Part shown: in pieces, positions 1 through 64,000 of the stretch
How positions within the stretch are numbered: the first letter of the stretch is position 1
Layout: each line of letters begins with the position of its first letter
Source of the DNA: Microcoleus sp. FACHB-672
GTDB lineage: Bacteria > Cyanobacteriota > Cyanobacteriia > Cyanobacteriales > Oscillatoriaceae
Assembly: GCF_014695725.1 (NCBI RefSeq)
Contig: NZ_JACJOU010000032.1
Span: 62,001-126,000, forward strand
Direction: 5' to 3'
DNA: 64,000 nt
The notes under the pieces: model-generated
Databases searched by the model: none
What the model was told of the DNA's origin: nothing
What the model saw: the letters and a program-made list of their open reading frames with translations, nothing else
Translations under genes and position numbers: made by a program

Positions 1-43
1 CGCTTCTCAATTTTGTCTTTTTCCCCATTTCGTCTTTTCGCTC

Positions 44-841
44 ATGCAGTTGATCGATACCCACGTCCATATCAACTTTGACCTGTTTCAGCCCGATCTG
101 GAGGCCGCAGCTGGACGGTGGCGGGAGGCAGGCGTTGTCCGCCTGATCCATTCCTGTGTCGAACCGGCTGAGTTTGCCGGCATTCAAGAACTGGCCAACC
201 GTTTCCCGGAACTGGCCTTTGCCGTTGGTCTCCACCCCCTCGACGCTCACAAGTGGACGCCGGCAACCCAAACCGAAATTCTGGAGTTGGCAAGTTCCGA
301 TCCCAGAGTCGTGGCCATTGGGGAAACCGGCTTAGACTTTTATAAAGCAGACAATCACGATCTGCAACAAACCGCGTTTGAGGCGCAGCTAACCATCGCC
401 CAGCAGTTGCAGTTGCCGGTGATTATTCACTGTCGAGACGCGGCAGAAGCGATGGCGAAGTTGCTGCAAGATTTTACAGATCGTCAAGGTTCGGTACGTG
501 GGGTGATGCACTGCTGGGGCGGAACTCCTGAAGAAACCCAATGGTTTCTCAATTTGGGCTTCTATATCAGCTTTAGCGGCATTGTCACCTTTAAAAATGC
601 CACTCAAATCCACGCATCTGCGGCGATGGTTCCGGGCGATCGCCTGTTAATTGAAACCGATTGTCCGTTCCTCGCCCCAGTTCCAAAAAGGGGTAAACGC
701 AACGAACCGGCTTATGTACGCTATGTCGCCGAACAAGTGGCCCAAATCAGGAATGTTTCCCTAGACACCCTAGCGGCACAAACAACTGAGAATGCGTGCA
801 ATTTGTTTGGCCTTTCAGTCGCGCTGCCGGTGTCGGCATAG
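44..841 (+). CDS. tatD: TatD family metal-dependent hydrolase/DNase
   Basis: A 265-residue TIM-barrel amidohydrolase of the TatD family, the usual length. Metal ligands are visible in order: the N-terminal HxH in DTHVH, the glutamate in GETGLD, histidines in IIHCRDA and MHCWGG, and the aspartate in ETDCPFLAP. Family members are metal-dependent 3'-5' DNases linked to DNA repair and turnover, though their physiological role in cyanobacteria is unclear. The ATG lies 43 bp into the window, so the promoter and upstream neighbour (often rpsT in cyanobacteria) are outside. It runs in the same direction as rpoB, but a 523 bp spacer suggests rpoB also has its own promoter. Confidence 0.95.
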
Positions 842-1364
842 AAGGCAAAAGGTCGGGCAAAAAACTCCCGTATCCTTTCCCTGTGGCAAGCGACCTAGAT
901 GGTTACTTTGCCCCACAAATGCAGCAAGCTTGCGCCATAATGTATAGGAGGGAGAAATGGAATGAATAAATTGGTACGCTCAGTCTGTACGGTCAATACG
1001 TGGAAACCTCGAACTCCCCACATAAAGCGTGAAAAGTGAGTCAGGGGGAGGCAGCGAGTCAACCCTATACAAAAGTGCCAAGCACATCTATTTTTGCTTG
1101 TGCGATTGATTTATCCTTGCTTGACTTTTCACCTTGAAGCTTTCTAATAAACGTCGTTAAAGCCAAATAATCAGCCTCCAGAGATTGAAAAATCCCAGAA
1201 ATTCCTGCCAAAACCATCTCTGTCTTGACGCACTAGGGCGCGTCTGGAATCTGCTATTAGGCGCTTTTCAACTCAGACTCCCAGATGGGAGTTAGTTGAC
1301 ATAATTGTGTAAATAATGTAAAGTACGGGGTTCGCGATCTCGCTAACCCGATCCTAGGAGACGC
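842..1364 (+). promoter_or_regulatory. tatD-rpoB spacer, probable rpoB promoter and leader
   Basis: A 523 bp stretch with no credible gene. A TTGACA hexamer at 1296-1301 is followed after 17 bp by TAAAGT (1319-1324), a plausible sigma-70-type promoter placing the start about 35 bp before the rpoB ATG. A second candidate is TTGACT at 1121-1126, 18 bp before TAATAA at 1145-1150, which would leave a leader of over 200 nt. AGGAGA just before the ATG is a good ribosome binding site. The promoter calls are by eye only. Confidence 0.5.
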
Positions 1365-4300
1365 ATGACTACTCAGACTCCCACCGCACCAGCCTTCGTC
1401 CTGCCAGACCTCGTGGAAATCCAGCGCTCTAGCTTCCGCTGGTTTCTGGAAGAGGGACTTATTGAAGAACTCAATAGCTTCTCGCCGATCACAGACTACA
1501 CCGGCAAGCTAGAACTGCATTTCCTGGGCAAAGACTACAAACTCAAGCGCCCTAAGTACGACGTTGACGAAGCCAAACGCAGGGACAGCACCTACGCCGT
1601 TCAAATGTATGTGCCCACCCGCCTCATCAACAAAGAAACCGGCGAAATCAAAGAACAAGAAGTCTTCATCGGCGACCTGCCCCTGATGACAGACCGAGGC
1701 ACTTTCATCATCAACGGTGCCGAACGAGTTATCGTTAACCAGATCGTCCGCTCTCCCGGAGTCTACTACAAATCTGACACCGACAAGAACGGACGTCGTA
1801 CCTATAACGCCAGCCTCATCCCCAACCGAGGCGCATGGCTGAAATTTGAAACCGACAAAAACGACCTCGTTTGGGTGCGGATTGACAAAACCCGCAAACT
1901 CAGCGCCCAAGTGCTGCTCAAAGCTTTGGGACTGACTGACAACGAAATTTACGACGCCCTGCGCCACCCGGAATACTTCCAAAAAACCATTGAAAAAGAA
2001 GGGCAGTTCAGCGAAGAAGAAGCCTTGATGGAGCTTTACCGCAAACTGCGTCCGGGTGAACCCCCCACCGTTTCAGGGGGCCAGCAGCTGCTTGACTCTC
2101 GCTTCTTTGACCCCAAACGCTACGATCTTGGTCGCGTGGGCCGGTACAAGCTCAACAAAAAGCTGCGGCTCAACGTGCCAGATACCATGCGGGTACTGAC
2201 CCCCCAAGACATTTTGGCGGCGGTTGACTACCTGATTAACTTGGAATTCGACATCGGCCAGACAGACGATATCGACCACTTGGGCAACCGGCGCGTCCGC
2301 AGTGTGGGTGAGCTACTGCAAAACCAGGTGCGGGTTGGGTTAAACCGGCTTGAACGCATTATCCGGGAACGGATGACCGTATCAGACGCTGACGCCCTCA
2401 CCCCAGCATCCCTCGTCAACCCCAAACCCTTAGTCGCGGCGATCAAAGAATTCTTCGGATCGTCCCAGTTGTCCCAGTTCATGGATCAAACCAATCCTCT
2501 GGCAGAACTGACCCACAAGCGCCGGCTATCGGCCCTTGGCCCAGGCGGTCTGACGCGGGAACGGGCCGGCTTTGCGGTGCGAGACATTCACCCCTCCCAC
2601 TACGGGCGCATCTGCCCCATCGAAACGCCTGAAGGCCCAAATGCCGGTTTAATCGGCTCCTTGGCCACTCACGCACGGGTGAACGCCTACGGGTTTATCG
2701 CCACGCCCTTCTACCCAGTCGAAAATGGCCGGGTGTTGCGCGATCGGCCTCCCCAGTTCATGACGGCAGATGAGGAAGATGACCTCAGAGTGGCACCGGG
2801 GGATATTACGGTCGATGAAAATGGCTACATCCAGGGTGAAACGGTGCCGGTGCGCTACAGGCAAGACTTTACCACCACCACACCCGACCAAGTAGACTAC
2901 GTCGCCGTGTCGCCGGTGCAGATTATCTCGGTGGCTACATCTCTGATTCCTTTCCTGGAACATGACGATGCTAACCGCGCCCTCATGGGGTCTAATATGC
3001 AACGGCAAGCGGTGCCCTTGCTGCAACCAGAGCGGCCCCTAGTGGGAACCGGCCTGGAAGCGCAAGCAGCGCGGGACTCTGGGATGGTGATCGTGTCGCG
3101 CACGGATGGGGTGGTGACCTATGTGGATGCAGAGCGCATCCGGGTGAAACCAACGCCAGCGAACAACGGGCACAGCAATCAGTCAGACGGGGCGACAAGC
3201 CGGCCCTCCGCTGAACCGAAAGAACTTGAATACCAGCTTCAGAAGTACCAGCGTTCCAACCAAGATACCTGTCTCAATCAGCGCCCGCTGGTGTTTGAAG
3301 GCGATGACGTCGTTGCCGGCCAAGTGCTAGCAGATGGTTCGGCAACGGAAGGCGGAGAAATCGCCCTGGGCCAAAATATCCTAGTGGCTTATATGCCCTG
3401 GGAAGGCTACAACTATGAAGACGCGATCCTGATTAGCGAACGCCTCGTCATCGACGATGTCTACACCTCAATTCACATTGAAAAATATGAAATTGAGGCG
3501 CGGCAAACTAAACTCGGGCCAGAGGAAATCACGCGGGAAATTCCCAACGTTGGGGAAGATGCACTGCGCCAGCTAGATGAGGGCGGCATCATCCGGATCG
3601 GGGCGTGGGTCGAGTCGGGCGATATTCTGGTCGGTAAAGTGACGCCGAAGGGTGAATCTGACCAACCGCCTGAAGAAAAGCTGCTGCGGGCGATTTTCGG
3701 GGAAAAAGCTCGCGACGTGCGCGACAATTCCCTGCGAGTGCCCAATGGAGAAAAAGGCCGCGTCGTTGATGTACGGGTGTTCACTCGCGAACAAGGCGAT
3801 GAACTGCCTCCCGGCGCAAATATGGTTGTGCGCGTCTATGTGGCCCAAAAACGGAAGATTCAAGTGGGCGACAAGATGGCAGGCCGGCACGGCAATAAGG
3901 GGATTATTTCCCGAATTCTGCCGGCTGAGGATATGCCGTACTTGCCCGATGGCAAGCCGGTTGATATCGTCCTCAACCCCTTGGGTGTGCCGTCACGGAT
4001 GAACGTGGGCCAGATTTTCGAGTGCCTGCTGGGTTGGGCCGGCGAAAATTTGAACGCGCGGTTTAAAGTCGTGCCGTTTGATGAAATGCACGGGTCGGAA
4101 AAATCGCGAGAAACCGTGCATTACAAGTTGCAGCAAGCTCGTGAGAAAACCGGCAAAGATTGGTTATTTAACCCGGATAATGCCGGTAAGATTACCGTCA
4201 TGGACGGACGCACCGGCGAACCCTTTGACAGGCCGGTCACAGTGGGCAAAGCCTATATGCTGAAGCTGGTTCACTTAGTGGATGATAAGATCCACGCCCG

Positions 4301-4721
4301 TTCCACCGGCCCTTACTCTCTAGTGACGCAACAGCCTCTTGGTGGCAAGGCGCAGCAAGGCGGCCAGCGTTTCGGAGAAATGGAAGTGTGGGCGCTGGAG
4401 GCGTTTGGCGCAGCCTACACCTTGCAAGAATTGCTGACGGTGAAGTCAGACGATATGCAAGGTCGTAACGAAGCGCTCAATGCGATCGTCAAAGGCAAGG
4501 CTATCCCCCGTCCGGGAACGCCAGAATCTTTCAAAGTGCTGATGCGCGAGTTGCAATCCCTGTGCTTGGATATTGCAGTGCACAAGGTTGAAACCAAGGA
4601 GGACGGCACCTCACGTGATGTGGAGGTTGATCTGATGGCGGATGTATCCACCCGCCGCGCCCCTTCAAGACCGACTTACGAGTCAGTTTCGCGGGAAGCG
4701 TTTGACGAAGCCGACGAATAG
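1365..4721 (+). CDS. rpoB: DNA-directed RNA polymerase subunit beta
   Basis: An 1118-residue RNA polymerase beta subunit, normal length for cyanobacteria. Recognisable blocks include the N-terminal protrusion/lobe ([17 protein letters not shown]), the rifampicin region ([20 protein letters not shown]), [20 protein letters not shown], the nucleotide-binding lysine regions ([10 protein letters not shown]) and the C-terminal clamp ([23 protein letters not shown]). It pairs with RpoC1/RpoC2 to form the active centre. A linker at about residues 595-625 ([19 protein letters not shown]) is low complexity. The ATG follows AGGAGA. It is first in rpoB-rpoC1-rpoC2; a 767 bp spacer with an HNH gene relic separates it from rpoC1, unusually long for this operon. 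Confidence 0.99.
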
Positions 4722-4735
4722 TTGTTAGCAGCCAT

Positions 4736-4776
4736 CTGTCAGCAGTCCGTTGTTTTTGACGGCTGACTGCTGACAG
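4736..4776 (+). terminator. 12-bp inverted repeat just after rpoB
   Basis: Perfect 12-bp arms CTGTCAGCAGTC (4736-4747) and GACTGCTGACAG (4765-4776) with a 17-nt loop, 15 bp after the rpoB stop. There is no following T-run, so it is more likely a transcript-stabilising or processing hairpin, or a copy of the CAGTC-rich repeats common in cyanobacterial spacers, than a strong intrinsic terminator. Confidence 0.5.
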
Positions 4777-4885
4777 AAGAAGCGCTAACCAATGAGACAA
4801 TGAATTATCTTCGCCGGTGCGATTAACACCGCGAGATTCAAACCAACGTAATCTTATTTAAACCTCACGTTGATCATGTCTCATT

Positions 4886-5482
4886 TTGTCACATCCCCCT
4901 GGACTTGCAGGTTTAAGGACGGCAGCCGGTTGTATAGAATGGCAAGGCAATAAACTGGGAAATGGTTGCGGGCGCAAATGGATTAATGGCAAATCGGTAT
5001 TCGTTCACCGATTACTTCTCGAATCCAAAATACCAGGATTCTTAGAATCGGGTAGTTTAGCTTGCCACACTTGTGATAACCCAAGCTGTATTAACCCAGA
5101 CCATTTAGTACCGGGAATTGCCGCTGAAAATAGCTTGCAAATGATAGAGCAAAACCGCAAAACCTCTCGTAGCCAAACCTTTGCCGGGAGCAGCAAATTG
5201 AGTATTGACCAACTTTGGGAAATTCAGCTCAAATATTCCAACAAGTTCAAGCTATGCGGAGTCGTCGAATGAATGGCGACCGCATTCCCGATATGGCTGA
5301 TGATTTTGGAGTGTCTCGAAGTGTCATTGACGACCTTAAAAACGGAGTGACCTATAAAGAAGTTTAACTTTATTAAGAATACCGTCAGCTCCCCTTTTGT
5401 TAGCGACCAGCTAAGAAAGCTGATAACTGAAGCGCGACTGATGATACCTGGTAAAACTTGGAAGCACATTGAAGGGAGATAA
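4886..5482 (+). pseudogene. Frameshifted HNH endonuclease gene between rpoB and rpoC1
   Basis: Frame 1 (TTG at 4886 to TGA at 5272, 128 residues) carries the HNH zinc-loop signature of free-standing homing-type endonucleases: GCIEWQGN, the HR of FVHRLLLES, and CHTCDNPSCINPDHL followed by an asparagine. The usual C-terminal DNA-binding part is missing from this frame but present downstream: from about 5230 to the TAA at 5365-5367 the shifted frame reads an HTH-like stretch (RIPDMADDFGVSRSVIDDL then NGVTYKEV), and from about 5370 to 5482 the original frame resumes and ends in PGKTWKHIEGR, the GKTWxxI/V ending typical of these proteins. This implies two roughly compensating indels near 5225 and 5365. 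The N-terminus also looks short and uses TTG. The end abuts rpoC1 by 6 bp and contains its ribosome binding site. Most likely a decaying selfish nuclease gene; sequencing errors are the alternative. Confidence 0.75.
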
Positions 5483-5488
5483 AGATAA

Positions 5489-7357
5489 ATGGCAAAGCTT
5501 GAACAAAGATTTGACTACGTCAAAATTGGTTTAGCGTCCCCAGAAAGAATTCGGCAGTGGGGCGAAAGAACCTTACCTAATGGTCAAGTCGTGGGCGAGG
5601 TGACGAAGCCAGAAACCATCAATTACAGGACATTAAAGCCTGAAATGGATGGCTTATTTTGCGAGCGAATTTTCGGGCCGGCAAAAGATTGGGAATGCCA
5701 TTGTGGGAAATACAAACGGGTTCGTCACAGAGGTATTGTATGTGAGAGATGTGGCGTAGAAGTCACCGAATCGAGAGTGCGCCGGCACCGCATGGGCTAT
5801 ATCAAATTAGCCGCGCCGGTCGCCCACGTTTGGTATCTCAAAGGCATCCCCAGCTACATGGCGATCCTTTTGGATATGCCACTACGGGATGTCGAACAAA
5901 TTGTCTACTTTAACGCCTACGTCGTTCTCTCCCCCGGCAACGCCGACAACCTGCAATACAAACAGCTACTGACAGAAGATCAGTGGATGGAAATTGAGGA
6001 TCAGCTTTATAGCGAAGATTCTCAACTCGCCAACATCGAAGTCGGCATTGGCGCGGAAGCACTGCAACGCCTGCTGCAAGACATTGAGCTGGAAAAAGAA
6101 GCTGAACAGCTGCGCGAAGAAATTGCCAACGCCAAAGGACAAAAACGCGCCAAACTGATCAAGCGCCTGCGCGTGATTGACAATTTCATCGCCACCGGCT
6201 CCCAACCCGATTGGATGGTACTGTCCGTCATTCCAGTAATTCCGCCGGATCTGCGCCCGATGGTGCAGCTCGATGGTGGACGTTTTGCCACCTCTGACCT
6301 TAACGACCTCTACCGGCGCGTCATCAACCGCAACAACCGACTGGCTCGACTGCAAGAAATCCTTGCCCCAGAAATCATCATCCGTAACGAAAAGCGGATG
6401 CTGCAAGAAGCCGTTGACGCCCTCATCGACAATGGACGCCGGGGACGAACAGTCGTAGGAGCCAACAACCGGCCCCTTAAATCCCTTTCTGACATCATTG
6501 AAGGTAAACAAGGCCGATTCCGCCAAAACCTGTTAGGTAAGCGAGTTGACTACTCCGGACGTTCCGTTATCGTCGTCGGGCCAAAACTCAAAATCCACCA
6601 GTGCGGCTTACCCCGTGAAATGGCCATCGAGCTATTCCAACCCTTCGTGATTCATCGGCTGATTCGTCAGGGACTGGTCAACAACATCAAAGCCGCCAAA
6701 AAACTCATCCAGCGTAACGATCCCAGCGTATGGGACGTGCTAGAAGAAGTCATAGAAGGGCACCCAGTCATGCTAAACCGGGCACCCACCTTGCACCGGC
6801 TAGGGATTCAAGCCTTTGAACCGATCTTGGTGGAAGGGCGCGCCATCCAGCTGCATCCCCTCGTTTGTCCTGCCTTCAACGCCGACTTTGACGGTGACCA
6901 AATGGCCGTTCACGTCCCCTTATCCTTAGAATCTCAGGCAGAAGCGCGGTTACTGATGCTGGCATCCAACAATATCATGTCACCGGCAACCGGACGGCCC
7001 ATCGTGACGCCCAGCCAAGACATGGTGTTAGGCTGCTACTACCTAACCGCCGAAAGCCACGATCAGCAAAGAGGAGCCGGTCGCTACTTTGCGAACTTAG
7101 ACGACGCGATCATCGCCTACGAACAAAAACAAATCGACCTCCACGCCTATATTTGGGTGCGCTTTGATGGAACCGTAGAAACAGATGAGCCGGATAACAG
7201 CCCCAAAGTCGAAAAATCCCCAGACGGTATCGTAACGAAACTCTATAAATACCGTCGAACTCGGGAAGACGCAACCGGCAACATCGTTAGCCAATACATC
7301 AAAACAACCCCAGGACGAATCATCTTAAACAAGACGATTCAAGAAGCGCTCAAATAG
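5489..7357 (+). CDS. rpoC1: DNA-directed RNA polymerase subunit gamma (beta' N-terminal half)
   Basis: A 622-residue RpoC1, the N-terminal half of beta' that is a separate gene only in cyanobacteria and plastids. It has the zinc-binding cysteines ([20 protein letters not shown], about residues 71-90), the clamp and lid regions, [20 protein letters not shown], and the catalytic magnesium loop [16 protein letters not shown]. The ATG follows GAAGGGAGA 10 nt upstream, a ribosome binding site that overlaps the end of the HNH relic. It is cotranscribed with rpoC2, 136 bp downstream. Confidence 0.99.
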
Positions 7358-7367
7358 TCATTTGTCA

Positions 7368-7438
7368 TTTGTCACTTATCAATTGTTAATTGTCAGCCGG
7401 TCAAAACCCAAAACAAAAGACAAAAGATAAGTGACAAA
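7368..7438 (+). repeat. Inverted repeat in the rpoC1-rpoC2 spacer
   Basis: Perfect 13-bp arms, TTTGTCACTTATC (7368-7380) and GATAAGTGACAAA (7426-7438), flank a 45 bp loop. The left arm sits in a short TCATTTG heptamer repeat (7358-7372), a common class in cyanobacterial spacers. With no T-run it is not a classical terminator; it could fold in the mRNA between the two subunit genes. A GTG inside the right arm is in frame with rpoC2 but is unlikely to be the start. Confidence 0.6.
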
Positions 7439-7493
7439 GCATCAACAACCAAGGGCAAAAAACGACCGGACAAAGGACACAGGACAAAAAAAC

Positions 7494-10400
7494 ATGGCAG
7501 ATCAAAAGTCAATGGTTTTTCGCAATCGAGTTGTGGACAAAGGTGTCTTAAAAAAACTCATTGCCTGGGCCTTCACCAACTACGGGACAGCGCGGACAGC
7601 CCAAGTCGCCGACCTTCTTAAAGATTTGGGATTCCGCTACGCTACAAAAGCCGGCGTCTCCATCTCGGTAGACGACCTCAAAATTCCCCCCGGGAAACGT
7701 CAGCTGCTAGCAAAAGCAGAAGACGAAATTCGCGACACAGAAGCCCGCTACACGCGTGGAGAAATCACCGAAGTCGAGCGCTTCCAAAAAGTTATCGACA
7801 CCTGGAACGGCACCAGCGAAGAACTCAAAGACGAAGTCGTACGTCACTTCAAAGCCGCCGATCCCCTGAACAGCGTCTACATGATGGCCTTTAGTGGAGC
7901 GCGGGGGAATATTTCCCAAGTCCGGCAGCTGGTGGGAATGCGGGGATTGATGGCAGATCCTCAAGGGGAAATTATCGACTTGCCCATCAAAACCAACTTC
8001 CGCGAAGGCTTAACTGTAACCGAATATATTATTTCCTCTTACGGGGCACGTAAGGGCTTAGTTGATACCGCACTGAGAACAGCCGACTCGGGCTATCTCA
8101 CCCGCCGGCTCGTAGACGTATCCCAAGACGTGATCGTGCGGGAAATTGACTGCGGCACTAACCGAGGAATTCCAGTACGGGCAATGACCGATGGGGATCG
8201 GGTGTTGATCCCGCTGAAAAACCGCTTGCTGGGTCGGGTTTTAGCATTAGATGCGCCCCACCCCAAAACCGGCAAAATTATTGTCACCCGTAACCAACCG
8301 ATATCGGAAGAACTCGCCCAAGAAATTGGCGATGCCAAAGTAGAAGAAGTGTTCGTACGCTCTCCCCTCACCTGCGAAGCCACCCGCAGTTGCTGCCAGC
8401 ATTGCTACGGCTGGAGCCTTGCCCATGCTCACTTAGTAGACATGGGTGAAGCCGTGGGGATCATCGCCGCCCAGTCCATCGGCGAACCGGGGACTCAGCT
8501 AACGATGCGAACCTTCCACACTGGGGGCGTCTTCACCGGCGAAATCGCCCGTCAAGTTCGCGCACCCTTTGAAGGCACGATTCGCTATATTGGCCAACTA
8601 CGAACCCGGCCCTTCCGTACCCGCCACGGGGAAGAAGCCCTGGTTGTAGAAAGTGCAAACGCCGAATTAGCCGTAGAGCGAGATGGACGGCGAGAAGTTT
8701 TTCCCATCACCCAAGGTTCCACCCTGTTGGTGCAAGATGGCAGTCACGTAAAAGCCGACGCATTTATCGCCGAAGTGCCGATTGCCGGTCGTACCGCCCG
8801 CAAAACCACGGAAAAAGCAACCAAAGACGTGGCCTCCGACTTGGCCGGCGAAGCGCTGTTTGCCGACTTGGTGCCTGAAGAAAAAACAGACCGGCAGGGC
8901 AACACCACCCGCATCGCCCAGCGCGGCGGCTTAATCTGGATTCTGGCCGGCGAAGTTTACAACTTGCCACCAGGGGCCGAACCCATCGTCAAAAACGGCG
9001 ACCGGATTCAGCCTGGAAGCGTTTTGGCCGAAACCAAACTGATTACTGAACATGGCGGCGTTGTGCGCTTGGGTGGGGAAGACACTTCTGGCGAACACCC
9101 TCGCGAAGTGGAAATTATCACCGCTTCTGTCCTGCTTGACCGGGCCACTGTTCGCGAGGAAAGCTACCAGGGCCGGGAACACTATGTGATTGAAACCACC
9201 AACAACCAGCAGTTTTCCCTGAAAGCCACCCCAGGCACAAAGGTGCAAAATAATCAAGTGGTCGCTGAGTTGATGGACGGTCGCTATCACACCCAAACCG
9301 GCGGGATCATCAAATATTCCGGTGTGGAAGTGGCCAAGCGGGGTAAAGCCAAGCAAGGTTACGAAGTCGTTAAAGGCGGCACCCTGTTGTGGATTCCCGA
9401 AGAATGTCATGAAGTTAACAAAGACATTTCTTTGCTGCTGGTTGAAGATGGCCAGTATGTAGAAGCCGGCACAGAAGTCGTCAAAGACATCTTCTGCCAA
9501 AACAACGGGGTCGTGGAAGTTACCCAGAAAAACGACATCCTGCGGGAAATTGTCGTCAAGCCCGGTGAACTCCACATGGTAGATGATCCGGAAGAAGTGC
9601 TCAGTGCCGATGCCACGTTGGCGAATCCAGGCCAAGAAGTTATAAAAGGTCTGACGGTGCCGGAGTTACGCTACATCGAGTATGTGGAAACCCCTGAAGG
9701 CCCCGCCCTCCTGCTACGTCCGGTAACTGAGTTTCACGTGCCCGACGAGCCGGCTGTTCCTTCCCAAGAATCGCGCAAAGACCAAGACGGTTCCGCAATT
9801 GAGTTGCGTGCCGTGCAACGCCTGCCCTATAAAGATGGGGAGCGGGTTAAATCCGTTGAAGGTTTGGAGTTGCTGCGAACCCAGCTTGTTCTGGAAATTG
9901 GCAAAGACGCCCCTCAATTGGCAGCCGATATTGAGCTGGTGCCAGATGCGAATGACCCGTCTGTGATGCGGCTGCAATTGGTGATTTTAGAATCGCTGAT
10001 CATTCGCCGGGATATGGCGGCAGACGCCCTGCAAGGCAGCACCCACACTCGCCTATTGGTGGAAGATGGCCAACGTATTGCCCCCGGCGCCGTCGTAGCC
10101 CGAACTGAAATTCAGTGTAAAGAAGCTGGTTTGGTTCGCGGGATTCGCGAGGGTGCGGAAGCAATTCGCCGGATTCTGGTGGTGCGCGATGCTGATTTGC
10201 TCACCCTAGAAGTCCCAGAACTCTCACCAACTGTTAAAGTCGGCACTTTACTGGTTGCCGGTAAGGATGAGATCGCGCCCGGAGTTGGACTTGAAGAGTC
10301 TGGCCAAGTGATCTCTATCATCAAAGATCAATCTTCACCGGCAGATGGAGATGCCCAATCCAAGCTGCAAAAACCGGCTAGCAAAGTCGTGATGCGGATC

Positions 10401-11555
10401 GCCCGCCCCTATCGCGTTTCTTCAGGTGCAGTGCTGCACGTTGAGGATGGCAGTTTGGTGCAGCGGGGTGACTTGTTGGTGCTGCTGGTGTTTGAGCGCA
10501 CGAAGACGGGAGATATTATCCAAGGTTTGCCCCGGATTGAGGAACTGCTGGAAGCCCGGAAGCCTAAGGAAGCTTGTGTTCTGTCCAAACGACCGGGGAC
10601 GGCTCAGGTTGAGTATGGTGACGATGACTCGGTAGAAGTCAAGGTCATTGAGGCTGATGGGGTGATTACAGAGTATGTGATGGGTCCGGGACAGAATGTG
10701 ATGGTGTCTGATGGCCAGGAAGTCAAAGCCGGCGAGCCACTTTCAGATGGGCCTTCAAATCCCCATGAAATTCTGGAGGTTTTCTTTAATATCAACCGGG
10801 AAACGATGGGCGCGTATGATGCGGCGTTGAGTAGTTTCCAAGCCTGCCAGACATTTTTGGTGAATGAGGTGCAGTCCGTGTATCAATCTCAAGGAATTGA
10901 TATTTCTGACAAGCACATTGAGGTGATTGTCCGTCAGATGACTTCTAAGGTTCGGATGGATGACGGCGGCGATACAACGATGCTGCCGGGTGAACTGGTG
11001 GAGTTGCGTCAGGTTGAGCAGGTGAATGAGGCAATGTCCATCACTGGCGGTGCACCGGCTCAGTATACGCCGGTGTTGCTGGGGATTACGAAGGCATCGC
11101 TGAATACGGATAGCTTTATCTCGGCGGCTTCTTTCCAAGAAACCACACGGGTGCTTACAGAAGCGGCGATTGAAGGTAAGTCTGACTGGTTGCGTGGACT
11201 CAAGGAAAACGTGATCATCGGACGTTTGATTCCTGCCGGCACGGGCTTCAATGCTTATGAGGACTTGATGAATAGTCAAGCCGACATGGATATGGGTTAT
11301 GACTCTGCCGGTGTTCTGGATGAGGATGACGATCTTAAGGATGTCGTTCTCGATGACCGCAGCGCCCGTACCTTTAGCAGTAATGGCATCTTTGGCGACC
11401 GGACTGAGGAATTGCCTGAACGTCCCCCTCGTGCTGCTGCCGGCATCGGCTTTGACTTGGCCGGCGCTGACGCGTTCTCTCCCATTCTCGAAGATGATGT
11501 CTTGATTGATGATGAGGAAGAAGAAGAGGACGACGAAGAAGACGACGACTTTTAA
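7494..11555 (+). CDS. rpoC2: DNA-directed RNA polymerase subunit beta' (C-terminal half)
   Basis: RpoC2, about 1353 residues from the ATG at 7494, the C-terminal half of beta'. It begins [17 protein letters not shown], reads into the bridge-helix/trigger-loop region ([19 protein letters not shown], then [21 protein letters not shown]), and then carries the very large trigger-loop insertion of cyanobacteria, made of repeated beta-barrel/sandwich-hybrid motifs, before the C-terminal [20 protein letters not shown] block. The tail is extremely acidic ([13 protein letters not shown]). The frame stays open to a GTG at 7431, but those 21 residues are low complexity and lie in an inverted repeat, so the ATG is preferred. 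Last gene of the operon, followed by two terminator-like hairpins. Confidence 0.98.
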
Positions 11556-11566
11556 ATAAATGAAGG

Positions 11567-11600
11567 GTGAAGGGCAAGAAATTGCGCTTCACTTTTTCAT
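11567..11600 (+). terminator. First terminator-like hairpin after rpoC2
   Basis: GTGAAG (11567-11572) pairs with CTTCAC (11587-11592) and is followed by TTTTTC, 12 bp after the rpoC2 stop. The stem is short, but the position and T-run fit an intrinsic terminator. Confidence 0.55.
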
Positions 11601-11603
11601 TCC

Positions 11604-11660
11604 AAAAGTGAACAGTAGAGAGCTAAAAGTTGACTCTTTTTACTGTTCACTTTTTTTATT
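11604..11660 (+). terminator. Second, stronger terminator after rpoC2
   Basis: Perfect 14-bp arms AAAAGTGAACAGTA (11604-11617) and TACTGTTCACTTTT (11641-11654), followed by further T residues. This should end the rpo transcript, and being A/T-flanked it may also work for the convergent minus-strand kinase operon ending at 11745. Confidence 0.8.
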
Positions 11661-11744
11661 GACCGTGATTTTATCTGAATACAGTGCCGCCAACCGAGCC
11701 GGTTTACCAAAATAAAGAGTGATGTAATCAGCCAGATAAGTTGG

Positions 11745-13277
11745 CTAGAGAATGGCTTTTGCAATCTCAGTTGGTTTAGAACTTATCTGCATCTCAATAA
11801 TAAACTGGGTTCCCTGTTCTGGCGTAGAAATACACTGCAATTGAGCACCATGTTTTTCTAACAAAATTTTCCGGCTAATTGACAACCCCATGCCTGTCCC
11901 TTTTCCAATGGGCTTGGTTGTAAAGAAGGGAGTAAAAAGTTTAGCGCGAACTTCCTCCGTCATACCAATGCCATTATCCGCAATGGTGATGCGAATGTGT
12001 GAACCGACAGCTATCCCGTCAGAGGAATTATGCGAGATGACTTCAGTGCGAATCAAAATTAGGGGTTGAAAAACTTGACTTTTTTCTTGGCTGACCCGTT
12101 CTTCTAACGCATCTATAGCATTGGCGAGCAAGTTCATGAATACCTGATTAAGCTGGCCGGCATAACAATTCACCGGCGGCAAGGCACCATAGTCTTTAAT
12201 GACGTTAATCACAGGACGATCTGACTTAGCCTTAAGCCGGTGTTGCAATATCATCAAGGTGCTATTAATACCTTCGTGGATATCTACCGGCTTGCTTTCA
12301 GTTTCATCCAACCGCGAAAAATTTCGCAGAGACTGCACAATATTGCAGATCCGTTCGATCCCTAACTGCATGGAAGAAAGTAGTTTGGGTAAATCGTCTA
12401 TGACAAATGGCAAGTCGGCATCTTCCATCTCATTGAGAATTTCTGGTTCGGGTTGGGGGTAATGCCGGTGGTAGAGATTCAATAGATGGATGAGTTCTTT
12501 ACTATAGTCATTGGCGTGGGTGAGATTGCCGTAAATAAAATTCAGCGGATTGTTGATTTCATGGGCTACACCGGCAACGAGTTGACCCAAACTGGACATT
12601 TTTTCACTTTGCACAAGCTGAAGTTGGGCTTCCTGCAGCTCTTTTAAAGAACGTTCTAAGGCAATCGCTTTTTCGCGTTCTTTTTCCTGACTGCTTCGCA
12701 GCGCTATTTCTACTTCCTCACGTCGCTCTATTTCAGATTGTAACTTTTTACTCAAAGAAAAACTTCGTAAAGCAGTCAACACAGTCGTATATAGCTTTGA
12801 TGTCGTTAATTCAGTCTTGGTTTTATAGTCGTTGATATCATAGCTAATAATTATGTTTTTTTCAGGTACTTGTCCCGGTTGACCTGTGCGTAAAATAATT
12901 CGCACGAATTGATTATTAAGCACTTCCCGAATATATTGAACCAACTCTAAGCCTGCATCATCAGTTTCCATAATGACATCAAGCAGAATGATAGCAACAT
13001 CCGGATTTTCTTGAAGTAATTGTTTAGCTTCTCTGGCGGAGTAAGCACTAATAAAAGTCAAAGGCTTATTTTCAAAAGTAAACTTTTTTAATGCAATGTT
13101 TGTAGCCGTGTGAACTTGAATTTCATCATCTACAATTAAAACTTTCCAACTTTCTTTGAGTTGTTTTAAATCCTCTTCATTCGCAAAAAATAATTCATAA
13201 TTGGATTCTTCTTCAAAAGTCAATAAATCTTGATCAGCAGATTGTCTAATTAAGAAATTGTCAGTTACACTTGCCAT
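11745..13277 (-). CDS. Receiver-histidine kinase hybrid (REC-HisKA-HATPase_c)
   Basis: A 510-residue soluble signalling protein with an N-terminal receiver domain (about 42-165; WKVLIVDDE acidic pocket, phosphoacceptor aspartate near residue 99 in LLDVIMETDDAG), a coiled-coil linker (about 180-225), a HisKA dimerisation domain with phospho-histidine near 240 (GVAHEINNPL), and an HATPase_c domain with N, G1 (DNGIGM), F (FTPFFTTKP) and G2 (GKGTGMGLS) boxes. There is no transmembrane segment. The receiver-first order suggests kinase activity gated by an upstream phosphodonor. It starts 32 bp after the stop of the 1775-residue kinase, so the two are almost certainly one operon, and that protein's C-terminal histidine kinase is a reasonable partner (inference). 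Confidence 0.93.
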   Translation of the reverse strand: MASVTDNFLIRQSADQDLLTFEEESNYELFFANEEDLKQLKESWKVLIVDDEIQVHTATNIALKKFTFENKPLTFISAYSAREAKQLLQENPDVAIILLDVIMETDDAGLELVQYIREVLNNQFVRIILRTGQPGQVPEKNIIISYDINDYKTKTELTTSKLYTTVLTALRSFSLSKKLQSEIERREEVEIALRSSQEKEREKAIALERSLKELQEAQLQLVQSEKMSSLGQLVAGVAHEINNPLNFIYGNLTHANDYSKELIHLLNLYHRHYPQPEPEILNEMEDADLPFVIDDLPKLLSSMQLGIERICNIVQSLRNFSRLDETESKPVDIHEGINSTLMILQHRLKAKSDRPVINVIKDYGALPPVNCYAGQLNQVFMNLLANAIDALEERVSQEKSQVFQPLILIRTEVISHNSSDGIAVGSHIRITIADNGIGMTEEVRAKLFTPFFTTKPIGKGTGMGLSISRKILLEKHGAQLQCISTPEQGTQFIIEMQISSKPTEIAKAIL

Positions 13278-13309
13278 TGCTTTTCTCCCTTATAATTCAA
13301 TGATCACTT

Positions 13310-16300
13310 TTAGTAACCAAATGCTTCTTTCGGATCTATTTGCATGGGCAACTTAATCACAAATTGCGTTCCCACTCCCACTTCACTCTGACACTCAATT
13401 TCACCTTTAAGTTTTTGAGTCACTAAATTGTAAACAAGATGTAATCCTAATCCACTCCCCCCCTGAGAGCGTTTAGTTGTAAAGAATGGCTCATAAATTT
13501 TGCTTAGGTTTTCAACCGGAATCCCTTGACCATCATCAGAGTATTTTAAGATCAGCTGATCGCCTTCTTGCTGAAAATGAATCAGAATTGTGCCCTCAAC
13601 ATCTCCTTTATATGCATGAGTTAAAGAGTTGATCAGCAAGTTAGCCACGATTTGCGAAAACGCACCTGGATAGGAATCTAGACTAATATTATTGTCGCCT
13701 AAAACTTCTATCGAATGTTTGGTATTTCGCAACTTTGGCTTTAGTTGCAACAAAATTTCATCGAGATAATTTTTGACTTGAAAAATTCGCCGTTCTTCGC
13801 TCGACTGATCGACTGCAACCTGCTTGAAGCTTTGAATTAATGCCGCAGCCCGCTGTAAATTAATCAGCAGGGTGTTGCTACTTTGGATCGCTATATCCAA
13901 AAATTCTTCTAACTCGGAGCGCTTCATTTTACCGCTCTTATAAATAGAACAGAATTCTGTGGTATGTTCTGCCAAAGCTGAAGCAACAGTGACCCCTACG
14001 CCAACGGGTGTATTAATTTCATGGGCAACGCCAGCGACTAATCCTCCTAGTGAGGCCATTTTTTCCGCTTCCACCAGTTTACTTTGAGCCGCTTTTAAGT
14101 TATCTAGGGCATCCGATAATTCTTGAGTGCGATCACCAACTAATTGCTCTAAGTTTTGATTAAACTCCTGTAAGTTTTTGTACAATTGGGCATTTTCAAT
14201 AGAAATAGCAATTTGGGCAGATAAGAGTTTTAACAGCTCTAACCTATCGATGGTGAAAGCCCCTTCTGTCAGGTTATTCTCTAGGTAAAGAATGCCTGTT
14301 AGCTTGCCTTGGTGAAGTAGAGGCGTGCAGAGAATTGATTTCGGTTGAGTCGCAACCACATAAGGATCGCGGGTAAATTGTCCCTCTTGAGTGGCGTTAT
14401 TTAAAACAACGTTTTCCTGGGTACGGATGACGTAGTTAGCGATCGCAACGACCAGTTTAGAAGTGTTTCCAGAAGCTGCTGTTGCATGGAGAGGAAGTGA
14501 TCGCAGCACACTTACCTCATCTTCTTTAACCGAACCTTCCGCCTCGATCACCCAGTCTCCAGCTTTTTGCAAAATCAAAAAGCCTTTTTCAGCACCAGCA
14601 TTTTCGATGGCAATTTTCATTAACCTTGTTAGCAACTTGCTCAAAACAATTTCACCTGAAATTGCTTGGGCGGCTTTCATCACGGTTGCTAAATCTAGAG
14701 TAGCTTCTAAGTTAGTGGTAGTGGTTGTAGGATGAGCAGTTGGTTGAGTAACTTTTGTTTTATTCGCACTCTGGCTTGAGGTTCTAAAGATTAATTGGGG
14801 ATATTTCTTCTCTAGATTTTCTACTTTGCGTTTAGCCCCCCAGAGTTGATACCCATAGTGAGCCTTGGTTAGGTAAAGTTGGGCAAACTCCTCTTTGCCT
14901 TTTCCTAGCCAGAATTTAGCCGCGAGTTCTTCCCCTAAGGCTTCATTCTGAATAAAATCATGCTCTCTGGCTGAAGCAATTGCCCGATCATACAGATCCA
15001 TCGCTTCTAAATCTTGGCCGGAAATGCGGGCAATCTCTGCTGCAACCAGCCAAAATTTGTGTGCGAAACTTTCTGGGCAGTTGTCTGCCCAAGTTTTTAG
15101 TTGTTTCTGATTCGCTTCTATTTGCTTCCAGTAATTTTTCTGCTCCGAGTCAGAGCCGGCTGGAAAGAGAGCAGTTAAGATCAAAGAGCGATAAAAATTA
15201 TGGTGAGCGCTTGAAATGTGCCCCATCAGATAATCGATAATTTCCGACGCCTGATCTGAGGCTTTTTTGGCCTCATTATACTGTTCATCAAGATAAAAAG
15301 TCTGCGCTTTTAAAACATAAAACTCGCAGAGAGCGGCCATGCTCTTGCGGTTGTTAAAATTTTCTAAATGCTGTTTTTCACTAATTTCATCTTGTAGTCC
15401 CATGAAATTTAAAATTGCTAATTTGTTGGCATCAATGATATCGGTTGCCCACAAATTTTGGCTTTGAAGACAGAAATGGAGCGAGTTGGAAATATCTTCC
15501 AATAAGCTGTTCAAATTCATTCCCTGAAAGAAATAGGTAATGGTTTGAAACATTCTGTTATAACCCGTCCATTGCAAGTTGCCAGATTGCAAGCCAACTT
15601 TATATCCGTCGTTATTAATTTCGGCGGTGGTTTTAATGGGTTTAACCCAGCAGTTTAGGTAATTGGCAAAGATAACGCTATCTTGGCAGTTTTGCGACAG
15701 GTTATTTGAATTTTCGCTGAGGGTGAGAGCAAGCCGGCCAAACTCATAAGCCGAGTGGTAATCTCCTAAAATTGAATTCAGAATAATTCCATAACATGAG
15801 TAGCAGTAGGAACCTCCCGCGACAAATCCATATTTCAGAGAAATGTTAATAGCTTTGACAACAGTCAGTTTCCATAGTTCTTGAGACGAAAAAAATGTTA
15901 ATGGACCCATGTTGCCCAATAACTTCATAGCCATTTTTTTCGCCGGCTCTTTCATCTTTTCGGCATTAATTAATGAAGAGATTTCTCGATTTGCTAAATT
16001 AGCCTTAGCTTCAGCAAGTTCGGTATTTACAGCCCCCGCTAAGTTCTCTTCAGCTAAGTCTATTTCTAACAAACGAAGTGCTTGTAACCCCGCTTGAATC
16101 GCTTCTTCATATTTGGTGAGTAGGGTGTACTGTACAATAAGGATGTTGTAAACTTCGGCTTTTTCGAGATTTGATTTGGACTGAGCCAAAGCGACTTCGA
16201 TTAAAATCTTAGAATCTGCAAAGTTTCCGTTTAAATACTCCACATCTGCCAGTTCCTTATGCAAGGTAAAAGCCAGTTCGTAGGAGTCCTGCCAAATATT

Positions 16301-18637
16301 GCCTGGTAAAATTTCCAGCCCGATTCTTAAATAGTTTCTGGCAGCGGCATAAGCTGTTGCGTCTTTGGCTCTCCTCCCAGCAGTTATATTTAAAAGAGTC
16401 AGCTCAACTTTTTCTCGATCATCAGCAATTAACTTCCGTCCGGAATTTAAATGATCAACAATTTCAAAAATTCTTTCTGCTTGTCGCTCTGGAGAAATAT
16501 TTGCTAATAATAGCCGGCCTATTTTGAGATGAACGGCTGTTTGTAGGTTTAAATCAATCAAAGCATAACCCGACTGCTGCACCCGGTCATGCAAAAACTT
16601 ATAAGTTGTAATTACAAGTTGTGAATTAATGATCTCTTCTTCTGTCACACCCAATTCAGAAGTTGCAAGAATTAATCCATCTTGGATTGCCGGCAATAGC
16701 TCTTCAAAAGTTTGACCCGGAGACTTTTCATTAATAATTGCGAGAGTATTTAAATCAAAACTATTGCCAACGCAGGCAGCTAAGCGTAAAACTTGTTGAG
16801 TTAATTCCGGCATTTTTCTCAATTTGCCGATCATCAATTCGACAACATTATCGGTAATATCTAATGCTTCAATTTCTGAAAGGTTCCATTCCCAGTTTCT
16901 TTTGGCAAAATTGAAATTAAGAAGATTTTCTTGATAAAGCGTTTTAAGAAATTGATTAACAAAAAAAGGATTACCTTGGGTTTTACTGACGACTAACTCG
17001 GCTAAGGGCATCACTGAGTCTGTGTCTTTGTGTAAGGTTTCCGCAATCAACTTACCAATTTGCTGAATGTGCAAGGGAGTTAAGATAATTTGGCCGATCT
17101 TTGCACCTTGCTTTTGCAGTTCATCCAGGGTCATGGTTAACGGATGAGCGGGGTTAACTTCGTTATCTCGATAAGCACCCATTAGAAATAGATATTTTGT
17201 TTCCTCATCTGTCATCATGACTTGGAGCAGTTTTAGAGTAGCGGAGTCAGCCCATTGCAAATCGTCTAGAAAAATGACTAAGGGATGTTCAACAGAGCAA
17301 AACACGCGAATAAATTTTTGAAAAACTAAGTTAAAACGGTTTTGTGATTCTGTTGCTCCTAATTCTTGTACGGAGGGCTGCTTGCCAACGATGAGTTCTA
17401 CTTCGGGAATAACATCGATAATGATTTGACCGTTTGCTCCAAAAGCAGCTAAAAGCTTTTCTTTCCAGGCATTGAGTTGGGTTTCATTTTCTGTGAGGAG
17501 TTGCTTGACGAGTGACTTGAATGCTTTGACAACAGCCGCATAAGGAATATTGCGTTGAAATTGGTCAAATTTGCCGGCAATAAAATAACCCTTTGCTTTA
17601 GTAATGGGTTTATAAACTTCTTGAACTAAAGCAGATTTGCCAATCCCAGAGTACCCCAACACTAACATCATTTCTGTTGTGCCCTTGCTGACGCGATCAA
17701 AGGCAACTAATAAGGTTTCAACTTCTCGCTCTCTTCCATAGAGTTTTTGCGGAATATGAAACTTGTTTGTAATATCTTTTTGGGCGATCTCAAACTCTGC
17801 AATTCTCCCCTCAGTTTGTAATTGCTGCAAGCATTCTTCTAAGTCAGCAATGATTCCCCAGGCACTTTGATATCTTGCTTCTGCCGTTTTGGCTAACAGC
17901 TTCATCACAATATGAGAAACAGCTAGGGGAATTGTGCGATTGATTTCATGGGGCGGGACTGCTTGTTTAGCAATGTGACAGTGGATTAATTCCATTGGAT
18001 CGCTGTAATCGAAGGGCAGTTGCCCAGTTAGTAGTTCGTAAAACGTGACTCCTAATGAGTAAAAGTCTGTGCGATAGTCGATTTCGCGGTTCATTCTGCC
18101 GGTTTGTTCCGGTGAAATATAGGTCAGGGTGCCTTCTAAAACATTTGGGTTTTTAATGGTTGGATTTTCGCGAGTTAAGACCGTAGAGATGCCAAAATCT
18201 ATAATTTGGATCAGGCCGTTGGTTGGGTTAATAATAATGTTGCTGGGATTAATATCTTTATGAATAATATTGTGGTGGTGAATTTCTCCCAATGCCTTGG
18301 TTATTTCAATGGCTGTTGATAAAAAAACCTTTAAACTAATGTTTCTATTATTTATCCATCTTTTCAAGGATTCTCCATTACAATCCTCGAAAACGATTAC
18401 CAAAGTGTTCTGATATTTTTCTAAACTGTAGGCTTTCGGAACGCTGTCTAGGTTGAGGTTACAGGTAATTTCGTACTCTTGTTTGTATCTAACTAACGAA
18501 GCCGATGTTGGATAATCTTGCTTGAGAAATTTTAGAATAATCGGTTGATTGTCTAGCTTTCTTAAGCCTCGATAGACCAAAGAATTATTACTTTCATGAA
18601 CGGTATTGAGAATTTCGTAGCCGGCTAAGTTAATCAT
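13310..18637 (-). CDS. Ser/Thr kinase-AAA ATPase-GAF-histidine kinase multidomain protein
   Basis: A 1775-residue protein of the cyanobacterial trifunctional kinase type. Order: Ser/Thr protein kinase (about 10-270; ILKFLK lysine, catalytic loop HKDINPSN, DFGIS, and TLTYISPEQTGRMN activation segment); STAND/AAA-type ATPase (Walker A GYSGIGKSA near 329, Walker B-like VIFLDDLQWAD near 455); a long helical TPR-like region (about 650-1250); GAF (about 1315-1480); coiled coil; HisKA with its histidine near 1536 (GVAHEINTPVG); and HATPase_c (DDGQGIP, PFFTTKRSQGGSGLGL) to the end. The kinase loop has HKD rather than HRD, so it is a non-RD kinase. No membrane segment or signal peptide is seen. It may link Ser/Thr phosphorylation, an NTP-driven switch and histidine phosphotransfer. 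First gene of the minus-strand operon; ligand unknown. Confidence 0.93.
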   Translation of the reverse strand: MINLAGYEILNTVHESNNSLVYRGLRKLDNQPIILKFLKQDYPTSASLVRYKQEYEITCNLNLDSVPKAYSLEKYQNTLVIVFEDCNGESLKRWINNRNISLKVFLSTAIEITKALGEIHHHNIIHKDINPSNIIINPTNGLIQIIDFGISTVLTRENPTIKNPNVLEGTLTYISPEQTGRMNREIDYRTDFYSLGVTFYELLTGQLPFDYSDPMELIHCHIAKQAVPPHEINRTIPLAVSHIVMKLLAKTAEARYQSAWGIIADLEECLQQLQTEGRIAEFEIAQKDITNKFHIPQKLYGREREVETLLVAFDRVSKGTTEMMLVLGYSGIGKSALVQEVYKPITKAKGYFIAGKFDQFQRNIPYAAVVKAFKSLVKQLLTENETQLNAWKEKLLAAFGANGQIIIDVIPEVELIVGKQPSVQELGATESQNRFNLVFQKFIRVFCSVEHPLVIFLDDLQWADSATLKLLQVMMTDEETKYLFLMGAYRDNEVNPAHPLTMTLDELQKQGAKIGQIILTPLHIQQIGKLIAETLHKDTDSVMPLAELVVSKTQGNPFFVNQFLKTLYQENLLNFNFAKRNWEWNLSEIEALDITDNVVELMIGKLRKMPELTQQVLRLAACVGNSFDLNTLAIINEKSPGQTFEELLPAIQDGLILATSELGVTEEEIINSQLVITTYKFLHDRVQQSGYALIDLNLQTAVHLKIGRLLLANISPERQAERIFEIVDHLNSGRKLIADDREKVELTLLNITAGRRAKDATAYAAARNYLRIGLEILPGNIWQDSYELAFTLHKELADVEYLNGNFADSKILIEVALAQSKSNLEKAEVYNILIVQYTLLTKYEEAIQAGLQALRLLEIDLAEENLAGAVNTELAEAKANLANREISSLINAEKMKEPAKKMAMKLLGNMGPLTFFSSQELWKLTVVKAINISLKYGFVAGGSYCYSCYGIILNSILGDYHSAYEFGRLALTLSENSNNLSQNCQDSVIFANYLNCWVKPIKTTAEINNDGYKVGLQSGNLQWTGYNRMFQTITYFFQGMNLNSLLEDISNSLHFCLQSQNLWATDIIDANKLAILNFMGLQDEISEKQHLENFNNRKSMAALCEFYVLKAQTFYLDEQYNEAKKASDQASEIIDYLMGHISSAHHNFYRSLILTALFPAGSDSEQKNYWKQIEANQKQLKTWADNCPESFAHKFWLVAAEIARISGQDLEAMDLYDRAIASAREHDFIQNEALGEELAAKFWLGKGKEEFAQLYLTKAHYGYQLWGAKRKVENLEKKYPQLIFRTSSQSANKTKVTQPTAHPTTTTTNLEATLDLATVMKAAQAISGEIVLSKLLTRLMKIAIENAGAEKGFLILQKAGDWVIEAEGSVKEDEVSVLRSLPLHATAASGNTSKLVVAIANYVIRTQENVVLNNATQEGQFTRDPYVVATQPKSILCTPLLHQGKLTGILYLENNLTEGAFTIDRLELLKLLSAQIAISIENAQLYKNLQEFNQNLEQLVGDRTQELSDALDNLKAAQSKLVEAEKMASLGGLVAGVAHEINTPVGVGVTVASALAEHTTEFCSIYKSGKMKRSELEEFLDIAIQSSNTLLINLQRAAALIQSFKQVAVDQSSEERRIFQVKNYLDEILLQLKPKLRNTKHSIEVLGDNNISLDSYPGAFSQIVANLLINSLTHAYKGDVEGTILIHFQQEGDQLILKYSDDGQGIPVENLSKIYEPFFTTKRSQGGSGLGLHLVYNLVTQKLKGEIECQSEVGVGTQFVIKLPMQIDPKEAFGY

Positions 18638-19131
18638 TTTTAAATTAGTCCTTCAGTATTAATACGTAGTTTTTATTAGAGATTGGGGCGATTAAATTAA
18701 TTTATTTCAATCATTAGATTATCCTACTTTTTTATTAAAGTTTATTCTTATTAAGATAAAGTTACATACAGTTAATATTTCGTTAAAATAGCATTTATAT
18801 TTATTAATAAATACTGGGTATAAATACAGCTCCTATCGCAAAATTTCAGGATGTCAAGGAAGCTCTCACTGATTTATACTAAAAAAAATGCCTCTTATTC
18901 TTAAGAAGCGCTCTCTAATGACTTCAAATTTTTTGGGGTTATAATGCTTCCGGGTCACATTTATGTCTGATGTTGAGGCGCAAAGTCAGGGATCTAAGCA
19001 TTGCGCCCTAACTTTGCGCCCCAAAAGATGTCTTGCGTCGAATTGAAAAGCGTTCAGCTCTTAATTAGACACTTTCTACTGAAGAGGAAAGTCTGGAAAA
19101 GTTCATAACTTTAGCAATAGGAAGCCGGCAA
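18638..19131. other. Spacer between htrA-like gene and kinase operon, with strong hairpin
   Basis: 494 bp with no credible gene. The half next to the kinase start is very AT-rich and should hold that operon's promoter. A strong inverted repeat has 15-bp arms GGCGCAAAGTCAGGG (18977-18991) and CCCTAACTTTGCGCC (19006-19020), one mismatch and a 14-nt loop, about 110 bp downstream of the htrA-like stop. It has no T-run in the minus direction, so it could be a factor-assisted terminator, a 3' stabiliser or part of a small RNA. Confidence 0.55.
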
Positions 19132-20349
19132 TTATCTAGCATTGCTTTCCAGTTGCGCTGTCCGCATCGTTAAGGGGGGCAGGGTTTGGTTGCCGCGCTG
19201 CACTTTGAACGGCAATTGCTGACCTACCTGGCTATTTTCAACAATATTTTGCAACTGTTCTGCACTAGAGACCGTTTGGTTATTAACCTCAGTAATTACA
19301 TCCCCCATGCGAATACCGGCAGCCGCAGCCGGCGTATTAGGCAGCACTCCCATGACTAAAACGCCATTAATTTCTGGCACAGTGAATGGAGAATTTGGAG
19401 CCTGATTATTTTCTCTGGCAATTTGTGGGGTTAGTGTCACCATTTGAACACCCACATAAGGATGGGCGACTTTTTCACCTTTTACCAACTGGGCGGAAAC
19501 TGTTTTGGCTTTATCAATAGGAATGGCAAAGCCAATTCCATTGGCACCGGCACGAATGGCGGTATTAATCCCAATGACTTCTCCTCGCTCGTTGAGAAGT
19601 GGCCCACCGGAGTTTCCGGGGTTAATCGCAGCATCGGTTTGAATGAAATCCAGACGCTTATCAGGAATGCCGGCCTGAGCGCTAGAGCGTTTCAGGGTGC
19701 TGACAATTCCCAGGGTGACGGTGTTATCCAATCCCAAGGGGTTGCCGAGTGCGATCGCCCAGTCTCCCACCTGCACCTGAGTAGAATCTCCCAAGGGGGC
19801 AACCGGCAAGTTACCGCCATTGACTTTAACCACTGCTAAATCCGTTACTTCATCCGTACCGCGCACTTGTCCTTCTAAGGTGCGCCCATCCTTGAGTGTC
19901 ACGGTTACCTTATCTGCATTGTCAACCACATGGGCATTCGTCAAAATCACGCCACTGCTATCAATGATGAAGCCCGATCCCTGTCCGCGCAAATGCTGTT
20001 CGCGGGGCAGTTGTTGCCCCAAGTCATCGCCAAAAAACCGGCGGAAGAAGGGATCATCAAACACGGGATCGGCGTTACGGGTGACGGTGCGTTCTGTATC
20101 GATTCTCACCACAGCCGGTCCCACCAAATTAACCGCTGCAGTCACAAAGCTACCACCCCTGGTTGCCGGGGCGTTTGAACCCTGAAGGGCGATGGGTGAG
20201 AGCTGCAAGGGAGCCGGTGCCGCCGCAGATGGCAGCACTTGTAGCGTACTCACGGCTAAAATGGCTCCGAGCAAGATAGCCACCACCTGGGTGATCGGGT
20301 GCCCCAAAGCGCGAAAAAACTTGAAAAATCCCATAGTCTTAATTGCCAT
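19132..20349 (-). CDS. HtrA/Deg-type trypsin-like serine protease with PDZ domain
   Basis: About 405 residues from the ATG at 20349 (MAIKTMGFFKFF), followed by a hydrophobic segment (VVAILLGAILAV) that would act as signal peptide or anchor to the periplasm or lumen. The trypsin-like domain has a complete triad: His near 140 (LTNAHVVDN), Asp near 170 (TDLAVVKV) and Ser near 246 (NPGNSGGPL). One C-terminal PDZ domain follows (GVLVMGVLPNTPAAAAGIRMGDVITEVNN). A single PDZ domain and about 400 residues match the cyanobacterial HhoA/HhoB/HtrA group, which handle misfolded proteins under heat and light stress; which paralogue this is cannot be settled here. The frame stays open 48 codons upstream, but that stretch lacks the signal-like start. 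Confidence 0.93.
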   Translation of the reverse strand: MAIKTMGFFKFFRALGHPITQVVAILLGAILAVSTLQVLPSAAAPAPLQLSPIALQGSNAPATRGGSFVTAAVNLVGPAVVRIDTERTVTRNADPVFDDPFFRRFFGDDLGQQLPREQHLRGQGSGFIIDSSGVILTNAHVVDNADKVTVTLKDGRTLEGQVRGTDEVTDLAVVKVNGGNLPVAPLGDSTQVQVGDWAIALGNPLGLDNTVTLGIVSTLKRSSAQAGIPDKRLDFIQTDAAINPGNSGGPLLNERGEVIGINTAIRAGANGIGFAIPIDKAKTVSAQLVKGEKVAHPYVGVQMVTLTPQIARENNQAPNSPFTVPEINGVLVMGVLPNTPAAAAGIRMGDVITEVNNQTVSSAEQLQNIVENSQVGQQLPFKVQRGNQTLPPLTMRTAQLESNAR

Positions 20350-20585
20350 CGGCCTAAATTTGTTGCAAATTTTCGTAATGGTTTTTTCATCACGAAAAGT
20401 GTTGCTACAGCTATTCTGACAATTCTGTGACCCCCAAGGGTGACGGATTTCAACCCCAATGCAGGATCGGGAGAAGTCCCACGGGGATATCACCTAGTTC
20501 GCAGTAACGCTTTAACTTTTTCCCTAACTCAGAACTTGGTTTTGCCCCTAGGCTAGAATCTTATTTACTATGCAGCTCAAAACGA

Positions 20586-21020
20586 ATGATTGGAACTAAC
20601 TCGTTCACTGATAAAACCTTGTCCTTAGCCGGCAAAGATGAACTGGGCCGGCTTCAGGATAAAGACGACCTCTACAGCGATCACACTCATAGGGATGGCC
20701 ATACCGCTCACCCTCACGTTCACACTGAAGAATCGCTGCGACGCCTTGTGAACCGGCTTTCTCGTATTGAAGGACATATCCGGGGAATTAAGACAATGGT
20801 GCAGGAAAGCAAACCCTGTCCAGATGTCTTGGTTCAGGTTGCCGCAGTTCGGGGGGCACTTGATCGTGTGGCCCGGATCATTTTAGATGAGCATTTAACT
20901 GAATGTATTGCACGAGCCGCAAAAGAGGGAAATATTGATGATGAAATTGAGGAACTAAAAGCAGCTCTCGACCGATTTTTACCTCGAGAAAAGAAAAAAG
21001 ATTCGGGAACGAAAAACTAG
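20586..21020 (+). CDS. CsoR/RcnR-family metal-sensing repressor, InrS-like
   Basis: A 144-residue member of the CsoR/RcnR (DUF156) family of all-helical tetrameric repressors. The core runs from ESLRRLVNRLSRIEGHIRGIK to the end. Likely metal ligands are the Cys in SKPCPDVLVQ and the His and Cys in DEHLTEC, the Cys-His-Cys arrangement shared by copper sensor CsoR and cyanobacterial nickel sensor InrS. The N-terminal extension is His-rich (DHTHRDGHTAHPHVH), favouring an InrS-like nickel/cobalt sensor. It releases DNA when metal binds, normally derepressing an efflux transporter, but none is in this window. It is divergent from the protease gene, with 236 bp between the chosen starts. Confidence 0.9.
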   Translation: MIGTNSFTDKTLSLAGKDELGRLQDKDDLYSDHTHRDGHTAHPHVHTEESLRRLVNRLSRIEGHIRGIKTMVQESKPCPDVLVQVAAVRGALDRVARIILDEHLTECIARAAKEGNIDDEIEELKAALDRFLPREKKKDSGTKN

Positions 21021-21066
21021 AAAAGGTAAAAGGAAAGAGTGAATCATTTTTTACCTTTTACCTTTT
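21021..21066. terminator. Bidirectional terminator between convergent genes
   Basis: Perfect 13-bp arms AAAAGGTAAAAGG (21021-21033) and CCTTTTACCTTTT (21054-21066) with a 20-nt loop. The A-rich outer left arm and T-rich outer right arm make it work in either direction. It fills the gap between the convergent metal-repressor and CHAT genes. Confidence 0.8.
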
Positions 21067-21067
21067 G

Positions 21068-22684
21068 TTAGTTCCAATTACCAATTAATGTAAACGCAGA
21101 CCAGAAATAGGGATGCGATACATTCACACTTTTCGTCGCCACACCGCTGGGGAGAGTAAGAACTTGCTGGTCTGAACCGCGCAATTGACCTCCCTCCACT
21201 TGAACGGTTCCTGTTAACATAGACAATTGTGCTTGCCGAAGCGCCTCTGCTTTATTCGCTGTTAGTTTCAACTGCTTGTAAAACTCATTCATTAGGGCGA
21301 GTGTGCCGGCATCACTGACATACCAAAGACTTGCTAAAGCCGATTTGATGCCGGCTTGAACGGTTAATCCTGCAAAACCCAATTCAGCCTGTTCATCTCC
21401 CAAGGCAGTTCGGCAAGCACTCAAAACCAGCAGTTCCACCGGCGCTGTAGAAGCTGCATTCCAACCTAATTCTTGGGCAATTTGTGGCAGTTCATTCATC
21501 CGGAGTTTCTCATTCCAAAACTGGATATAAGAATTACTGACATTTCCCGGTTGAAATTCTCCGTGAGTGGCGAGGTGAATAATCTGGAAATGTTGCTGCC
21601 GGTTTAGTAATTTAAAGTTTTCGAGAGTAAACGCTTCATTAAGCAACTTTTGACCGCTCCACTTTCCCCCCTCTCCAACAATTTCAGATAACTCCACCGG
21701 CACTGCCGGCAAAGGATTTTGCTCGGTAAATTCTGAAGCCCCCATTGCTAAAACTTGCGCGTCCTTCAAGTTGATATAACGACTGTCTGTCAGGCCAAAG
21801 CTAGGAATTAAAGCAACTCCATATTTTTCAATGAGAAACTGTTTGCCATCGTGCAAAGCTGCGATTGGCATTGAGCGCAAACCAGCATCCATCGCAAATA
21901 CAATAATATCGATATTATTCGCTTGTAATTCAGGCTCCATCGGAGCGATGATCCACTGATAAAGTTGTTGAGCAGATTTTAAGTAACTGGTGCTGCGGAT
22001 ATTTCTGGGATTGGTAACTTGAGAACGGAACTCTTGGAGAACTTTTTCAAGAGTAGGTCGCTTCGCTTCAGGAGTGAATTTCCGAGCAAATGGTTCATTA
22101 ACTTGTTCAGTAGCCGCCGTTAGGCATTGCGGAAAAATTGTTAAAGTATCCAACCCCTTTTCGCCTGCAAAAATATAATTGATGGCTGGCTTTTTACTCG
22201 TGGCTTGATGGATATTACACAGTGCTTTTGCTATCTCATCAATTGTCGGCGCTTTTCCATAAAGAGGTATGCCAAGTTGATTGCCAAAATCTACTGCTTG
22301 TGCCTCTTCAAATGCCTGGACTACCTGATCCGTCTGTCCACCTTGCACGATCCCCTCAAAACCGCCTCTGTCAACTTCTTTTCCTGCGGTTACTGATGAT
22401 GAGCTAGAAGAGCTAGAGGAGCTAGACGAACTAGATGAACCAGACGAGCTAGACGTTTCTGATCCAGATACTTCTGAGGATTCAATGGTTTGGTTAACAC
22501 CTTGTGAGGGATCTGTAATCGAGGTTTCAGATGAGTTAGATGTTGTCGTTGTCGTATTAGTCATTTCTGGAAGATTCGGAAAGCCATCCGACTGGTTTCC
22601 AATTTGAGTAAGAGCAGGCCCGGCAGCAACTAAAACAAAGACAAAAGCTAAACAAAAATTGCGTAAAAACTTGAATTTTTTCAT
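21068..22684 (-). CDS. Secreted CHAT-domain (caspase-like) protein
   Basis: About 538 residues from the ATG at 22684, opening with a signal peptide (MKKFKFLRNFCLAFVFVLVA, cleavage near AGPALTQ). A Ser/Thr-rich linker with a long poly-serine tract follows (about residues 30-100), then an alpha-helical part, then a C-terminal CHAT domain (clan CD cysteine peptidase fold shared with caspases and separase). The catalytic dyad is intact: His near 373 in HLATHGEF and Cys near 422 in LSACRTALGD. CHAT proteins are often effectors of other systems, but many cyanobacterial ones lie beside TPR or surface proteins with unknown roles. It starts 10 bp after the SLH protein's stop, so the two are cotranscribed and probably both exported. 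Substrate unknown. Confidence 0.9.
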   Translation of the reverse strand: MKKFKFLRNFCLAFVFVLVAAGPALTQIGNQSDGFPNLPEMTNTTTTTSNSSETSITDPSQGVNQTIESSEVSGSETSSSSGSSSSSSSSSSSSSSSVTAGKEVDRGGFEGIVQGGQTDQVVQAFEEAQAVDFGNQLGIPLYGKAPTIDEIAKALCNIHQATSKKPAINYIFAGEKGLDTLTIFPQCLTAATEQVNEPFARKFTPEAKRPTLEKVLQEFRSQVTNPRNIRSTSYLKSAQQLYQWIIAPMEPELQANNIDIIVFAMDAGLRSMPIAALHDGKQFLIEKYGVALIPSFGLTDSRYINLKDAQVLAMGASEFTEQNPLPAVPVELSEIVGEGGKWSGQKLLNEAFTLENFKLLNRQQHFQIIHLATHGEFQPGNVSNSYIQFWNEKLRMNELPQIAQELGWNAASTAPVELLVLSACRTALGDEQAELGFAGLTVQAGIKSALASLWYVSDAGTLALMNEFYKQLKLTANKAEALRQAQLSMLTGTVQVEGGQLRGSDQQVLTLPSGVATKSVNVSHPYFWSAFTLIGNWN

Positions 22685-22694
22685 AGAATTTAAC

Positions 22695-24551
22695 CTATCT
22701 AAAATAAAATCCGTAACCGATACCGAGGATAAATCTTGCCCCATCACCGGCATTGTTCGTAACATCCGTAACTGCCGGCGTAATGACTAAAGGTACATTC
22801 TGGAAAGGAACAAAAGAAACACCTAGTGTTAAATCCTGCCCCGTCCACTCAGCAATTGCATTCACCGGCTGAGCCACTCGCACTGCAACACTGCCGAACA
22901 CACCGATTGTATCTTTATTGTCATTAATATCAAACTCAGAGCGAAATTGCCCATTACCGACTCCCGCAGAAAGATAAAGCCGACTAAAGGGTTTTTCCGT
23001 ACTATCTTGAAGGCGAAACATTTTACTAGCAACGCCATAAACACTGCTGCCGGCATCCGTAAAACCCCAAACAATCGCATTCTGCCACCCAATTGCCACT
23101 GCAAAATCATCGGGAAGGGCACGGTGCAATTTGAAACTGACGCCTCCTCGATCCCCAAAACTATCTGAAAGATTGAAAATAGCAGCCCCAACATCCAAAC
23201 CTACCGCTTTTTGAGCGTTTCCTAATCCAAAACCAACAGCAATTCCACCATCAGATTCGTCAGTGAATCGAGTTCGCGCCTGAAAACCGGCACCAACACC
23301 AACGCTTCTCCAAGATTTACCATAAGCGGATGGGGTAACAGAAGTGGTTCCAGGAGATGCCAGTAATTTCTGTCGTTGTGAAGTATTTGCAACTGGACGA
23401 AGAGGTATTCTTTCTGGTACAAATTGTTCTCGTCCCGGTACAATTGGCTGTGGTGTTAAATTCGGCGCGTCACCGGCACTGCTAGACGTGATGGGCGGAG
23501 GCGGCGTTTGTGGGGGTTCGTAACCCACAATATACTGAGATGCCTTATCAGAAACGCTCAGCTGCGGCAGTGCGCCGGTGTTAGCCAGTGCTTGATAAAT
23601 AAAAGCCGCTACATCTGCCCGTGTGGCAACTTGATTGGGGTTGAGATTTTGCACATTTGGGTAATTAACAATTAGTTGATTTTCAGTGGCAACGGCGATA
23701 CTATTTTGGGCATAGTTGGGAATACTAGAGGCGTCCTGAAACGAGCCAGATAAAATTGTTGTTGTCTCACCCGTTTTTGCCAGATTCAATCCATTAGCTA
23801 GTGAGACTAATACCTCAACACGAGGAATCTTTTGATCGGGCGCAAACACATTATTGGGGTAGCCTTCTAAAAACCCGATGCTGTAGGCTTCCTGAATCGC
23901 ATCATAAGCCCAATAATTCGCCGGCACGTCGGCAAATTGAATCGGGTTACGAACAGAATTTCTGGCAAAAGCTTTTCGGATCAGTGCAGCAAACTGCGCC
24001 CGCGTCACCGGCGCTTCCGGGCGAAACGTCCCATCCGGAAACCCACGAATGATATCCTGAGCGGCAAGGGCTTCGATAAAACTTTGTGCCCAGTGATCCC
24101 GCACATCTGAAAATGTCAATTCTTGCGCCAAAAACTGGGGTGTTTGAGCAACTTGTGGGGCAGTGAGTGCCGGCATCGAGTTAGATAGTTGTCTTACTTC
24201 GCTTTGGCTAGAAGCCGGCACCCTTTGCCCTGCCGGCATCAATAATTCAGCGCCACTGGTTGCAAAGACTTGCAGCAACTCCTGCTTCAAAAGGTGAGGG
24301 TTAGAAATAACCGGCTTAAAAGAAGTGACTTTTTTTGCTGATTCTGCAAAAGATGCCGGTTGAGAAGCGATGAGTGAATTTTGTGATGAAAGAGACGCTG
24401 CAGGTTGCGCTGGTGAAAAAGTCTCTTCATCAAGCAAAGCAGATTGCTCAGGGTTAGCCGGCTGTGCGTGACTTGTTTCAAAACTAACAACAACCGCAGT
24501 AGCACCCATGAGACTCAAGAATATGAGCTTAGAAACCCTAATTTGTGACAT
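22695..24551 (-). CDS. SLH-domain outer-membrane beta-barrel protein
   Basis: About 618 residues from the ATG at 24551 (MSQIRVSKLIFLSLMGATAV, signal peptide ending near SHA). After a Q/A/S-rich region come three SLH repeats: FSDVRDHWAQSFIEALAAQD..., FADVPANYWAYDAIQEAYS..., and a diverged third (FQDASSIPNYAQNSIAVATE...). SLH domains bind cell-wall polymers. A proline-rich linker follows (PPQTPPPPITSS), then about 200 residues of alternating polar/hydrophobic beta strands ending in an aromatic (GIGYGFYFR), typical of an outer-membrane barrel. It is shorter than the usual SLH-OprB porins and the barrel is not clearly OprB. The frame is open 22 codons further upstream, but the signal peptide fixes the start. 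First gene of the pair with the CHAT gene. Confidence 0.88.
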   Translation of the reverse strand: MSQIRVSKLIFLSLMGATAVVVSFETSHAQPANPEQSALLDEETFSPAQPAASLSSQNSLIASQPASFAESAKKVTSFKPVISNPHLLKQELLQVFATSGAELLMPAGQRVPASSQSEVRQLSNSMPALTAPQVAQTPQFLAQELTFSDVRDHWAQSFIEALAAQDIIRGFPDGTFRPEAPVTRAQFAALIRKAFARNSVRNPIQFADVPANYWAYDAIQEAYSIGFLEGYPNNVFAPDQKIPRVEVLVSLANGLNLAKTGETTTILSGSFQDASSIPNYAQNSIAVATENQLIVNYPNVQNLNPNQVATRADVAAFIYQALANTGALPQLSVSDKASQYIVGYEPPQTPPPPITSSSAGDAPNLTPQPIVPGREQFVPERIPLRPVANTSQRQKLLASPGTTSVTPSAYGKSWRSVGVGAGFQARTRFTDESDGGIAVGFGLGNAQKAVGLDVGAAIFNLSDSFGDRGGVSFKLHRALPDDFAVAIGWQNAIVWGFTDAGSSVYGVASKMFRLQDSTEKPFSRLYLSAGVGNGQFRSEFDINDNKDTIGVFGSVAVRVAQPVNAIAEWTGQDLTLGVSFVPFQNVPLVITPAVTDVTNNAGDGARFILGIGYGFYFR

Positions 24552-25086
24552 TGACAATTTATCTAATAACACCGGCAGAAAAAGCGAACTAACATTGGCC
24601 AAAGATAAAAGGTGCACGACAGTCTGGATACACTTACCTGACGATGCGCTTTGCTTGAGCCTGCTTGAGGCTCTGGTCTTATTATTGAATTTCAGTTTAG
24701 TGTTTAGTGGATTTTTAGCTAATGTTTTAATTTTTGGCGCAATTTGGATTCCCTCGCTGTTTCAAAATAAAAGTTTCAACTTTCCTTAGCCGTAAAACCT
24801 TACTGCAAAGCCTGTCTGGAAGCTCACTTAGGGGTGCGGGAACCCTGCTTATCCAATACCAAACCCGAATTCGCTTTACACTTCTTCATCTATCAAGTGC
24901 AATTGCCACCGGCACGTTAAAAAAAATGATCTGGATCACAGGGAATAAAAGCTATTCATCACCCAACCATCAGACAATTATCACCCTTCCTCCCGGCAAT
25001 GGGTCACTTTCTACTAAACAAAAGCCCTCGATACTATGAAACAGGATGCAGTGTACAAACTTAGAACACCTGGAGAGAATTAAAAT
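24552..25086. other. Spacer upstream of the SLH/CHAT operon
   Basis: 535 bp between divergent genes. Open frames here (for example 24508-24789 on the plus strand) run antisense into the SLH signal-peptide region and show no domain or ribosome binding site. It should hold promoters for the SLH gene and for the small gene at 25087; I see no convincing motif or repeat. Confidence 0.5.
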
Positions 25087-25365
25087 ATGAAAACTTGGAA
25101 TGTTTGCTATCACAACTGGTTGATTTTAGCAATGCCTTTAGAAGGCGGATGGGCGATCAAGTGCTTGCCACCAGCGAGACACAAAACCAGTACAAATTGG
25201 CAAGCTTACAAAACCATTGATGAGGGAATGGCCAGTGCGAAAGAATACATCGACCGGACGATTGCGCTTTATGTTCTCGCAGACACGCTTCTGGAACTGT
25301 GCGAAACCGGCAAGATCCAAGAAAATGAATGCCAAGGCTTACTCCTATCTCTTGGCTATTGTTAA
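25087..25365 (+). CDS. Small protein of unknown function
   Basis: A 92-residue protein I do not recognise. It begins MKTWNVCYHNWLILAMPLEG, is Trp/Tyr-rich at the N-terminus, and has a likely helical second half (YKTIDEGMASAKEYIDRTIA ...) ending in a cysteine. No signal peptide or clear membrane helix. A GGAGA about 10 nt before the ATG and ordinary codon use suggest a real gene. It stands alone between the SLH operon and the endolysin-like gene, so context gives no function. Confidence 0.6.
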   Translation: MKTWNVCYHNWLILAMPLEGGWAIKCLPPARHKTSTNWQAYKTIDEGMASAKEYIDRTIALYVLADTLLELCETGKIQENECQGLLLSLGYC

Positions 25366-25612
25366 GCGATTAATGAGTTCAATCTCGCATAATTTGCCTG
25401 CTTGTTGTTAATCGCTTCGGTTAATTACCTTTAATGTGTATTCAAAAGTTATTTAGGTGTGAATGGATGTATGCCTTTGTGAGTCGGCTTTTTGTTCAAA
25501 TTTTAAAAGAGATAGACTTTTATTGTTAAATAAGTATTTATACGGAGATAGCAAAATTTTGTCCCCTTATTCAGCGAGGGACACCGGCATGAACCACCAT
25601 CTCAACAAACGT

Positions 25613-26269
25613 TCAGCTTGCCGTCCGCAGTTCCTCTTGCAACATTTCTTGATAAACTGCCGATAAAGAGCCGGTCATCGAATTGTCTTCGATTCCGTAG
25701 CCTAAACTCGTCCAAGTGCCAGAAAGCAATTTCAACACCTCTTGTAATCTTCCTTGGCGCAGCAGTTCGGGAATGTCCGTTCCCCAAGCCTCAGAGTCAC
25801 TCAGCCAAGCGTAAACCACCGCATCCTGAAACTCTGGCTCAAAACTGTAGGAGTGCCAAAACAAAAACTGGGACGGATCAGGATGGTAGCGTTGTGCCAT
25901 TTCATACCACGTCGTTGTCAGCATCTGATAGCGACCGGCAGCCGTGGTGCAATTGTTCACATTCGGGCCATTGACAATCTTCACACAGAGATCGGGATGA
26001 TCGCTCAAATTCCCAGCATCCTCGCCACCATACAGAACAGAATAAGGTCTGGAAACATTAGACTCACTGGCCGAGATCGTTCGCATCAGCGCTCGAACAT
26101 AGGGATCGCCTCCGCGCATTGCGAGCGGTTGGGGCTTCACAACATAGTCAAAACCCGATTGCGGCCACCGAGCCCCCGGCCAATGCGATAGTAAAAATAC
26201 CAAACCGGCAGCAGTGGCACTGCCGGCAATAATACGCTTGAGTCTGCTCACGTTACTTGTCAGTTCCAA
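25613..26269 (-). CDS. Membrane-anchored lambda-endolysin-like (GH104) muramidase
   Basis: 218 residues. After a short basic start comes one hydrophobic segment (IIAGSATAAGLVFLLSHWPG), then a domain resembling phage lambda endolysin R/GH104 lytic transglycosylases: ALMRTISASESN with the likely catalytic glutamate, YSVLYGGEDAGNLSDHP, TTAAGRYQMLTTTWYEMA, then the C-terminal helices (LLSGTWTSLGYGIEDN). These enzymes cleave glycan strands of peptidoglycan. Here it is a single chromosomal gene with no holin, spanin or phage structural gene nearby, and its N-terminal anchor would place it in the periplasm, so a housekeeping cell-wall role is likelier than lysis. The family call is from motif order, not alignment. 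Confidence 0.82.
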   Translation of the reverse strand: MELTSNVSRLKRIIAGSATAAGLVFLLSHWPGARWPQSGFDYVVKPQPLAMRGGDPYVRALMRTISASESNVSRPYSVLYGGEDAGNLSDHPDLCVKIVNGPNVNNCTTAAGRYQMLTTTWYEMAQRYHPDPSQFLFWHSYSFEPEFQDAVVYAWLSDSEAWGTDIPELLRQGRLQEVLKLLSGTWTSLGYGIEDNSMTGSLSAVYQEMLQEELRTAS

Positions 26270-26345
26270 AACTCACCCTCGTGCGTCACCCGCACGCTTA
26301 CTCAACAAAGGGTGACTTCAGTGGCTGAACGGCAGTTTCCGCAAA

Positions 26346-27005
26346 TCAAGCAACGCTGGCAAATAGCTGCTCAAAGGATTTCTCCGGAGCCTCTGCTGCG
26401 GCAACGACTTCTACAATTTTATTACGGGCTGCCGGTTGAAACAACGCTTCAACACACACCTGTGCCACCTTTGTCCGGGGAATTCTACCATCGAACTGCG
26501 TATCCGCCGAAGACATCTTCACCGGCAAATCATTATCCTCATTCAGAAGGCCACCAGGCCGCACAATTGTGTAAGTCAGGCCACTACTCTGGATATACTC
26601 TTCCGCGCGTTTTTTCCACACCAAAATTAGCCAAAACAAATTCAGCGGATGGAAAAATTGGGAGGTACAGAGGGAAGACACCAAGACAAACTGCTGGATT
26701 CCCTTTGTTTTGGAAAGATCCACTAGATTTTTCGTGCCTTCAAAGTCCACTTTGTAAGGGCCGGTAGGATCGAAACCAGGACTTGCGCCGGTGGCACACA
26801 ACACTACCGTACTGTCGCCAATCGCAGCGCTGAGGCTGTCTGCGTTCAGAACATCGCCAGTGACGAATTCCACCTCTGCCGGCAAAATTTCTCTAGCAGC
26901 CTCTACGTTCCGAACCAAAGCCCGGACGGGAATTTGGCGCTTGACTAACTCTTTGACGATCCGGCGACCTGTTTGGCCGGTAGCTCCTGCTACAAATGCT
27001 TTCAT
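26346..27005 (-). CDS. NAD(P)-binding atypical short-chain dehydrogenase, Ycf39/Tic62-like
   Basis: A 219-residue atypical SDR. It has the N-terminal Rossmann glycine motif GATGQTGRRI, VRALVRN after beta-2, TGDVLNADSL, an interior strand VLCATGA, and LTYTIVRPGGLLNE in the substrate region. It lacks the YxxxK active site of classical SDRs, as is typical of the NAD(P)H-binding/NmrA-like group that includes Ycf39 and Tic62, involved in photosystem assembly or redox-linked regulation. The exact role is unknown. It is separated from the endolysin-like gene by 76 bp on the same strand; cotranscription is possible but the functions look unrelated. Confidence 0.85.
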   Translation of the reverse strand: MKAFVAGATGQTGRRIVKELVKRQIPVRALVRNVEAAREILPAEVEFVTGDVLNADSLSAAIGDSTVVLCATGASPGFDPTGPYKVDFEGTKNLVDLSKTKGIQQFVLVSSLCTSQFFHPLNLFWLILVWKKRAEEYIQSSGLTYTIVRPGGLLNEDNDLPVKMSSADTQFDGRIPRTKVAQVCVEALFQPAARNKIVEVVAAAEAPEKSFEQLFASVA

Positions 27006-27355
27006 AAGTAATTGTTAGTTGTTAGTGGTTAATCGCAACGGGTCAACGCTAAAGTAAAAATCTCTCCTTTTCTTTCTCTGGATAGGGGGGCCATACTCTT
27101 GTTTAAAGATATATGTATTGATAGAGATCACAAACCAGACTGTAATTCAAGCACAAGAGAGCTTTGTAGAACCATCTATGGTGATTGAAACAGGAATTTC
27201 TCAGTACAGCCTCTACTGTTGGTTAGAAATCGCTCAAAACTCGGGCAAAATTACGGATTCCGCTTCCGGGCACAGAAATCTAAAGTAAGAAACAACTGTC
27301 GCCTCACAGCATTCTCAATCTAAGCAAACCGCAGTCATCTCAAGGATAGGGTGTC
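27006..27355. other. Divergent spacer between Ycf39-like and DUF1997 genes
   Basis: 350 bp with promoters expected in both directions. A TTGTTAGTTGTTAGTGGTTA degenerate repeat lies next to the minus-strand start (27010-27030). No other structure or gene is seen. Confidence 0.5.
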
Positions 27356-28099
27356 ATGCAGTCGCAAGCCAGTCAACCTCAAATGTTTCAAGCTCCCAAT
27401 GCCATTTTAGCTCCAGCCTCCATCGCAGTTAGCGAGCAATCAGAAGCCACTTCAGCGGAGGCGGCGGAACCGATCTGGTTTCGCACGCACTTTGTTGGCA
27501 GCATGGTCATGTATGCCGACGCTAAGACAGTTACCAAGTATTTTGACGCCCACCAAGATTGGTTTCGCCGGTGCGCTCATCCGATGAAAGCAGATCCCAT
27601 TGGAGAGAGCGGTTATGCTTTGACAGTCGGACGATTTGGGGCACTTGGCTATCAGGTAGAGCCGAAAGTGGGTCTTAACTTGTTACCGCAGCAAGACGGC
27701 GTTTACCTGATCAAAACGATCCCGGTGCCGAATTATACTCCTCCAGGCTATGAAGTTGACTTTCAAGCCGCCCAAACGTTGGTAGAAGTCCCCGCCGATC
27801 TTTCAGATGCCACACACGGGCAAGCCGACAAACTCAGCAATGCCATGACTCGTGTGGAGTGGAAGTTAGACTTAGCAGTTGGCGTGTGCTTGCCCAAGTT
27901 TATCCGAGCGTTGCCCCAGTCCACGATTCAAAATAATGGGGATCGGTTGTTAGCCCAAATTGTCAAACAAGTGTCGCGCTGCTTAACCCACAAAGTGCAA
28001 GAAGATTTCCACGCGTCTTTAGGCAAGCCGGCGTTGGAATTCTTTAAGAAACAATCTTCTCAGAAGCGAAATGTGGCTACTTGCGAACAGTGTCATTAG
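27356..28099 (+). CDS. DUF1997 family protein
   Basis: A 247-residue protein of the DUF1997 family, conserved in cyanobacteria and plants with no assigned biochemical activity. The conserved core runs from about residue 45 (IWFRTHFVGSMVMYADA) through FGALGYQVEPKVGLNLLPQQ to VSRCLTHKVQEDFHASLG. The first 40 residues are low complexity. The predicted fold is mostly beta, START/SRPBCC-like, which would fit lipid or pigment binding, but that is inference. The C-terminus has a CEQC pair. The ATG follows AAGGATAGGGTGTC, a weak ribosome binding site. Confidence 0.85.
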   Translation: MQSQASQPQMFQAPNAILAPASIAVSEQSEATSAEAAEPIWFRTHFVGSMVMYADAKTVTKYFDAHQDWFRRCAHPMKADPIGESGYALTVGRFGALGYQVEPKVGLNLLPQQDGVYLIKTIPVPNYTPPGYEVDFQAAQTLVEVPADLSDATHGQADKLSNAMTRVEWKLDLAVGVCLPKFIRALPQSTIQNNGDRLLAQIVKQVSRCLTHKVQEDFHASLGKPALEFFKKQSSQKRNVATCEQCH

Positions 28100-28119
28100 G
28101 GCAAGGGGAATTGGGAATG

Positions 28120-28236
28120 GCGCATTGGATCAAAATTCACCAGGGCATAAGGAATCGCGAATAGCGCATTGGATCAGAATTCACCCTCTCCATTCTCCTA
28201 TGCCCCGTGCCCCATGCCCCATGCCCCATGCCCATT
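28120..28236. repeat. Short direct repeats and TGCCCCA heptamer array
   Basis: Two 22-bp copies of GCGCATTGGATCAAAATTCACC (28120-28141 and 28164-28185, one mismatch), then a tandem array of the heptamer TGCCCCR (28201-28236). Heptamer arrays like this are typical spacer elements of filamentous cyanobacteria. The array touches the stop codon of the convergent DUF4079 gene. Confidence 0.8.
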
Positions 28237-28705
28237 ACATTTTGCTGATAATCCTTTGAACAATATCCATGCCGGTTACAGCCTGCCACCCAAACAACCC
28301 CAACAGCGCTAAATTCAGAACGATGTGGGTGTAACGCGCCCAATTTTGTCCTTTTTGCATATAAGGCGACAGGGACGCAGCAACGGCAATGAGTCCCGTC
28401 ATGCCCAAACCGGCCAATAAGTGAGGCCCGATAAATAGCTTACCGTTATTGATATAAGTCACGCCCATGCCGATCAATGTGGTGACAACCATCGCCCCTA
28501 AGAGCACCGAACCGACTTGGTAGTGCTTGACGTTGAACTTACCTTTGATCAGCTCTTTCTTTTTCTCACCGTCTGCGTTGCGAGTGCGCCGGACTAGCAC
28601 ACCCAAATACAGGGCGTAAAGAGAAGCCGCGAACAGCACCCACATCACAATGGGGTGGATAAATTGGCTCCAAACTTTAACTTCTGCCGGGATTTCCAAG
28701 CTCAT
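28235..28705 (-). CDS. DUF4079 membrane protein
   Basis: A 156-residue integral membrane protein of the DUF4079 family, widespread in cyanobacteria and of unknown function. Four hydrophobic segments are visible: FIHPIVMWVLFAASLYALYL (about 16-35), VGSVLLGAMVVTTLIGMG (about 65-83), LLAGLGMTGLIAVAASL (about 96-112) and THIVLNLALLGLFGWQAV (about 126-143). Histidines at membrane faces (FIHP, GPHLL, YTHIV) resemble b-type haem ligands, which some cytochrome b561-like families share, but that is only a suggestion. Convergent with DUF1997. Confidence 0.85.
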   Translation of the reverse strand: MSLEIPAEVKVWSQFIHPIVMWVLFAASLYALYLGVLVRRTRNADGEKKKELIKGKFNVKHYQVGSVLLGAMVVTTLIGMGVTYINNGKLFIGPHLLAGLGMTGLIAVAASLSPYMQKGQNWARYTHIVLNLALLGLFGWQAVTGMDIVQRIISKM

Positions 28706-29370
28706 AGGATTCGGACAATTTTTTAAGGAACTTTATAAAAATTATCATAATCGCTCTCACTTTAGGTGTAGTTGCCATTGCTACTAATTGTGGGTGAACA
28801 TGAGCCGACCCTGAATAGAGTGCCGGCAGCGATACCACCGGCTCTTTCTTCGCCCTCCCACTTAATTTGCCACAGCAGCATCAGCAGGATAGGCGATAGA
28901 GCGATAATTTCGATTGAACCTGAGTAGAGTAGAATGAAGAGTTTTTCTAGGGAAATCGAACGATCTCTTCCTCTAGAACTTCCAGAAGCAAATGAGTCAA
29001 CGCCACATTTTTGATCCCCAACTCACTCCTCTACTCACTCTCCTTAAGAGGAGTAGTCGAAATATCTAACTTTGGTTGGGTGGACGAAAATTAAATCCGC
29101 TGCAAAATTAAAGTATTCAAGTTTTTTTTACCGCTTGAAAAATAACCCAATGTAACTCTGACTTGTCGGCTCTCACGCCTCTGTGATGAATCGTTGACGA
29201 GCATAATTTCCATGAGTAAGGTAATTTTGTTTGAGCCGATTCTCGACCTAAAGTGTGAACAATGCCTCTCAGAGTTCTATGAAAAATATTTGGGACACTC
29301 GTTTTGAGCTAATTTAGCTCTGCACTGATTTAAATATCAATCAAATTATTTTCCTGAAGGAGAACTCAAC
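28706..29370. other. 665 bp spacer before the hemerythrin gene
   Basis: No credible gene. A short hairpin-like stretch (AGAGTGCCGG...CCGGCTCTTTCTT, about 28817-28850) and an imperfect palindrome near 29030-29057 are the only structures seen. GAAGGAG just before 29371 is the ribosome binding site of the next gene. The promoter of that gene should be here but no clear motif stands out. Confidence 0.45.
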
Positions 29371-30417
29371 ATGGCTACAACGATAGATGATACAAAGCGG
29401 CTAGCAATTGGCGAAAGATTAGCCGACCTGTTAGCATTTCAAAAATTTGTGATCTCTAACGATCAAAAACTATTAGCAGATTGCCCTTACGAAGATATTC
29501 GTGAACGTCTCCAAAATATGCTTGAGGATGACCAAAAAAACCTAGGCATTGTAGAGACTGTAATCGTTCAATACGGCATCCAGTCTGAGTCAAATGATGC
29601 AACCAAGAAATTTCTGCAGCAGTTTGAGCAGATGATGGACGGCGAGGGGTTGTCTTACTACCAGCGACTCATTCAGCATGAACTACTCAAGCATGGTCAA
29701 GCCATGAGTGGAATCGTTATCCACAAAGCCGCGCAGGTGGTAGGAGCTGATATTGAATTAGCAATTGGGCCTTTGAATACCGTCAATTTCGAGGGTCGTG
29801 CTCACCAAGAACAGCTTAAAGGAATGCTCGAATTGGTGGGTGTGCGCGAAATGACCGGCAAAGATCCAGATCAGGGACTCTGGGCACGGGTGCAAGATGC
29901 AATCGCTGCATTTTCAGGGGTTGCCGGCAGCGTGATGACCCAAAATACTGACAAACAGGATATGAATATCCAGACCCTTATCCGGCTGGATCACAATAAG
30001 GTGAATACTATCTTCACCGAAATTGGAGCGACGAAAGATCCTCAAAAGCTCCAAGAGTATTTCGCACAACTGTACAAAGATTTGTTAGCACACGCTCAAG
30101 CTGAAGAAGAAATCGTCTATCCAAGAGTTCGCTCCTTCTATGGCGACGATAATACTCAAGAGCTGTTTGATGAGCAAAAAGAAATGAAGCGGATGCTAGA
30201 CGAAATCAAGTCTATTGATACCGCTTCAGCCGACGAATTCCGCTCAAAAGTTAAACAGCTAATGGAGGCTGTTGGCGATCACATTCGTCAGGAAGAAAGC
30301 ACGATGTTCGCAGCAATCGACAAAAATTGCAACGACTCGCAAAAAGAGCAAATGGCAACTGAATTCAAGGCTGCTAAAAAGAAAATTCAGGAAGAAATGG
30401 CAGCCTCTATGAAATAA
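29371..30417 (+). CDS. Ferritin-like/hemerythrin HHE fusion protein
   Basis: 348 residues, all helical. The first about 190 residues look like a ferritin-like four-helix bundle (DLLAFQKFVISNDQKLLADC, RLIQHELLKHGQAMSGIVIH). From about 205 to 325 there is a hemerythrin HHE domain with its usual His/Glu ligand pattern: IRLDHNKVNTIF, LLAHAQAEEEIVYPRV, DEQKEMKRMLDEI and VGDHIRQEESTMF. Hemerythrins bind O2 or respond to iron, O2 or NO through a di-iron site. The family is often stress-induced, but the role of this fusion is unknown. A strong ribosome binding site (GAAGGAG) precedes the ATG, and a terminator follows. Confidence 0.87.
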   Translation: MATTIDDTKRLAIGERLADLLAFQKFVISNDQKLLADCPYEDIRERLQNMLEDDQKNLGIVETVIVQYGIQSESNDATKKFLQQFEQMMDGEGLSYYQRLIQHELLKHGQAMSGIVIHKAAQVVGADIELAIGPLNTVNFEGRAHQEQLKGMLELVGVREMTGKDPDQGLWARVQDAIAAFSGVAGSVMTQNTDKQDMNIQTLIRLDHNKVNTIFTEIGATKDPQKLQEYFAQLYKDLLAHAQAEEEIVYPRVRSFYGDDNTQELFDEQKEMKRMLDEIKSIDTASADEFRSKVKQLMEAVGDHIRQEESTMFAAIDKNCNDSQKEQMATEFKAAKKKIQEEMAASMK

Positions 30418-30591
30418 GAGCAAGCATTTTGATGGACTGAGGGCTGAGCAGGGCATTGTTGATGGTTAACTAACAATGCAACAGCAAAGTTGCCAGCATT
30501 TGCTAGAACAGCAAAGAAGCTGAACTCAGGTTTTACAGGACAAAACTTCAGTCCATTCAAGAAAAGCTTTCTGTGTTCCATGTTAAGCTTG

Positions 30592-30623
30592 AACCCGGTA
30601 GTTTATAAAACTATCGGGTTTTA
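30592..30623 (+). terminator. Intrinsic terminator downstream of the hemerythrin gene
   Basis: AACCCGGTAGTTT (30592-30604) pairs with AAACTATCGGGTT (30608-30620), 13 bp including one G-T wobble and a very short loop, followed by TT. It lies about 175 bp after the stop and 27 bp before the cupin gene. Confidence 0.75.
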
Positions 30624-30649
30624 CTCGTTAGAATGATCATTCTTTTTTT

Positions 30650-31015
30650 ATGCCACAACTCATTGAACAACCAGTCCGTATTGAAGCAGTTGGTAACAAA
30701 CCCAAACTGATTGACGAGTACATCGGTCGGATTAGCACGGAAACGGAAGCACTTAGCATCGCTCTCATGCGTTCTCCTAGCGGGTGGGTTGAACCTGGGC
30801 AATGTCCGAAATTTGATGAATTTACTGTTGTTCTTAAAGGCACGCTTTGCGTCGAGTTTGAAAACGGAAAGATGGAGGTGTGTGCGGGACAGGCTGTGAT
30901 TACGAAAAAAGGAGAATGGGTGCGTTACAGCACACCGACTGAAGAAGGAGCAGAATATATTGCTGTTTGCTTGCCGGCATTTTCGCCCGATACTGTCTGT
31001 CGGGACTCTATTTAA
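30650..31015 (+). CDS. Small cupin-domain protein
   Basis: 121 residues forming a single cupin beta-barrel: WVEPGQCPKFDEFTVVLKGT (motif 1) and AGQAVITKKGEWVRYSTP (motif 2). Motif 1 has no canonical HxH, so metal binding is uncertain. The arrangement resembles small EutQ-like or sugar-binding cupins whose ligands are not known. Between the hemerythrin terminator and a hairpin at 31051, it is probably monocistronic. Confidence 0.75.
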   Translation: MPQLIEQPVRIEAVGNKPKLIDEYIGRISTETEALSIALMRSPSGWVEPGQCPKFDEFTVVLKGTLCVEFENGKMEVCAGQAVITKKGEWVRYSTPTEEGAEYIAVCLPAFSPDTVCRDSI

Positions 31016-31297
31016 AAGTTTGCACCTCCGTATATCGGATAACAAATTATTTGCCGTTATTAACCTATAACGGCAATCGTTTGGAATATTCTTGGAAGTT
31101 TATTAAATAAAAGGCTTTGAAACTTCTGCCAGTTTAAATGAATGATTGTCACAGTCAATAAATTAAATTAACTTAAACTATCTACAGGCAAACAAGCCCT
31201 CGGACTGATGGCTCCTTTAGGGCTTAATGATAATAATTAGTTAAAACAAGAAATAATCTGTTATTCGAGATTTTCCTATTTTGGCAAAAAGATAAAC
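31016..31297. other. Cupin-phaE spacer with hairpin
   Basis: 282 bp holding a perfect 10-bp inverted repeat, TTGCCGTTAT (31051-31060) and ATAACGGCAA (31067-31076), loop 6 nt, the likely end of the cupin transcript though no T-run follows. A weaker stem (AAGCCCT 31194-31200 with AGGGCTT 31219-31225) lies nearer phaE. The rest is AT-rich and should hold the phaE promoter. Confidence 0.5.
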
Positions 31298-31972
31298 ATG
31301 AATAGCTCAGATGTCAAGACGACCCCAGATCAGGCCGAGTTGTGGCAAATTTACCTGAAGGGAATGCAAAAATTAGCTCAGCTTTGGGCAGAATCACTAG
31401 AGCAATCATTAAAGATTGCCGGCAAAAAGATGGTTGGCGAACAATCAGGATTTCTCGAAATAACTGAACTCTACTGGAGCATCTATGAAAGAACCTTTGG
31501 CAGCGCTCTGCAAAGCCCAAACTTCGGGTACAGCCGTGAGTTTAACAACAAACTGCTGAAGGGTTTTGATGCTTGGATACAATTTACCAAGGCAACTTTT
31601 GATTATCAAGGCGTGCTGGTTGAGGTTTGGATGAAAGCCTTTGAGGAACTGATGCGGGAGTTGGCATCTTCCGAGGAAACGGGTAAAACCGTTCAAAACT
31701 GGCAGCAGCTTTTACAAGTCTGGAGTGGTGCATTTGACCGAGTATTCGCACAGAAATTTGGTTCAGAAGATGCTGTTGCACTTCAGGGGAAATTCTTAAA
31801 CGCAGCCATGACCTATAAATTCCAGCAGCAACAGCTAACGGAAGTGTTTTTGAAAATGTATAATTTGCCGACCCGGAGCGAAATAGACGAGATTCATCGC
31901 AACATTTATGAGCTGCGGAAGGAAATTAAAAGCCTTAACAAAGCTTTGGTAGAATCCCAGGCTAAAGGTTGA
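31298..31972 (+). CDS. phaE: Class III PHA synthase subunit PhaE
   Basis: A 224-residue helical protein immediately upstream of phaC. The C-terminal signature MYNLPTRSEIDEIHRNIYEL followed by a short coiled coil is the recognisable PhaE end. PhaE has no catalytic residues; it complexes with PhaC and is needed for polymerisation activity in class III synthases. At 224 residues it is clearly shorter than the 330-360 typical of PhaE in other bacteria and unicellular cyanobacteria, although both ends look intact, so an internal segment seems to be missing relative to those. phaC follows after 97 bp in the same direction. Confidence 0.88.
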   Translation: MNSSDVKTTPDQAELWQIYLKGMQKLAQLWAESLEQSLKIAGKKMVGEQSGFLEITELYWSIYERTFGSALQSPNFGYSREFNNKLLKGFDAWIQFTKATFDYQGVLVEVWMKAFEELMRELASSEETGKTVQNWQQLLQVWSGAFDRVFAQKFGSEDAVALQGKFLNAAMTYKFQQQQLTEVFLKMYNLPTRSEIDEIHRNIYELRKEIKSLNKALVESQAKG

Positions 31973-32069
31973 ACGATAAAAACTAATTCGTCTTAATTTT
32001 GTAATTCTCTTTAGTGTATTTTTCTACTTCTATAATTAGAGTAGACCAGCGAGTGAATGACTATCCGCT

Positions 32070-33140
32070 ATGACTGCAAAATATCAAGTTAGCGATTGGG
32101 ATCTAACCCAAAAGCTGGGCAGAGGCATGGAGATTTTAAATCGGCTGCGCGAGGAAGACATTCAGGTTGGGGTGACCCCCAAGGAAGAAGTCTACCGAGA
32201 GGACAAGGTGGTGCTTTACCGCTTTATGCCAAAGGTGGAATCTTCGCTTAACATCCCCATCCTGATTAGTTACGCTTTACTCAATCGTCCCTCTATTGTG
32301 GATTTACAGGAAGGGCGATCTCTCGTTGCTAACCTACTCAACCTTGGCCTGGATGTTTACCTCATCGACTGGGGTTATCCGAGTCGAGCAGATCGTTGGC
32401 TGACCCTCGACGACTACATCAATGGTTATATCAATAATTGTGTGGATGTAGTCCGCGACCGCCACCAGTTAGAGGCTATTAATTTGTTGGGGATTTGTCA
32501 GGGAGGAAGCTTCAGCCTTTGCTACAGTTCCCTTTACCCAGAGAAGGTGAAAAACCTGATTGTTATGGTGACTCCGGTTGATTTTCACATCAATGAGGGA
32601 CTTCTCAACCTTTGGGGTGGATGCACTTTAGGTTCACAAGCTCTAGACGTGGATCTTATGGTGGATACGCTGGGTAATATTCCGGGTGACTTCTTGAACT
32701 TAGAGTTTATAATGCTGAAGCCTTTTCAGTTAGGAGTTCAGAAGTATATAGACCTTATAGAAACAATCGACTCTGAAGACAAGTTGCTCAACTTTCTGCG
32801 GATGGAAAAGTGGATTTTTGATAGTCCTGACCAAGCTGGAGAAGCCTACCGGCAGTTTATGAAGGATTTCTACCAGCAAAACAAACTTATTAAAGGTCAG
32901 GTCGAAATTGGGAAGAAGCGAGTGGATTTGGGTAATATTTGCATACCAATTTTGAACATTTACGCCGAGCAGGATCACCTAGTTCCTTCAGCATCCTCCT
33001 TAGCGCTTCAAAAATATATTGGTAGCGAAGATTACACAGTGCGCTCCTTCCCAGTTGGCCACATCGGAATGTACGTGAGTAGTAAGGTGCAGCGAGACCT
33101 TGCTCCAACGATCGCCGATTGGCTTAAGGTGCGAACCTAA
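32070..33140 (+). CDS. phaC: Class III poly(3-hydroxyalkanoate) synthase subunit PhaC
   Basis: 356 residues, the class III length. An alpha/beta-hydrolase fold with the lipase-like box GICQGG carrying the nucleophilic Cys (about 144), Asp about 302 in EQDHLVPSAS and His about 331 in VGHIGMY, the synthase catalytic triad. DVYLIDWGYPSRADRWLTLD is a strongly conserved synthase block. It polymerises (R)-3-hydroxybutyryl-CoA on granule surfaces together with PhaE. No membrane segment. The convergent VKOR-like gene ends 11 bp after the phaC stop. Confidence 0.96.
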   Translation: MTAKYQVSDWDLTQKLGRGMEILNRLREEDIQVGVTPKEEVYREDKVVLYRFMPKVESSLNIPILISYALLNRPSIVDLQEGRSLVANLLNLGLDVYLIDWGYPSRADRWLTLDDYINGYINNCVDVVRDRHQLEAINLLGICQGGSFSLCYSSLYPEKVKNLIVMVTPVDFHINEGLLNLWGGCTLGSQALDVDLMVDTLGNIPGDFLNLEFIMLKPFQLGVQKYIDLIETIDSEDKLLNFLRMEKWIFDSPDQAGEAYRQFMKDFYQQNKLIKGQVEIGKKRVDLGNICIPILNIYAEQDHLVPSASSLALQKYIGSEDYTVRSFPVGHIGMYVSSKVQRDLAPTIADWLKVRT

Positions 33141-33151
33141 AACAGTATTTG

Positions 33152-33688
33152 TTATTGTTTGATACTTGCTTCCTTGTTCTCGTTGCGGCGTCCGAACAGG
33201 GTGCGAACAGCAGTAAAAACTTCGGGCGCTGCGAGGACGATGGATGCCAACGAGGCAACCGTCGCAACTTGGCAATATTCACAAAACGCTTTGTTCTCGC
33301 TCCATTCTTCACGCGCTAGCTCGGCAGAAACAACTCCATCTAACACGAGCTTAACGCCCATTGCGATGGGGAGAAGCGGATTGCGCCTAGCGCGATCAAG
33401 ACCACCCGCCGCAGCCAACCAGGCGCTAAGGGCATAGTTAACCACCATTATTGGCCCATCGGGTGAGTTAAACCGGCTGTAAGCGTAATTAGAAGCGTCA
33501 ACGCGATCTGCATCGAAAAGCTTTTGTCCTGGAGGATCGGGTAGGTGACTGACGACGCCGGTTTGGTAGAGGGTAACGAGTTGTCCCATTGAACCTCCGA
33601 GCATAGACAAGCCGATAATTGCTCGCCGGCGCGTCATGTCGGGGTTCTTTCCTTTACGCAATTCCTCACTTAGTTGTAATGGCTCCAT
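33152..33688 (-). CDS. VKOR-like four-helix membrane protein
   Basis: 178 residues from the ATG at 33688. Four hydrophobic segments are visible: RAIIGLSMLGGSMGQLVTLY, GPIMVVNYALSAWLAAAGG, PLLPIAMGVKLVLDGVVSA and VATVASLASIVLAAPEVF. The redox CxxC of vitamin K epoxide reductases (FCEYCQ) sits just before the last helix, as in VKOR. The cysteine pair VKOR normally has in the first extramembrane loop is absent, so a typical disulfide-forming role is uncertain. The motif LPDPPGQKLFDADRVDAS recalls cyanobacterial proteins annotated as VKOR-like. The frame extends 14 codons upstream. Convergent with phaC and the only non-PHA gene inside the cluster. Confidence 0.65.
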   Translation of the reverse strand: MEPLQLSEELRKGKNPDMTRRRAIIGLSMLGGSMGQLVTLYQTGVVSHLPDPPGQKLFDADRVDASNYAYSRFNSPDGPIMVVNYALSAWLAAAGGLDRARRNPLLPIAMGVKLVLDGVVSAELAREEWSENKAFCEYCQVATVASLASIVLAAPEVFTAVRTLFGRRNENKEASIKQ

Positions 33689-33730
33689 AAGGCGCAATCC
33701 TCTAAAACGTATGGGTTGGCAAGGCAGCAA

Positions 33731-34409
33731 GAAAACCGGGGTTTCCGAGGCAGTGCGTCAATGAGAGCGCTCTGCGCTTGCTGCGGATGAATTTCCTACT
33801 ATTTTGGTGAATCCTGTTGAATGCGTACACTTACGCAGGAGGTAGTTTTAAAACGCTCTCTTGGAAAGGTGTGTATTTATTACTACAAGTCGGCTTAAGA
33901 CTGTATCTTTAATCCCAAGTGTTTTAACTGGGAGCCGGCAAGATGATCTGCAAGGGAGAGCCAACGCTAAAGTGTAGGATAGGCTCTATTTTTCTTGATT
34001 TTCAGTTCGATTTTTATGAGTTAAGATTGGGCAAATTTGTTGAAGTTCAGCAGATTTTTATTGTTTAATTGTATTCAACATCACACAACCGATTAAGAGT
34101 GATTCCCTTCTCTAGATAGATGAGCCGACAAAAGTGATTAAAATTAATTCCCTACTTTAGATAGATGAGCCGAAAAAACAGAAAAGTTATAGTTTAGCTA
34201 ATTGCTTTTTTTGAGGTTAAGAAACTTAAAGTTAAATAAAAAATTATTTCATTTAACAATGCTTTACCCTAAGAAATCTTTCCTAAACACTAGAGGGTTT
34301 TCTTAATAAACCAGAAAAATGTTTGTAAAGGCAAAAATTTAATAATGACTTTACAAACTGCCCATAGGAAAACTGAAGACAACTCTAGCAGTCACCCAGC
34401 TCTTTTGAG
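33731..34409. repeat. AT-rich spacer with a 27-bp direct repeat
   Basis: 679 bp without a gene. Two 27-bp copies with two mismatches, ATTCCCTTCTCTAGATAGAT... (34102-34128) and its partner at 34147-34173, are spaced 45 bp start to start. A possible plus-strand hairpin (AGAGCC 33957-33962 with GGCTCT 33982-33987, then ATTTTTC) looks like a weak terminator but has no obvious gene to serve. Confidence 0.5.
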
Positions 34410-34673
34410 TTATCGCTTCCGTAGGATATTGAAGTAGCTTTCCCAAAATTGCTTTTGGGTTTCAATTGATAGACGAGCTACCAAAGCTTGGAACTCCAAA
34501 GAACTGGTCATCACCTGTTCCTGAAATTTTAAGGTGTTCTCGAATGTATCTCGAAAGTTTCACGTGTTGAAATTTTCCCTACCTGGTATCGTAGATGTCT
34601 AGCTATTTAAAATCCCTCGTCGTGTATCGCTCAACTGTCTTAAAAATTGGTCGAAGTCACTTCTCCAAATCAT
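34410..34673 (-). pseudogene. Phasin-like gene with two in-frame stop codons
   Basis: Reading the minus strand from the ATG at 34673, a frame of 87 codons ends in TAA at 34410 and is interrupted only by TAG at codon 25 (34599-34601) and TGA at codon 38 (34560-34562). It starts MIWRSDFDQFLRQLSDTRRG and ends FQALVARLSIETQKQFW then ESYFNILRKR, all in one frame, an amphipathic helical protein of phasin size. A strong ribosome binding site (AAGGAG) sits 7-8 nt before the ATG. Both stops are one base from TGG, so two Trp codons may have mutated. Phasins coat PHA granules; location between phaEC and phaAB supports that role, but the identification rests on size, helicity and context, not a database match. 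Alternatives are sequencing error or a decaying unrelated gene. Confidence 0.6.
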
Positions 34674-35056
34674 TATCTTTCTCCTTCGATTGTCTTATTT
34701 GATACAAATTGGCTTGTATACTGTTTAACCAACGTTGCAACTAATCATTTTAGTGAATTAAAAAGATAGTTTCAATGATATTAACTGTCTTAAGCAAAAT
34801 CTCCTTTTTGCAGAACTCGCTTTTTAAAATTTTATCTAAAGTATAGAAAATTGTGAAATGAGTTATATTAATCCATAAAAAGTATCAAATAATTACTAAA
34901 TCAACCCAGATAATTTATAAGTACAATAAAGTTAGATAAAGCTTTTATAAATGGTGAAAATTTGTTGATACTACCAATGAAATTCACTTTCACAAGCCTC
35001 TTGCTTTAAGTTGGTAGGGCTTGAAGACGCAACACTCTAAAAAATGGTGAAGATGT
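34674..35056. other. AT-rich spacer upstream of phaA
   Basis: 383 bp of very AT-rich DNA between divergent genes (the phasin-like relic and phaA). No gene is seen. Promoters for both directions are expected; several TATAAT-like hexamers occur but the composition makes them uninformative. GGTGAAGA before 35057 is the probable phaA ribosome binding site. Confidence 0.45.
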
Positions 35057-36250
35057 ATGCAAGAAGCTTATATTGTCTCAGCAGTACGCACGCCGCTCGG
35101 TCGGTTTGGAGGAGTCCTTGCCGGCTTTTCTCCAGTGGACTTAGGTGCCCATGTCATGCGAGCAGCCTGGGAAAAAACAGGACTATCCGGGGACGCTTTA
35201 GATTTGTACATCTTTGGCAACGTACTCAGGGCGGGGCATGGGCAGTCCTTAGCCCGTCAGGCAGCTTTTAAGGCTGGAATTCCAGAGACGGTGAACGGGT
35301 ATGCTGTGGATATGGTTTGCTCGTCGGGAATGATGAGTGTGATGAACGCTGCCACAACAATCCGCGCTGGTGAAGCCGAACTGGTACTTGCTGGGGGAAT
35401 GGAATCGATGTCCCAAACCGGCTTTTTCCTATCTCACCGAGCGAGATGGGGTTACAAACTTTTGCTGGGTTCCCCAGAGCAACTCACCGATATCTTGCTC
35501 TACGATGGTCTCACCGATCCCACCACAGCTGAAGCGATGGGAGAGCAAGCTGAGCGGCTGGCAGAAGCTTACGATGTTAAGCGGGCTGACTTGGACAATG
35601 TTGCGCTTTACTCACAGCAACGAGCAGCGATTGCAACCGAAAAAGGCTGGCTGAAAAAGGAAATCGCACCGATTGAGATCGAAGGGAAAAAAGGGTTGCA
35701 AATCGTAGATAAAGACGAGGGAATCCGTCCCGAACTTACCTTAGAAAGTCTTGCCAAACTAAAACCGGCATTCCGGGAAGAAGGAGTGTTCACTGCCGGC
35801 AATAGCAGTCAAATATCAGACGGAGCAGCCGGTCTTGTCTTAGCAAGCGCTAGCGCTGTAGAACGTTACAACCTCCAGCCTCTAGCGCGGGTGATTGGAG
35901 GAACCTGGGTCGGTGGGGAAGCTTGGCGTTTTCCCGAAGTTCCGATCCTGGCAGTCAACAAGCTTTTAGACAAGCTCAAAATGAAAGTAACCGATTTTGA
36001 CTTGTTCGAGAATAACGAAGCGTTCGCTCTAAGTAGCGTCCTGTTTAATCGCGTGCTGGGCATTCCTTACGAAAAGCTGAATGTTTATGGCGGCGCGATC
36101 GCTTTAGGGCATCCCATCGGCGCTTCTGGGGCACGAATTATCGTCACCCTACTTAATGCCTTGCAGGAGCGAAATGGGCATCGAGGGATGGCAGCCGTTT
36201 GTCATGGAACTGGTGGCGGAACGGCGATTGCGCTGGAGCGGCTTAGCTAA
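35057..36250 (+). CDS. phaA: Acetyl-CoA acetyltransferase (beta-ketothiolase)
   Basis: 397 residues, the standard biosynthetic thiolase size. The acyl-enzyme nucleophile is Cys about 88 (DMVCSSGMMSV); the other active-site residues are His about 351 (LGHPIGASGARI) and Cys about 382 (VCHGTGGGTA). It condenses two acetyl-CoA to acetoacetyl-CoA, the first step of poly-3-hydroxybutyrate synthesis. phaB follows 98 bp downstream, the usual phaAB order. An overlapping frame starting at 35044 is not real. Confidence 0.95.
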   Translation: MQEAYIVSAVRTPLGRFGGVLAGFSPVDLGAHVMRAAWEKTGLSGDALDLYIFGNVLRAGHGQSLARQAAFKAGIPETVNGYAVDMVCSSGMMSVMNAATTIRAGEAELVLAGGMESMSQTGFFLSHRARWGYKLLLGSPEQLTDILLYDGLTDPTTAEAMGEQAERLAEAYDVKRADLDNVALYSQQRAAIATEKGWLKKEIAPIEIEGKKGLQIVDKDEGIRPELTLESLAKLKPAFREEGVFTAGNSSQISDGAAGLVLASASAVERYNLQPLARVIGGTWVGGEAWRFPEVPILAVNKLLDKLKMKVTDFDLFENNEAFALSSVLFNRVLGIPYEKLNVYGGAIALGHPIGASGARIIVTLLNALQERNGHRGMAAVCHGTGGGTAIALERLS

Positions 36251-36348
36251 TTTCAAGCTTTGAATAGCAATTCTGAAAAGGAGATTTCAAGATGCCGGCA
36301 GATTGTTGTTTTGATAATTCAGAAATCTCTAATTAAAGAGTGTAGCTC

Positions 36349-37071
36349 ATGGCTTCTTTAAAACTGGAAGATAAAGTCATTTTAGTAACCGGCGGGAATC
36401 GCGGAATCGGAGCAGCCATTGTTGCTCTGTTACAGGAATTAGGCAGCAAGGTTGCCTACACCTACCGCAGTAATTGCGATGCTCAACAGGGGGCTTTGGC
36501 AATTCAAGCCGATGTTACCGACAAAGCAGCAATGGAGGCAGTGGCAGAACAAGTTGAACAGAAACTAGGGCCAATTTATGGCGTGGTGGCGAATGCTGGA
36601 ATTACCAGCGACAACTTTTTTCCCAAACTGACAACTGAAGACTGGGATGCCGTAATCGACACGAATTTGAAAGGAGTTTACAACACGCTCACTCCCGTGA
36701 TCCCCAAGATGTACGAGCGCACAGAAGGCTCTGTTGTTTGTATCTCCTCCATTTCTGGTGAACGGGGAAACCTCGGTCAAACCAACTACGCGGCATCTAA
36801 GGCGGCGGTGATTGGTTTCGCCAAATCCCTCGCGAGAGAGGCAGCGCGATACGGGGTACGAATCAACGCGGTTTCACCGGGATTCATTGAAACTGATATG
36901 GTCAAGTCAGTTCCAGACAAAGTCAAAGAGCGCATTGTATCCGAGATTCCCTTTCGTCGCTTCGGTAAACCGGAAGAAGTTGCCTGGGCAGTCGCCTTTT
37001 TACTGTCGCCGGTTGCTAGTAGCTACATAACCGGCGAAGTTCTGAGAGTCAACGGTGCCCATTACACATGA
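36349..37071 (+). CDS. phaB: NADPH-dependent acetoacetyl-CoA reductase
   Basis: 240 residues, a classical SDR. Cofactor motif TGGNRGIG near residue 15, NAG at about 82, catalytic Ser in CISSISGERG and YAASK at about 148, and ITGEVLRVNGAHYT at the C-terminus. It reduces acetoacetyl-CoA to (R)-3-hydroxybutyryl-CoA, the PhaC monomer. Sequence alone cannot fully separate PhaB from FabG (3-ketoacyl-ACP reductase); position directly after phaA makes PhaB much more likely. Confidence 0.9.
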   Translation: MASLKLEDKVILVTGGNRGIGAAIVALLQELGSKVAYTYRSNCDAQQGALAIQADVTDKAAMEAVAEQVEQKLGPIYGVVANAGITSDNFFPKLTTEDWDAVIDTNLKGVYNTLTPVIPKMYERTEGSVVCISSISGERGNLGQTNYAASKAAVIGFAKSLAREAARYGVRINAVSPGFIETDMVKSVPDKVKERIVSEIPFRRFGKPEEVAWAVAFLLSPVASSYITGEVLRVNGAHYT

Positions 37072-37143
37072 GGGTTAAATTGTAGGGAGTACCGGCGACA
37101 AGCCCCACGCTAATTACATTGAGATAATTGATAGGAGTTAACT

Positions 37144-37998
37144 GTGAAAATCGAGGTTGAAGAACGGCGAATTAATGTAAATGGTTTAACCACCCGCTAC
37201 TTTAAAGCCGGCAATGAGGGTCTACCGTTAGTGCTGCTACATGGAGATAGTGCTAGCGCTTTGGATTGGTCTTGGGTGCTTGCCAAACTCGGAGCAACTC
37301 ACACGGTCTACGCACCGGACTTTCCAGGTTTCGGCGACAGTGCTAAACCCAACCGCGAGTATTCCCTGGAGTTTCTCAAGCAGTTCCTGATTGATTTTAT
37401 GGAGACGCTAGGAATCGAGCGGGCGGTGGTGGCCGGCAATTCACTCGGAGGTCAGATTGCCCTACGCTTTGCCCTGTCGCGTCCCGAACAAGTCGCAGCT
37501 TTGGTGCTGGTAGACAGTTCTGGACTGGGTTACTCAGTCACCCCCCTTTTGACTCAGTTCGCAATCCCTGTGTATGGTGATCTGGCGATCACTGGGTGCA
37601 AAACGCCTCCGGGCGCTAAGATGCGGTCTTGGTTACGGGCAACGCTGTTTTTCGCTCACCCTTCGCGGGTTCCTGATGTGTGGATAGCAGAACAAGAGCG
37701 AATGGCGCAAATGGGCGGTTTTCTGGAAGCCACTCTGTCCTCACTGCGTGCCCAGGTGAATGTATTTGGACAGTACCAGGTGTTGCTCGACTCGCTAGGG
37801 CAGTTGCAGATGCCGACGCTTGTGATCTGGGGGACGGAGGATCGGGTTTTCCCAAAAGAGCAAGCACAGGATGCAGTGAGCCGGTTAAAGCAAGGACAAC
37901 TCGCCTTGCTCCCCGACTGCGGTCACTTACCTCATGTCGAGCGGCCAGAACTTTTTAGTGCCGAGCTGAGCAAGTTTCTCAATCAAGTTGTTGCTTAG
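37144..37998 (+). CDS. Alpha/beta-fold hydrolase in the PHA cluster
   Basis: 284 residues from a GTG preceded by AGGAG. Alpha/beta-hydrolase fold with oxyanion segment LLHGDSAS, nucleophile Ser in GNSLGGQ, acid Asp in GTEDRVFP and His in CGHLPHVERP, so the triad is complete. The substrate is not known. It lies 72 bp after phaB in the same direction; a role in PHB oligomer or acyl-CoA metabolism is conceivable but unproven, and many such hydrolases have unrelated substrates. Confidence 0.85.
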   Translation: MKIEVEERRINVNGLTTRYFKAGNEGLPLVLLHGDSASALDWSWVLAKLGATHTVYAPDFPGFGDSAKPNREYSLEFLKQFLIDFMETLGIERAVVAGNSLGGQIALRFALSRPEQVAALVLVDSSGLGYSVTPLLTQFAIPVYGDLAITGCKTPPGAKMRSWLRATLFFAHPSRVPDVWIAEQERMAQMGGFLEATLSSLRAQVNVFGQYQVLLDSLGQLQMPTLVIWGTEDRVFPKEQAQDAVSRLKQGQLALLPDCGHLPHVERPELFSAELSKFLNQVVA

Positions 37999-38166
37999 AC
38001 ATCTCTTCCTCGCTGTCAACCTTGCGACTGATGTAGGTAAGTTGACTGTCAAGTAATTATTAAGAAAAGTAAATTTTCTAGATTTCTAGCAAACTCAACG
38101 TTTCTAGATTGACTGTACTTGGCATAGCGAAAGAATTTGCAGTAAGAACTTTAAGGAGTAACATCG

Positions 38167-39111
38167 ATGCAACTGAAGCCAATTAATCAGCAAGTTGTTG
38201 CAGTCGTTGGGGCTTCCAGCGGCATCGGACGTGAGGCAGCCCTTCAATTTGCTAAGCGAGGGGCAAAGTTAGTGGTCTCGGCTCGCAATGAATCCAAGCT
38301 GGCGTCTTTGGTAGATGAGATTCAGGGCTTTGGCGCTGAGGCAACCGCTATCGTTGCCGATGTATCGGTATTCGAGCAGGTCAAGGCGATCGCAGACCGT
38401 ACGGTTGAAGTTTATGGCCGGCTCGATACGTGGGTGCATTGCCCTGCCGTCGGACTCTTTGCCACATTCGACAACACCACACCCGAAGAGTTTAAGCAGG
38501 TCATTGATGTTGGCCTCATGGGACAGGTATATGGTGCAATGGCGGCACTCCCCCATCTCAAGCGTGAGGGACGAGGGGCGCTGATCCACATTTCTTCAAT
38601 GGAAGGCGTGCGAAGTCTCCCCTACCAAAGTGCCTACTCCGCAGCAAAACACGGGGTCGAGGGATTTATCGAAGCGATGCGCGTGGAGTTGCAACATGAG
38701 GGCTTACCCATCAGCGTCACGAGTGTGAAGCCGGCAGTCATCAATACACCCTTTTGGAATAATGGTAAGACCAAGCTAGGCGTGAAGCCGGCAGGAATAC
38801 CGCCCTACTACGACCCCAGGTTGGTGGCTGATGCGATCCTCCACGTCGCGGAACATCCAACGCGTGACTTCTTTGTTGGAGATGCGGCCAGACTTCTCGA
38901 TGGACTACAGCGGATCTCACCCGAACTGGCAGATTCCTTGTTGCTGCTCATCGGCTTCCAGGGTCAACGCACCAACGTGCCGAAGTCCCCAGACGATCGC
39001 AACAACCTTTACGAGCCGTTTCCAGACGATGCCAGGGTTGATGGAGACTATAGCAATTTAGTGATACCAAGCCTTAGCGACTGGCTGGCGAAGAATTTTT
39101 CTTTCCTGTGA
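38167..39111 (+). CDS. SDR family oxidoreductase, copy 1 of tandem pair
   Basis: 314 residues. SDR cofactor motif VVGASSGIGRE at the N-terminus, catalytic ISS...YSAAK near 150-156. The usual NNAG after strand 4 is replaced by HCPAVG. A C-terminal extension of about 60 residues beyond the SDR core holds a conserved DxRVDGDYSNLVIPSLSDWL block. AAGGAG precedes the ATG. It is followed 218 bp later by a close paralogue. The physiological substrate is unknown; unlike PhaB it has the extended C-terminus, so it is not a simple ketoacyl reductase. Confidence 0.87.
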   Translation: MQLKPINQQVVAVVGASSGIGREAALQFAKRGAKLVVSARNESKLASLVDEIQGFGAEATAIVADVSVFEQVKAIADRTVEVYGRLDTWVHCPAVGLFATFDNTTPEEFKQVIDVGLMGQVYGAMAALPHLKREGRGALIHISSMEGVRSLPYQSAYSAAKHGVEGFIEAMRVELQHEGLPISVTSVKPAVINTPFWNNGKTKLGVKPAGIPPYYDPRLVADAILHVAEHPTRDFFVGDAARLLDGLQRISPELADSLLLLIGFQGQRTNVPKSPDDRNNLYEPFPDDARVDGDYSNLVIPSLSDWLAKNFSFL

Positions 39112-39329
39112 GGCGCAGGAAGCGAAGCTAACGCGTAAACAAATTGTGTTGCCAGGAAAGCTAGCCTTGCAACACAATTCCTTAGAAACGAAGCGTGACA
39201 ATTATTTTTTTATCCGACAAATCATCTGTTATTCGACAGATGTATTGATTGAAAAGTTGAGTTTATAAATTTCAACTAAACGGTTCAGGCGTGAAGAATT
39301 TTGAATAAAAACTTTAAGGAGTAGCATTG

Positions 39330-40346
39330 ATGCAACTAAAGCCAATTAATCAGCAAGTTGTTGCCATCGTTGGGGCTTCCAGCGGTATCGGACGTGAAAC
39401 AGCCCTTCAATTTGCCAAGCGCGGGGCGAAGTTAGTTGTCTCGACTCGCAGCGAAGCGAAGATTGCACCCTTGGTAGATGAGATCCGTGGCTTTGGCGGT
39501 GAGGTAACCGCTGTGGTTGCGGATGTAACCGTATTTGAGCAGGTTAAGGCGATCGCAGACCGAACCGTGGAGGTGTATGGCCGGCTCGATACGTGGGTGC
39601 ATTGCCCTGCGATCGCCGTTTATGCTGCTTTCGACAAAACAAAACCCGAAGAGTTTAAGCGCGTCATTGATGTCGGCCTCATGGGGCAAGTATATGGCGC
39701 GATGGCAGCCCTACCCCATCTTAAGCGTGAGGGGCGGGGGGCGCTGATCCATCTGTCTTCAGTTTTAGGCCGGCGAAGTGTGCCGCTTCAAAGTTCTTAC
39801 TGCACGGCAAAGCACGGTATGGAAGGCTTCATCGAAGCGATGCGCGTGGAACTGCAACATGAGAAAATCCCTATCAGCGTCACGAGTGTGAAACCCGCCG
39901 CAGTCAACACACCTCTCTACAACAATGCCCTCACGAGGTTAGGCGTCAAACCGGCCAGCTTACCACCCTTTTACGAACCCAGTTTAGTCGCTGACGCGAT
40001 TCTCTATGTTGCCGAACATCCCACCCGCGACTTCCTGGTTGGGGATGCAGGGAGAATGATAGATGTGCTACAGCGGCTTTCTCCATCACTGGTAGATTTC
40101 ATATTAGAGCGCGTCGCCTTCCGATTGCAGCGCACTGACCAGCCGAAGTCTGAAGATGGGCCAAATAATCTTTACGAGCCTATCCCATCCCATGACCGAG
40201 TTGAGGGAGACTTCAAGAACTTAGTGATACCGAGCCTTACCGACTGGTTGGATAAGAATCCAGCGCTTAAATGGGGGGCACTTGTCAGTACCGTTGCCTT
40301 AGCGTTTCTGGCGGCACAAGCCTTCAAAACTGGGGGGCAAATTTAG
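39330..40346 (+). CDS. SDR family oxidoreductase, copy 2 with C-terminal anchor
   Basis: 338 residues from the ATG at 39330 (the open frame also includes a TTG at 39327, but the ATG aligns with copy 1 and has AAGGAG). Very similar to copy 1 over the first 140 residues (QLKPINQQVVAIVGASSGIG, DTWVHCPAI, YCTAK active site). It extends further, ending in a hydrophobic segment (GALVSTVALAFLAAQAF) that may anchor it to a membrane; copy 1 stops before this. Even the region just 5' of the start is conserved between the copies, showing tandem duplication. Confidence 0.87.
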   Translation: MQLKPINQQVVAIVGASSGIGRETALQFAKRGAKLVVSTRSEAKIAPLVDEIRGFGGEVTAVVADVTVFEQVKAIADRTVEVYGRLDTWVHCPAIAVYAAFDKTKPEEFKRVIDVGLMGQVYGAMAALPHLKREGRGALIHLSSVLGRRSVPLQSSYCTAKHGMEGFIEAMRVELQHEKIPISVTSVKPAAVNTPLYNNALTRLGVKPASLPPFYEPSLVADAILYVAEHPTRDFLVGDAGRMIDVLQRLSPSLVDFILERVAFRLQRTDQPKSEDGPNNLYEPIPSHDRVEGDFKNLVIPSLTDWLDKNPALKWGALVSTVALAFLAAQAFKTGGQI

Positions 40347-40446
40347 CTTAAGCAGCATTCATCACCTTTACCGTTAACAAACTTGGGGGATAATCGGCAC
40401 CTTCTTCTCAAAGGTACGATTTAGCGATAAGTTGACATTATTCCCG

Positions 40447-41862
40447 ATGCAACCACCCCCAATCATGCCCTCGAAGAAGGACATTTTATTAATCCAGGCT
40501 GCGAGAAGTGGCGATATCGCCCAACTGCAAACTACACTCGCTCAGGGTGCTGATGTTAATGCAACGAATCAAGATGGCACCTCTGCTTTAATGTTTGCCG
40601 CCCAGTATGGCTACACCGAGATTGTTCGGCTGTTGCTGGATGCCGGCGCGGATGTCAATTTTGCCAGAAAACGCTTTGGGATTACGGCGTTAATGTTAGC
40701 CGCCGCTAATCAGAGAGTTGACACGGTGCGACTTTTGGTATCTAGAAACGCAGAGGTGAATGCTAAAAATGATGATGGCAGCACCGCGTTAATGGCGGCA
40801 GCACTTAAAGGAAATCTTGAGTGTGTGCGAATCTTGCTGGATGCTGGCGCACAGGTTAATGTCCAAGATAAGGATGATGATACTGCGCTGAAACTGGCCC
40901 TCAAGTCTTCTAACGCTGCTGTGGTAAAGCTTTTGCTTGAAAATGGGGCAGATGCGAATGTGATCGCAGAGGACGGCAAAACTGCGGTTATGCAAGCAGT
41001 TGAAGCAGGAAACTTAACTGTTGTAGAGGCTTTGTTAAATGCCGGCACTGATGTCAATGTCAACGACGAAGAAGGCGAGACAGCGCTGACATTAGCCGCA
41101 GATAGCGGTAATACCGACATCGTGCAAGCCTTACTGAATGCCGGCGCTGATGTTAACACCAAAAATCCGGATGGATGGACAGCGCTAATGGCGGCGGCAG
41201 CAGGGGGTTATACAGAGACTGTGACTGCCTTGCTGAATGCCGGCGCAGATATCAATGCCAAAAATAATGATGGGGAAACAGCCTTACATTTAGCGGCTGT
41301 GGAAGGTCATGCCGGCGTTGTAGAACGGCTTGTCAACCAAGGTGCAGATATATTAGCAAAGAATCGGCTGGGTGACACGGCTTTAATGGTTGCCGTCTTG
41401 CACAATCACAGCAAAACAGTAGAAATTTTGCTTCAAGGTGAGAAAGAGCAAGTGCAGTCTCTTTTGAAAGCAAGGAACACTGGGGAAACCGTATTAACTT
41501 TAGCTGCAAGTGCCGGCCATCTGGAAACCGTGCAAGTATTGCTCAAGGCCGGTGTTCATCCTAACACGCGTTCGGAGGATGGAAAAACAGCGCTGATGAA
41601 AGCTGCTGATCGTGGTAAAGCTGAAGTCATTCAAGCCTTATTAGCAGCCGGTGCCGATGTGAATCTTTTGGATAATGCCGGCGCGTCAGCGTTAATGTGG
41701 GCAGCGCATCGGGGGCATGAGGGCGCTATTAAGCAATTGCTAGATGCCGATGTGGATGTAAACGTAAAAAACCGGGGAGGTTACACCGCTTCAATGATTG
41801 CGGATTTCAACGGTTATAAAAATGTAGTGAAATTGCTTAAAGCTGCCGGTGCTCTAGAGTGA
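40447..41862 (+). CDS. Ankyrin-repeat protein
   Basis: About 471 residues made almost entirely of ankyrin repeats of about 33 residues; I count roughly 14, each with the DGxTALMxAA...LLxAGADVN pattern. No other domain, signal peptide or membrane helix is seen. One repeat (around ILLQGEKEQVQSLLKARNTG) carries a short insertion. Ankyrin proteins act as binding scaffolds; the partner is not predictable. The start is uncertain: a TTG at 40432, ATG at 40447 and ATG at 40465 are all in frame, none with a clear ribosome binding site. Confidence 0.9.
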   Translation: MQPPPIMPSKKDILLIQAARSGDIAQLQTTLAQGADVNATNQDGTSALMFAAQYGYTEIVRLLLDAGADVNFARKRFGITALMLAAANQRVDTVRLLVSRNAEVNAKNDDGSTALMAAALKGNLECVRILLDAGAQVNVQDKDDDTALKLALKSSNAAVVKLLLENGADANVIAEDGKTAVMQAVEAGNLTVVEALLNAGTDVNVNDEEGETALTLAADSGNTDIVQALLNAGADVNTKNPDGWTALMAAAAGGYTETVTALLNAGADINAKNNDGETALHLAAVEGHAGVVERLVNQGADILAKNRLGDTALMVAVLHNHSKTVEILLQGEKEQVQSLLKARNTGETVLTLAASAGHLETVQVLLKAGVHPNTRSEDGKTALMKAADRGKAEVIQALLAAGADVNLLDNAGASALMWAAHRGHEGAIKQLLDADVDVNVKNRGGYTASMIADFNGYKNVVKLLKAAGALE

Positions 41863-42227
41863 GATGAATTAGGGGAGGTTAAAAGGTTTGGGGACTTGTG
41901 GCAAAAACTAGGGATGGAATATTTAACCACAGATAAACACAGATAACACAGATGATAAACCCCCATTATCTGCGTTTATCTGCGTTTATCTGCGTGCATC
42001 TGCGGTTAAAATAATATACCTTTAACCCCCACAAATGATAAATCGGCTTTATCCGTATTTATCTCTATTTATCTATGTATCCCCCTATGCCGATGCCGAT
42101 CCCTTCGGCACGCTACGCTATCATCTGTGGGAAAATATACTTCCGCAAAATATATGATTCTTTAACTTGGAAATAAATCCCCAAATCCCAGCTTCACCCC
42201 CAACAAACTACTAGAGAGTGCGAAGAA
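41863..42227. repeat. Spacer with inverted ATCTGCG/CACAGAT repeat array
   Basis: 365 bp without a gene. Tandem CACAGATAA units (41922-41953) are mirrored by tandem ATCTGCGTTT units (41968-42010), giving a long imperfect hairpin. A similar TTTATC-rich tract follows (42040-42075), then a GCCGATCCCTTCGGC mini-hairpin near 42096. These are typical repetitive spacer elements of filamentous cyanobacteria. Confidence 0.75.
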
Positions 42228-44156
42228 ATGAAAATATTTGTGCCGGGACGACTTTGCCTGTTTGGCGAACACAGCGATTGGGCAGGCGGTTACCGCTCAA
42301 TTAATCCCGATTTAGAAAAAGGATACGCCCTGATTGCCGGCACCAATCAGGGACTTTATGCAGAAGTTAAACCTCATCCAACTCAGTTCATTCTTCGCAT
42401 CTCCCTCAGTGATGGCAGCCGGCAAGAAATACAGCTTCCGATGGATGAGAAAACACTGCTTGCTGAAGCTGAAAAAGGCGGTTTTTTCAGTTATGCTGCT
42501 GGTGTTGCTTATCAATTTCTCACCCAGTATGGCGTGTTCGGGCTAGAGATTGATAACTACTTAACTGATTTGCCGGCTCAGAAAGGGTTAGCATCCAGTG
42601 CTGCGATTTGTGTGCTTGTAGCACGGGCGTTTAATCGCGTATATAAATTAAAAATGATGGTTCGCCAAGAAATGGAATTGGCTTATTTAGGTGAAATCTT
42701 GACCCCCTCTCGCTGTGGGCGAATGGATCAAGCTTGCGCTTATGGAAGCCAACCTATTTTAATGATTTTTGATGGTGATTGTACGGATGTTATTGAGTTA
42801 AAGCTCCAGAAAAATTTATTTTTTGTCATCGTAGATTTGGGTGCCGGCAAAAACACAAAGGAAATATTAAACCGGCTCAATCAGTGTTATCCGTTTGCTG
42901 ACAATGAAGTGCAGCAGAATGTTCAGAAATATCTCGGTGCGATTAATTCTGAAATTACACAGCAAGCAGTTGAAGCCCTAGAAAAAGGCGATGCTGAACA
43001 AATTGGGGCGTTAATGAAACGGGCACAGGCAGAATTCGATCAACATTTAATCCCTGCTTGTCCATCCGAATTAACTGCGCGGGTTTTGCACCAACTTCTG
43101 AATTACGAACCCATTCAACCTTTTATTTTAGGGGGGAAAGGGGTTGGTTCGCAAGGCGATGGTTCCGTACAGTTTATCGTAAAAGACGAGGAAAGCCAAC
43201 AGCAAGTTGTTAAAATTATTGAGCGAGATTTTCCCCAAATGCAATCCTTAAAACTCACACTTCAGGCAGAGAAAAAAGTTCGCAAGGCGGTGATTCCGGC
43301 TGCCGGTTTTGGTACTCGTTTGTTCCCCGCTACGAAGGCGATCAAGAAGGAACTTTTCCCGATTATCGATAAAGATGGCAGGGCTAAGCCGGTGATTTTG
43401 GCAATTGTTGAAGAAGCCCTTAGCGCCGGCATCGAAGAAGTGGGGATTGTGGTGCAAACCGGCGATCGCGAGTTGTTTGAGAATTTCTTTAAAAATCCGC
43501 CGGCACCTGCACTTTTTAAGAAGTTATCTCAGCAGAACCAGGAATACTGCCGGTATTTAGAAGATTTAGGACATAGAATTACAATTCTGACACAAGACGT
43601 TCAAGAAGGCTACGGTCATGCCGTTTTTTGTGCCAGAGAATGGGTGGGAGATCAACCATTTTTGCTGATGCTGGGCGATCACGTTTATTCATCGGAAACA
43701 GAGACTTCTTGCGCTCGTCAAATAATCGAAATATACGAGCAAGTTGAGCAAAGTGTTTTGGGTTTAACGGTGATGTCGGCAGAAATTATTTCCAAAGCCG
43801 GTTGCGTTGCCGGTTTCTGGCAAGAACCCCAGTCGATCCTTTCAATCACGCAACTTTATGAAAAGCCCACAATTGAGTACGCACGCCAACATCTGCGTGT
43901 AGACGGAATGCCAGAAGATCAGTTCCTGTGCGCTTTCGGATTATATGTCTTCACGCCAAAGATTTTTGACAGCTTAGAAGAGAACATTAATAACAACTTG
44001 CGGGATAAGGGCGAATTTCAGCTAACATCCGGGGTAGAAAGATTGCGGCAGGATGAAGGAATCACCGGCTACCTTGTCAAGGGTAAATGTTTTGACACGG
44101 GATTACCAGAAACTTACTGGCAAACCCTGATTGATTTTAGAAAATCTGATGGCTAA
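42228..44156 (+). CDS. GHMP kinase-UTP-sugar-1-phosphate uridylyltransferase fusion
   Basis: A 642-residue two-domain protein. The N-terminal half (about 1-345) is a GHMP-family small-molecule kinase: substrate-binding LCLFGEHSDWAGGY, ATP-binding LPAQKGLASSAAICVL, and C-terminal ILGGKGVGSQGDGSVQFIV. The C-terminal half (about 350-640) resembles GalU-type nucleotidyltransferases: VIPAAGFGTRLFPATKAIKK at its start and LMLGDHVYSS with the metal-binding aspartate. Such fusions make an NDP-sugar from a free sugar in two steps: C1 phosphorylation, then uridylyl transfer. The same logic occurs in L-fucokinase/GDP-fucose pyrophosphorylase and in plant sugar-salvage kinase/pyrophosphorylase pairs, but here kinase comes first and the transferase is GalU-like. 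The sugar is not known. Confidence 0.87.
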   Translation: MKIFVPGRLCLFGEHSDWAGGYRSINPDLEKGYALIAGTNQGLYAEVKPHPTQFILRISLSDGSRQEIQLPMDEKTLLAEAEKGGFFSYAAGVAYQFLTQYGVFGLEIDNYLTDLPAQKGLASSAAICVLVARAFNRVYKLKMMVRQEMELAYLGEILTPSRCGRMDQACAYGSQPILMIFDGDCTDVIELKLQKNLFFVIVDLGAGKNTKEILNRLNQCYPFADNEVQQNVQKYLGAINSEITQQAVEALEKGDAEQIGALMKRAQAEFDQHLIPACPSELTARVLHQLLNYEPIQPFILGGKGVGSQGDGSVQFIVKDEESQQQVVKIIERDFPQMQSLKLTLQAEKKVRKAVIPAAGFGTRLFPATKAIKKELFPIIDKDGRAKPVILAIVEEALSAGIEEVGIVVQTGDRELFENFFKNPPAPALFKKLSQQNQEYCRYLEDLGHRITILTQDVQEGYGHAVFCAREWVGDQPFLLMLGDHVYSSETETSCARQIIEIYEQVEQSVLGLTVMSAEIISKAGCVAGFWQEPQSILSITQLYEKPTIEYARQHLRVDGMPEDQFLCAFGLYVFTPKIFDSLEENINNNLRDKGEFQLTSGVERLRQDEGITGYLVKGKCFDTGLPETYWQTLIDFRKSDG

Positions 44157-44586
44157 TTAAAGCATCATGAATATTCCATCCTGATGAGTATGACTCATAT
44201 TGGTATTCAGGTTGCAGCCCTTGGAGTCAAACACATATATTGTCAGCAAGCGATCCCATCTAAAACTACAACATAGATCGCCGGCACAGTTAACCTCCTG
44301 CCACAGGGGCGCTGAGGGGCATCTGATCGCGCGTTCAATTGTTGCAAGGGTGCAGCAGAAAATTGCAGTGATCGCACGCGCAAATCATCCCAATTCGCAT
44401 TCACTGAGACAACACGGGTTCTCGCTGTCCCACTTTAAGAGTACAGAGGGATAACCTCACTGAATGCAACTTGGTAGGAAGGATCAACTCCAGGGTTAAT
44501 GCAGGTTGTTGAAACAATTAACAACCAATTTTCTGCATCAGTCGCGTTCAAAACTCAATTTAAGGCTGTGCCAATATTTACTGAAT
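44157..44586. other. Spacer upstream of the amidase gene
   Basis: 430 bp to the preferred amidase start. It contains a TGAGTATGACTCA palindrome near 44184 and no other clear structure. The open frame at 44200-44454 has no domain, coding signature or ribosome binding site and is rejected. Confidence 0.45.
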
Positions 44587-46158
44587 ATGAGGAATTCCAC
44601 CCCAGGTTTAAACTTGCAACGTCCCCGCAACTTCCTATTTGAAAAAACGCTGAGGCTGGGTTGGGTACTGCCCAGCTTTTTAGGGGTTTTTCTGCTAACA
44701 TCGCCAGTCCATGCGAACCAGCAATCTTGGCAAAGTGATGTTGAGCAAAACCAGGCTTCTGTGGATCGGGAGACAGCGCAAACGCTCACATCCCAAAACA
44801 CAGAACAACCGCCCAGTGAGCCGTTTACCGTCGCGGCGGCTGCACAAACTCAGCTTCAAAATATCGAAGTAACGTCAGAGGGGTTGATTATTCGCACCAG
44901 TGGGAGAAGTCCAGATATTAATATTAAGCGAAGTCAAAACCGCACTTCGACAACGATTGATATCGCCGGCACGACACTCTCGCCCCAGTTGCAAAGCCGC
45001 AATATTACAGTAAATAATCATGGCATCAGCAACCTGCAAGTCATCCAACTGAAAAGCTCACCGCCGGTTGCCCGCGTGATTTTAAATATGAACTCCTATA
45101 GTCCAGATGTGCAGGCATCTGCGAAGTCGGGGGGTGTGGTGGTGTGGCCTAGAGGAGGCGCAGCGCCCAGCATTGAGGCGTCTGCTCAACTGGCTACAAT
45201 ACAATCGATTCAGTTAGAAAATAACGGCACGCAAGTTTCTGTCAAAGCCGATCGCTCCCTTACCTTTACGACGGGATGGGATAGAGCAACTGCAGCTTAC
45301 AAGATCACGATTCCCTCAGCTCAGCTAGCTCAGCAAATCACGAATATTCAGCCACCCGCCGGCAGCCTTGCATTATGGGTGCGTGTTTTGCAGGAAGATT
45401 CGCAAACCGTTAGCATCCTTGTGCAACCGGGTGCCGGTGTCCAAGTGGTCGGGGTGAATCAGCCAACTGGCCAATCCCTGTCCTTGGAAATGCAACGTTC
45501 ACAAGTGGTTCTCCAGCCACCGATGCCGGATGATGATCCTGTGCCGGTGCGACAGCCAACTCCCGTACCACCTAGAAACCCGACTCAACCTGCGCCCTCG
45601 CGTCCGGTTCCCAAGGGACGAGTGGTGGTCGCCATCGATCCGGGACATGGGGGACGAGATCCCGGCGCAGTGGGAATCCGAGGTGTGCGGGAAAAGGATA
45701 TTGTCATAGACATTTCCCGGCAGGTGACGCAACTGCTAGAAGAACAGGGCGTGCAAGCGATTATGACAAGAACAGATGACCGGGAAGTTAGCCTACAAGC
45801 GCGTGTGCAGATGGCTCAACGGGCGAATGCTTCCTTATTTGTCAGTATTCACGCCAATGCAATTAATATGAGCCGGCCTGATGTTAATGGCATCGAAACT
45901 TACTATTACAGCAGCGGTTTAGGCTTATCTCGCGCGATTCACAAAAGCATTCTTCAGAGTACAGGTTCACGAGATCGGGGGGTGAGACAGGCGAGATTTT
46001 ATGTGCTTAGACAAACTTCTATGCCGGCAACTTTACTTGAAGTTGGGTTTGTCACCGGCGCGGAAGATGCTGCTAGGCTATCCAATGCCGGTTATCGCAC
46101 TCAAATGGCACAAGCAATTGCACGGGGCATTCTCCAGTACATTCAACAAGGTCGTTGA
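44587..46158 (+). CDS. amiC: AMIN-domain N-acetylmuramoyl-L-alanine amidase (AmiC type)
   Basis: About 523 residues from the ATG at 44587, with a signal peptide (LGWVLPSFLGVFLLTSPVHA). Then AMIN-type beta domains (about 75-300; IRTSGRSPDINIKRSQNRTS), a proline-rich linker (PVRQPTPVPPRNPTQPAPS), and an Amidase_3 domain with zinc ligands: His in AIDPGHGGRDPGA, Glu in GVREKDIVID and His in VSIHANAI, with catalytic Glu in LLEVGFVTG. It cleaves the amide between MurNAc and the stem peptide at septa; in filamentous cyanobacteria AmiC-type amidases make septal nanopores and aid cell communication. The frame also opens at a TTG at 44506, which would put 27 extra residues before the signal peptide. 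Confidence 0.92.
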   Translation: MRNSTPGLNLQRPRNFLFEKTLRLGWVLPSFLGVFLLTSPVHANQQSWQSDVEQNQASVDRETAQTLTSQNTEQPPSEPFTVAAAAQTQLQNIEVTSEGLIIRTSGRSPDINIKRSQNRTSTTIDIAGTTLSPQLQSRNITVNNHGISNLQVIQLKSSPPVARVILNMNSYSPDVQASAKSGGVVVWPRGGAAPSIEASAQLATIQSIQLENNGTQVSVKADRSLTFTTGWDRATAAYKITIPSAQLAQQITNIQPPAGSLALWVRVLQEDSQTVSILVQPGAGVQVVGVNQPTGQSLSLEMQRSQVVLQPPMPDDDPVPVRQPTPVPPRNPTQPAPSRPVPKGRVVVAIDPGHGGRDPGAVGIRGVREKDIVIDISRQVTQLLEEQGVQAIMTRTDDREVSLQARVQMAQRANASLFVSIHANAINMSRPDVNGIETYYYSSGLGLSRAIHKSILQSTGSRDRGVRQARFYVLRQTSMPATLLEVGFVTGAEDAARLSNAGYRTQMAQAIARGILQYIQQGR

Positions 46159-46597
46159 CAGCCGGTATCGTAGGGGAGAAGCATAAGCGTAGAAAATCTC
46201 CGATGTGAGCAAAATATTTAAACGCTCATGCTTCGCCCTTTCTTATGTTTTGCCCTTACAGTAAATAAGCATTTAAATATTTTCCTAAAATAAAATAAAT
46301 TTTGCGCTCATACTTCTGCCTTACAGTGGATGAGCGCTTAAATATTTTGCTAAGATTACCAAGGTTCTATTCCCACTGTCCAAAAGATGGTTAACCATTT
46401 CTTAACTCCTCTATTGATCAAGGACGTAACAAATCATGGGATGATGAGGTGTAGGAGGAATTTTGGGCAGATCTAAAAAATCTTCAAGGTGTATGGTCAA
46501 GCCTGCACCGACAAGTTTTTCAGTTTTACTTTAAAATGGTGAATAGTCAAGAAGTCAGAACTTAAAAGGTTTACTTTTGTAAAGAGGAGTAACGAAT
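46159..46597. repeat. Spacer with imperfect 80-bp direct repeats
   Basis: 439 bp without a gene. Two imperfect copies (about 46211-46288 and 46289-46355) share CGCTCAT, CCTTACAGT and TTAAATATTTT blocks. The second contains an inverted repeat GCGCTCAT (46304-46311) and ATGAGCGC (46330-46337). The promoter of the TPR gene should lie nearer 46500. Confidence 0.6.
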
Positions 46598-48148
46598 ATG
46601 TTAAACTTGCATCAATTTTTAACTAAAATTATTAATGCAGTAAAGGTAAGCCTATTATTAATAGTATTTTTAGGAGTATCTTCACTGAATGTAGATGCTG
46701 TTTACGCACAAAACTTCAGTAATAATAATATAAATTTTCCTGAAATTCACTTTTTTTCTGAGAATGCTCAACTTAAATTTTCTGATAATGCTCTAATCAA
46801 ATCAGATGCCCTTTTAAGAATTGATAAAGGAATTGAAGCTCGTCTTTTTGAGTACCAAACAGATCAATCTAAAAACTTACCGCCCGATAGTCAACTTTTA
46901 AATGCTGGTTTAGAAAAAGCAAGTCAGAGTAAGTTTGAGGAAGCAATAACAATTTATACACAAGCTCTCCAATTTAATCCTAATTTTGCTAAAGTTTATG
47001 CTAGTCGAGCTTTTGCTCGGTCTCAGGTTGGAGAGTTAGAAAAAGCATTTCAAGATTATAATAAAGCTTTGGAAATTGATCCAAATTTAGTAGAAGCTTA
47101 TATCGGACGCGGAAAGCTTTATTTTGGACAAGGTGAAAATCAAACGGCTTTTGAAGATTTCACTTCCGCGATTAGCATTAATAACAATTATTATAATGCT
47201 TATTTGAGTAGAGGTTCTGTATATTACGAAATGGGTAAATATGATGAAGCAATTAAAGATTTCTCTGAAGCTATTAGCTTGAATCCGCAATATTTAGATG
47301 CCTATATTCAACGAGGCTATGCGAAATTTTACTTCAAAGATTATGAAGGGATAGTAGAAGATTATAATAAAGCAATTAAATTAGATATCAACAAACAAGA
47401 ATATGTAGCTTACAATAATAGAGGATTGGCTTTCTTTTCTTTAGAAAAAAACCAGGAAGCTTTGAAGGATCTGAACCAATGCTTGAAAATAAATCCTCGT
47501 TTTCCTGATGCCTATTATAATCGAGGATTGGTTTTAGAAAGGTTAGGGAAATATAACGAAGCAGTTTCCTCTTATGATCAAGCTTTACAATACAAACCTG
47601 ATGATTATAATTCATGGTATATGCGAGGAAGTGCTTTAGTTAAATTAGAAAAATACGAAGAAGCATTTGTCTCCATTGCTAAAGCTTCACTATACAAACC
47701 GTTAGAAAAATACGAAGAAGAAGTTTCCTCCTTTGATCAAGCTTTACAATCCAAACCTGATGACTCTCAAGCGTGGATGGGGCGAGGAATGGCTTTAGCT
47801 GTTTTAGAAAAATACGAAGAAGCAGTTGACTCTTATGATCAGGCTTTACACTACCAACCTGATGATTATGAAGCGTGGGATCTTCGAGGAATGGCTTTAG
47901 CTGTTTTAGAAAAATACGAAGAAGCTGTCTCCTCTTACGATAAAGCGTTGCAGTATAAGCCTGATTACGATGAGGCATGGTATAATAAAGCCCGCATTTA
48001 TGGATTGCAAGGAAACTTATCATTAGCGGTGGAAAATTTGAAACAAGCCATTACACTCAATCCACTATACAAAGAGGACGCAAAGACTGATAAAGATTTT
48101 GATTCAATTCGAGAACAGCCTGAATTCCAAAACTTGCTTCAGTCTTAG
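46598..48148 (+). CDS. Secreted tetratricopeptide-repeat protein
   Basis: 516 residues. Signal peptide (VSLLLIVFLGVSSLN ... VYAQ). From about residue 105 to the end are consecutive TPR units (about 11), with strong consensus such as YDEAIKDFSEAISLNPQYLD and near-identical late units (ALAVLEKYEEAV repeated). TPRs form protein-binding superhelices; likely a periplasmic or secreted scaffold. GAGGAG lies before the ATG. The gene is clearly more AT-rich than its neighbours and uses many AT-ending codons, suggesting later acquisition or relaxed selection. Confidence 0.9.
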   Translation: MLNLHQFLTKIINAVKVSLLLIVFLGVSSLNVDAVYAQNFSNNNINFPEIHFFSENAQLKFSDNALIKSDALLRIDKGIEARLFEYQTDQSKNLPPDSQLLNAGLEKASQSKFEEAITIYTQALQFNPNFAKVYASRAFARSQVGELEKAFQDYNKALEIDPNLVEAYIGRGKLYFGQGENQTAFEDFTSAISINNNYYNAYLSRGSVYYEMGKYDEAIKDFSEAISLNPQYLDAYIQRGYAKFYFKDYEGIVEDYNKAIKLDINKQEYVAYNNRGLAFFSLEKNQEALKDLNQCLKINPRFPDAYYNRGLVLERLGKYNEAVSSYDQALQYKPDDYNSWYMRGSALVKLEKYEEAFVSIAKASLYKPLEKYEEEVSSFDQALQSKPDDSQAWMGRGMALAVLEKYEEAVDSYDQALHYQPDDYEAWDLRGMALAVLEKYEEAVSSYDKALQYKPDYDEAWYNKARIYGLQGNLSLAVENLKQAITLNPLYKEDAKTDKDFDSIREQPEFQNLLQS

Positions 48149-48219
48149 GATTTTTTGAGAAGTTGGGGAGAGGAAATAGCAAAAAACTAAGCTTATACTT
48201 CCTCCCTACAATTCATTTC

Positions 48220-49122
48220 TCACCGACGAATCCAGCCATTAATCGTAAATCGACTGTCTGTAAACGCTTGGGAAGGACAACTCACCGGCAGCACTTCGTG
48301 CATATACCGGCTCAGGAAAAACACAATACTATTGTTGCGCGGTTCAATGGTTTTAAAAGACTCTGCTTTCACATAATAATTATTCTCAACTCTGCTGTCA
48401 TAAATCACCAACTCGCCCCCAGAAAAAGGCTTGGGTTCCCGATAAAAATAGTAAACATAGGTGAGAAATCGGGTTGCCGTATCTGGACTGCCACTATCGT
48501 TATGAACTTTGTAAAAATTTCCATCATTGTGAGCGGTTAGCTGTGCCTCGATTTGCGAGACAGTAAATGCCGGCAGCGAGAGTTTGCTCAAGACATCAGG
48601 CAAAACTGTGTGAATTCGTTTAATAATCAGTTCAGAAAACTCAGGAAACGAGTGCAGCACCCAAGAACGCCGATAATCTGCCGCGCCGGTTGAGGTGCTT
48701 GTCGGCACAAATTCTGACTCTTTTTGGAAAACAAATTTGAGCAGTTTTTCCTGTTCTGCCGGCAGGATAAAGTTATCGAGCTGCACGCACTCAGACGGGA
48801 TAAAATTTGAAGCAACCGGACGCGCCGGCGGCACTTCTGGAGGAGCCGGCACCGGCGCTTTCTGCTGCACAAAAATGGGCGGTTCTGTGACAATCCCAAC
48901 CAAATGATCGCTGGGAAAACACAAAGCCGAATGCCCTTCATCTACGGGAATTTGAAACAATATTGCAGAAGCTTGATTCTGGGATCGGTTGACCAGAACT
49001 TTTAATAAACTTTCCAACAGGGGGGAGTCGGACTTAAGCCATAAAATATACTCGTGTCCGCCACTTAAAAGCAGTTTAACTTTGACATCCATAGACTCAG
49101 ATCGCTGGTAATCAGATTCCAT
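48220..49122 (-). CDS. 2-oxoglutarate/Fe(II)-dependent oxygenase (prolyl hydroxylase-like)
   Basis: About 300 residues from the ATG at 49122. The C-terminal half is a 2OG-Fe(II) dioxygenase jelly roll: iron ligands HxD in YKVHNDSGSPD and a distal His in YMHEVLPVSC, with the 2OG-binding Arg in DSRFTINGWIRR. The pattern resembles prolyl 4-hydroxylase-like enzymes. The N-terminal about 100 residues are variable with a Pro-rich linker (VPAPPEVPPARPVAS). Substrate unknown, peptide or small molecule. Other in-frame starts are a TTG at 49134 and an ATG at 49092. Convergent with the TPR gene; the next upstream minus-strand gene is purH. Confidence 0.85.
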   Translation of the reverse strand: MESDYQRSESMDVKVKLLLSGGHEYILWLKSDSPLLESLLKVLVNRSQNQASAILFQIPVDEGHSALCFPSDHLVGIVTEPPIFVQQKAPVPAPPEVPPARPVASNFIPSECVQLDNFILPAEQEKLLKFVFQKESEFVPTSTSTGAADYRRSWVLHSFPEFSELIIKRIHTVLPDVLSKLSLPAFTVSQIEAQLTAHNDGNFYKVHNDSGSPDTATRFLTYVYYFYREPKPFSGGELVIYDSRVENNYYVKAESFKTIEPRNNSIVFFLSRYMHEVLPVSCPSQAFTDSRFTINGWIRR

Positions 49123-49154
49123 AAAAGTTGTCAATGGTTAGTTTTCAGTGGTAA

Positions 49155-49198
49155 GGGCGAGTTGTGTAACTAGATTGTCTAGAGAAGTCAACTCGCCC
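49155..49198 (-). terminator. Hairpin between purH and the oxygenase gene
   Basis: Perfect 10-bp arms GGGCGAGTTG (49155-49164) and CAACTCGCCC (49189-49198), just past the purH stop. No strong T-run follows on the minus strand, so termination strength is uncertain. Confidence 0.6.
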
Positions 49199-49212
49199 CT
49201 ACTGCTGATGAA

Positions 49213-50781
49213 TTAATGCAAAAAGTGACGCACCCCTGTAAACACCATCACCAAGCCTAATTCATTGGCAGCTTTGATAGAATCGCTGTCTCGCAAGCTG
49301 CCTCCAGGCTGGGCAATTGCCGAAATACCGGCAGCCGCTGCTGTGCGTACCGAATCATCAAAGGGGAAAAAGCCATCACTAGCCAGAACACCGCAGGTGG
49401 CTTTTTCACCGGCTTGTTCTAGGGCAATTTTAACCGAACCCACGCGATTCATCTGACCCGCACCCACACCCACTGTTGTGCGCTGGCGAGTTACGACAAT
49501 TGCATTAGATTTGACGTGTTTGGAAATCTTCCAAGCAAAGAGCAGTTCGGCGAGTTGGTCTTGCGTCGGTTGCAAATCCGTCACAACTTGCCACTGTGAA
49601 GGGTCTTCTACCGCATCATCAGAAGCCTGCACCAAAAACCCGCCCGCTATGGCTTTGAGAGTTTCCTGAGGGCCACTGTGCAAGTCTGGCAGCAGTAAAA
49701 CTCGCACCTTAGACTTGGATTTGAGAATTTCCTCTGCATCTGGATCGCAAGCCGGTGCCACCACGCATTCTAAAAAGGTCTGGGTGAGTGCAGTGGCGGT
49801 GCGGGCATCAATAGGCCGGTTCAGGGCGACAATACCGCCGAAAGCGGAGACAGAATCGGCACTAAATGCCTTCTCATACGCCTCGACTAAGCTGTTTCCC
49901 AACGCAACGCCGCAGGGATTGGTGTGTTTGAGAATGGCAGCGGCTGGGTCACTTTCCGGGCCGGCAAATTCAGCAATGATGCGCCGTGCCGCTTCTAAAT
50001 CGACTAAATTGTTGTAACTGAGTTCTTTTCCTTGAACTTTGACCGCAGATGCCCAGCCGGTTGGGTTGCTTCCCACTTGATACCAGGCTGCCGGCTGATG
50101 GGGATTTTCGCCATAGCGTAGGGGTTGCAACTGCCGGCCTGAAATTGAGAACTCTTGGGGTAGTGAAGATTTCTCCGCTTCTTCTTTGCTTTCCTGCTGT
50201 CCGGTTAAATAAGCGGAGATAGCCCGGTCGTAGGCGGCTGTGTGTTCAAAGGCTTTCAGTGCACATTTTTGTCTAAATGTCAAAGAAGCTTCGGAATTAT
50301 TCTGCCGCAATTCTTGCAAGTATTCGTTATATTGAGCCGGATCGCACAGAACCGTCAGATAGTTAAAATTTTTCGCAGAGGCTCGTAGCAGAGTTGGGCC
50401 ACCAATATCGATTTGCTCGATTGCTTCTGGCAAGGTGACACCGGCTTTGGCAATTGTTTGCTCGAAGGGGTAAAGATTGACGACAACCAAATCGATTGCT
50501 CTGATATCGTTCGCTTGCAGATCGGCGATATCTTCGGGGAAGTCCCGACGTGCGAGAATGCCGCCGTGAATTCGCGGGTGCAGTGTTTTGACGCGTCCCC
50601 CTAAAATTTCAGGGGAGCCGGTGTAGTCAGAAACTTTCGTAACCGGCACTCCAGCGTTTTTAAGGGCAACTGCCGTCCCGCCACTGCTGATCAGGTCAAA
50701 TTGAAATTCTTCTACCAAGCAGCGGGCGAGATCGATTAAGCCGGTTTTATCAGATGTACTCAGCAGTGCTAGACGTGCCAT
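49213..50781 (-). CDS. purH: Bifunctional AICAR formyltransferase/IMP cyclohydrolase
   Basis: 522 residues, full PurH length, catalysing the last two steps of de novo IMP synthesis. The N-terminal MGS-like domain (IMP cyclohydrolase) starts MARLALLSTSDKTGLIDLAR and includes KTLHPRIHGGILARRD; the C-terminal AICAR transformylase has the active-site Lys-His in ILKHTNPCGVALGN and the end SDGFFPFDDSVRTAAAAGI. The start is fixed by the conserved N-terminus. It is alone: the next minus-strand gene upstream is over 260 bp away and unrelated. Confidence 0.97.
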   Translation of the reverse strand: MARLALLSTSDKTGLIDLARCLVEEFQFDLISSGGTAVALKNAGVPVTKVSDYTGSPEILGGRVKTLHPRIHGGILARRDFPEDIADLQANDIRAIDLVVVNLYPFEQTIAKAGVTLPEAIEQIDIGGPTLLRASAKNFNYLTVLCDPAQYNEYLQELRQNNSEASLTFRQKCALKAFEHTAAYDRAISAYLTGQQESKEEAEKSSLPQEFSISGRQLQPLRYGENPHQPAAWYQVGSNPTGWASAVKVQGKELSYNNLVDLEAARRIIAEFAGPESDPAAAILKHTNPCGVALGNSLVEAYEKAFSADSVSAFGGIVALNRPIDARTATALTQTFLECVVAPACDPDAEEILKSKSKVRVLLLPDLHSGPQETLKAIAGGFLVQASDDAVEDPSQWQVVTDLQPTQDQLAELLFAWKISKHVKSNAIVVTRQRTTVGVGAGQMNRVGSVKIALEQAGEKATCGVLASDGFFPFDDSVRTAAAAGISAIAQPGGSLRDSDSIKAANELGLVMVFTGVRHFLH

Positions 50782-50999
50782 CGTTGAGAATCCTTTGAAA
50801 AATCAGTGAGCAACCATGCCTTTCTAAGAATAGATCCAAGCTTGTTGGTTGTGTTAAAGCTTGTCCTTGCTTTAGTTGCTCACTGCCACTGCTGTCGGCA
50901 GCCCGTAGATTCTCTGAGCCGGCAGGTTAAGCGGGCACTCTATCAAACCCTAAATTTTTCTATTACACCCGATTTAGGATCGCTGTATAGATAAAGCGT

Positions 51000-51034
51000 T
51001 GAGAATTGAGAGCTAAAAAATTTCTCAATTCTCA
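51000..51034 (-). terminator. Hairpin after the GH57/DUF3536 gene
   Basis: Perfect 12-bp arms TGAGAATTGAGA (51000-51011) and TCTCAATTCTCA (51023-51034) with an 11-nt loop, 15 bp past the stop at 51050. The T-run is inside the loop rather than after the stem, so it may be a processing or stability hairpin. Confidence 0.55.
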
Positions 51035-51049
51035 ATTTTCCCGGCTATT

Positions 51050-53755
51050 TTAGGACAGTCGGCTCAATTGGGTACTCACATCCACAACTAACATTTGACC
51101 CAACTGCAGCAGCCGGCGCAGTTGCCCAAGGTCAGTTATCTGTTCTGTTTGCAGCCAGTTGAAGTACAATTCCTGCGCCCGATCAATCTCTAAACCGAGA
51201 TTCAATTGCCGGCCTAGTGCAATGATGCGCTCAATGCGTTGAAAATCCGCCTCAAATGTTGCACTCGCCCCATTTTGCAGCAACTCCCACAAAGAGCGCA
51301 ACACTAGCTGCTCCAAAGTTTGCTTAACTTCCGGCAGATTTAACCGGCAGCGCAGGTGGTTTGCTTCCGTGGCGATTGCCTCTAGTTCTGCTAAATGACT
51401 CAGCCCCAGATGCCCCTCATTGCTTGACCCATCGCTAATTTCATGGTAAAGAGCCTTAGCTTCTGTGAGGCAGCGATGGCCCAAAGCAATCTCTGCAGCC
51501 ACCTGCAACTCTTGGGGAACCGGCAGTTCATCCCGGTGGAAGCCCATCATCACGCCATAATTATCCCGGTAAACCTGGGTATAGAGCTGGTCTAGCCGCA
51601 TCAGGGTTTCCTGACTTAGCAGGCGCATAATCCGGTGCCGTTCCTCGGCAAACAAGTCCCGCAGGCTAAAAGACTTACCATCAAAATACTGGTTCATCCC
51701 CAGAATCACATGAGCTGCACTTGCTTCTTGCAGTGCACCAAATAGTTGCTCCTTCATCTGAGTGTAAGCCCGCCGGCCCGCGAACGGCTGTATGCAGCAG
51801 TGGAAATCCCAGCCGCCCAAGTGTAATACCGCAAACACCAGTTGCACACTTTCCTGGGTAATCTCTGAAATTAGCTGCAACTGACCGACTGCAAGTGTCA
51901 GCGATCCCATACGCTGCAATTGGTAATCTTGCTGATGCGTGGTGTAGCAATAAACCCGGTGGTGTTGGGGATAGGCGGTAAATAACCCGCTGATGGCGTA
52001 GTGCGCCGCCACTTGTTCCAAACTAATTTGGGCAGTCAGAACTAAATGCCGGTAGATAGCCGCGCCATCTTTAAAAAATTCAACGTTACTGGGCGCAAAA
52101 GCCAGCATTTCGACAAACTGCTGTTCTAATTGCACACCGGCAATATCGCCGGCAAGTTCAATCGCACGGGCGGCATAGCGAAGAATCTGCACGCCTTCTG
52201 GACGGGATAGTTCTTCAAAAAACCAACCGCAACTGGTATACATCAACAGCGTGTGGCGCTGCATTTCCAATAGTCGCAGGGCGTCCACTTGTTCTGCCGG
52301 CGCAAGTGGGTGGGAATGGTGACGCGCTAGGAACCGCTCAACATTTTCCAAGCTGCGATCCCGAATCACTTGAATATACTCATCCCGCGCTAGCCAGGGA
52401 TCGCGGAAGAACCGGCGACCGGCTTCTTCATAAACCTCAGAAAGCCGATCTCGTAGCCAATCTAGCGCCACGCGCAACGGACGACGCCATTTTTGATTCC
52501 ACAACCCGCCGCCGCCGCAACCGCAGTCATCCTCCCACCGGCTAACACCGTGAGAGCAACTCCATGCGGTCACTGGCTTGAGTTCCACTTCCCAAGCCGG
52601 GGAGTTCAGGCTGAGGTAATGCGCGAAGTTTGTCACCGTCCAACTACGCCGGGGAAATTCCTCAATGAAGGCGTAGGCGAGGCATTTTTCAGTTCCTCCC
52701 TTGTGGTGGCCAAAGGTTTCGCCATCGGTGGCCACAGAAATCAGCTGACTAGGCCGGTGATCCCCATGTATCGCTTGGCCTAGGCGGGCGGCTAAGTGAT
52801 GGGAATTACTGAGGACATCATTAAACCCCATATCCCGCGAGATCGGCCCATCGTAGAAAAAGATATCGATGTAGGGGGTAGAGTCCGTAGTTTGGGTATC
52901 TAGGGATTCAGCGCCGTTCTCACTGCCGGCAGATACACTGCTTGGTTTCAAATAACAGCGATAGGGACGAGTGGGATCAATTTGACCACCGCCAACCTCG
53001 TGCCATTGCGTCACCGGCTGTTCATCTTTGGGGATCGTCCGGCAGCGTTGTGCTTGAGAAGGTGCCAGAACAATAAATTTGATCCCCTCAGCAATTAAGA
53101 CTTCTAAAGTGGCATAATCAACCGCCGTTTCAGCCAGCCACATTCCTTCGGGATCACGGCCAAATCGGGATCGGAAGTCTTCTTTACCCCAGCGAATTTG
53201 GGTGTATTTATCCCGTTCATTTGCCAAAGGCATAATGATGTGGTTATAAACTTGAGCAATCGCATTGCCATGACCATTTAAACGTTCGCTGCTTTTGCGA
53301 TCAGCTTCTAAAATGCGCTGATAAACTTCTGCGTCATGGCGTTCTAGCCACGTCATCAAGGTTGGGCCGATGTTAAAGCTCAAATACTCGTAGTTATTAA
53401 CGATCCCCACGATTTCGCCCCGGTCATTCAAGATGCGCGCAAAGGCATTGGGACGGTAGCATTCGTGGTGAATTCGTTCGTTCCAGTCGTGGAAAGGTGC
53501 CGCACCGGCTTGCAGTTCAATCGCGTCTAAGTAAGGATTTTCCCGGGGTGGCTGATAGAAATGACCGTGAACCGTGACGTAAACACCTGTCGCCGTTTGT
53601 TGGGGATCGTTCTCTGGTGCGTCATTGTGCGTTACCAGTTGGTTCAGTTCAGCAACAGTGGCGGATAAACTACTGGTTGCTGCTTCTTGCTCACTCAACG
53701 AATTGACTGAAGCAGCAGCGCGTCCCAAAGACGCAGCCTCAGAAGGAGAAGCCAT
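51050..53755 (-). CDS. GH57-type glycosidase with DUF3536 domain
   Basis: 901 residues. The first 60 are low complexity, then a GH57-like (beta/alpha)7 barrel opens with YVTVHGHFYQPPRENPYLD, a hallmark of this branch, and continues with NIGPTLMTWLERHDAEVY and GMWLAETAVDYATLEVL; the C-terminal 500 residues match the DUF3536 region (DDCGCGGGG loop). GH57 includes amylopullulanases, 4-alpha-glucanotransferases and branching enzymes; the DUF3536 branch has no established substrate, but glycogen or another alpha-glucan is the natural guess. No signal peptide, so cytoplasmic. Upstream is a 704 bp spacer. Confidence 0.9.
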   Translation of the reverse strand: MASPSEAASLGRAAASVNSLSEQEAATSSLSATVAELNQLVTHNDAPENDPQQTATGVYVTVHGHFYQPPRENPYLDAIELQAGAAPFHDWNERIHHECYRPNAFARILNDRGEIVGIVNNYEYLSFNIGPTLMTWLERHDAEVYQRILEADRKSSERLNGHGNAIAQVYNHIIMPLANERDKYTQIRWGKEDFRSRFGRDPEGMWLAETAVDYATLEVLIAEGIKFIVLAPSQAQRCRTIPKDEQPVTQWHEVGGGQIDPTRPYRCYLKPSSVSAGSENGAESLDTQTTDSTPYIDIFFYDGPISRDMGFNDVLSNSHHLAARLGQAIHGDHRPSQLISVATDGETFGHHKGGTEKCLAYAFIEEFPRRSWTVTNFAHYLSLNSPAWEVELKPVTAWSCSHGVSRWEDDCGCGGGGLWNQKWRRPLRVALDWLRDRLSEVYEEAGRRFFRDPWLARDEYIQVIRDRSLENVERFLARHHSHPLAPAEQVDALRLLEMQRHTLLMYTSCGWFFEELSRPEGVQILRYAARAIELAGDIAGVQLEQQFVEMLAFAPSNVEFFKDGAAIYRHLVLTAQISLEQVAAHYAISGLFTAYPQHHRVYCYTTHQQDYQLQRMGSLTLAVGQLQLISEITQESVQLVFAVLHLGGWDFHCCIQPFAGRRAYTQMKEQLFGALQEASAAHVILGMNQYFDGKSFSLRDLFAEERHRIMRLLSQETLMRLDQLYTQVYRDNYGVMMGFHRDELPVPQELQVAAEIALGHRCLTEAKALYHEISDGSSNEGHLGLSHLAELEAIATEANHLRCRLNLPEVKQTLEQLVLRSLWELLQNGASATFEADFQRIERIIALGRQLNLGLEIDRAQELYFNWLQTEQITDLGQLRRLLQLGQMLVVDVSTQLSRLS

Positions 53756-54459
53756 GCCATTACACCTAATTTAAAGGACAAAAATTGCCGCACAACTCAT
53801 ACAGACAGACTGCTTAACTGCAGCTTTAGCTCAATCTGAACTGACTGGAGTTGGGGATCGAAAGGATTTGTGGAATTTACAACAAGTTGACGGGGTAGAA
53901 AGCCTCAGATAGTAGATATCTGGGTCGTTTGTGCCATTTGAGAAGCGGATAAATTTCTCCAGAGTTAATGGCGAAAAGTGCCAGGAAGCGCTGCTGATAC
54001 AACAGCCCAAAACGCTTTATTTTCGATTGAACCTTCTCGCCGATTTTATTGAAAAAAAAGATAAATGCTTCATCATGAGATTTTAGCACTCTATTGTTGT
54101 TAGCCTGGTTTTGTTAAAAATATCCATATTTCCTTAAGAAGATTTATGTTTTGTTAAGAAAATGCTCAATTTTATTCACTTTGGCTGATTGCAATCGCTG
54201 GAAATTGTGTTCTAAGAAGCTGAAACGCTTTCCTATCATGGCTTTTACAAATCTATCCCCTTGTCCACAGCCCCGACCACTCTTTAATTAACCCAACACT
54301 GGGAACTCACCACTCACCACTGAGGACTCAGGACTCAGGACTCAGGACTCACCAAGCCACTGCAATAGCCACTATCCTAGAGTCTGATTGCCACGATTCA
54401 GAATGAAACCAATCGTCATCAACTGCTGACATAGCATACTGAAAACCTGTTTGACTTAA
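53756..54459. repeat. Spacer with GGACTCA heptamer array
   Basis: 704 bp between divergent genes. ACTCACC heptamers (54305-54320) are followed by four tandem GGACTCA units (54324-54351), typical short tandem heptamer repeats. An open frame on the minus strand at 53877-54089 (70 codons) has no recognisable motif and is not called. The rest should hold both promoters. Confidence 0.6.
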
Positions 54460-55578
54460 ATGCTCAACACAAAAAATGTCTTATCAGCCTTGTTGCTGTT
54501 TGTCCCGATTTCCATTGCCGCCCATTTCCTAGACTGGGGATCGTCCGCTATCTTCATAACCTCTGCGCTGGCGATCATCCCCCTCGCTGCGTGGATGGGG
54601 ACTGCCACTGAAGAAATTGCTGTTGTTCTTGGCCCCACTTTGGGCGGTCTGTTAAACGCTACTTTTGGCAATGCCACTGAATTGATTATTGGCATTATCG
54701 CCCTCAACGCCGGATTGATCGATGTTGTCAAAGCCAGTATCACCGGCTCGATTATGGGCAACTTACTCCTGGTAATGGGCCTTTCCATGCTGTTGGGTGG
54801 CCTGCGTTTTAAAGAGCAGACGTTTCAACCAATTGTGGCCCGCTCCAACGCCTCTGCGATGAATTTGGCTGTGATTGCCATGCTGCTGCCAACCGCGATG
54901 GGTGCCACAGTTCCCGGCATCCCGGAAGTGACGCTTCAGCGTCTCTCTGTCGCCGTCGCTGTGGTGCTAATTTTGGTCTATGGGCTAACGCTGCTGTTTT
55001 CGATGAAAACTCACACCTATCTCTATGATGTGGGTTTGGCAGAAATGGACCCGGCAGATTTAGCGGATGCCAACCTAGCACCCGATGACAGTGAAGGAGA
55101 GGTGAACCTGCCGCTTTGGATCGGGGTACTCTTAGCCGCTACCCTAGTCGTTGCGGTTGAGTCTGAATTGTTGGTTGAGTCCCTCGAAGAAGCAACTTCC
55201 GCGCTAGGACTGACGGCACTGTTTACCGGCGTTATCCTGGTTCCGATTATTGGCAATGCTGCCGAACACGCCACAGCCGTTACGGTGGCGATGAAAAATA
55301 AAATGGATCTGTCTGTCTCTGTGGCAGTGGGATCAAGTTTGCAAATTGCCTTGTTTGTTGCGCCGGTGTTGGTGTTAGCCGGCTGGATATTTGGCCAACC
55401 GATGGATCTGTACTTCAAACCGTTTGAACTGGTGGCAGTGGCAGTGGCAGTGTTAATTGCTAACTCGGTGAGTTCCGATGGCCGATCTGATTGGCTGGAA
55501 GGCACCCTGTTGCTAGCCGCTTATGCAGTTTTGGGACTTGCGTTCTATTTCCATCCGGTCATTGAAGGAATCGGTTAA
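54460..55578 (+). CDS. CAX-type Ca2+/H+ antiporter
   Basis: 372 residues with about 11 hydrophobic segments and the two inverted cation-binding repeats of CAX exchangers: GNATELIIGIIALNAG (about 70-85) and GNAAEHATAVTVAMKN (about 265-280), whose glutamates bind Ca2+. An acidic loop (DPADLADANLAPDDSEGE) lies between the halves. It exports Ca2+ in exchange for protons across the plasma membrane and in cyanobacteria supports pH or salt tolerance. Monocistronic, with a terminator following. Confidence 0.95.
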   Translation: MLNTKNVLSALLLFVPISIAAHFLDWGSSAIFITSALAIIPLAAWMGTATEEIAVVLGPTLGGLLNATFGNATELIIGIIALNAGLIDVVKASITGSIMGNLLLVMGLSMLLGGLRFKEQTFQPIVARSNASAMNLAVIAMLLPTAMGATVPGIPEVTLQRLSVAVAVVLILVYGLTLLFSMKTHTYLYDVGLAEMDPADLADANLAPDDSEGEVNLPLWIGVLLAATLVVAVESELLVESLEEATSALGLTALFTGVILVPIIGNAAEHATAVTVAMKNKMDLSVSVAVGSSLQIALFVAPVLVLAGWIFGQPMDLYFKPFELVAVAVAVLIANSVSSDGRSDWLEGTLLLAAYAVLGLAFYFHPVIEGIG

Positions 55579-55589
55579 GCTAAGGTTCT

Positions 55590-55649
55590 AGATCCCCCGA
55601 ACTGCTGTGATTAATCAGGTGAAGGGGGATCTGCGGGGTGGTTTTTTTT
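55590..55649 (+). terminator. Terminator after the CAX gene
   Basis: Perfect 9-bp arms AGATCCCCC (55590-55598) and GGGGGATCT (55624-55632), with an eight-T run a little after the stem at 55642-55649. It lies 11 bp after the stop. Confidence 0.75.
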
Positions 55650-55760
55650 CAGAAAGCCGGCAACCCAATTTCACCGGCTTTTTTGAAAGCAACCGCACCA
55701 AAGAATCAAGACTTTGCCAGAGCCTTTCAATGTCAAAAAATAGATATTCCCCTGGCATCT

Positions 55761-57281
55761 ATGACTTACTGCATTAATCCCAATTGCCCAAAGCCTCAAA
55801 ATCCTGAAAACTTGCTTTTTTGCCAAAGTTGTGGTTCTGATTTGCTTTTAAACGGGCAGTATCGGGTCATGAGTATTTTGGGGGAAGGGGGTTTTGCTAA
55901 AACTTATGAAGTGAGTGATTGCGGCACGCCGAAAGTGCTAAAAGTGCTTTTCCTCCATCAGGAAAAGGCGATTTCACTGTTTCAGCAAGAAGCGCGAGTT
56001 TTAAGCCGGTTGAATCATCCTGGAATTCCGAGAGTTGAATCCGATGGTTATTTTACTTTTTATCCCAAAAATAGCGACCAGCCTGTATATTGCCTCGTGA
56101 TGGAAAAAATAGCAGGGTTGGATTTAGAGGAGTGGATGAATGAGAGAAATCATCAACCCATTTCTGAAGCCTTGGCTATTAACTGGTTAAAAGAACTGGC
56201 AGAAATTTTAGAGCGCGTTCACCAGCAAAATTATTTTCATCGAGATATCAAGCCGGCTAATATTATGCTGCGATCTTCTGCGGATTCCCTGAATACAGGG
56301 CGTCAGGAACTGGCATTAATTGATTTTGGCACGGCGAGGGCGATTACCGCTACAGTTCTTGGAGGCCGGCACAATGGGACGCAAATTTTTTCAGCCGGCT
56401 ATTCACCCATTGAACAAGTGAACGGTCAAGCGGTGCCGCAATCAGATTTTTTTGCATTAGGACGCACTTTTGTTTATTTACTCACCGGCTTGCTTCCTAG
56501 CGATCTGCCGGTGGATGCCGATACAGGCGATTTAATCTGGCGAGATCGGGCAAATGTCTCGCAGCCAGTGGCCGATTTGATTGACAATCTGATGGGTTTG
56601 TTTCCGGTTAATCGGCCTCAAAATGCCCAAATTATTTTACAGCGGTTAGCAGAAATAGAAGGCGCTTTAGATCAAGTTCAGTCCCCATCTGCAAAGGTTA
56701 AATCTGCTAGTGGCAGCCACAACATTCAACCAGCCAGTTATTCGGCTGCCGGCTTTTGGCCGCGTTTTGCTGCTTATGTGATCGATAGCACGACTGTCAC
56801 GCTTGGAGGAGCTATTATTGGCGGATTTTTAATTAATCATGTCTATAACCTGATTCAGGAGCCTTGGCAAGCTTTAGGCGTATTTTTAGGAGCAATGGTG
56901 CTAAGCGCATTGGGAACGTTTGGCAGTTTTTTCGGCTTGCTAATTGCGGCACTGGCAATTGTGGGATCGGGAAAATCTTTAGGGGGAGTGGATTCAGTTT
57001 TGCTCGCTGTAGTCTTAATAGGAATTGGGCTAAAATGGCTTTATTTTACGGTGCTTGAATGTTCTCCGCTGCAAGCTACCTTGGGAAAAAGACGCTTAAA
57101 ACTTGTTGTCACAGACGCTCAAGGAAAACAAATTTCTTGGGGACGCGCGAATCGGCGTTATTGGAGTAAAACCGTTTCTGGATCTATTTTGTGTATTGGA
57201 TTTATTATGGCCGGCTTTAATCGCAAAAAGCAAGCGCTGCACGATATCATTGCCGATACTCTCGTTTCTAAAAAAATATAA
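55761..57281 (+). CDS. Zinc-ribbon Ser/Thr protein kinase with RDD membrane domain
   Basis: About 506 residues from the ATG at 55761 (MTYCINPNCPKPQ), chosen because the zinc ribbon starts at once; the frame is open 41 codons further but that part is not conserved-looking. Order: zinc ribbon (CxxxxC...CQSCG), protein kinase (about 35-300; GEGGFAKTYEV, HRDIKPANIML, DFGTA, PQSDFFALG), then from about 360 an RDD-type domain with hydrophobic segments (FGSFFGLLIAALAIVGSG; LLAVVLIGIGLKWLYF). RDD proteins form small-molecule or ion-transport units; fusing one to a kinase suggests the kinase sits at or regulates a membrane transporter. It may be paired with the related zinc-ribbon kinase downstream. 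Confidence 0.88.
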   Translation: MTYCINPNCPKPQNPENLLFCQSCGSDLLLNGQYRVMSILGEGGFAKTYEVSDCGTPKVLKVLFLHQEKAISLFQQEARVLSRLNHPGIPRVESDGYFTFYPKNSDQPVYCLVMEKIAGLDLEEWMNERNHQPISEALAINWLKELAEILERVHQQNYFHRDIKPANIMLRSSADSLNTGRQELALIDFGTARAITATVLGGRHNGTQIFSAGYSPIEQVNGQAVPQSDFFALGRTFVYLLTGLLPSDLPVDADTGDLIWRDRANVSQPVADLIDNLMGLFPVNRPQNAQIILQRLAEIEGALDQVQSPSAKVKSASGSHNIQPASYSAAGFWPRFAAYVIDSTTVTLGGAIIGGFLINHVYNLIQEPWQALGVFLGAMVLSALGTFGSFFGLLIAALAIVGSGKSLGGVDSVLLAVVLIGIGLKWLYFTVLECSPLQATLGKRRLKLVVTDAQGKQISWGRANRRYWSKTVSGSILCIGFIMAGFNRKKQALHDIIADTLVSKKI

Positions 57282-57986
57282 CAAAATTAAGAAACAGACG
57301 TTTACATTGTGGTTGGGAGTAAAGAAAAAGGCAGAGCCAATTTTGAAGTATTGAACACCGGGAAAATTCTAAAAAAATCCGAAACAGCAGCAAGGTTAAC
57401 TTACGCCACAGAATTAACAGGTGTTTTCTAAGCAGATAACTATAAAAAAATAAGGTTAATTCTCTTCAGTTTTTATGAATTTTCTACCGATAAAGTGGAA
57501 AAATAAACTTTAAGTCTTAAAACTGAAATGCGACTTGGGGATTGAAGACTGTTGCCGGAAGCATGGAGCGGAGAATTTTAAATTTCTTATGGGAAAAGAG
57601 GGGAAAATGTTACTTTCATCACCGGCTCGACAAGTGCTATACTAGATATGCATAAAACGCCTTGTTTTTCTCCCCTAAAAGTATCGAATAGAGCTGAATA
57701 AGGGCCGGCAGGGCATTTAAGCATCAAATAGGCTTGCGGGTGATCGTCAAAACAATACAGTGAATTGTTAAAAAAAGCGGTAAAACAAAAACAAGCAAAA
57801 TGCACCGGCAAGCGCTTCAACACCTACCGCAATCGGCAAGCTGAACAAGCGTCAAGGGTATTTTTGGTTAACTATCGCATACCATACTGATATTGATTGC
57901 TTGGCGTGACCCTACAGTGATCCCGCCAGTCTCGCAAGTTATAGTGTTCTTGAGCCTGTCCTCTGAATCTGGGTGAGCTAGCTTCC
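57282..57986. other. 705 bp spacer between two zinc-ribbon kinase genes
   Basis: No credible gene: open frames at 57103-57354 and 57587-57823 have no motif or ribosome binding site. The first half is A/T-rich with no clear hairpin; the promoter of the WD40 kinase is expected in the last 150 bp. I see nothing else. Confidence 0.5.
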
Positions 57987-60065
57987 GTGAGTTTTTGCCT
58001 CAATCCCAAATGCCCCAATCCCTCCGATCTGTCGAACAATCACAGAGACGTTTGCCGTCACTGCGGCTCAGAGTTGGTCGTGCGAAACCGTTATCGGATC
58101 GTCCGACCGCTTGGAGGCGGAGGCTTTGGCAAAACCTTTGAAGTTGACGATCAAGGCACCTTAAAAGTCTTAAAAATTCTTTACAAGAATCATCCCAAAG
58201 CCGTAGAACTGTTTCAGCAAGAAGCCACGGTGTTGAGCCGGTTGCAGCACCCAGGAATTCCCACAGTAGAACCCAATGGCTACTTCACCTTTTTGCCCCA
58301 CAATTTCAAAGAGCCATTGCACTGCTTAGTGATGGAAAAAATTCAGGGCTTAAATCTTGAAGAGTGGATGAAAGAACGCGAAAACAAACCACTTAGCCAA
58401 GAAGAAGCCCTGGACTGTTTAAAAAAAATTGCAGAAATCCTGGATAAAGTCCACCAGCAACAATTTTTTCATCGGGATATCAAACCACTCAACATCATGC
58501 GTCGGCCTAATAGCCAGCTGGTGTTAATTGACTTTGGGGCTGCTAGAGAAGTGACCTCAACCTATCTTGCAAAAGTCGGTCAGGGGCAAAACGTTACAGG
58601 CATTGTTTCCCCAGGCTACACGCCACCCGAACAAGTGAATGGCAAAGCCGTCCCCCAATCGGATTTCTACGCTTTGGGGCGAACTTTTGTTTATTTAATG
58701 ACCGGCAGCCCCCCCACCGCATTTCCAGAAAACCCCCGCACAGGTAAGTTAATTTGGCGAGAAAAAGCCCCACAAATTAACCTAGAATTTGCCGATGTCA
58801 TTGATTACCTGATGGCTCCATTCCCGGGTAATCGGCCTCAAAATGCCCAAATGATTTTACAGTGTTTGGCAGATATAGAGCCGGGGAGTTCATACAATCC
58901 ACAAACCGGCTTTTCCAAACCCCGCTTTTACAGCGGCAACAGCAATTTGCTGGGGCGTTCTTCCCGAGAAATATCTACTTCCAAACAAGGCTCCACAGCC
59001 TCTAAAAATCGCCAAAAACAAAAAGCCGGTCAATATAAAAAACTATTAATTCGTACCGGCGCACTAGCACTGCTGTTCCTTGCCAGCACCCAACTTTTCA
59101 GTTATTGGCGCTACGGAAACTTCCCCGCCAACCCTATCCGGGTGCTTGCCAGCATCCCCAGCAGCCGCTTTCTTCAAAAAAGCGTCAGTAGCCAAGTTGG
59201 TCATGTCAATGCCATCACCATCAGTCCCGTTCCAGTGGGAGCGAGAAAGGCAAGCAACTTTATCTTTGCTAGCGCCAGTTACGGAACGCTTAGACTCTGG
59301 GAAGAAAACACCGGCAAACTGCGGCACGCCTTCTTTGATGCCCATTCTAATGCGATTGGCGCACTTGCCATGACCCCAGATGGCAAACTCCTTGCCAGTG
59401 GCAGTACCGACAAGACGATCAGGCTATGGAATCTTGAGAAAAACTTTCGGATACGCACGATCCCAGCTCACGCCGGCTCAGTCAACGCCCTAGCCATCAG
59501 CCCAGATGGCAAAACCCTGATTAGCGCTAGTGACGACAAGACGATCAGACTGTGGCGTTTGCCAACCGGCAAGCGGATACTCACGATCCCTGCTCATGCC
59601 GGCCCTGTCAATGCTCTAGCCATCAGCCCAAGTGGTGAAATTCTTGCTAGTGGCAGCGATGACAATACAATCAAGCTTTGGGATCTGAGTACCGGCAAAC
59701 TGCTCAGTACCTTTGTGGGGCATAAAGGATCGGTTCATGCGCTCGCCATCAGTCCAGATGGCAAAACCCTCGTCAGTGGCAGCGCAGACAACACTGTTAA
59801 GCAGTGGAATCTAGGCACCGGCAAGCTACGCAGAACTTTGGAAGGGCATTCTAGCAGGGTTCGGTCGCTTGCGATCAGCCCGAATGGTAAAACCCTCGTC
59901 AGTGCCGGTGACACGATCATGCTGTGGAATCTCAAAACCGGCAAACACTTAGAAACTTTGTTAGGGCACGCTAACTATGTCAGTTCAGTTGCGATCACGC
60001 CTGATGGCAAAACCCTAATTAGTGGCAGTCGGGATCAAACGATTAAGATTTGGCAGATGCCGTAG
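57987..60065 (+). CDS. Zinc-ribbon Ser/Thr kinase with WD40 propeller
   Basis: 692 residues from a GTG. Order: N-terminal zinc ribbon (CLNPKCPNP ... CRHCGSE), protein kinase (about 35-300; GGGGFGKTFEV, HRDIKPLNIM, DFGAA, PQSDFYALG), a hydrophobic segment near 350 (GALALLFLASTQLFSYW) that is a likely single transmembrane helix, and a C-terminal WD40 beta-propeller of about seven blades (GHKGSVHALAISPDGKTL and WNLGTGK-type units). The kinase would face the cytoplasm with the propeller on the other side of the membrane, or the reverse. Adjacent to and related to the RDD kinase, suggesting an ancient duplication of the ribbon-kinase half. Confidence 0.9.
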   Translation: MSFCLNPKCPNPSDLSNNHRDVCRHCGSELVVRNRYRIVRPLGGGGFGKTFEVDDQGTLKVLKILYKNHPKAVELFQQEATVLSRLQHPGIPTVEPNGYFTFLPHNFKEPLHCLVMEKIQGLNLEEWMKERENKPLSQEEALDCLKKIAEILDKVHQQQFFHRDIKPLNIMRRPNSQLVLIDFGAAREVTSTYLAKVGQGQNVTGIVSPGYTPPEQVNGKAVPQSDFYALGRTFVYLMTGSPPTAFPENPRTGKLIWREKAPQINLEFADVIDYLMAPFPGNRPQNAQMILQCLADIEPGSSYNPQTGFSKPRFYSGNSNLLGRSSREISTSKQGSTASKNRQKQKAGQYKKLLIRTGALALLFLASTQLFSYWRYGNFPANPIRVLASIPSSRFLQKSVSSQVGHVNAITISPVPVGARKASNFIFASASYGTLRLWEENTGKLRHAFFDAHSNAIGALAMTPDGKLLASGSTDKTIRLWNLEKNFRIRTIPAHAGSVNALAISPDGKTLISASDDKTIRLWRLPTGKRILTIPAHAGPVNALAISPSGEILASGSDDNTIKLWDLSTGKLLSTFVGHKGSVHALAISPDGKTLVSGSADNTVKQWNLGTGKLRRTLEGHSSRVRSLAISPNGKTLVSAGDTIMLWNLKTGKHLETLLGHANYVSSVAITPDGKTLISGSRDQTIKIWQMP

Positions 60066-60127
60066 GGACTCGGAGCTAGAGGGGGAGAACCAACTTGAGA
60101 TCAAAAATAGAATTATGAAATTGACTT

Positions 60128-63100
60128 TTAACGATTAATCTGGAATAGAAAATCAGTCGCTTCACCCGCAGTTAAAGGCTTCGAGAATAAATAACCCTGC
60201 ATTTCTTGGCAGTGGAGACTTTGCAATAAATTCTTTTGGGCTTGTGTTTCTACACCTTCCGCCACCACGCAGAAATTGAGGGCATGACCGAGGGAAACAA
60301 TTGCTTTGACAATGGCACTGTTATGGGGATCGCTTGTCATGTCCCGCACAAAAGCTCGATCAATTTTAAGCGAATGAAACGGGAAGTTTTTTAACCCACT
60401 GAGGGAGGCGTGACCGATGCCAAAATCATCCATTGAGAGGCAGATTCCCATTGCTTTGAGTTCGCCCAGTGTGGTGCGCGTGAAGTCTGAATCTAGCATT
60501 GCTGTATTTTCAGTAATTTCTAACTCCAAGTATTGAGGTTCCAAACCCGTCTGTTCTAAAACCTCGGCCACCATTGCCACTAAACTTGGTTGCTGAAACT
60601 GTCGGTTGGAAAAATTAACTGCCACGCGCATTGCCGGCAAACCGGCTTTCTGCCAAGCTTTATTTTGGGCGCAAGCTGTTTGCAAAACCCACTTCCCCAA
60701 GGGGATAATCAAACCGTTCTCTTCAGCTAAGGGAATAAACGCTTCCGGCGTCATGAGGCCCCGTTCTGGGTGCTGCCAACGCACGAGCGCCTCCATACAG
60801 GTAATTTCGCCGGTATTTGTGTTTAACTGCGGCTGGTAGTGAACGAGAAATTCTCCACGCTCAAAGGCAAGGTGCAAGCTATTATCTAAAACCAATAATG
60901 CAGAGGCTTCTGCATTCATACTGGGGGTAAATATTTGGTAATTATTTCGGCCCCGTTCTTTGGCGCGATACAACGCCGTATCTGCATTTTTAATTAACGT
61001 TTCAGCATCTTCCCCATCATTTGGATAAAGGGCAATGCCAATGCTGCAAGTAATGTAGAGATGGTGCCCTTCTATCTCAAATGCCGGCTGTAGAGAATCA
61101 ATAATTCTTTGAGCAATATGAAGCGCGTCCTCTAGGCAATTAAGGTGAGGCAAGAGCGCGATAAATTCATCTCCCCCCCAGCGAACAATCGTATCTCCTT
61201 CACGTAGACAGCTTTTCAGGCGTTGGGCGGCAGTTTGCAGCAATTGATCGCCGACTGCATGACCCAAGGTGTCATTAATAATTTTAAAGCGGTCGAGATC
61301 GAGAAAAATGATAGCCAGTTTATGCCGGCGATTTGCGGCTGTTTCCAGCGCTAAAGTTAGTTGGAGATCCAATAGCTGCCGGTTGGGTAAGCCGGTGAGC
61401 CGGTCATGAAGCGCTTGGTGGCGGATTATTTCTTCTTGCTGATGGCGCTGGAGTGCGCCGCCGATACTTGCTGCGATCGCTACCAAAATAGATTCTTCAC
61501 TTTTAGACCAACCGCGCTCTGTGTGGCAATCGTCGAAGCCGACATAGCCCCAGCATTCATTATTGACCGAAACCGGCACCATGAGAATTGAGACAATGCC
61601 ATCTGCCTCTAAACGTTCTCGTTCGCCGGCTGGAAAGTCTACAGCGTTGCCACTCATCGGCTGATTGGCTGAGAGTGAATCATACCACCGGCACAGATGA
61701 GTGTTGTAAGCAAGATTTTGCCAGTGAGGTTTGTTGAGCATTGGCTCGAACAACTCTGCCACCCATTCAAAGCGCATACTCAGTGCCGGCTCACCTGTAA
61801 CGGGATGGGGATGGTTTTGGCAGATGTAAACCCGATCAACGCCGGCAGCCATTCCCAGCGTTGCTAAAGCTTTGACAATTGCTGAGCCGTGGTTGGTATC
61901 TGTGAGCAAATAATTCATCGCTTCGGCGACGCCTTGAAGCAAGTTGTCGCGTTTGACGAGTTCTGCTTCGGCTTGCTTGCGCTGGGTAATGTCTACAACC
62001 GTACCTTCATATCCCAGCAGTGTGCCGCCGGTGTCTCGAACGGCGCGAGCATTTTCAGAAATCCAGATCGTGCTGCCGTCTTTGCGATAAATTTCTGACT
62101 CAAAATCTAAGACGGCATCTCGCTGTTGTAAAAGCCGGCTGAACTGTAATCGCCGGTCAGGATTGACGTAGAGTTGGTGCTGAATATCTGTCAGGGTCGC
62201 CATCAACTCTGCCGGCGAGTCGTAGCCATAGATGCGAGCCAGCATTGAGTTTGCCGTGAGGTAACGCCCTTCGGGTGTAGTCTGAAAAATTCCTTCAACA
62301 GCATTTTCAAAAATGCTGCGATACTTTTCTTCTGCTTGTTTTAATGCAACTTCTGCCCGTTTGCGTTCTGTGATGTCTTCTTGGACACAAACCCAATACT
62401 TTTTTCCTGACATTTCCAAAGCGCTAATATGAGCATAAGTTGTGAAAACTGTTTTATCTTTTTTGAGGTTATTAAATTCTCCCAACCATGAGCCTTGTTT
62501 GTTCAACTGCTCGATAATTTTAACCGTGAGTCTAGCATTTTCTGACAGTTGGTAAACATTGAGAGTGGAAAAGTGTTTTCCTTGCAATTCACCTCGTTCA
62601 TATCCAAACATGGCATCGAAGGCAGGATTTGTAAAAGTAATCATGCCATTTTCATCGGTGACACTGACGCCTTCTGCCATGCTTTCTAGGACTTGAGCTT
62701 GAGCTTTGAGCGCTTCTTCGGTTTGTTTGCGTTCCGTGATGTCAGTGATAAATCCTTCGAGTGCTAGAACGTTACCCATATTGTCAAATACGCCACTCCC
62801 TTTTTCCCACAGCCATTTTTCTAACCCTGACTTAGTACGAATTCGATATTCAACCACATAAGGTTCCTTTTTAGCAATTGCCATTTCAATTGCTTTAAGA
62901 ACGTTTGGTAAATCTTCAGGATGAGTGAGATCGCTATAGGAAATGAGCCGGCTTTTCCCGGCAAGTTCTTCGCTGTGATATTCAATTAGGTTAAAGACAC
63001 CCTCAGAGAGGTAGTTCATCGACCATTCAGAATCGCTGGCGCAGGAGAAGACAAAGCCGGGTAATGTGTTGATGAGGTGAGCCAATTTTCGCTGGCTTTC

Positions 63101-64000
63101 TCTAAGGGCGTCTTCGGCTTGCTTGCGCTGCATTAGGGTGCCTAGTTGGGCAGCGACGGCAGAAACGAGTTCTACCATGCGCCGATCTGCTGGGCAAGAT
63201 TCAAACGTGAAGAACACGAGGACTGCCAGGACTTGATCGTTGGCGATGATCGGAACGCCCAAGCCGGCTTTAAGTCCCCAACTCATTGCCAACTGGGCAC
63301 GCAGAAAAATTGATTCCGATTCAATTGAAACATCCTGATGCCACTCTGGCTGTTTTGAAAGCCACACGCGTCCGGGCAAACCAATACCTTTGGCAAACCG
63401 TAAGCCTTCGCTGATTTGGCTAAACCTCAAAAGCTCGTTGGTGCTGATGTAGTAAGCTGGGCTGCCATACAGGGCGGTTGCGTCTGGGCTGGGAATCCAG
63501 GCTTCGCCATAATTCCAGCCGGTGGCTTCGCAGCAGTAGCGCAGGGCAATGGCGAGGGCGTTTTGAAAGTCTTCGGCTGCGGCGATTGCCAAGGCGATGT
63601 TTTGCAAGAGTTGGGCTTGTGCTTCCACTCGCCGGTACTCTGTCAAGTCTTGACACAAGCCGATAATTTGAGTAATTGTGCCGTCTTGGCTGAACACCGG
63701 CGAGAGTCGAGTAGCGAGGTGACGGATTTTGTCACAGATGTCGCCGGCAGGATCTTTGCGAGTGTCAAAGATTGCCTCATATTCAATTGACTGACGTTGC
63801 TCAAGACAGTCTCTGAGGTGTTTTGTGGTTGTGCCGGCGATCCCCTGTGGCAGGCATTCTTGCAAGCGAAAACCGACGGGATCTTCGGTCGTTACCGACA
63901 GCATTTGTCTGCTGGCGGGATTGGTGGCAACAAAGCGAAATTCGGGGGCTTCCGCGCAGGCTGTATCCTCACAAGCGTTTGAGGCAGCATTAGCCGGCTG
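60128..64000 (-). CDS. PAS/GAF sensor diguanylate cyclase-phosphodiesterase (partial at right edge)
   Basis: The frame is open through the right edge of the window, so the true start is outside; the first internal ATG is at 63904 and residues are counted from there. Before it an upstream PAS core is already readable (FRFVATNPASRQ). Order: PAS (to about 105), GAF (about 110-265), PAS/PAC (about 275-395), PAS (about 400-515), PAS (about 525-640), GAF (about 660-815), GGDEF (about 835-990; intact RWGGDEFIALL near 911) and EAL (about 1000-1255; intact MEALVRW near 1040). Motifs at both catalytic sites are intact, so it may make and break c-di-GMP, with one activity likely regulatory. No transmembrane segment in the visible part. 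No obvious partner gene. Confidence 0.93.
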   Translation of the reverse strand, partial: QPANAASNACEDTACAEAPEFRFVATNPASRQMLSVTTEDPVGFRLQECLPQGIAGTTTKHLRDCLEQRQSIEYEAIFDTRKDPAGDICDKIRHLATRLSPVFSQDGTITQIIGLCQDLTEYRRVEAQAQLLQNIALAIAAAEDFQNALAIALRYCCEATGWNYGEAWIPSPDATALYGSPAYYISTNELLRFSQISEGLRFAKGIGLPGRVWLSKQPEWHQDVSIESESIFLRAQLAMSWGLKAGLGVPIIANDQVLAVLVFFTFESCPADRRMVELVSAVAAQLGTLMQRKQAEDALRESQRKLAHLINTLPGFVFSCASDSEWSMNYLSEGVFNLIEYHSEELAGKSRLISYSDLTHPEDLPNVLKAIEMAIAKKEPYVVEYRIRTKSGLEKWLWEKGSGVFDNMGNVLALEGFITDITERKQTEEALKAQAQVLESMAEGVSVTDENGMITFTNPAFDAMFGYERGELQGKHFSTLNVYQLSENARLTVKIIEQLNKQGSWLGEFNNLKKDKTVFTTYAHISALEMSGKKYWVCVQEDITERKRAEVALKQAEEKYRSIFENAVEGIFQTTPEGRYLTANSMLARIYGYDSPAELMATLTDIQHQLYVNPDRRLQFSRLLQQRDAVLDFESEIYRKDGSTIWISENARAVRDTGGTLLGYEGTVVDITQRKQAEAELVKRDNLLQGVAEAMNYLLTDTNHGSAIVKALATLGMAAGVDRVYICQNHPHPVTGEPALSMRFEWVAELFEPMLNKPHWQNLAYNTHLCRWYDSLSANQPMSGNAVDFPAGERERLEADGIVSILMVPVSVNNECWGYVGFDDCHTERGWSKSEESILVAIAASIGGALQRHQQEEIIRHQALHDRLTGLPNRQLLDLQLTLALETAANRRHKLAIIFLDLDRFKIINDTLGHAVGDQLLQTAAQRLKSCLREGDTIVRWGGDEFIALLPHLNCLEDALHIAQRIIDSLQPAFEIEGHHLYITCSIGIALYPNDGEDAETLIKNADTALYRAKERGRNNYQIFTPSMNAEASALLVLDNSLHLAFERGEFLVHYQPQLNTNTGEITCMEALVRWQHPERGLMTPEAFIPLAEENGLIIPLGKWVLQTACAQNKAWQKAGLPAMRVAVNFSNRQFQQPSLVAMVAEVLEQTGLEPQYLELEITENTAMLDSDFTRTTLGELKAMGICLSMDDFGIGHASLSGLKNFPFHSLKIDRAFVRDMTSDPHNSAIVKAIVSLGHALNFCVVAEGVETQAQKNLLQSLHCQEMQGYLFSKPLTAGEATDFLFQINR

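Follow-up and report, generated by a model that had tools for sequence, protein, structure and literature searches.

A remnant HNH endonuclease gene in the rpoB-rpoC1 spacer of Microcoleus sp. FACHB-672 and its same-site counterparts in related cyanobacteria

The spacer between rpoB and rpoC1 of Microcoleus sp. FACHB-672 harbours the remains of what probably was a free-standing HNH endonuclease gene of the homing type, now dead. We assign this reading, which is derived from sequence comparison and in which cutting and copying are inferred, a probability of about 0.7. Taken alone, the copy present in the analysed stretch of 64,000 nucleotides (referred to as the window) is an ordinary pseudogene. 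The interest lies in finding, at one spacer of an essential operon, copies that are intact, decaying or missing, rather than in the window copy by itself.

Results and Discussion

The rpoB-rpoC1 spacer of the window

In the window, the stop codon of rpoB ends at position 4721 and rpoC1 starts at 5489, leaving a spacer of 767 bp with HNH-coding sequence (Table 1), just as the original prediction had it. The spacer matches HNH endonuclease families of the PHROG collection with a best E value of 3e-21, and the relic stays below the Pfam cut-offs (22.9 bits for zf-His_Me_endon at a cut-off of 27 and 15.9 bits for HNH_3 at a cut-off of 24.8). Within 21 loci of relatives whose spacers are free of HNH matches (L010 to L031 except L027), 19 spacers measure 66 to 313 bp and the other two 595 and 668 bp, all of these lengths being approximate as the rpoC1 start was placed via alignment. 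Since HNH families are matched and since most HNH-free loci possess shorter spacers, the HNH-bearing spacer has to be considered both real and unusual. It is plausible that the relic is cotranscribed with the rpo operon.

For comparison we used two other species of the same genus (G001 and G002; the window genome is G000), which share 93-94% DNA identity with the window over 1.1 kb. Between the HNH stop codon and rpoC1, the three congeners differ at 0, 3 and 3 of 121 positions, compared with 32-34 of 341 positions in the relic of the first HNH domain. This segment, far better conserved than the relic, may carry a promoter, a processing site or a translation signal for rpoC1. The inverted repeat just behind rpoB does not belong to a repeat family, a copy search of the genome revealing one exact copy of its right half and one copy with a single mismatch.

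Table 1. Features of the rpoB-rpoC1 region in window coordinates
Feature	Position	Strand	Basis and remarks
rpoB (1118 aa), upstream flank	1365..4721	+	open frame; C-terminus aligned with rpoB of relatives
inverted repeat just 3' of rpoB, CTGTCAGCAGTC...GACTGCTGACAG	4736..4776		sequence; also present in two congeners
leader hairpin 1 of HNH unit	4807..4837	+	fold; one extra base compared with two congeners makes it weaker in the window
leader hairpin 2 (CAACGT...ACGTTG)	4844..4872	+	fold; encloses the usual position of the ribosome-binding site
original HNH start codon and 25 open codons, then stop	4876..4950	+	alignment with G001/G002; translation
relic of HNH domain 1 (VHRL at 5003, CHTCDNPSCINPDHL at 5063-5107) and beginning of HTH1	4892..5242	+	profile matches, sequence
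internal-deletion junction, HTH1 fused out of frame to last HTH	5228..5252		common to G000, G001 and G002
relic of last HTH with natural stop at 5365-5367	5236..5367	+	ORF 5215-5367 compared with intact C-termini
121-bp spacer from HNH stop to rpoC1	5368..5488		contains the GKTWKHI frame, which is non-homologous, as well as the rpoC1 ribosome-binding site (~5471-5477)
rpoC1 (622 aa), downstream flank	5489..7357	+	open frame; start aligned to relatives
rpoC2, next operon gene	7431..11555	+	open frame; matched as rpoC2 in relatives

Copies at the same site in related genomes

A search with the intact protein of G008 against 388 genomes of the order, using a threshold of E 1e-15 or better, returned matches in 38 of them. 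In the comparison of this spacer across relatives that was proposed with the original prediction, related genomes indeed bear an HNH gene at the same site: it lies between rpoB and rpoC1 in 32 genomes, of which 23 belong to the genus g5 (family f2), five to the window's own family f1 (G000-G003 and G006) and four to family f9 (G015, G043, G065 and G192). A wider search of 388 genomes drawn from the class, for which the division into members and non-members of the order is not shown, gave four matches, all within the window's order.

The proposed search for uninterrupted homologues at the site was likewise successful, with intact copies in g5 and in G006. The g5 protein comprises 363 amino acids with two HNH domains; the gene occurs in 23 of the 29 sampled g5 genomes and is fully open in 17. 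Three further g5 copies (G095, G111, G340) owe their interruption to the same short insertion or to stops, two bear internal deletions (G319, in frame, and G287), and one is cut by a contig end (G354). Six g5 genomes are without a match. Spacers were read in selected cases overall, and for these six in three (G345, G372 and G376 being left out): G227 and G310 hold relics and G328 is devoid of HNH sequence. Within f1, the G006 copy is intact (327 aa) and that of G003 is broken by internal stops; spacer reading found no more than a tiny HTH remnant in G004 and nothing recognisable in G005. Within f9, the copy of G192 is open (194 aa, a single HNH), that of G015 contains one stop, and G043 and G065 share an 8-base gap which breaks the frame. 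The spacers of G328 and G005, together with the mere remnants in G227, G310 and G004, lend poor support to the former notion that loss from this position is hard.

Intact copies (L009, L007, L005) exceed the Pfam cut-offs for PF13392 (HNH_3) and PF05551 (zf-His_Me_endon), and phage HNH families match them with E values down to 4e-49. His45, Asn74 and His77 as well as Cys64, Cys67 and Cys72, which we take to form the HNH core, are kept in nearly all aligned copies, the exceptions being the exchange of Asn74 for serine in G366 and the absence of one cysteine from the second domain of G039. Among solved structures no sequence match at E 0.001 or better was obtained; the best one (E 0.031), to an HTH, was not used, and an AlphaFold2 model with a pLDDT of 51.8 was left out of the fold search.

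The gene is placed in the intergenic spacer outside any intron or intein. Rfam reveals no intron at the HNH insertion in L032, L051, L059, L061, L054 or the window, and in particular no RF00029 match is located there, as would be typical of an HNH gene associated with a group II intron. An intron or intein is ruled out by this result and by the fact that the gene possesses start and stop codons of its own, with a complete gene on either side.

Selection on the g5 gene and its conserved leader

The 17 open g5 copies yield a median dN/dS of 0.240 (136 pairs, range 0.136-0.442) compared with 0.034 for rpoC1 of the same loci, and dS amounts to 0.42 for the HNH gene and to 0.39 for rpoC1. In g5 the HNH gene is an old resident under moderate purifying selection. 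Open copies which persist throughout a genus for as long as rpoC1 has diverged are unusual for a purely selfish gene and fit a function for the host equally well.

Leaders of the copies in f2, f9 and f1 can fold into a hairpin of ~10-12 bp with a loop of 6-7 bases, situated ~30-60 bases ahead of the start codon, and into a second one which surrounds the ribosome-binding site and the start. In the window, no clear Shine-Dalgarno sequence remains in hairpin 2. The leader is conserved in 22 of 22 aligned g5 leaders, and a covariance model made from these, applied to 18 sources, finds four f9 leaders (E 9e-8, 2e-4 and twice 3.5e-4) as well as two g5 relics, all in forward orientation. In the same 18 sources it matched no leader of f1; it detected nothing in forward orientation in the HNH-less spacers L065 and L068-L071 and gave no match at E below 0.7 in 49 further loci, which carry different HNH genes and include 30 of the 80 loci from viruses. 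As judged by these matches, the leader is conserved and common to two families (f2 and f9). Its pairs in g5 are standard to 95.9%, a value within the range of shuffled sequences, and the sequences vary too little for a covariation test. Folding z-scores are -4.4 for L032, -6.3 for L041, -6.0 for L061, -3.3 for G001, -1.48 for the window and -0.6 for G006; HNH-less spacers score -4.25, -5.41, -1.48 and -1.21. Folding energy was rejected as proof of a functional leader, as HNH-less spacers fold equally strongly. By analogy with phage genes, the leader may act as RNA in the control of translation.

These data bear on the possibility that the gene has been domesticated, i.e. that it encodes an HNH-HTH host protein of Microcoleus-like cyanobacteria, for instance a regulator of the rpo operon binding its own leader, which the window's genus has lost. 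The wide occurrence of open copies in g5, their dN/dS combined with a dS equal to that of rpoC1, the invariably conserved leader and the conserved 3' spacer in the window's genus are all in line with it. The gene is dispensable, however, given that among the 23 g5 copies six carry an interruption or a deletion or run into a contig end, and that two more genomes hold relics and one none; moreover, related genes reside in unrelated operons and lateral replacement at the site is seen in other families (see below). Altogether, we regard domestication as unlikely.

Lateral history and the flanking rpoC1 sequence

Within g5, the trees of the HNH gene and of rpoC1 conflict with support, as the grouping of G218 with G361 (99/99) stands against that of G218 with G268 and G334 (99/98). 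Across families the discrepancies are more pronounced. G003 and G006, which belong to one genus, share 96% identity in rpoC1 and only 43% in their HNH proteins, while the HNH protein of G003 shares 69% identity with its counterpart in G008, a genome of another family, the rpoC1 of that pair being 89% identical. In G015 and G192, members of different genera, the HNH DNA is 86.5% identical (518/599) compared with 79% for rpoC1 codons 201-450; for G043 and G192 the corresponding values are 97.8% and 89%. As the HNH gene is less constrained than rpoC1 and yet more similar, these copies must share a later common ancestry than their hosts, which indicates lateral movement. The conflicts thus appear to support lateral spread to the same site, with homing as its conceivable cause.

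If a unit spreads by copying, traces of co-conversion may be expected in its flanks. HNH distances in g5 correlate with those of the first 300 bp of rpoC1 with a rho of 0.67 (15 taxa) and with those of other rpoC1 and rpoC2 windows and of rpoB with 0.25-0.40; finer windows (17 taxa) give 0.63, 0.52 and then 0.22-0.41. The first 95 bases of rpoC1 are nearly identical in g5. Codons 2-32 of rpoC1 are, however, conserved without HNH gene too, with a ratio of 0.66 in g5 compared with 0.72, 0.29 and 0.93 in HNH-less genera. The excess identity of f9 in rpoC1 codons 7-100 is reached by 40/262, 5/27 and 10/479 control pairs (45 control loci, one of which, G004, contains a tiny HNH remnant), and for g5 pairs there is no excess whatsoever (-0.008 vs 0.012). 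A sharp co-conversion boundary near rpoC1 codon 32 is hence not upheld by the HNH-less genera and the f9 controls and serves as a lead only.

In G043 (L062, 171-260) and G065 (L063, 811-900) the first ~89 bp of rpoC1 are duplicated upstream of the HNH gene, ahead of the complete rpoC1, with 86 of 93 positions identical. Such a duplication would be expected if, following cleavage near codon 31, the incoming unit had brought its own start of rpoC1 along; in view of the weakening controls we treat it as a lead only.

That the correlation declines from 0.67 to ~0.3 beyond the first 300 bp of rpoC1 is also expected from ordinary recombination, and the flank identity patterns are matched in HNH-less genera and control pairs. 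Both observations, as well as the frequency of relatives in phage contigs, would suit a passive hitch-hiker, namely a phage-derived HNH gene which arrived by chance once per family and spread only through ordinary homologous recombination of the rpo region without homing. Yet at least two HNH versions, the ones of 43% identity mentioned above, occupy the same spacer within one genus, and other genes of the family reside in further rpo spacers, which is more repetition than chance arrival suggests. We therefore consider this explanation improbable.

Genes of the same kind in other places

G374 contains an HNH gene of the same kind between rpoC1 and rpoC2 (307 aa, 39% identical), and G003 another one behind rpoC2 (210 aa). 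In G164, one gene of the family is found in the tal-zwf spacer between the genes for transaldolase and glucose-6-phosphate dehydrogenase. A second family gene of g5 follows an MCP gene and precedes a gene for an Hpt-domain protein, presumably CheA-like, in all 14 fetched loci (L171-L183 and L188; Pfam was checked in one). A profile of the g5 and f1 copies recognises 335 relatives in viral contigs among 368 candidate stretches. In its siting near or between essential genes, the family behaves, by analogy, like the free-standing homing genes of phages, and yet it is located on bacterial chromosomes.

Anatomy and decay of the window copy

The relic of the first HNH domain reaches to ~5214 in the alignment with G001 and G002 and shares 68% identity with the intact protein of G008 along 103 amino acids. 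While the G001 relic is without the conserved Cys67, that of the window retains the HNH core residues. A loss of two bases at ~4890-4899, overlooked in the original prediction, cuts the ATG at 4876 off from the HNH frame. It is unique to the window species when compared with G001 and G002, where the HNH1 frame can be read from the methionine over 132 and 158 aa without a stop, and could still be an error. Among the three congeners, pN/pS of the HNH1 relic amounts to 0.31-0.52, which exceeds the 0.24 of the intact copies and by far the value of rpoC1.

The second HNH domain and HTH2 are gone at the junction; in tblastn, G001 and G002 join residues of the intact protein up to 121 with residues from 321. 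As the same junction is present in all three species, the deletion predates the window species, G001 and G002. The original prediction had correctly noticed that the C-terminal HTH is encoded in another frame, but attributed this to two compensating frameshifts near 5225 and 5365. The former turns out to be the deletion junction (~5230-5250), at which HTH1, HNH2 and HTH2 sequence is missing and which G001 and G002 share, and at the latter position no frameshift exists: the gene ends naturally with the TAA at 5365-5367, as this codon follows ...GVTYKEV where intact proteins end with ...NVTYKGV. These intact C-termini rule out GKTWKHI, formerly taken as the ending of the protein, which lies outside the gene in the spacer behind its stop. 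Consequently, the nuclease does not end 6 bp but 121 bp ahead of rpoC1, and a contribution of the rpoC1 ribosome-binding site, which is located beyond the HNH stop codon, is not supported.

Frame changes within a draft genome might raise the suspicion of a sequencing or assembly artefact in 5200-5400, an explanation of negligible probability, as the junction recurs at the identical position in two independent assemblies of further species at 93-94% identity, which rules out an artefact at the junction itself. Neither a general absence of HNH sequence from this site in relatives nor an artefact at the junction, the outcomes which would have spoken against the original prediction, was thus encountered. 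By these comparisons, the HNH sequence of the window is to be regarded as an evolutionary relic. As for its nature, the former assignment as a homing-type element stands with respect to the relic, given the intact gene at the same site in relatives and the conflicts with the history of rpoC1; homing itself we infer.

A proposed course of events and its relation to known systems

According to the free-standing homing gene reading, the complete unit would consist of a leader able to form two hairpins and of a protein of ~363 amino acids, shorter in some lineages, with the order HNH-HTH-HNH-HTH-HTH. On a chromosome without the gene, the HTH units would recognise a sequence within rpoC1 or rpoB or close to them, the HNH domains would cut or nick the bound target, and repair from the gene-bearing chromosome would copy the unit into the homologous spacer. 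The unit would be read from the rpo transcript, its translation probably being limited by the leader hairpins as in phage homing nucleases. Fixation in a lineage would be followed by decay. In the ancestor of the window's genus, an out-of-frame deletion eliminated HNH2 together with two HTH units, and the window species later lost two bases at the start of the gene.

Most of the known free-standing homing genes come from phages. According to PMC2988022, the mob (HNH) and seg (GIY-YIG) genes of T4-like phages likewise occupy intergenic spacers beside conserved genes and possess hairpins at the ribosome-binding site, which cover it in MobE, SegB and I-TevI and lie just upstream in seg43(25); cut sites of free-standing enzymes are found hundreds to thousands of bases away from the gene. 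Inheritance by copying into relatives without the gene is an analogy which we apply from these phage genes to the cyanobacterial one. In contrast to them, the latter resides in the rpo operon of a bacterial chromosome, combines two HNH with several HTH units and is known here from its sequence. The same review names I-HmuI and I-HmuII of Bacillus phages as HNH nicking enzymes (PMC2988022). These resemble the present protein in their HNH class and in having a separate DNA-binding part, but are encoded within group I introns, while the cyanobacterial insertion gave no Rfam intron match and its protein no solved-structure match at the above threshold.

The 'HEG islands' of phages, as described in PMC10448857, similarly comprise nuclease genes near or bracketing essential genes and repeated DNA-binding units. 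That paper deals with phages, and neither 'RNA polymerase' nor PF13392 occurs in its main text (PMC10448857). It further mentions HNH-AP2 homing nucleases from protists, cyanobacteria and phages, which share with the present family the combination of HNH with a DNA-binding domain and the occurrence in cyanobacteria (PMC10448857). The DNA-binding units observed here are, however, of the HTH type (HTH_38, HTH_7 and others), with no AP2 among the matches listed. In a literature search largely confined to journals without subscription, no title or abstract describing an HNH gene in a cyanobacterial rpo operon was found.

If the free-standing homing gene reading is true, one orthologous spacer displays a gene which is intact throughout a genus, internally deleted, invaded by a short repeat or decayed out of frame, and finally absent, all on a bacterial chromosome and within an operon which cannot be lost. 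The postulated life cycle of homing genes, i.e. invasion, fixation, decay and re-invasion, would then become testable with sequenced strains. A practical question is how the rpo operon tolerates a nuclease insertion of 0.8-1.3 kb between genes for subunits needed in fixed proportions. Going further, one may speculate that filamentous cyanobacteria of one order possess chromosomal, hairpin-led multi-HNH homing genes which are specialised on spacers of housekeeping operons, chiefly rpo, and are subject to phage-like translational control; in Microcoleus, the host might then have recruited the rpo copy to regulate or guard its polymerase operon, with the window's genus representing the stage of loss. 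We hold this extended scenario to be rather doubtful.

Further observations

Three interrupted g5 copies (L037, L039 and L053 from G340, G111 and G095) contain, near HNH residue 94, a short insertion reading ..DPLRGLR-stop, with CTCTTCGAGGGCTGCGCTAACG in its DNA, which breaks the frame at the same place. G039 (L050) has a similar insertion of 21 bases near residue 110, in frame. The insertion with CTCTTCGAGGGCTGCGCTAACG has the appearance of a small repeat dispersed in these cyanobacteria; nothing was found in the literature on such short insertion repeats in them.

The second HNH gene of g5 is preceded by a strong hairpin ahead of its start in six folded loci. The rpoC1-rpoC2 spacers of L051 (G003) and L059 (G006) contain an antisense frame of ~263 amino acids for a different HNH of the CxxC type (PF01844).

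In G006, rpoC1 is split after codon 74 by an insertion of ~880 bp (L059, ~1976-2858), at whose end a domain of a group II intron is matched (RF00029, 58.5 bits, 2786-2862). G065 contains two group II intron matches of 58.7 bits each between rpoB and the duplicated rpoC1 start (L208, 8777-8854 and 9581-9658). Its rpoB (L208, 3910-7959) comprises 1349 codons and that of the window 1118; the former contains a long additional stretch where the window has a short one.
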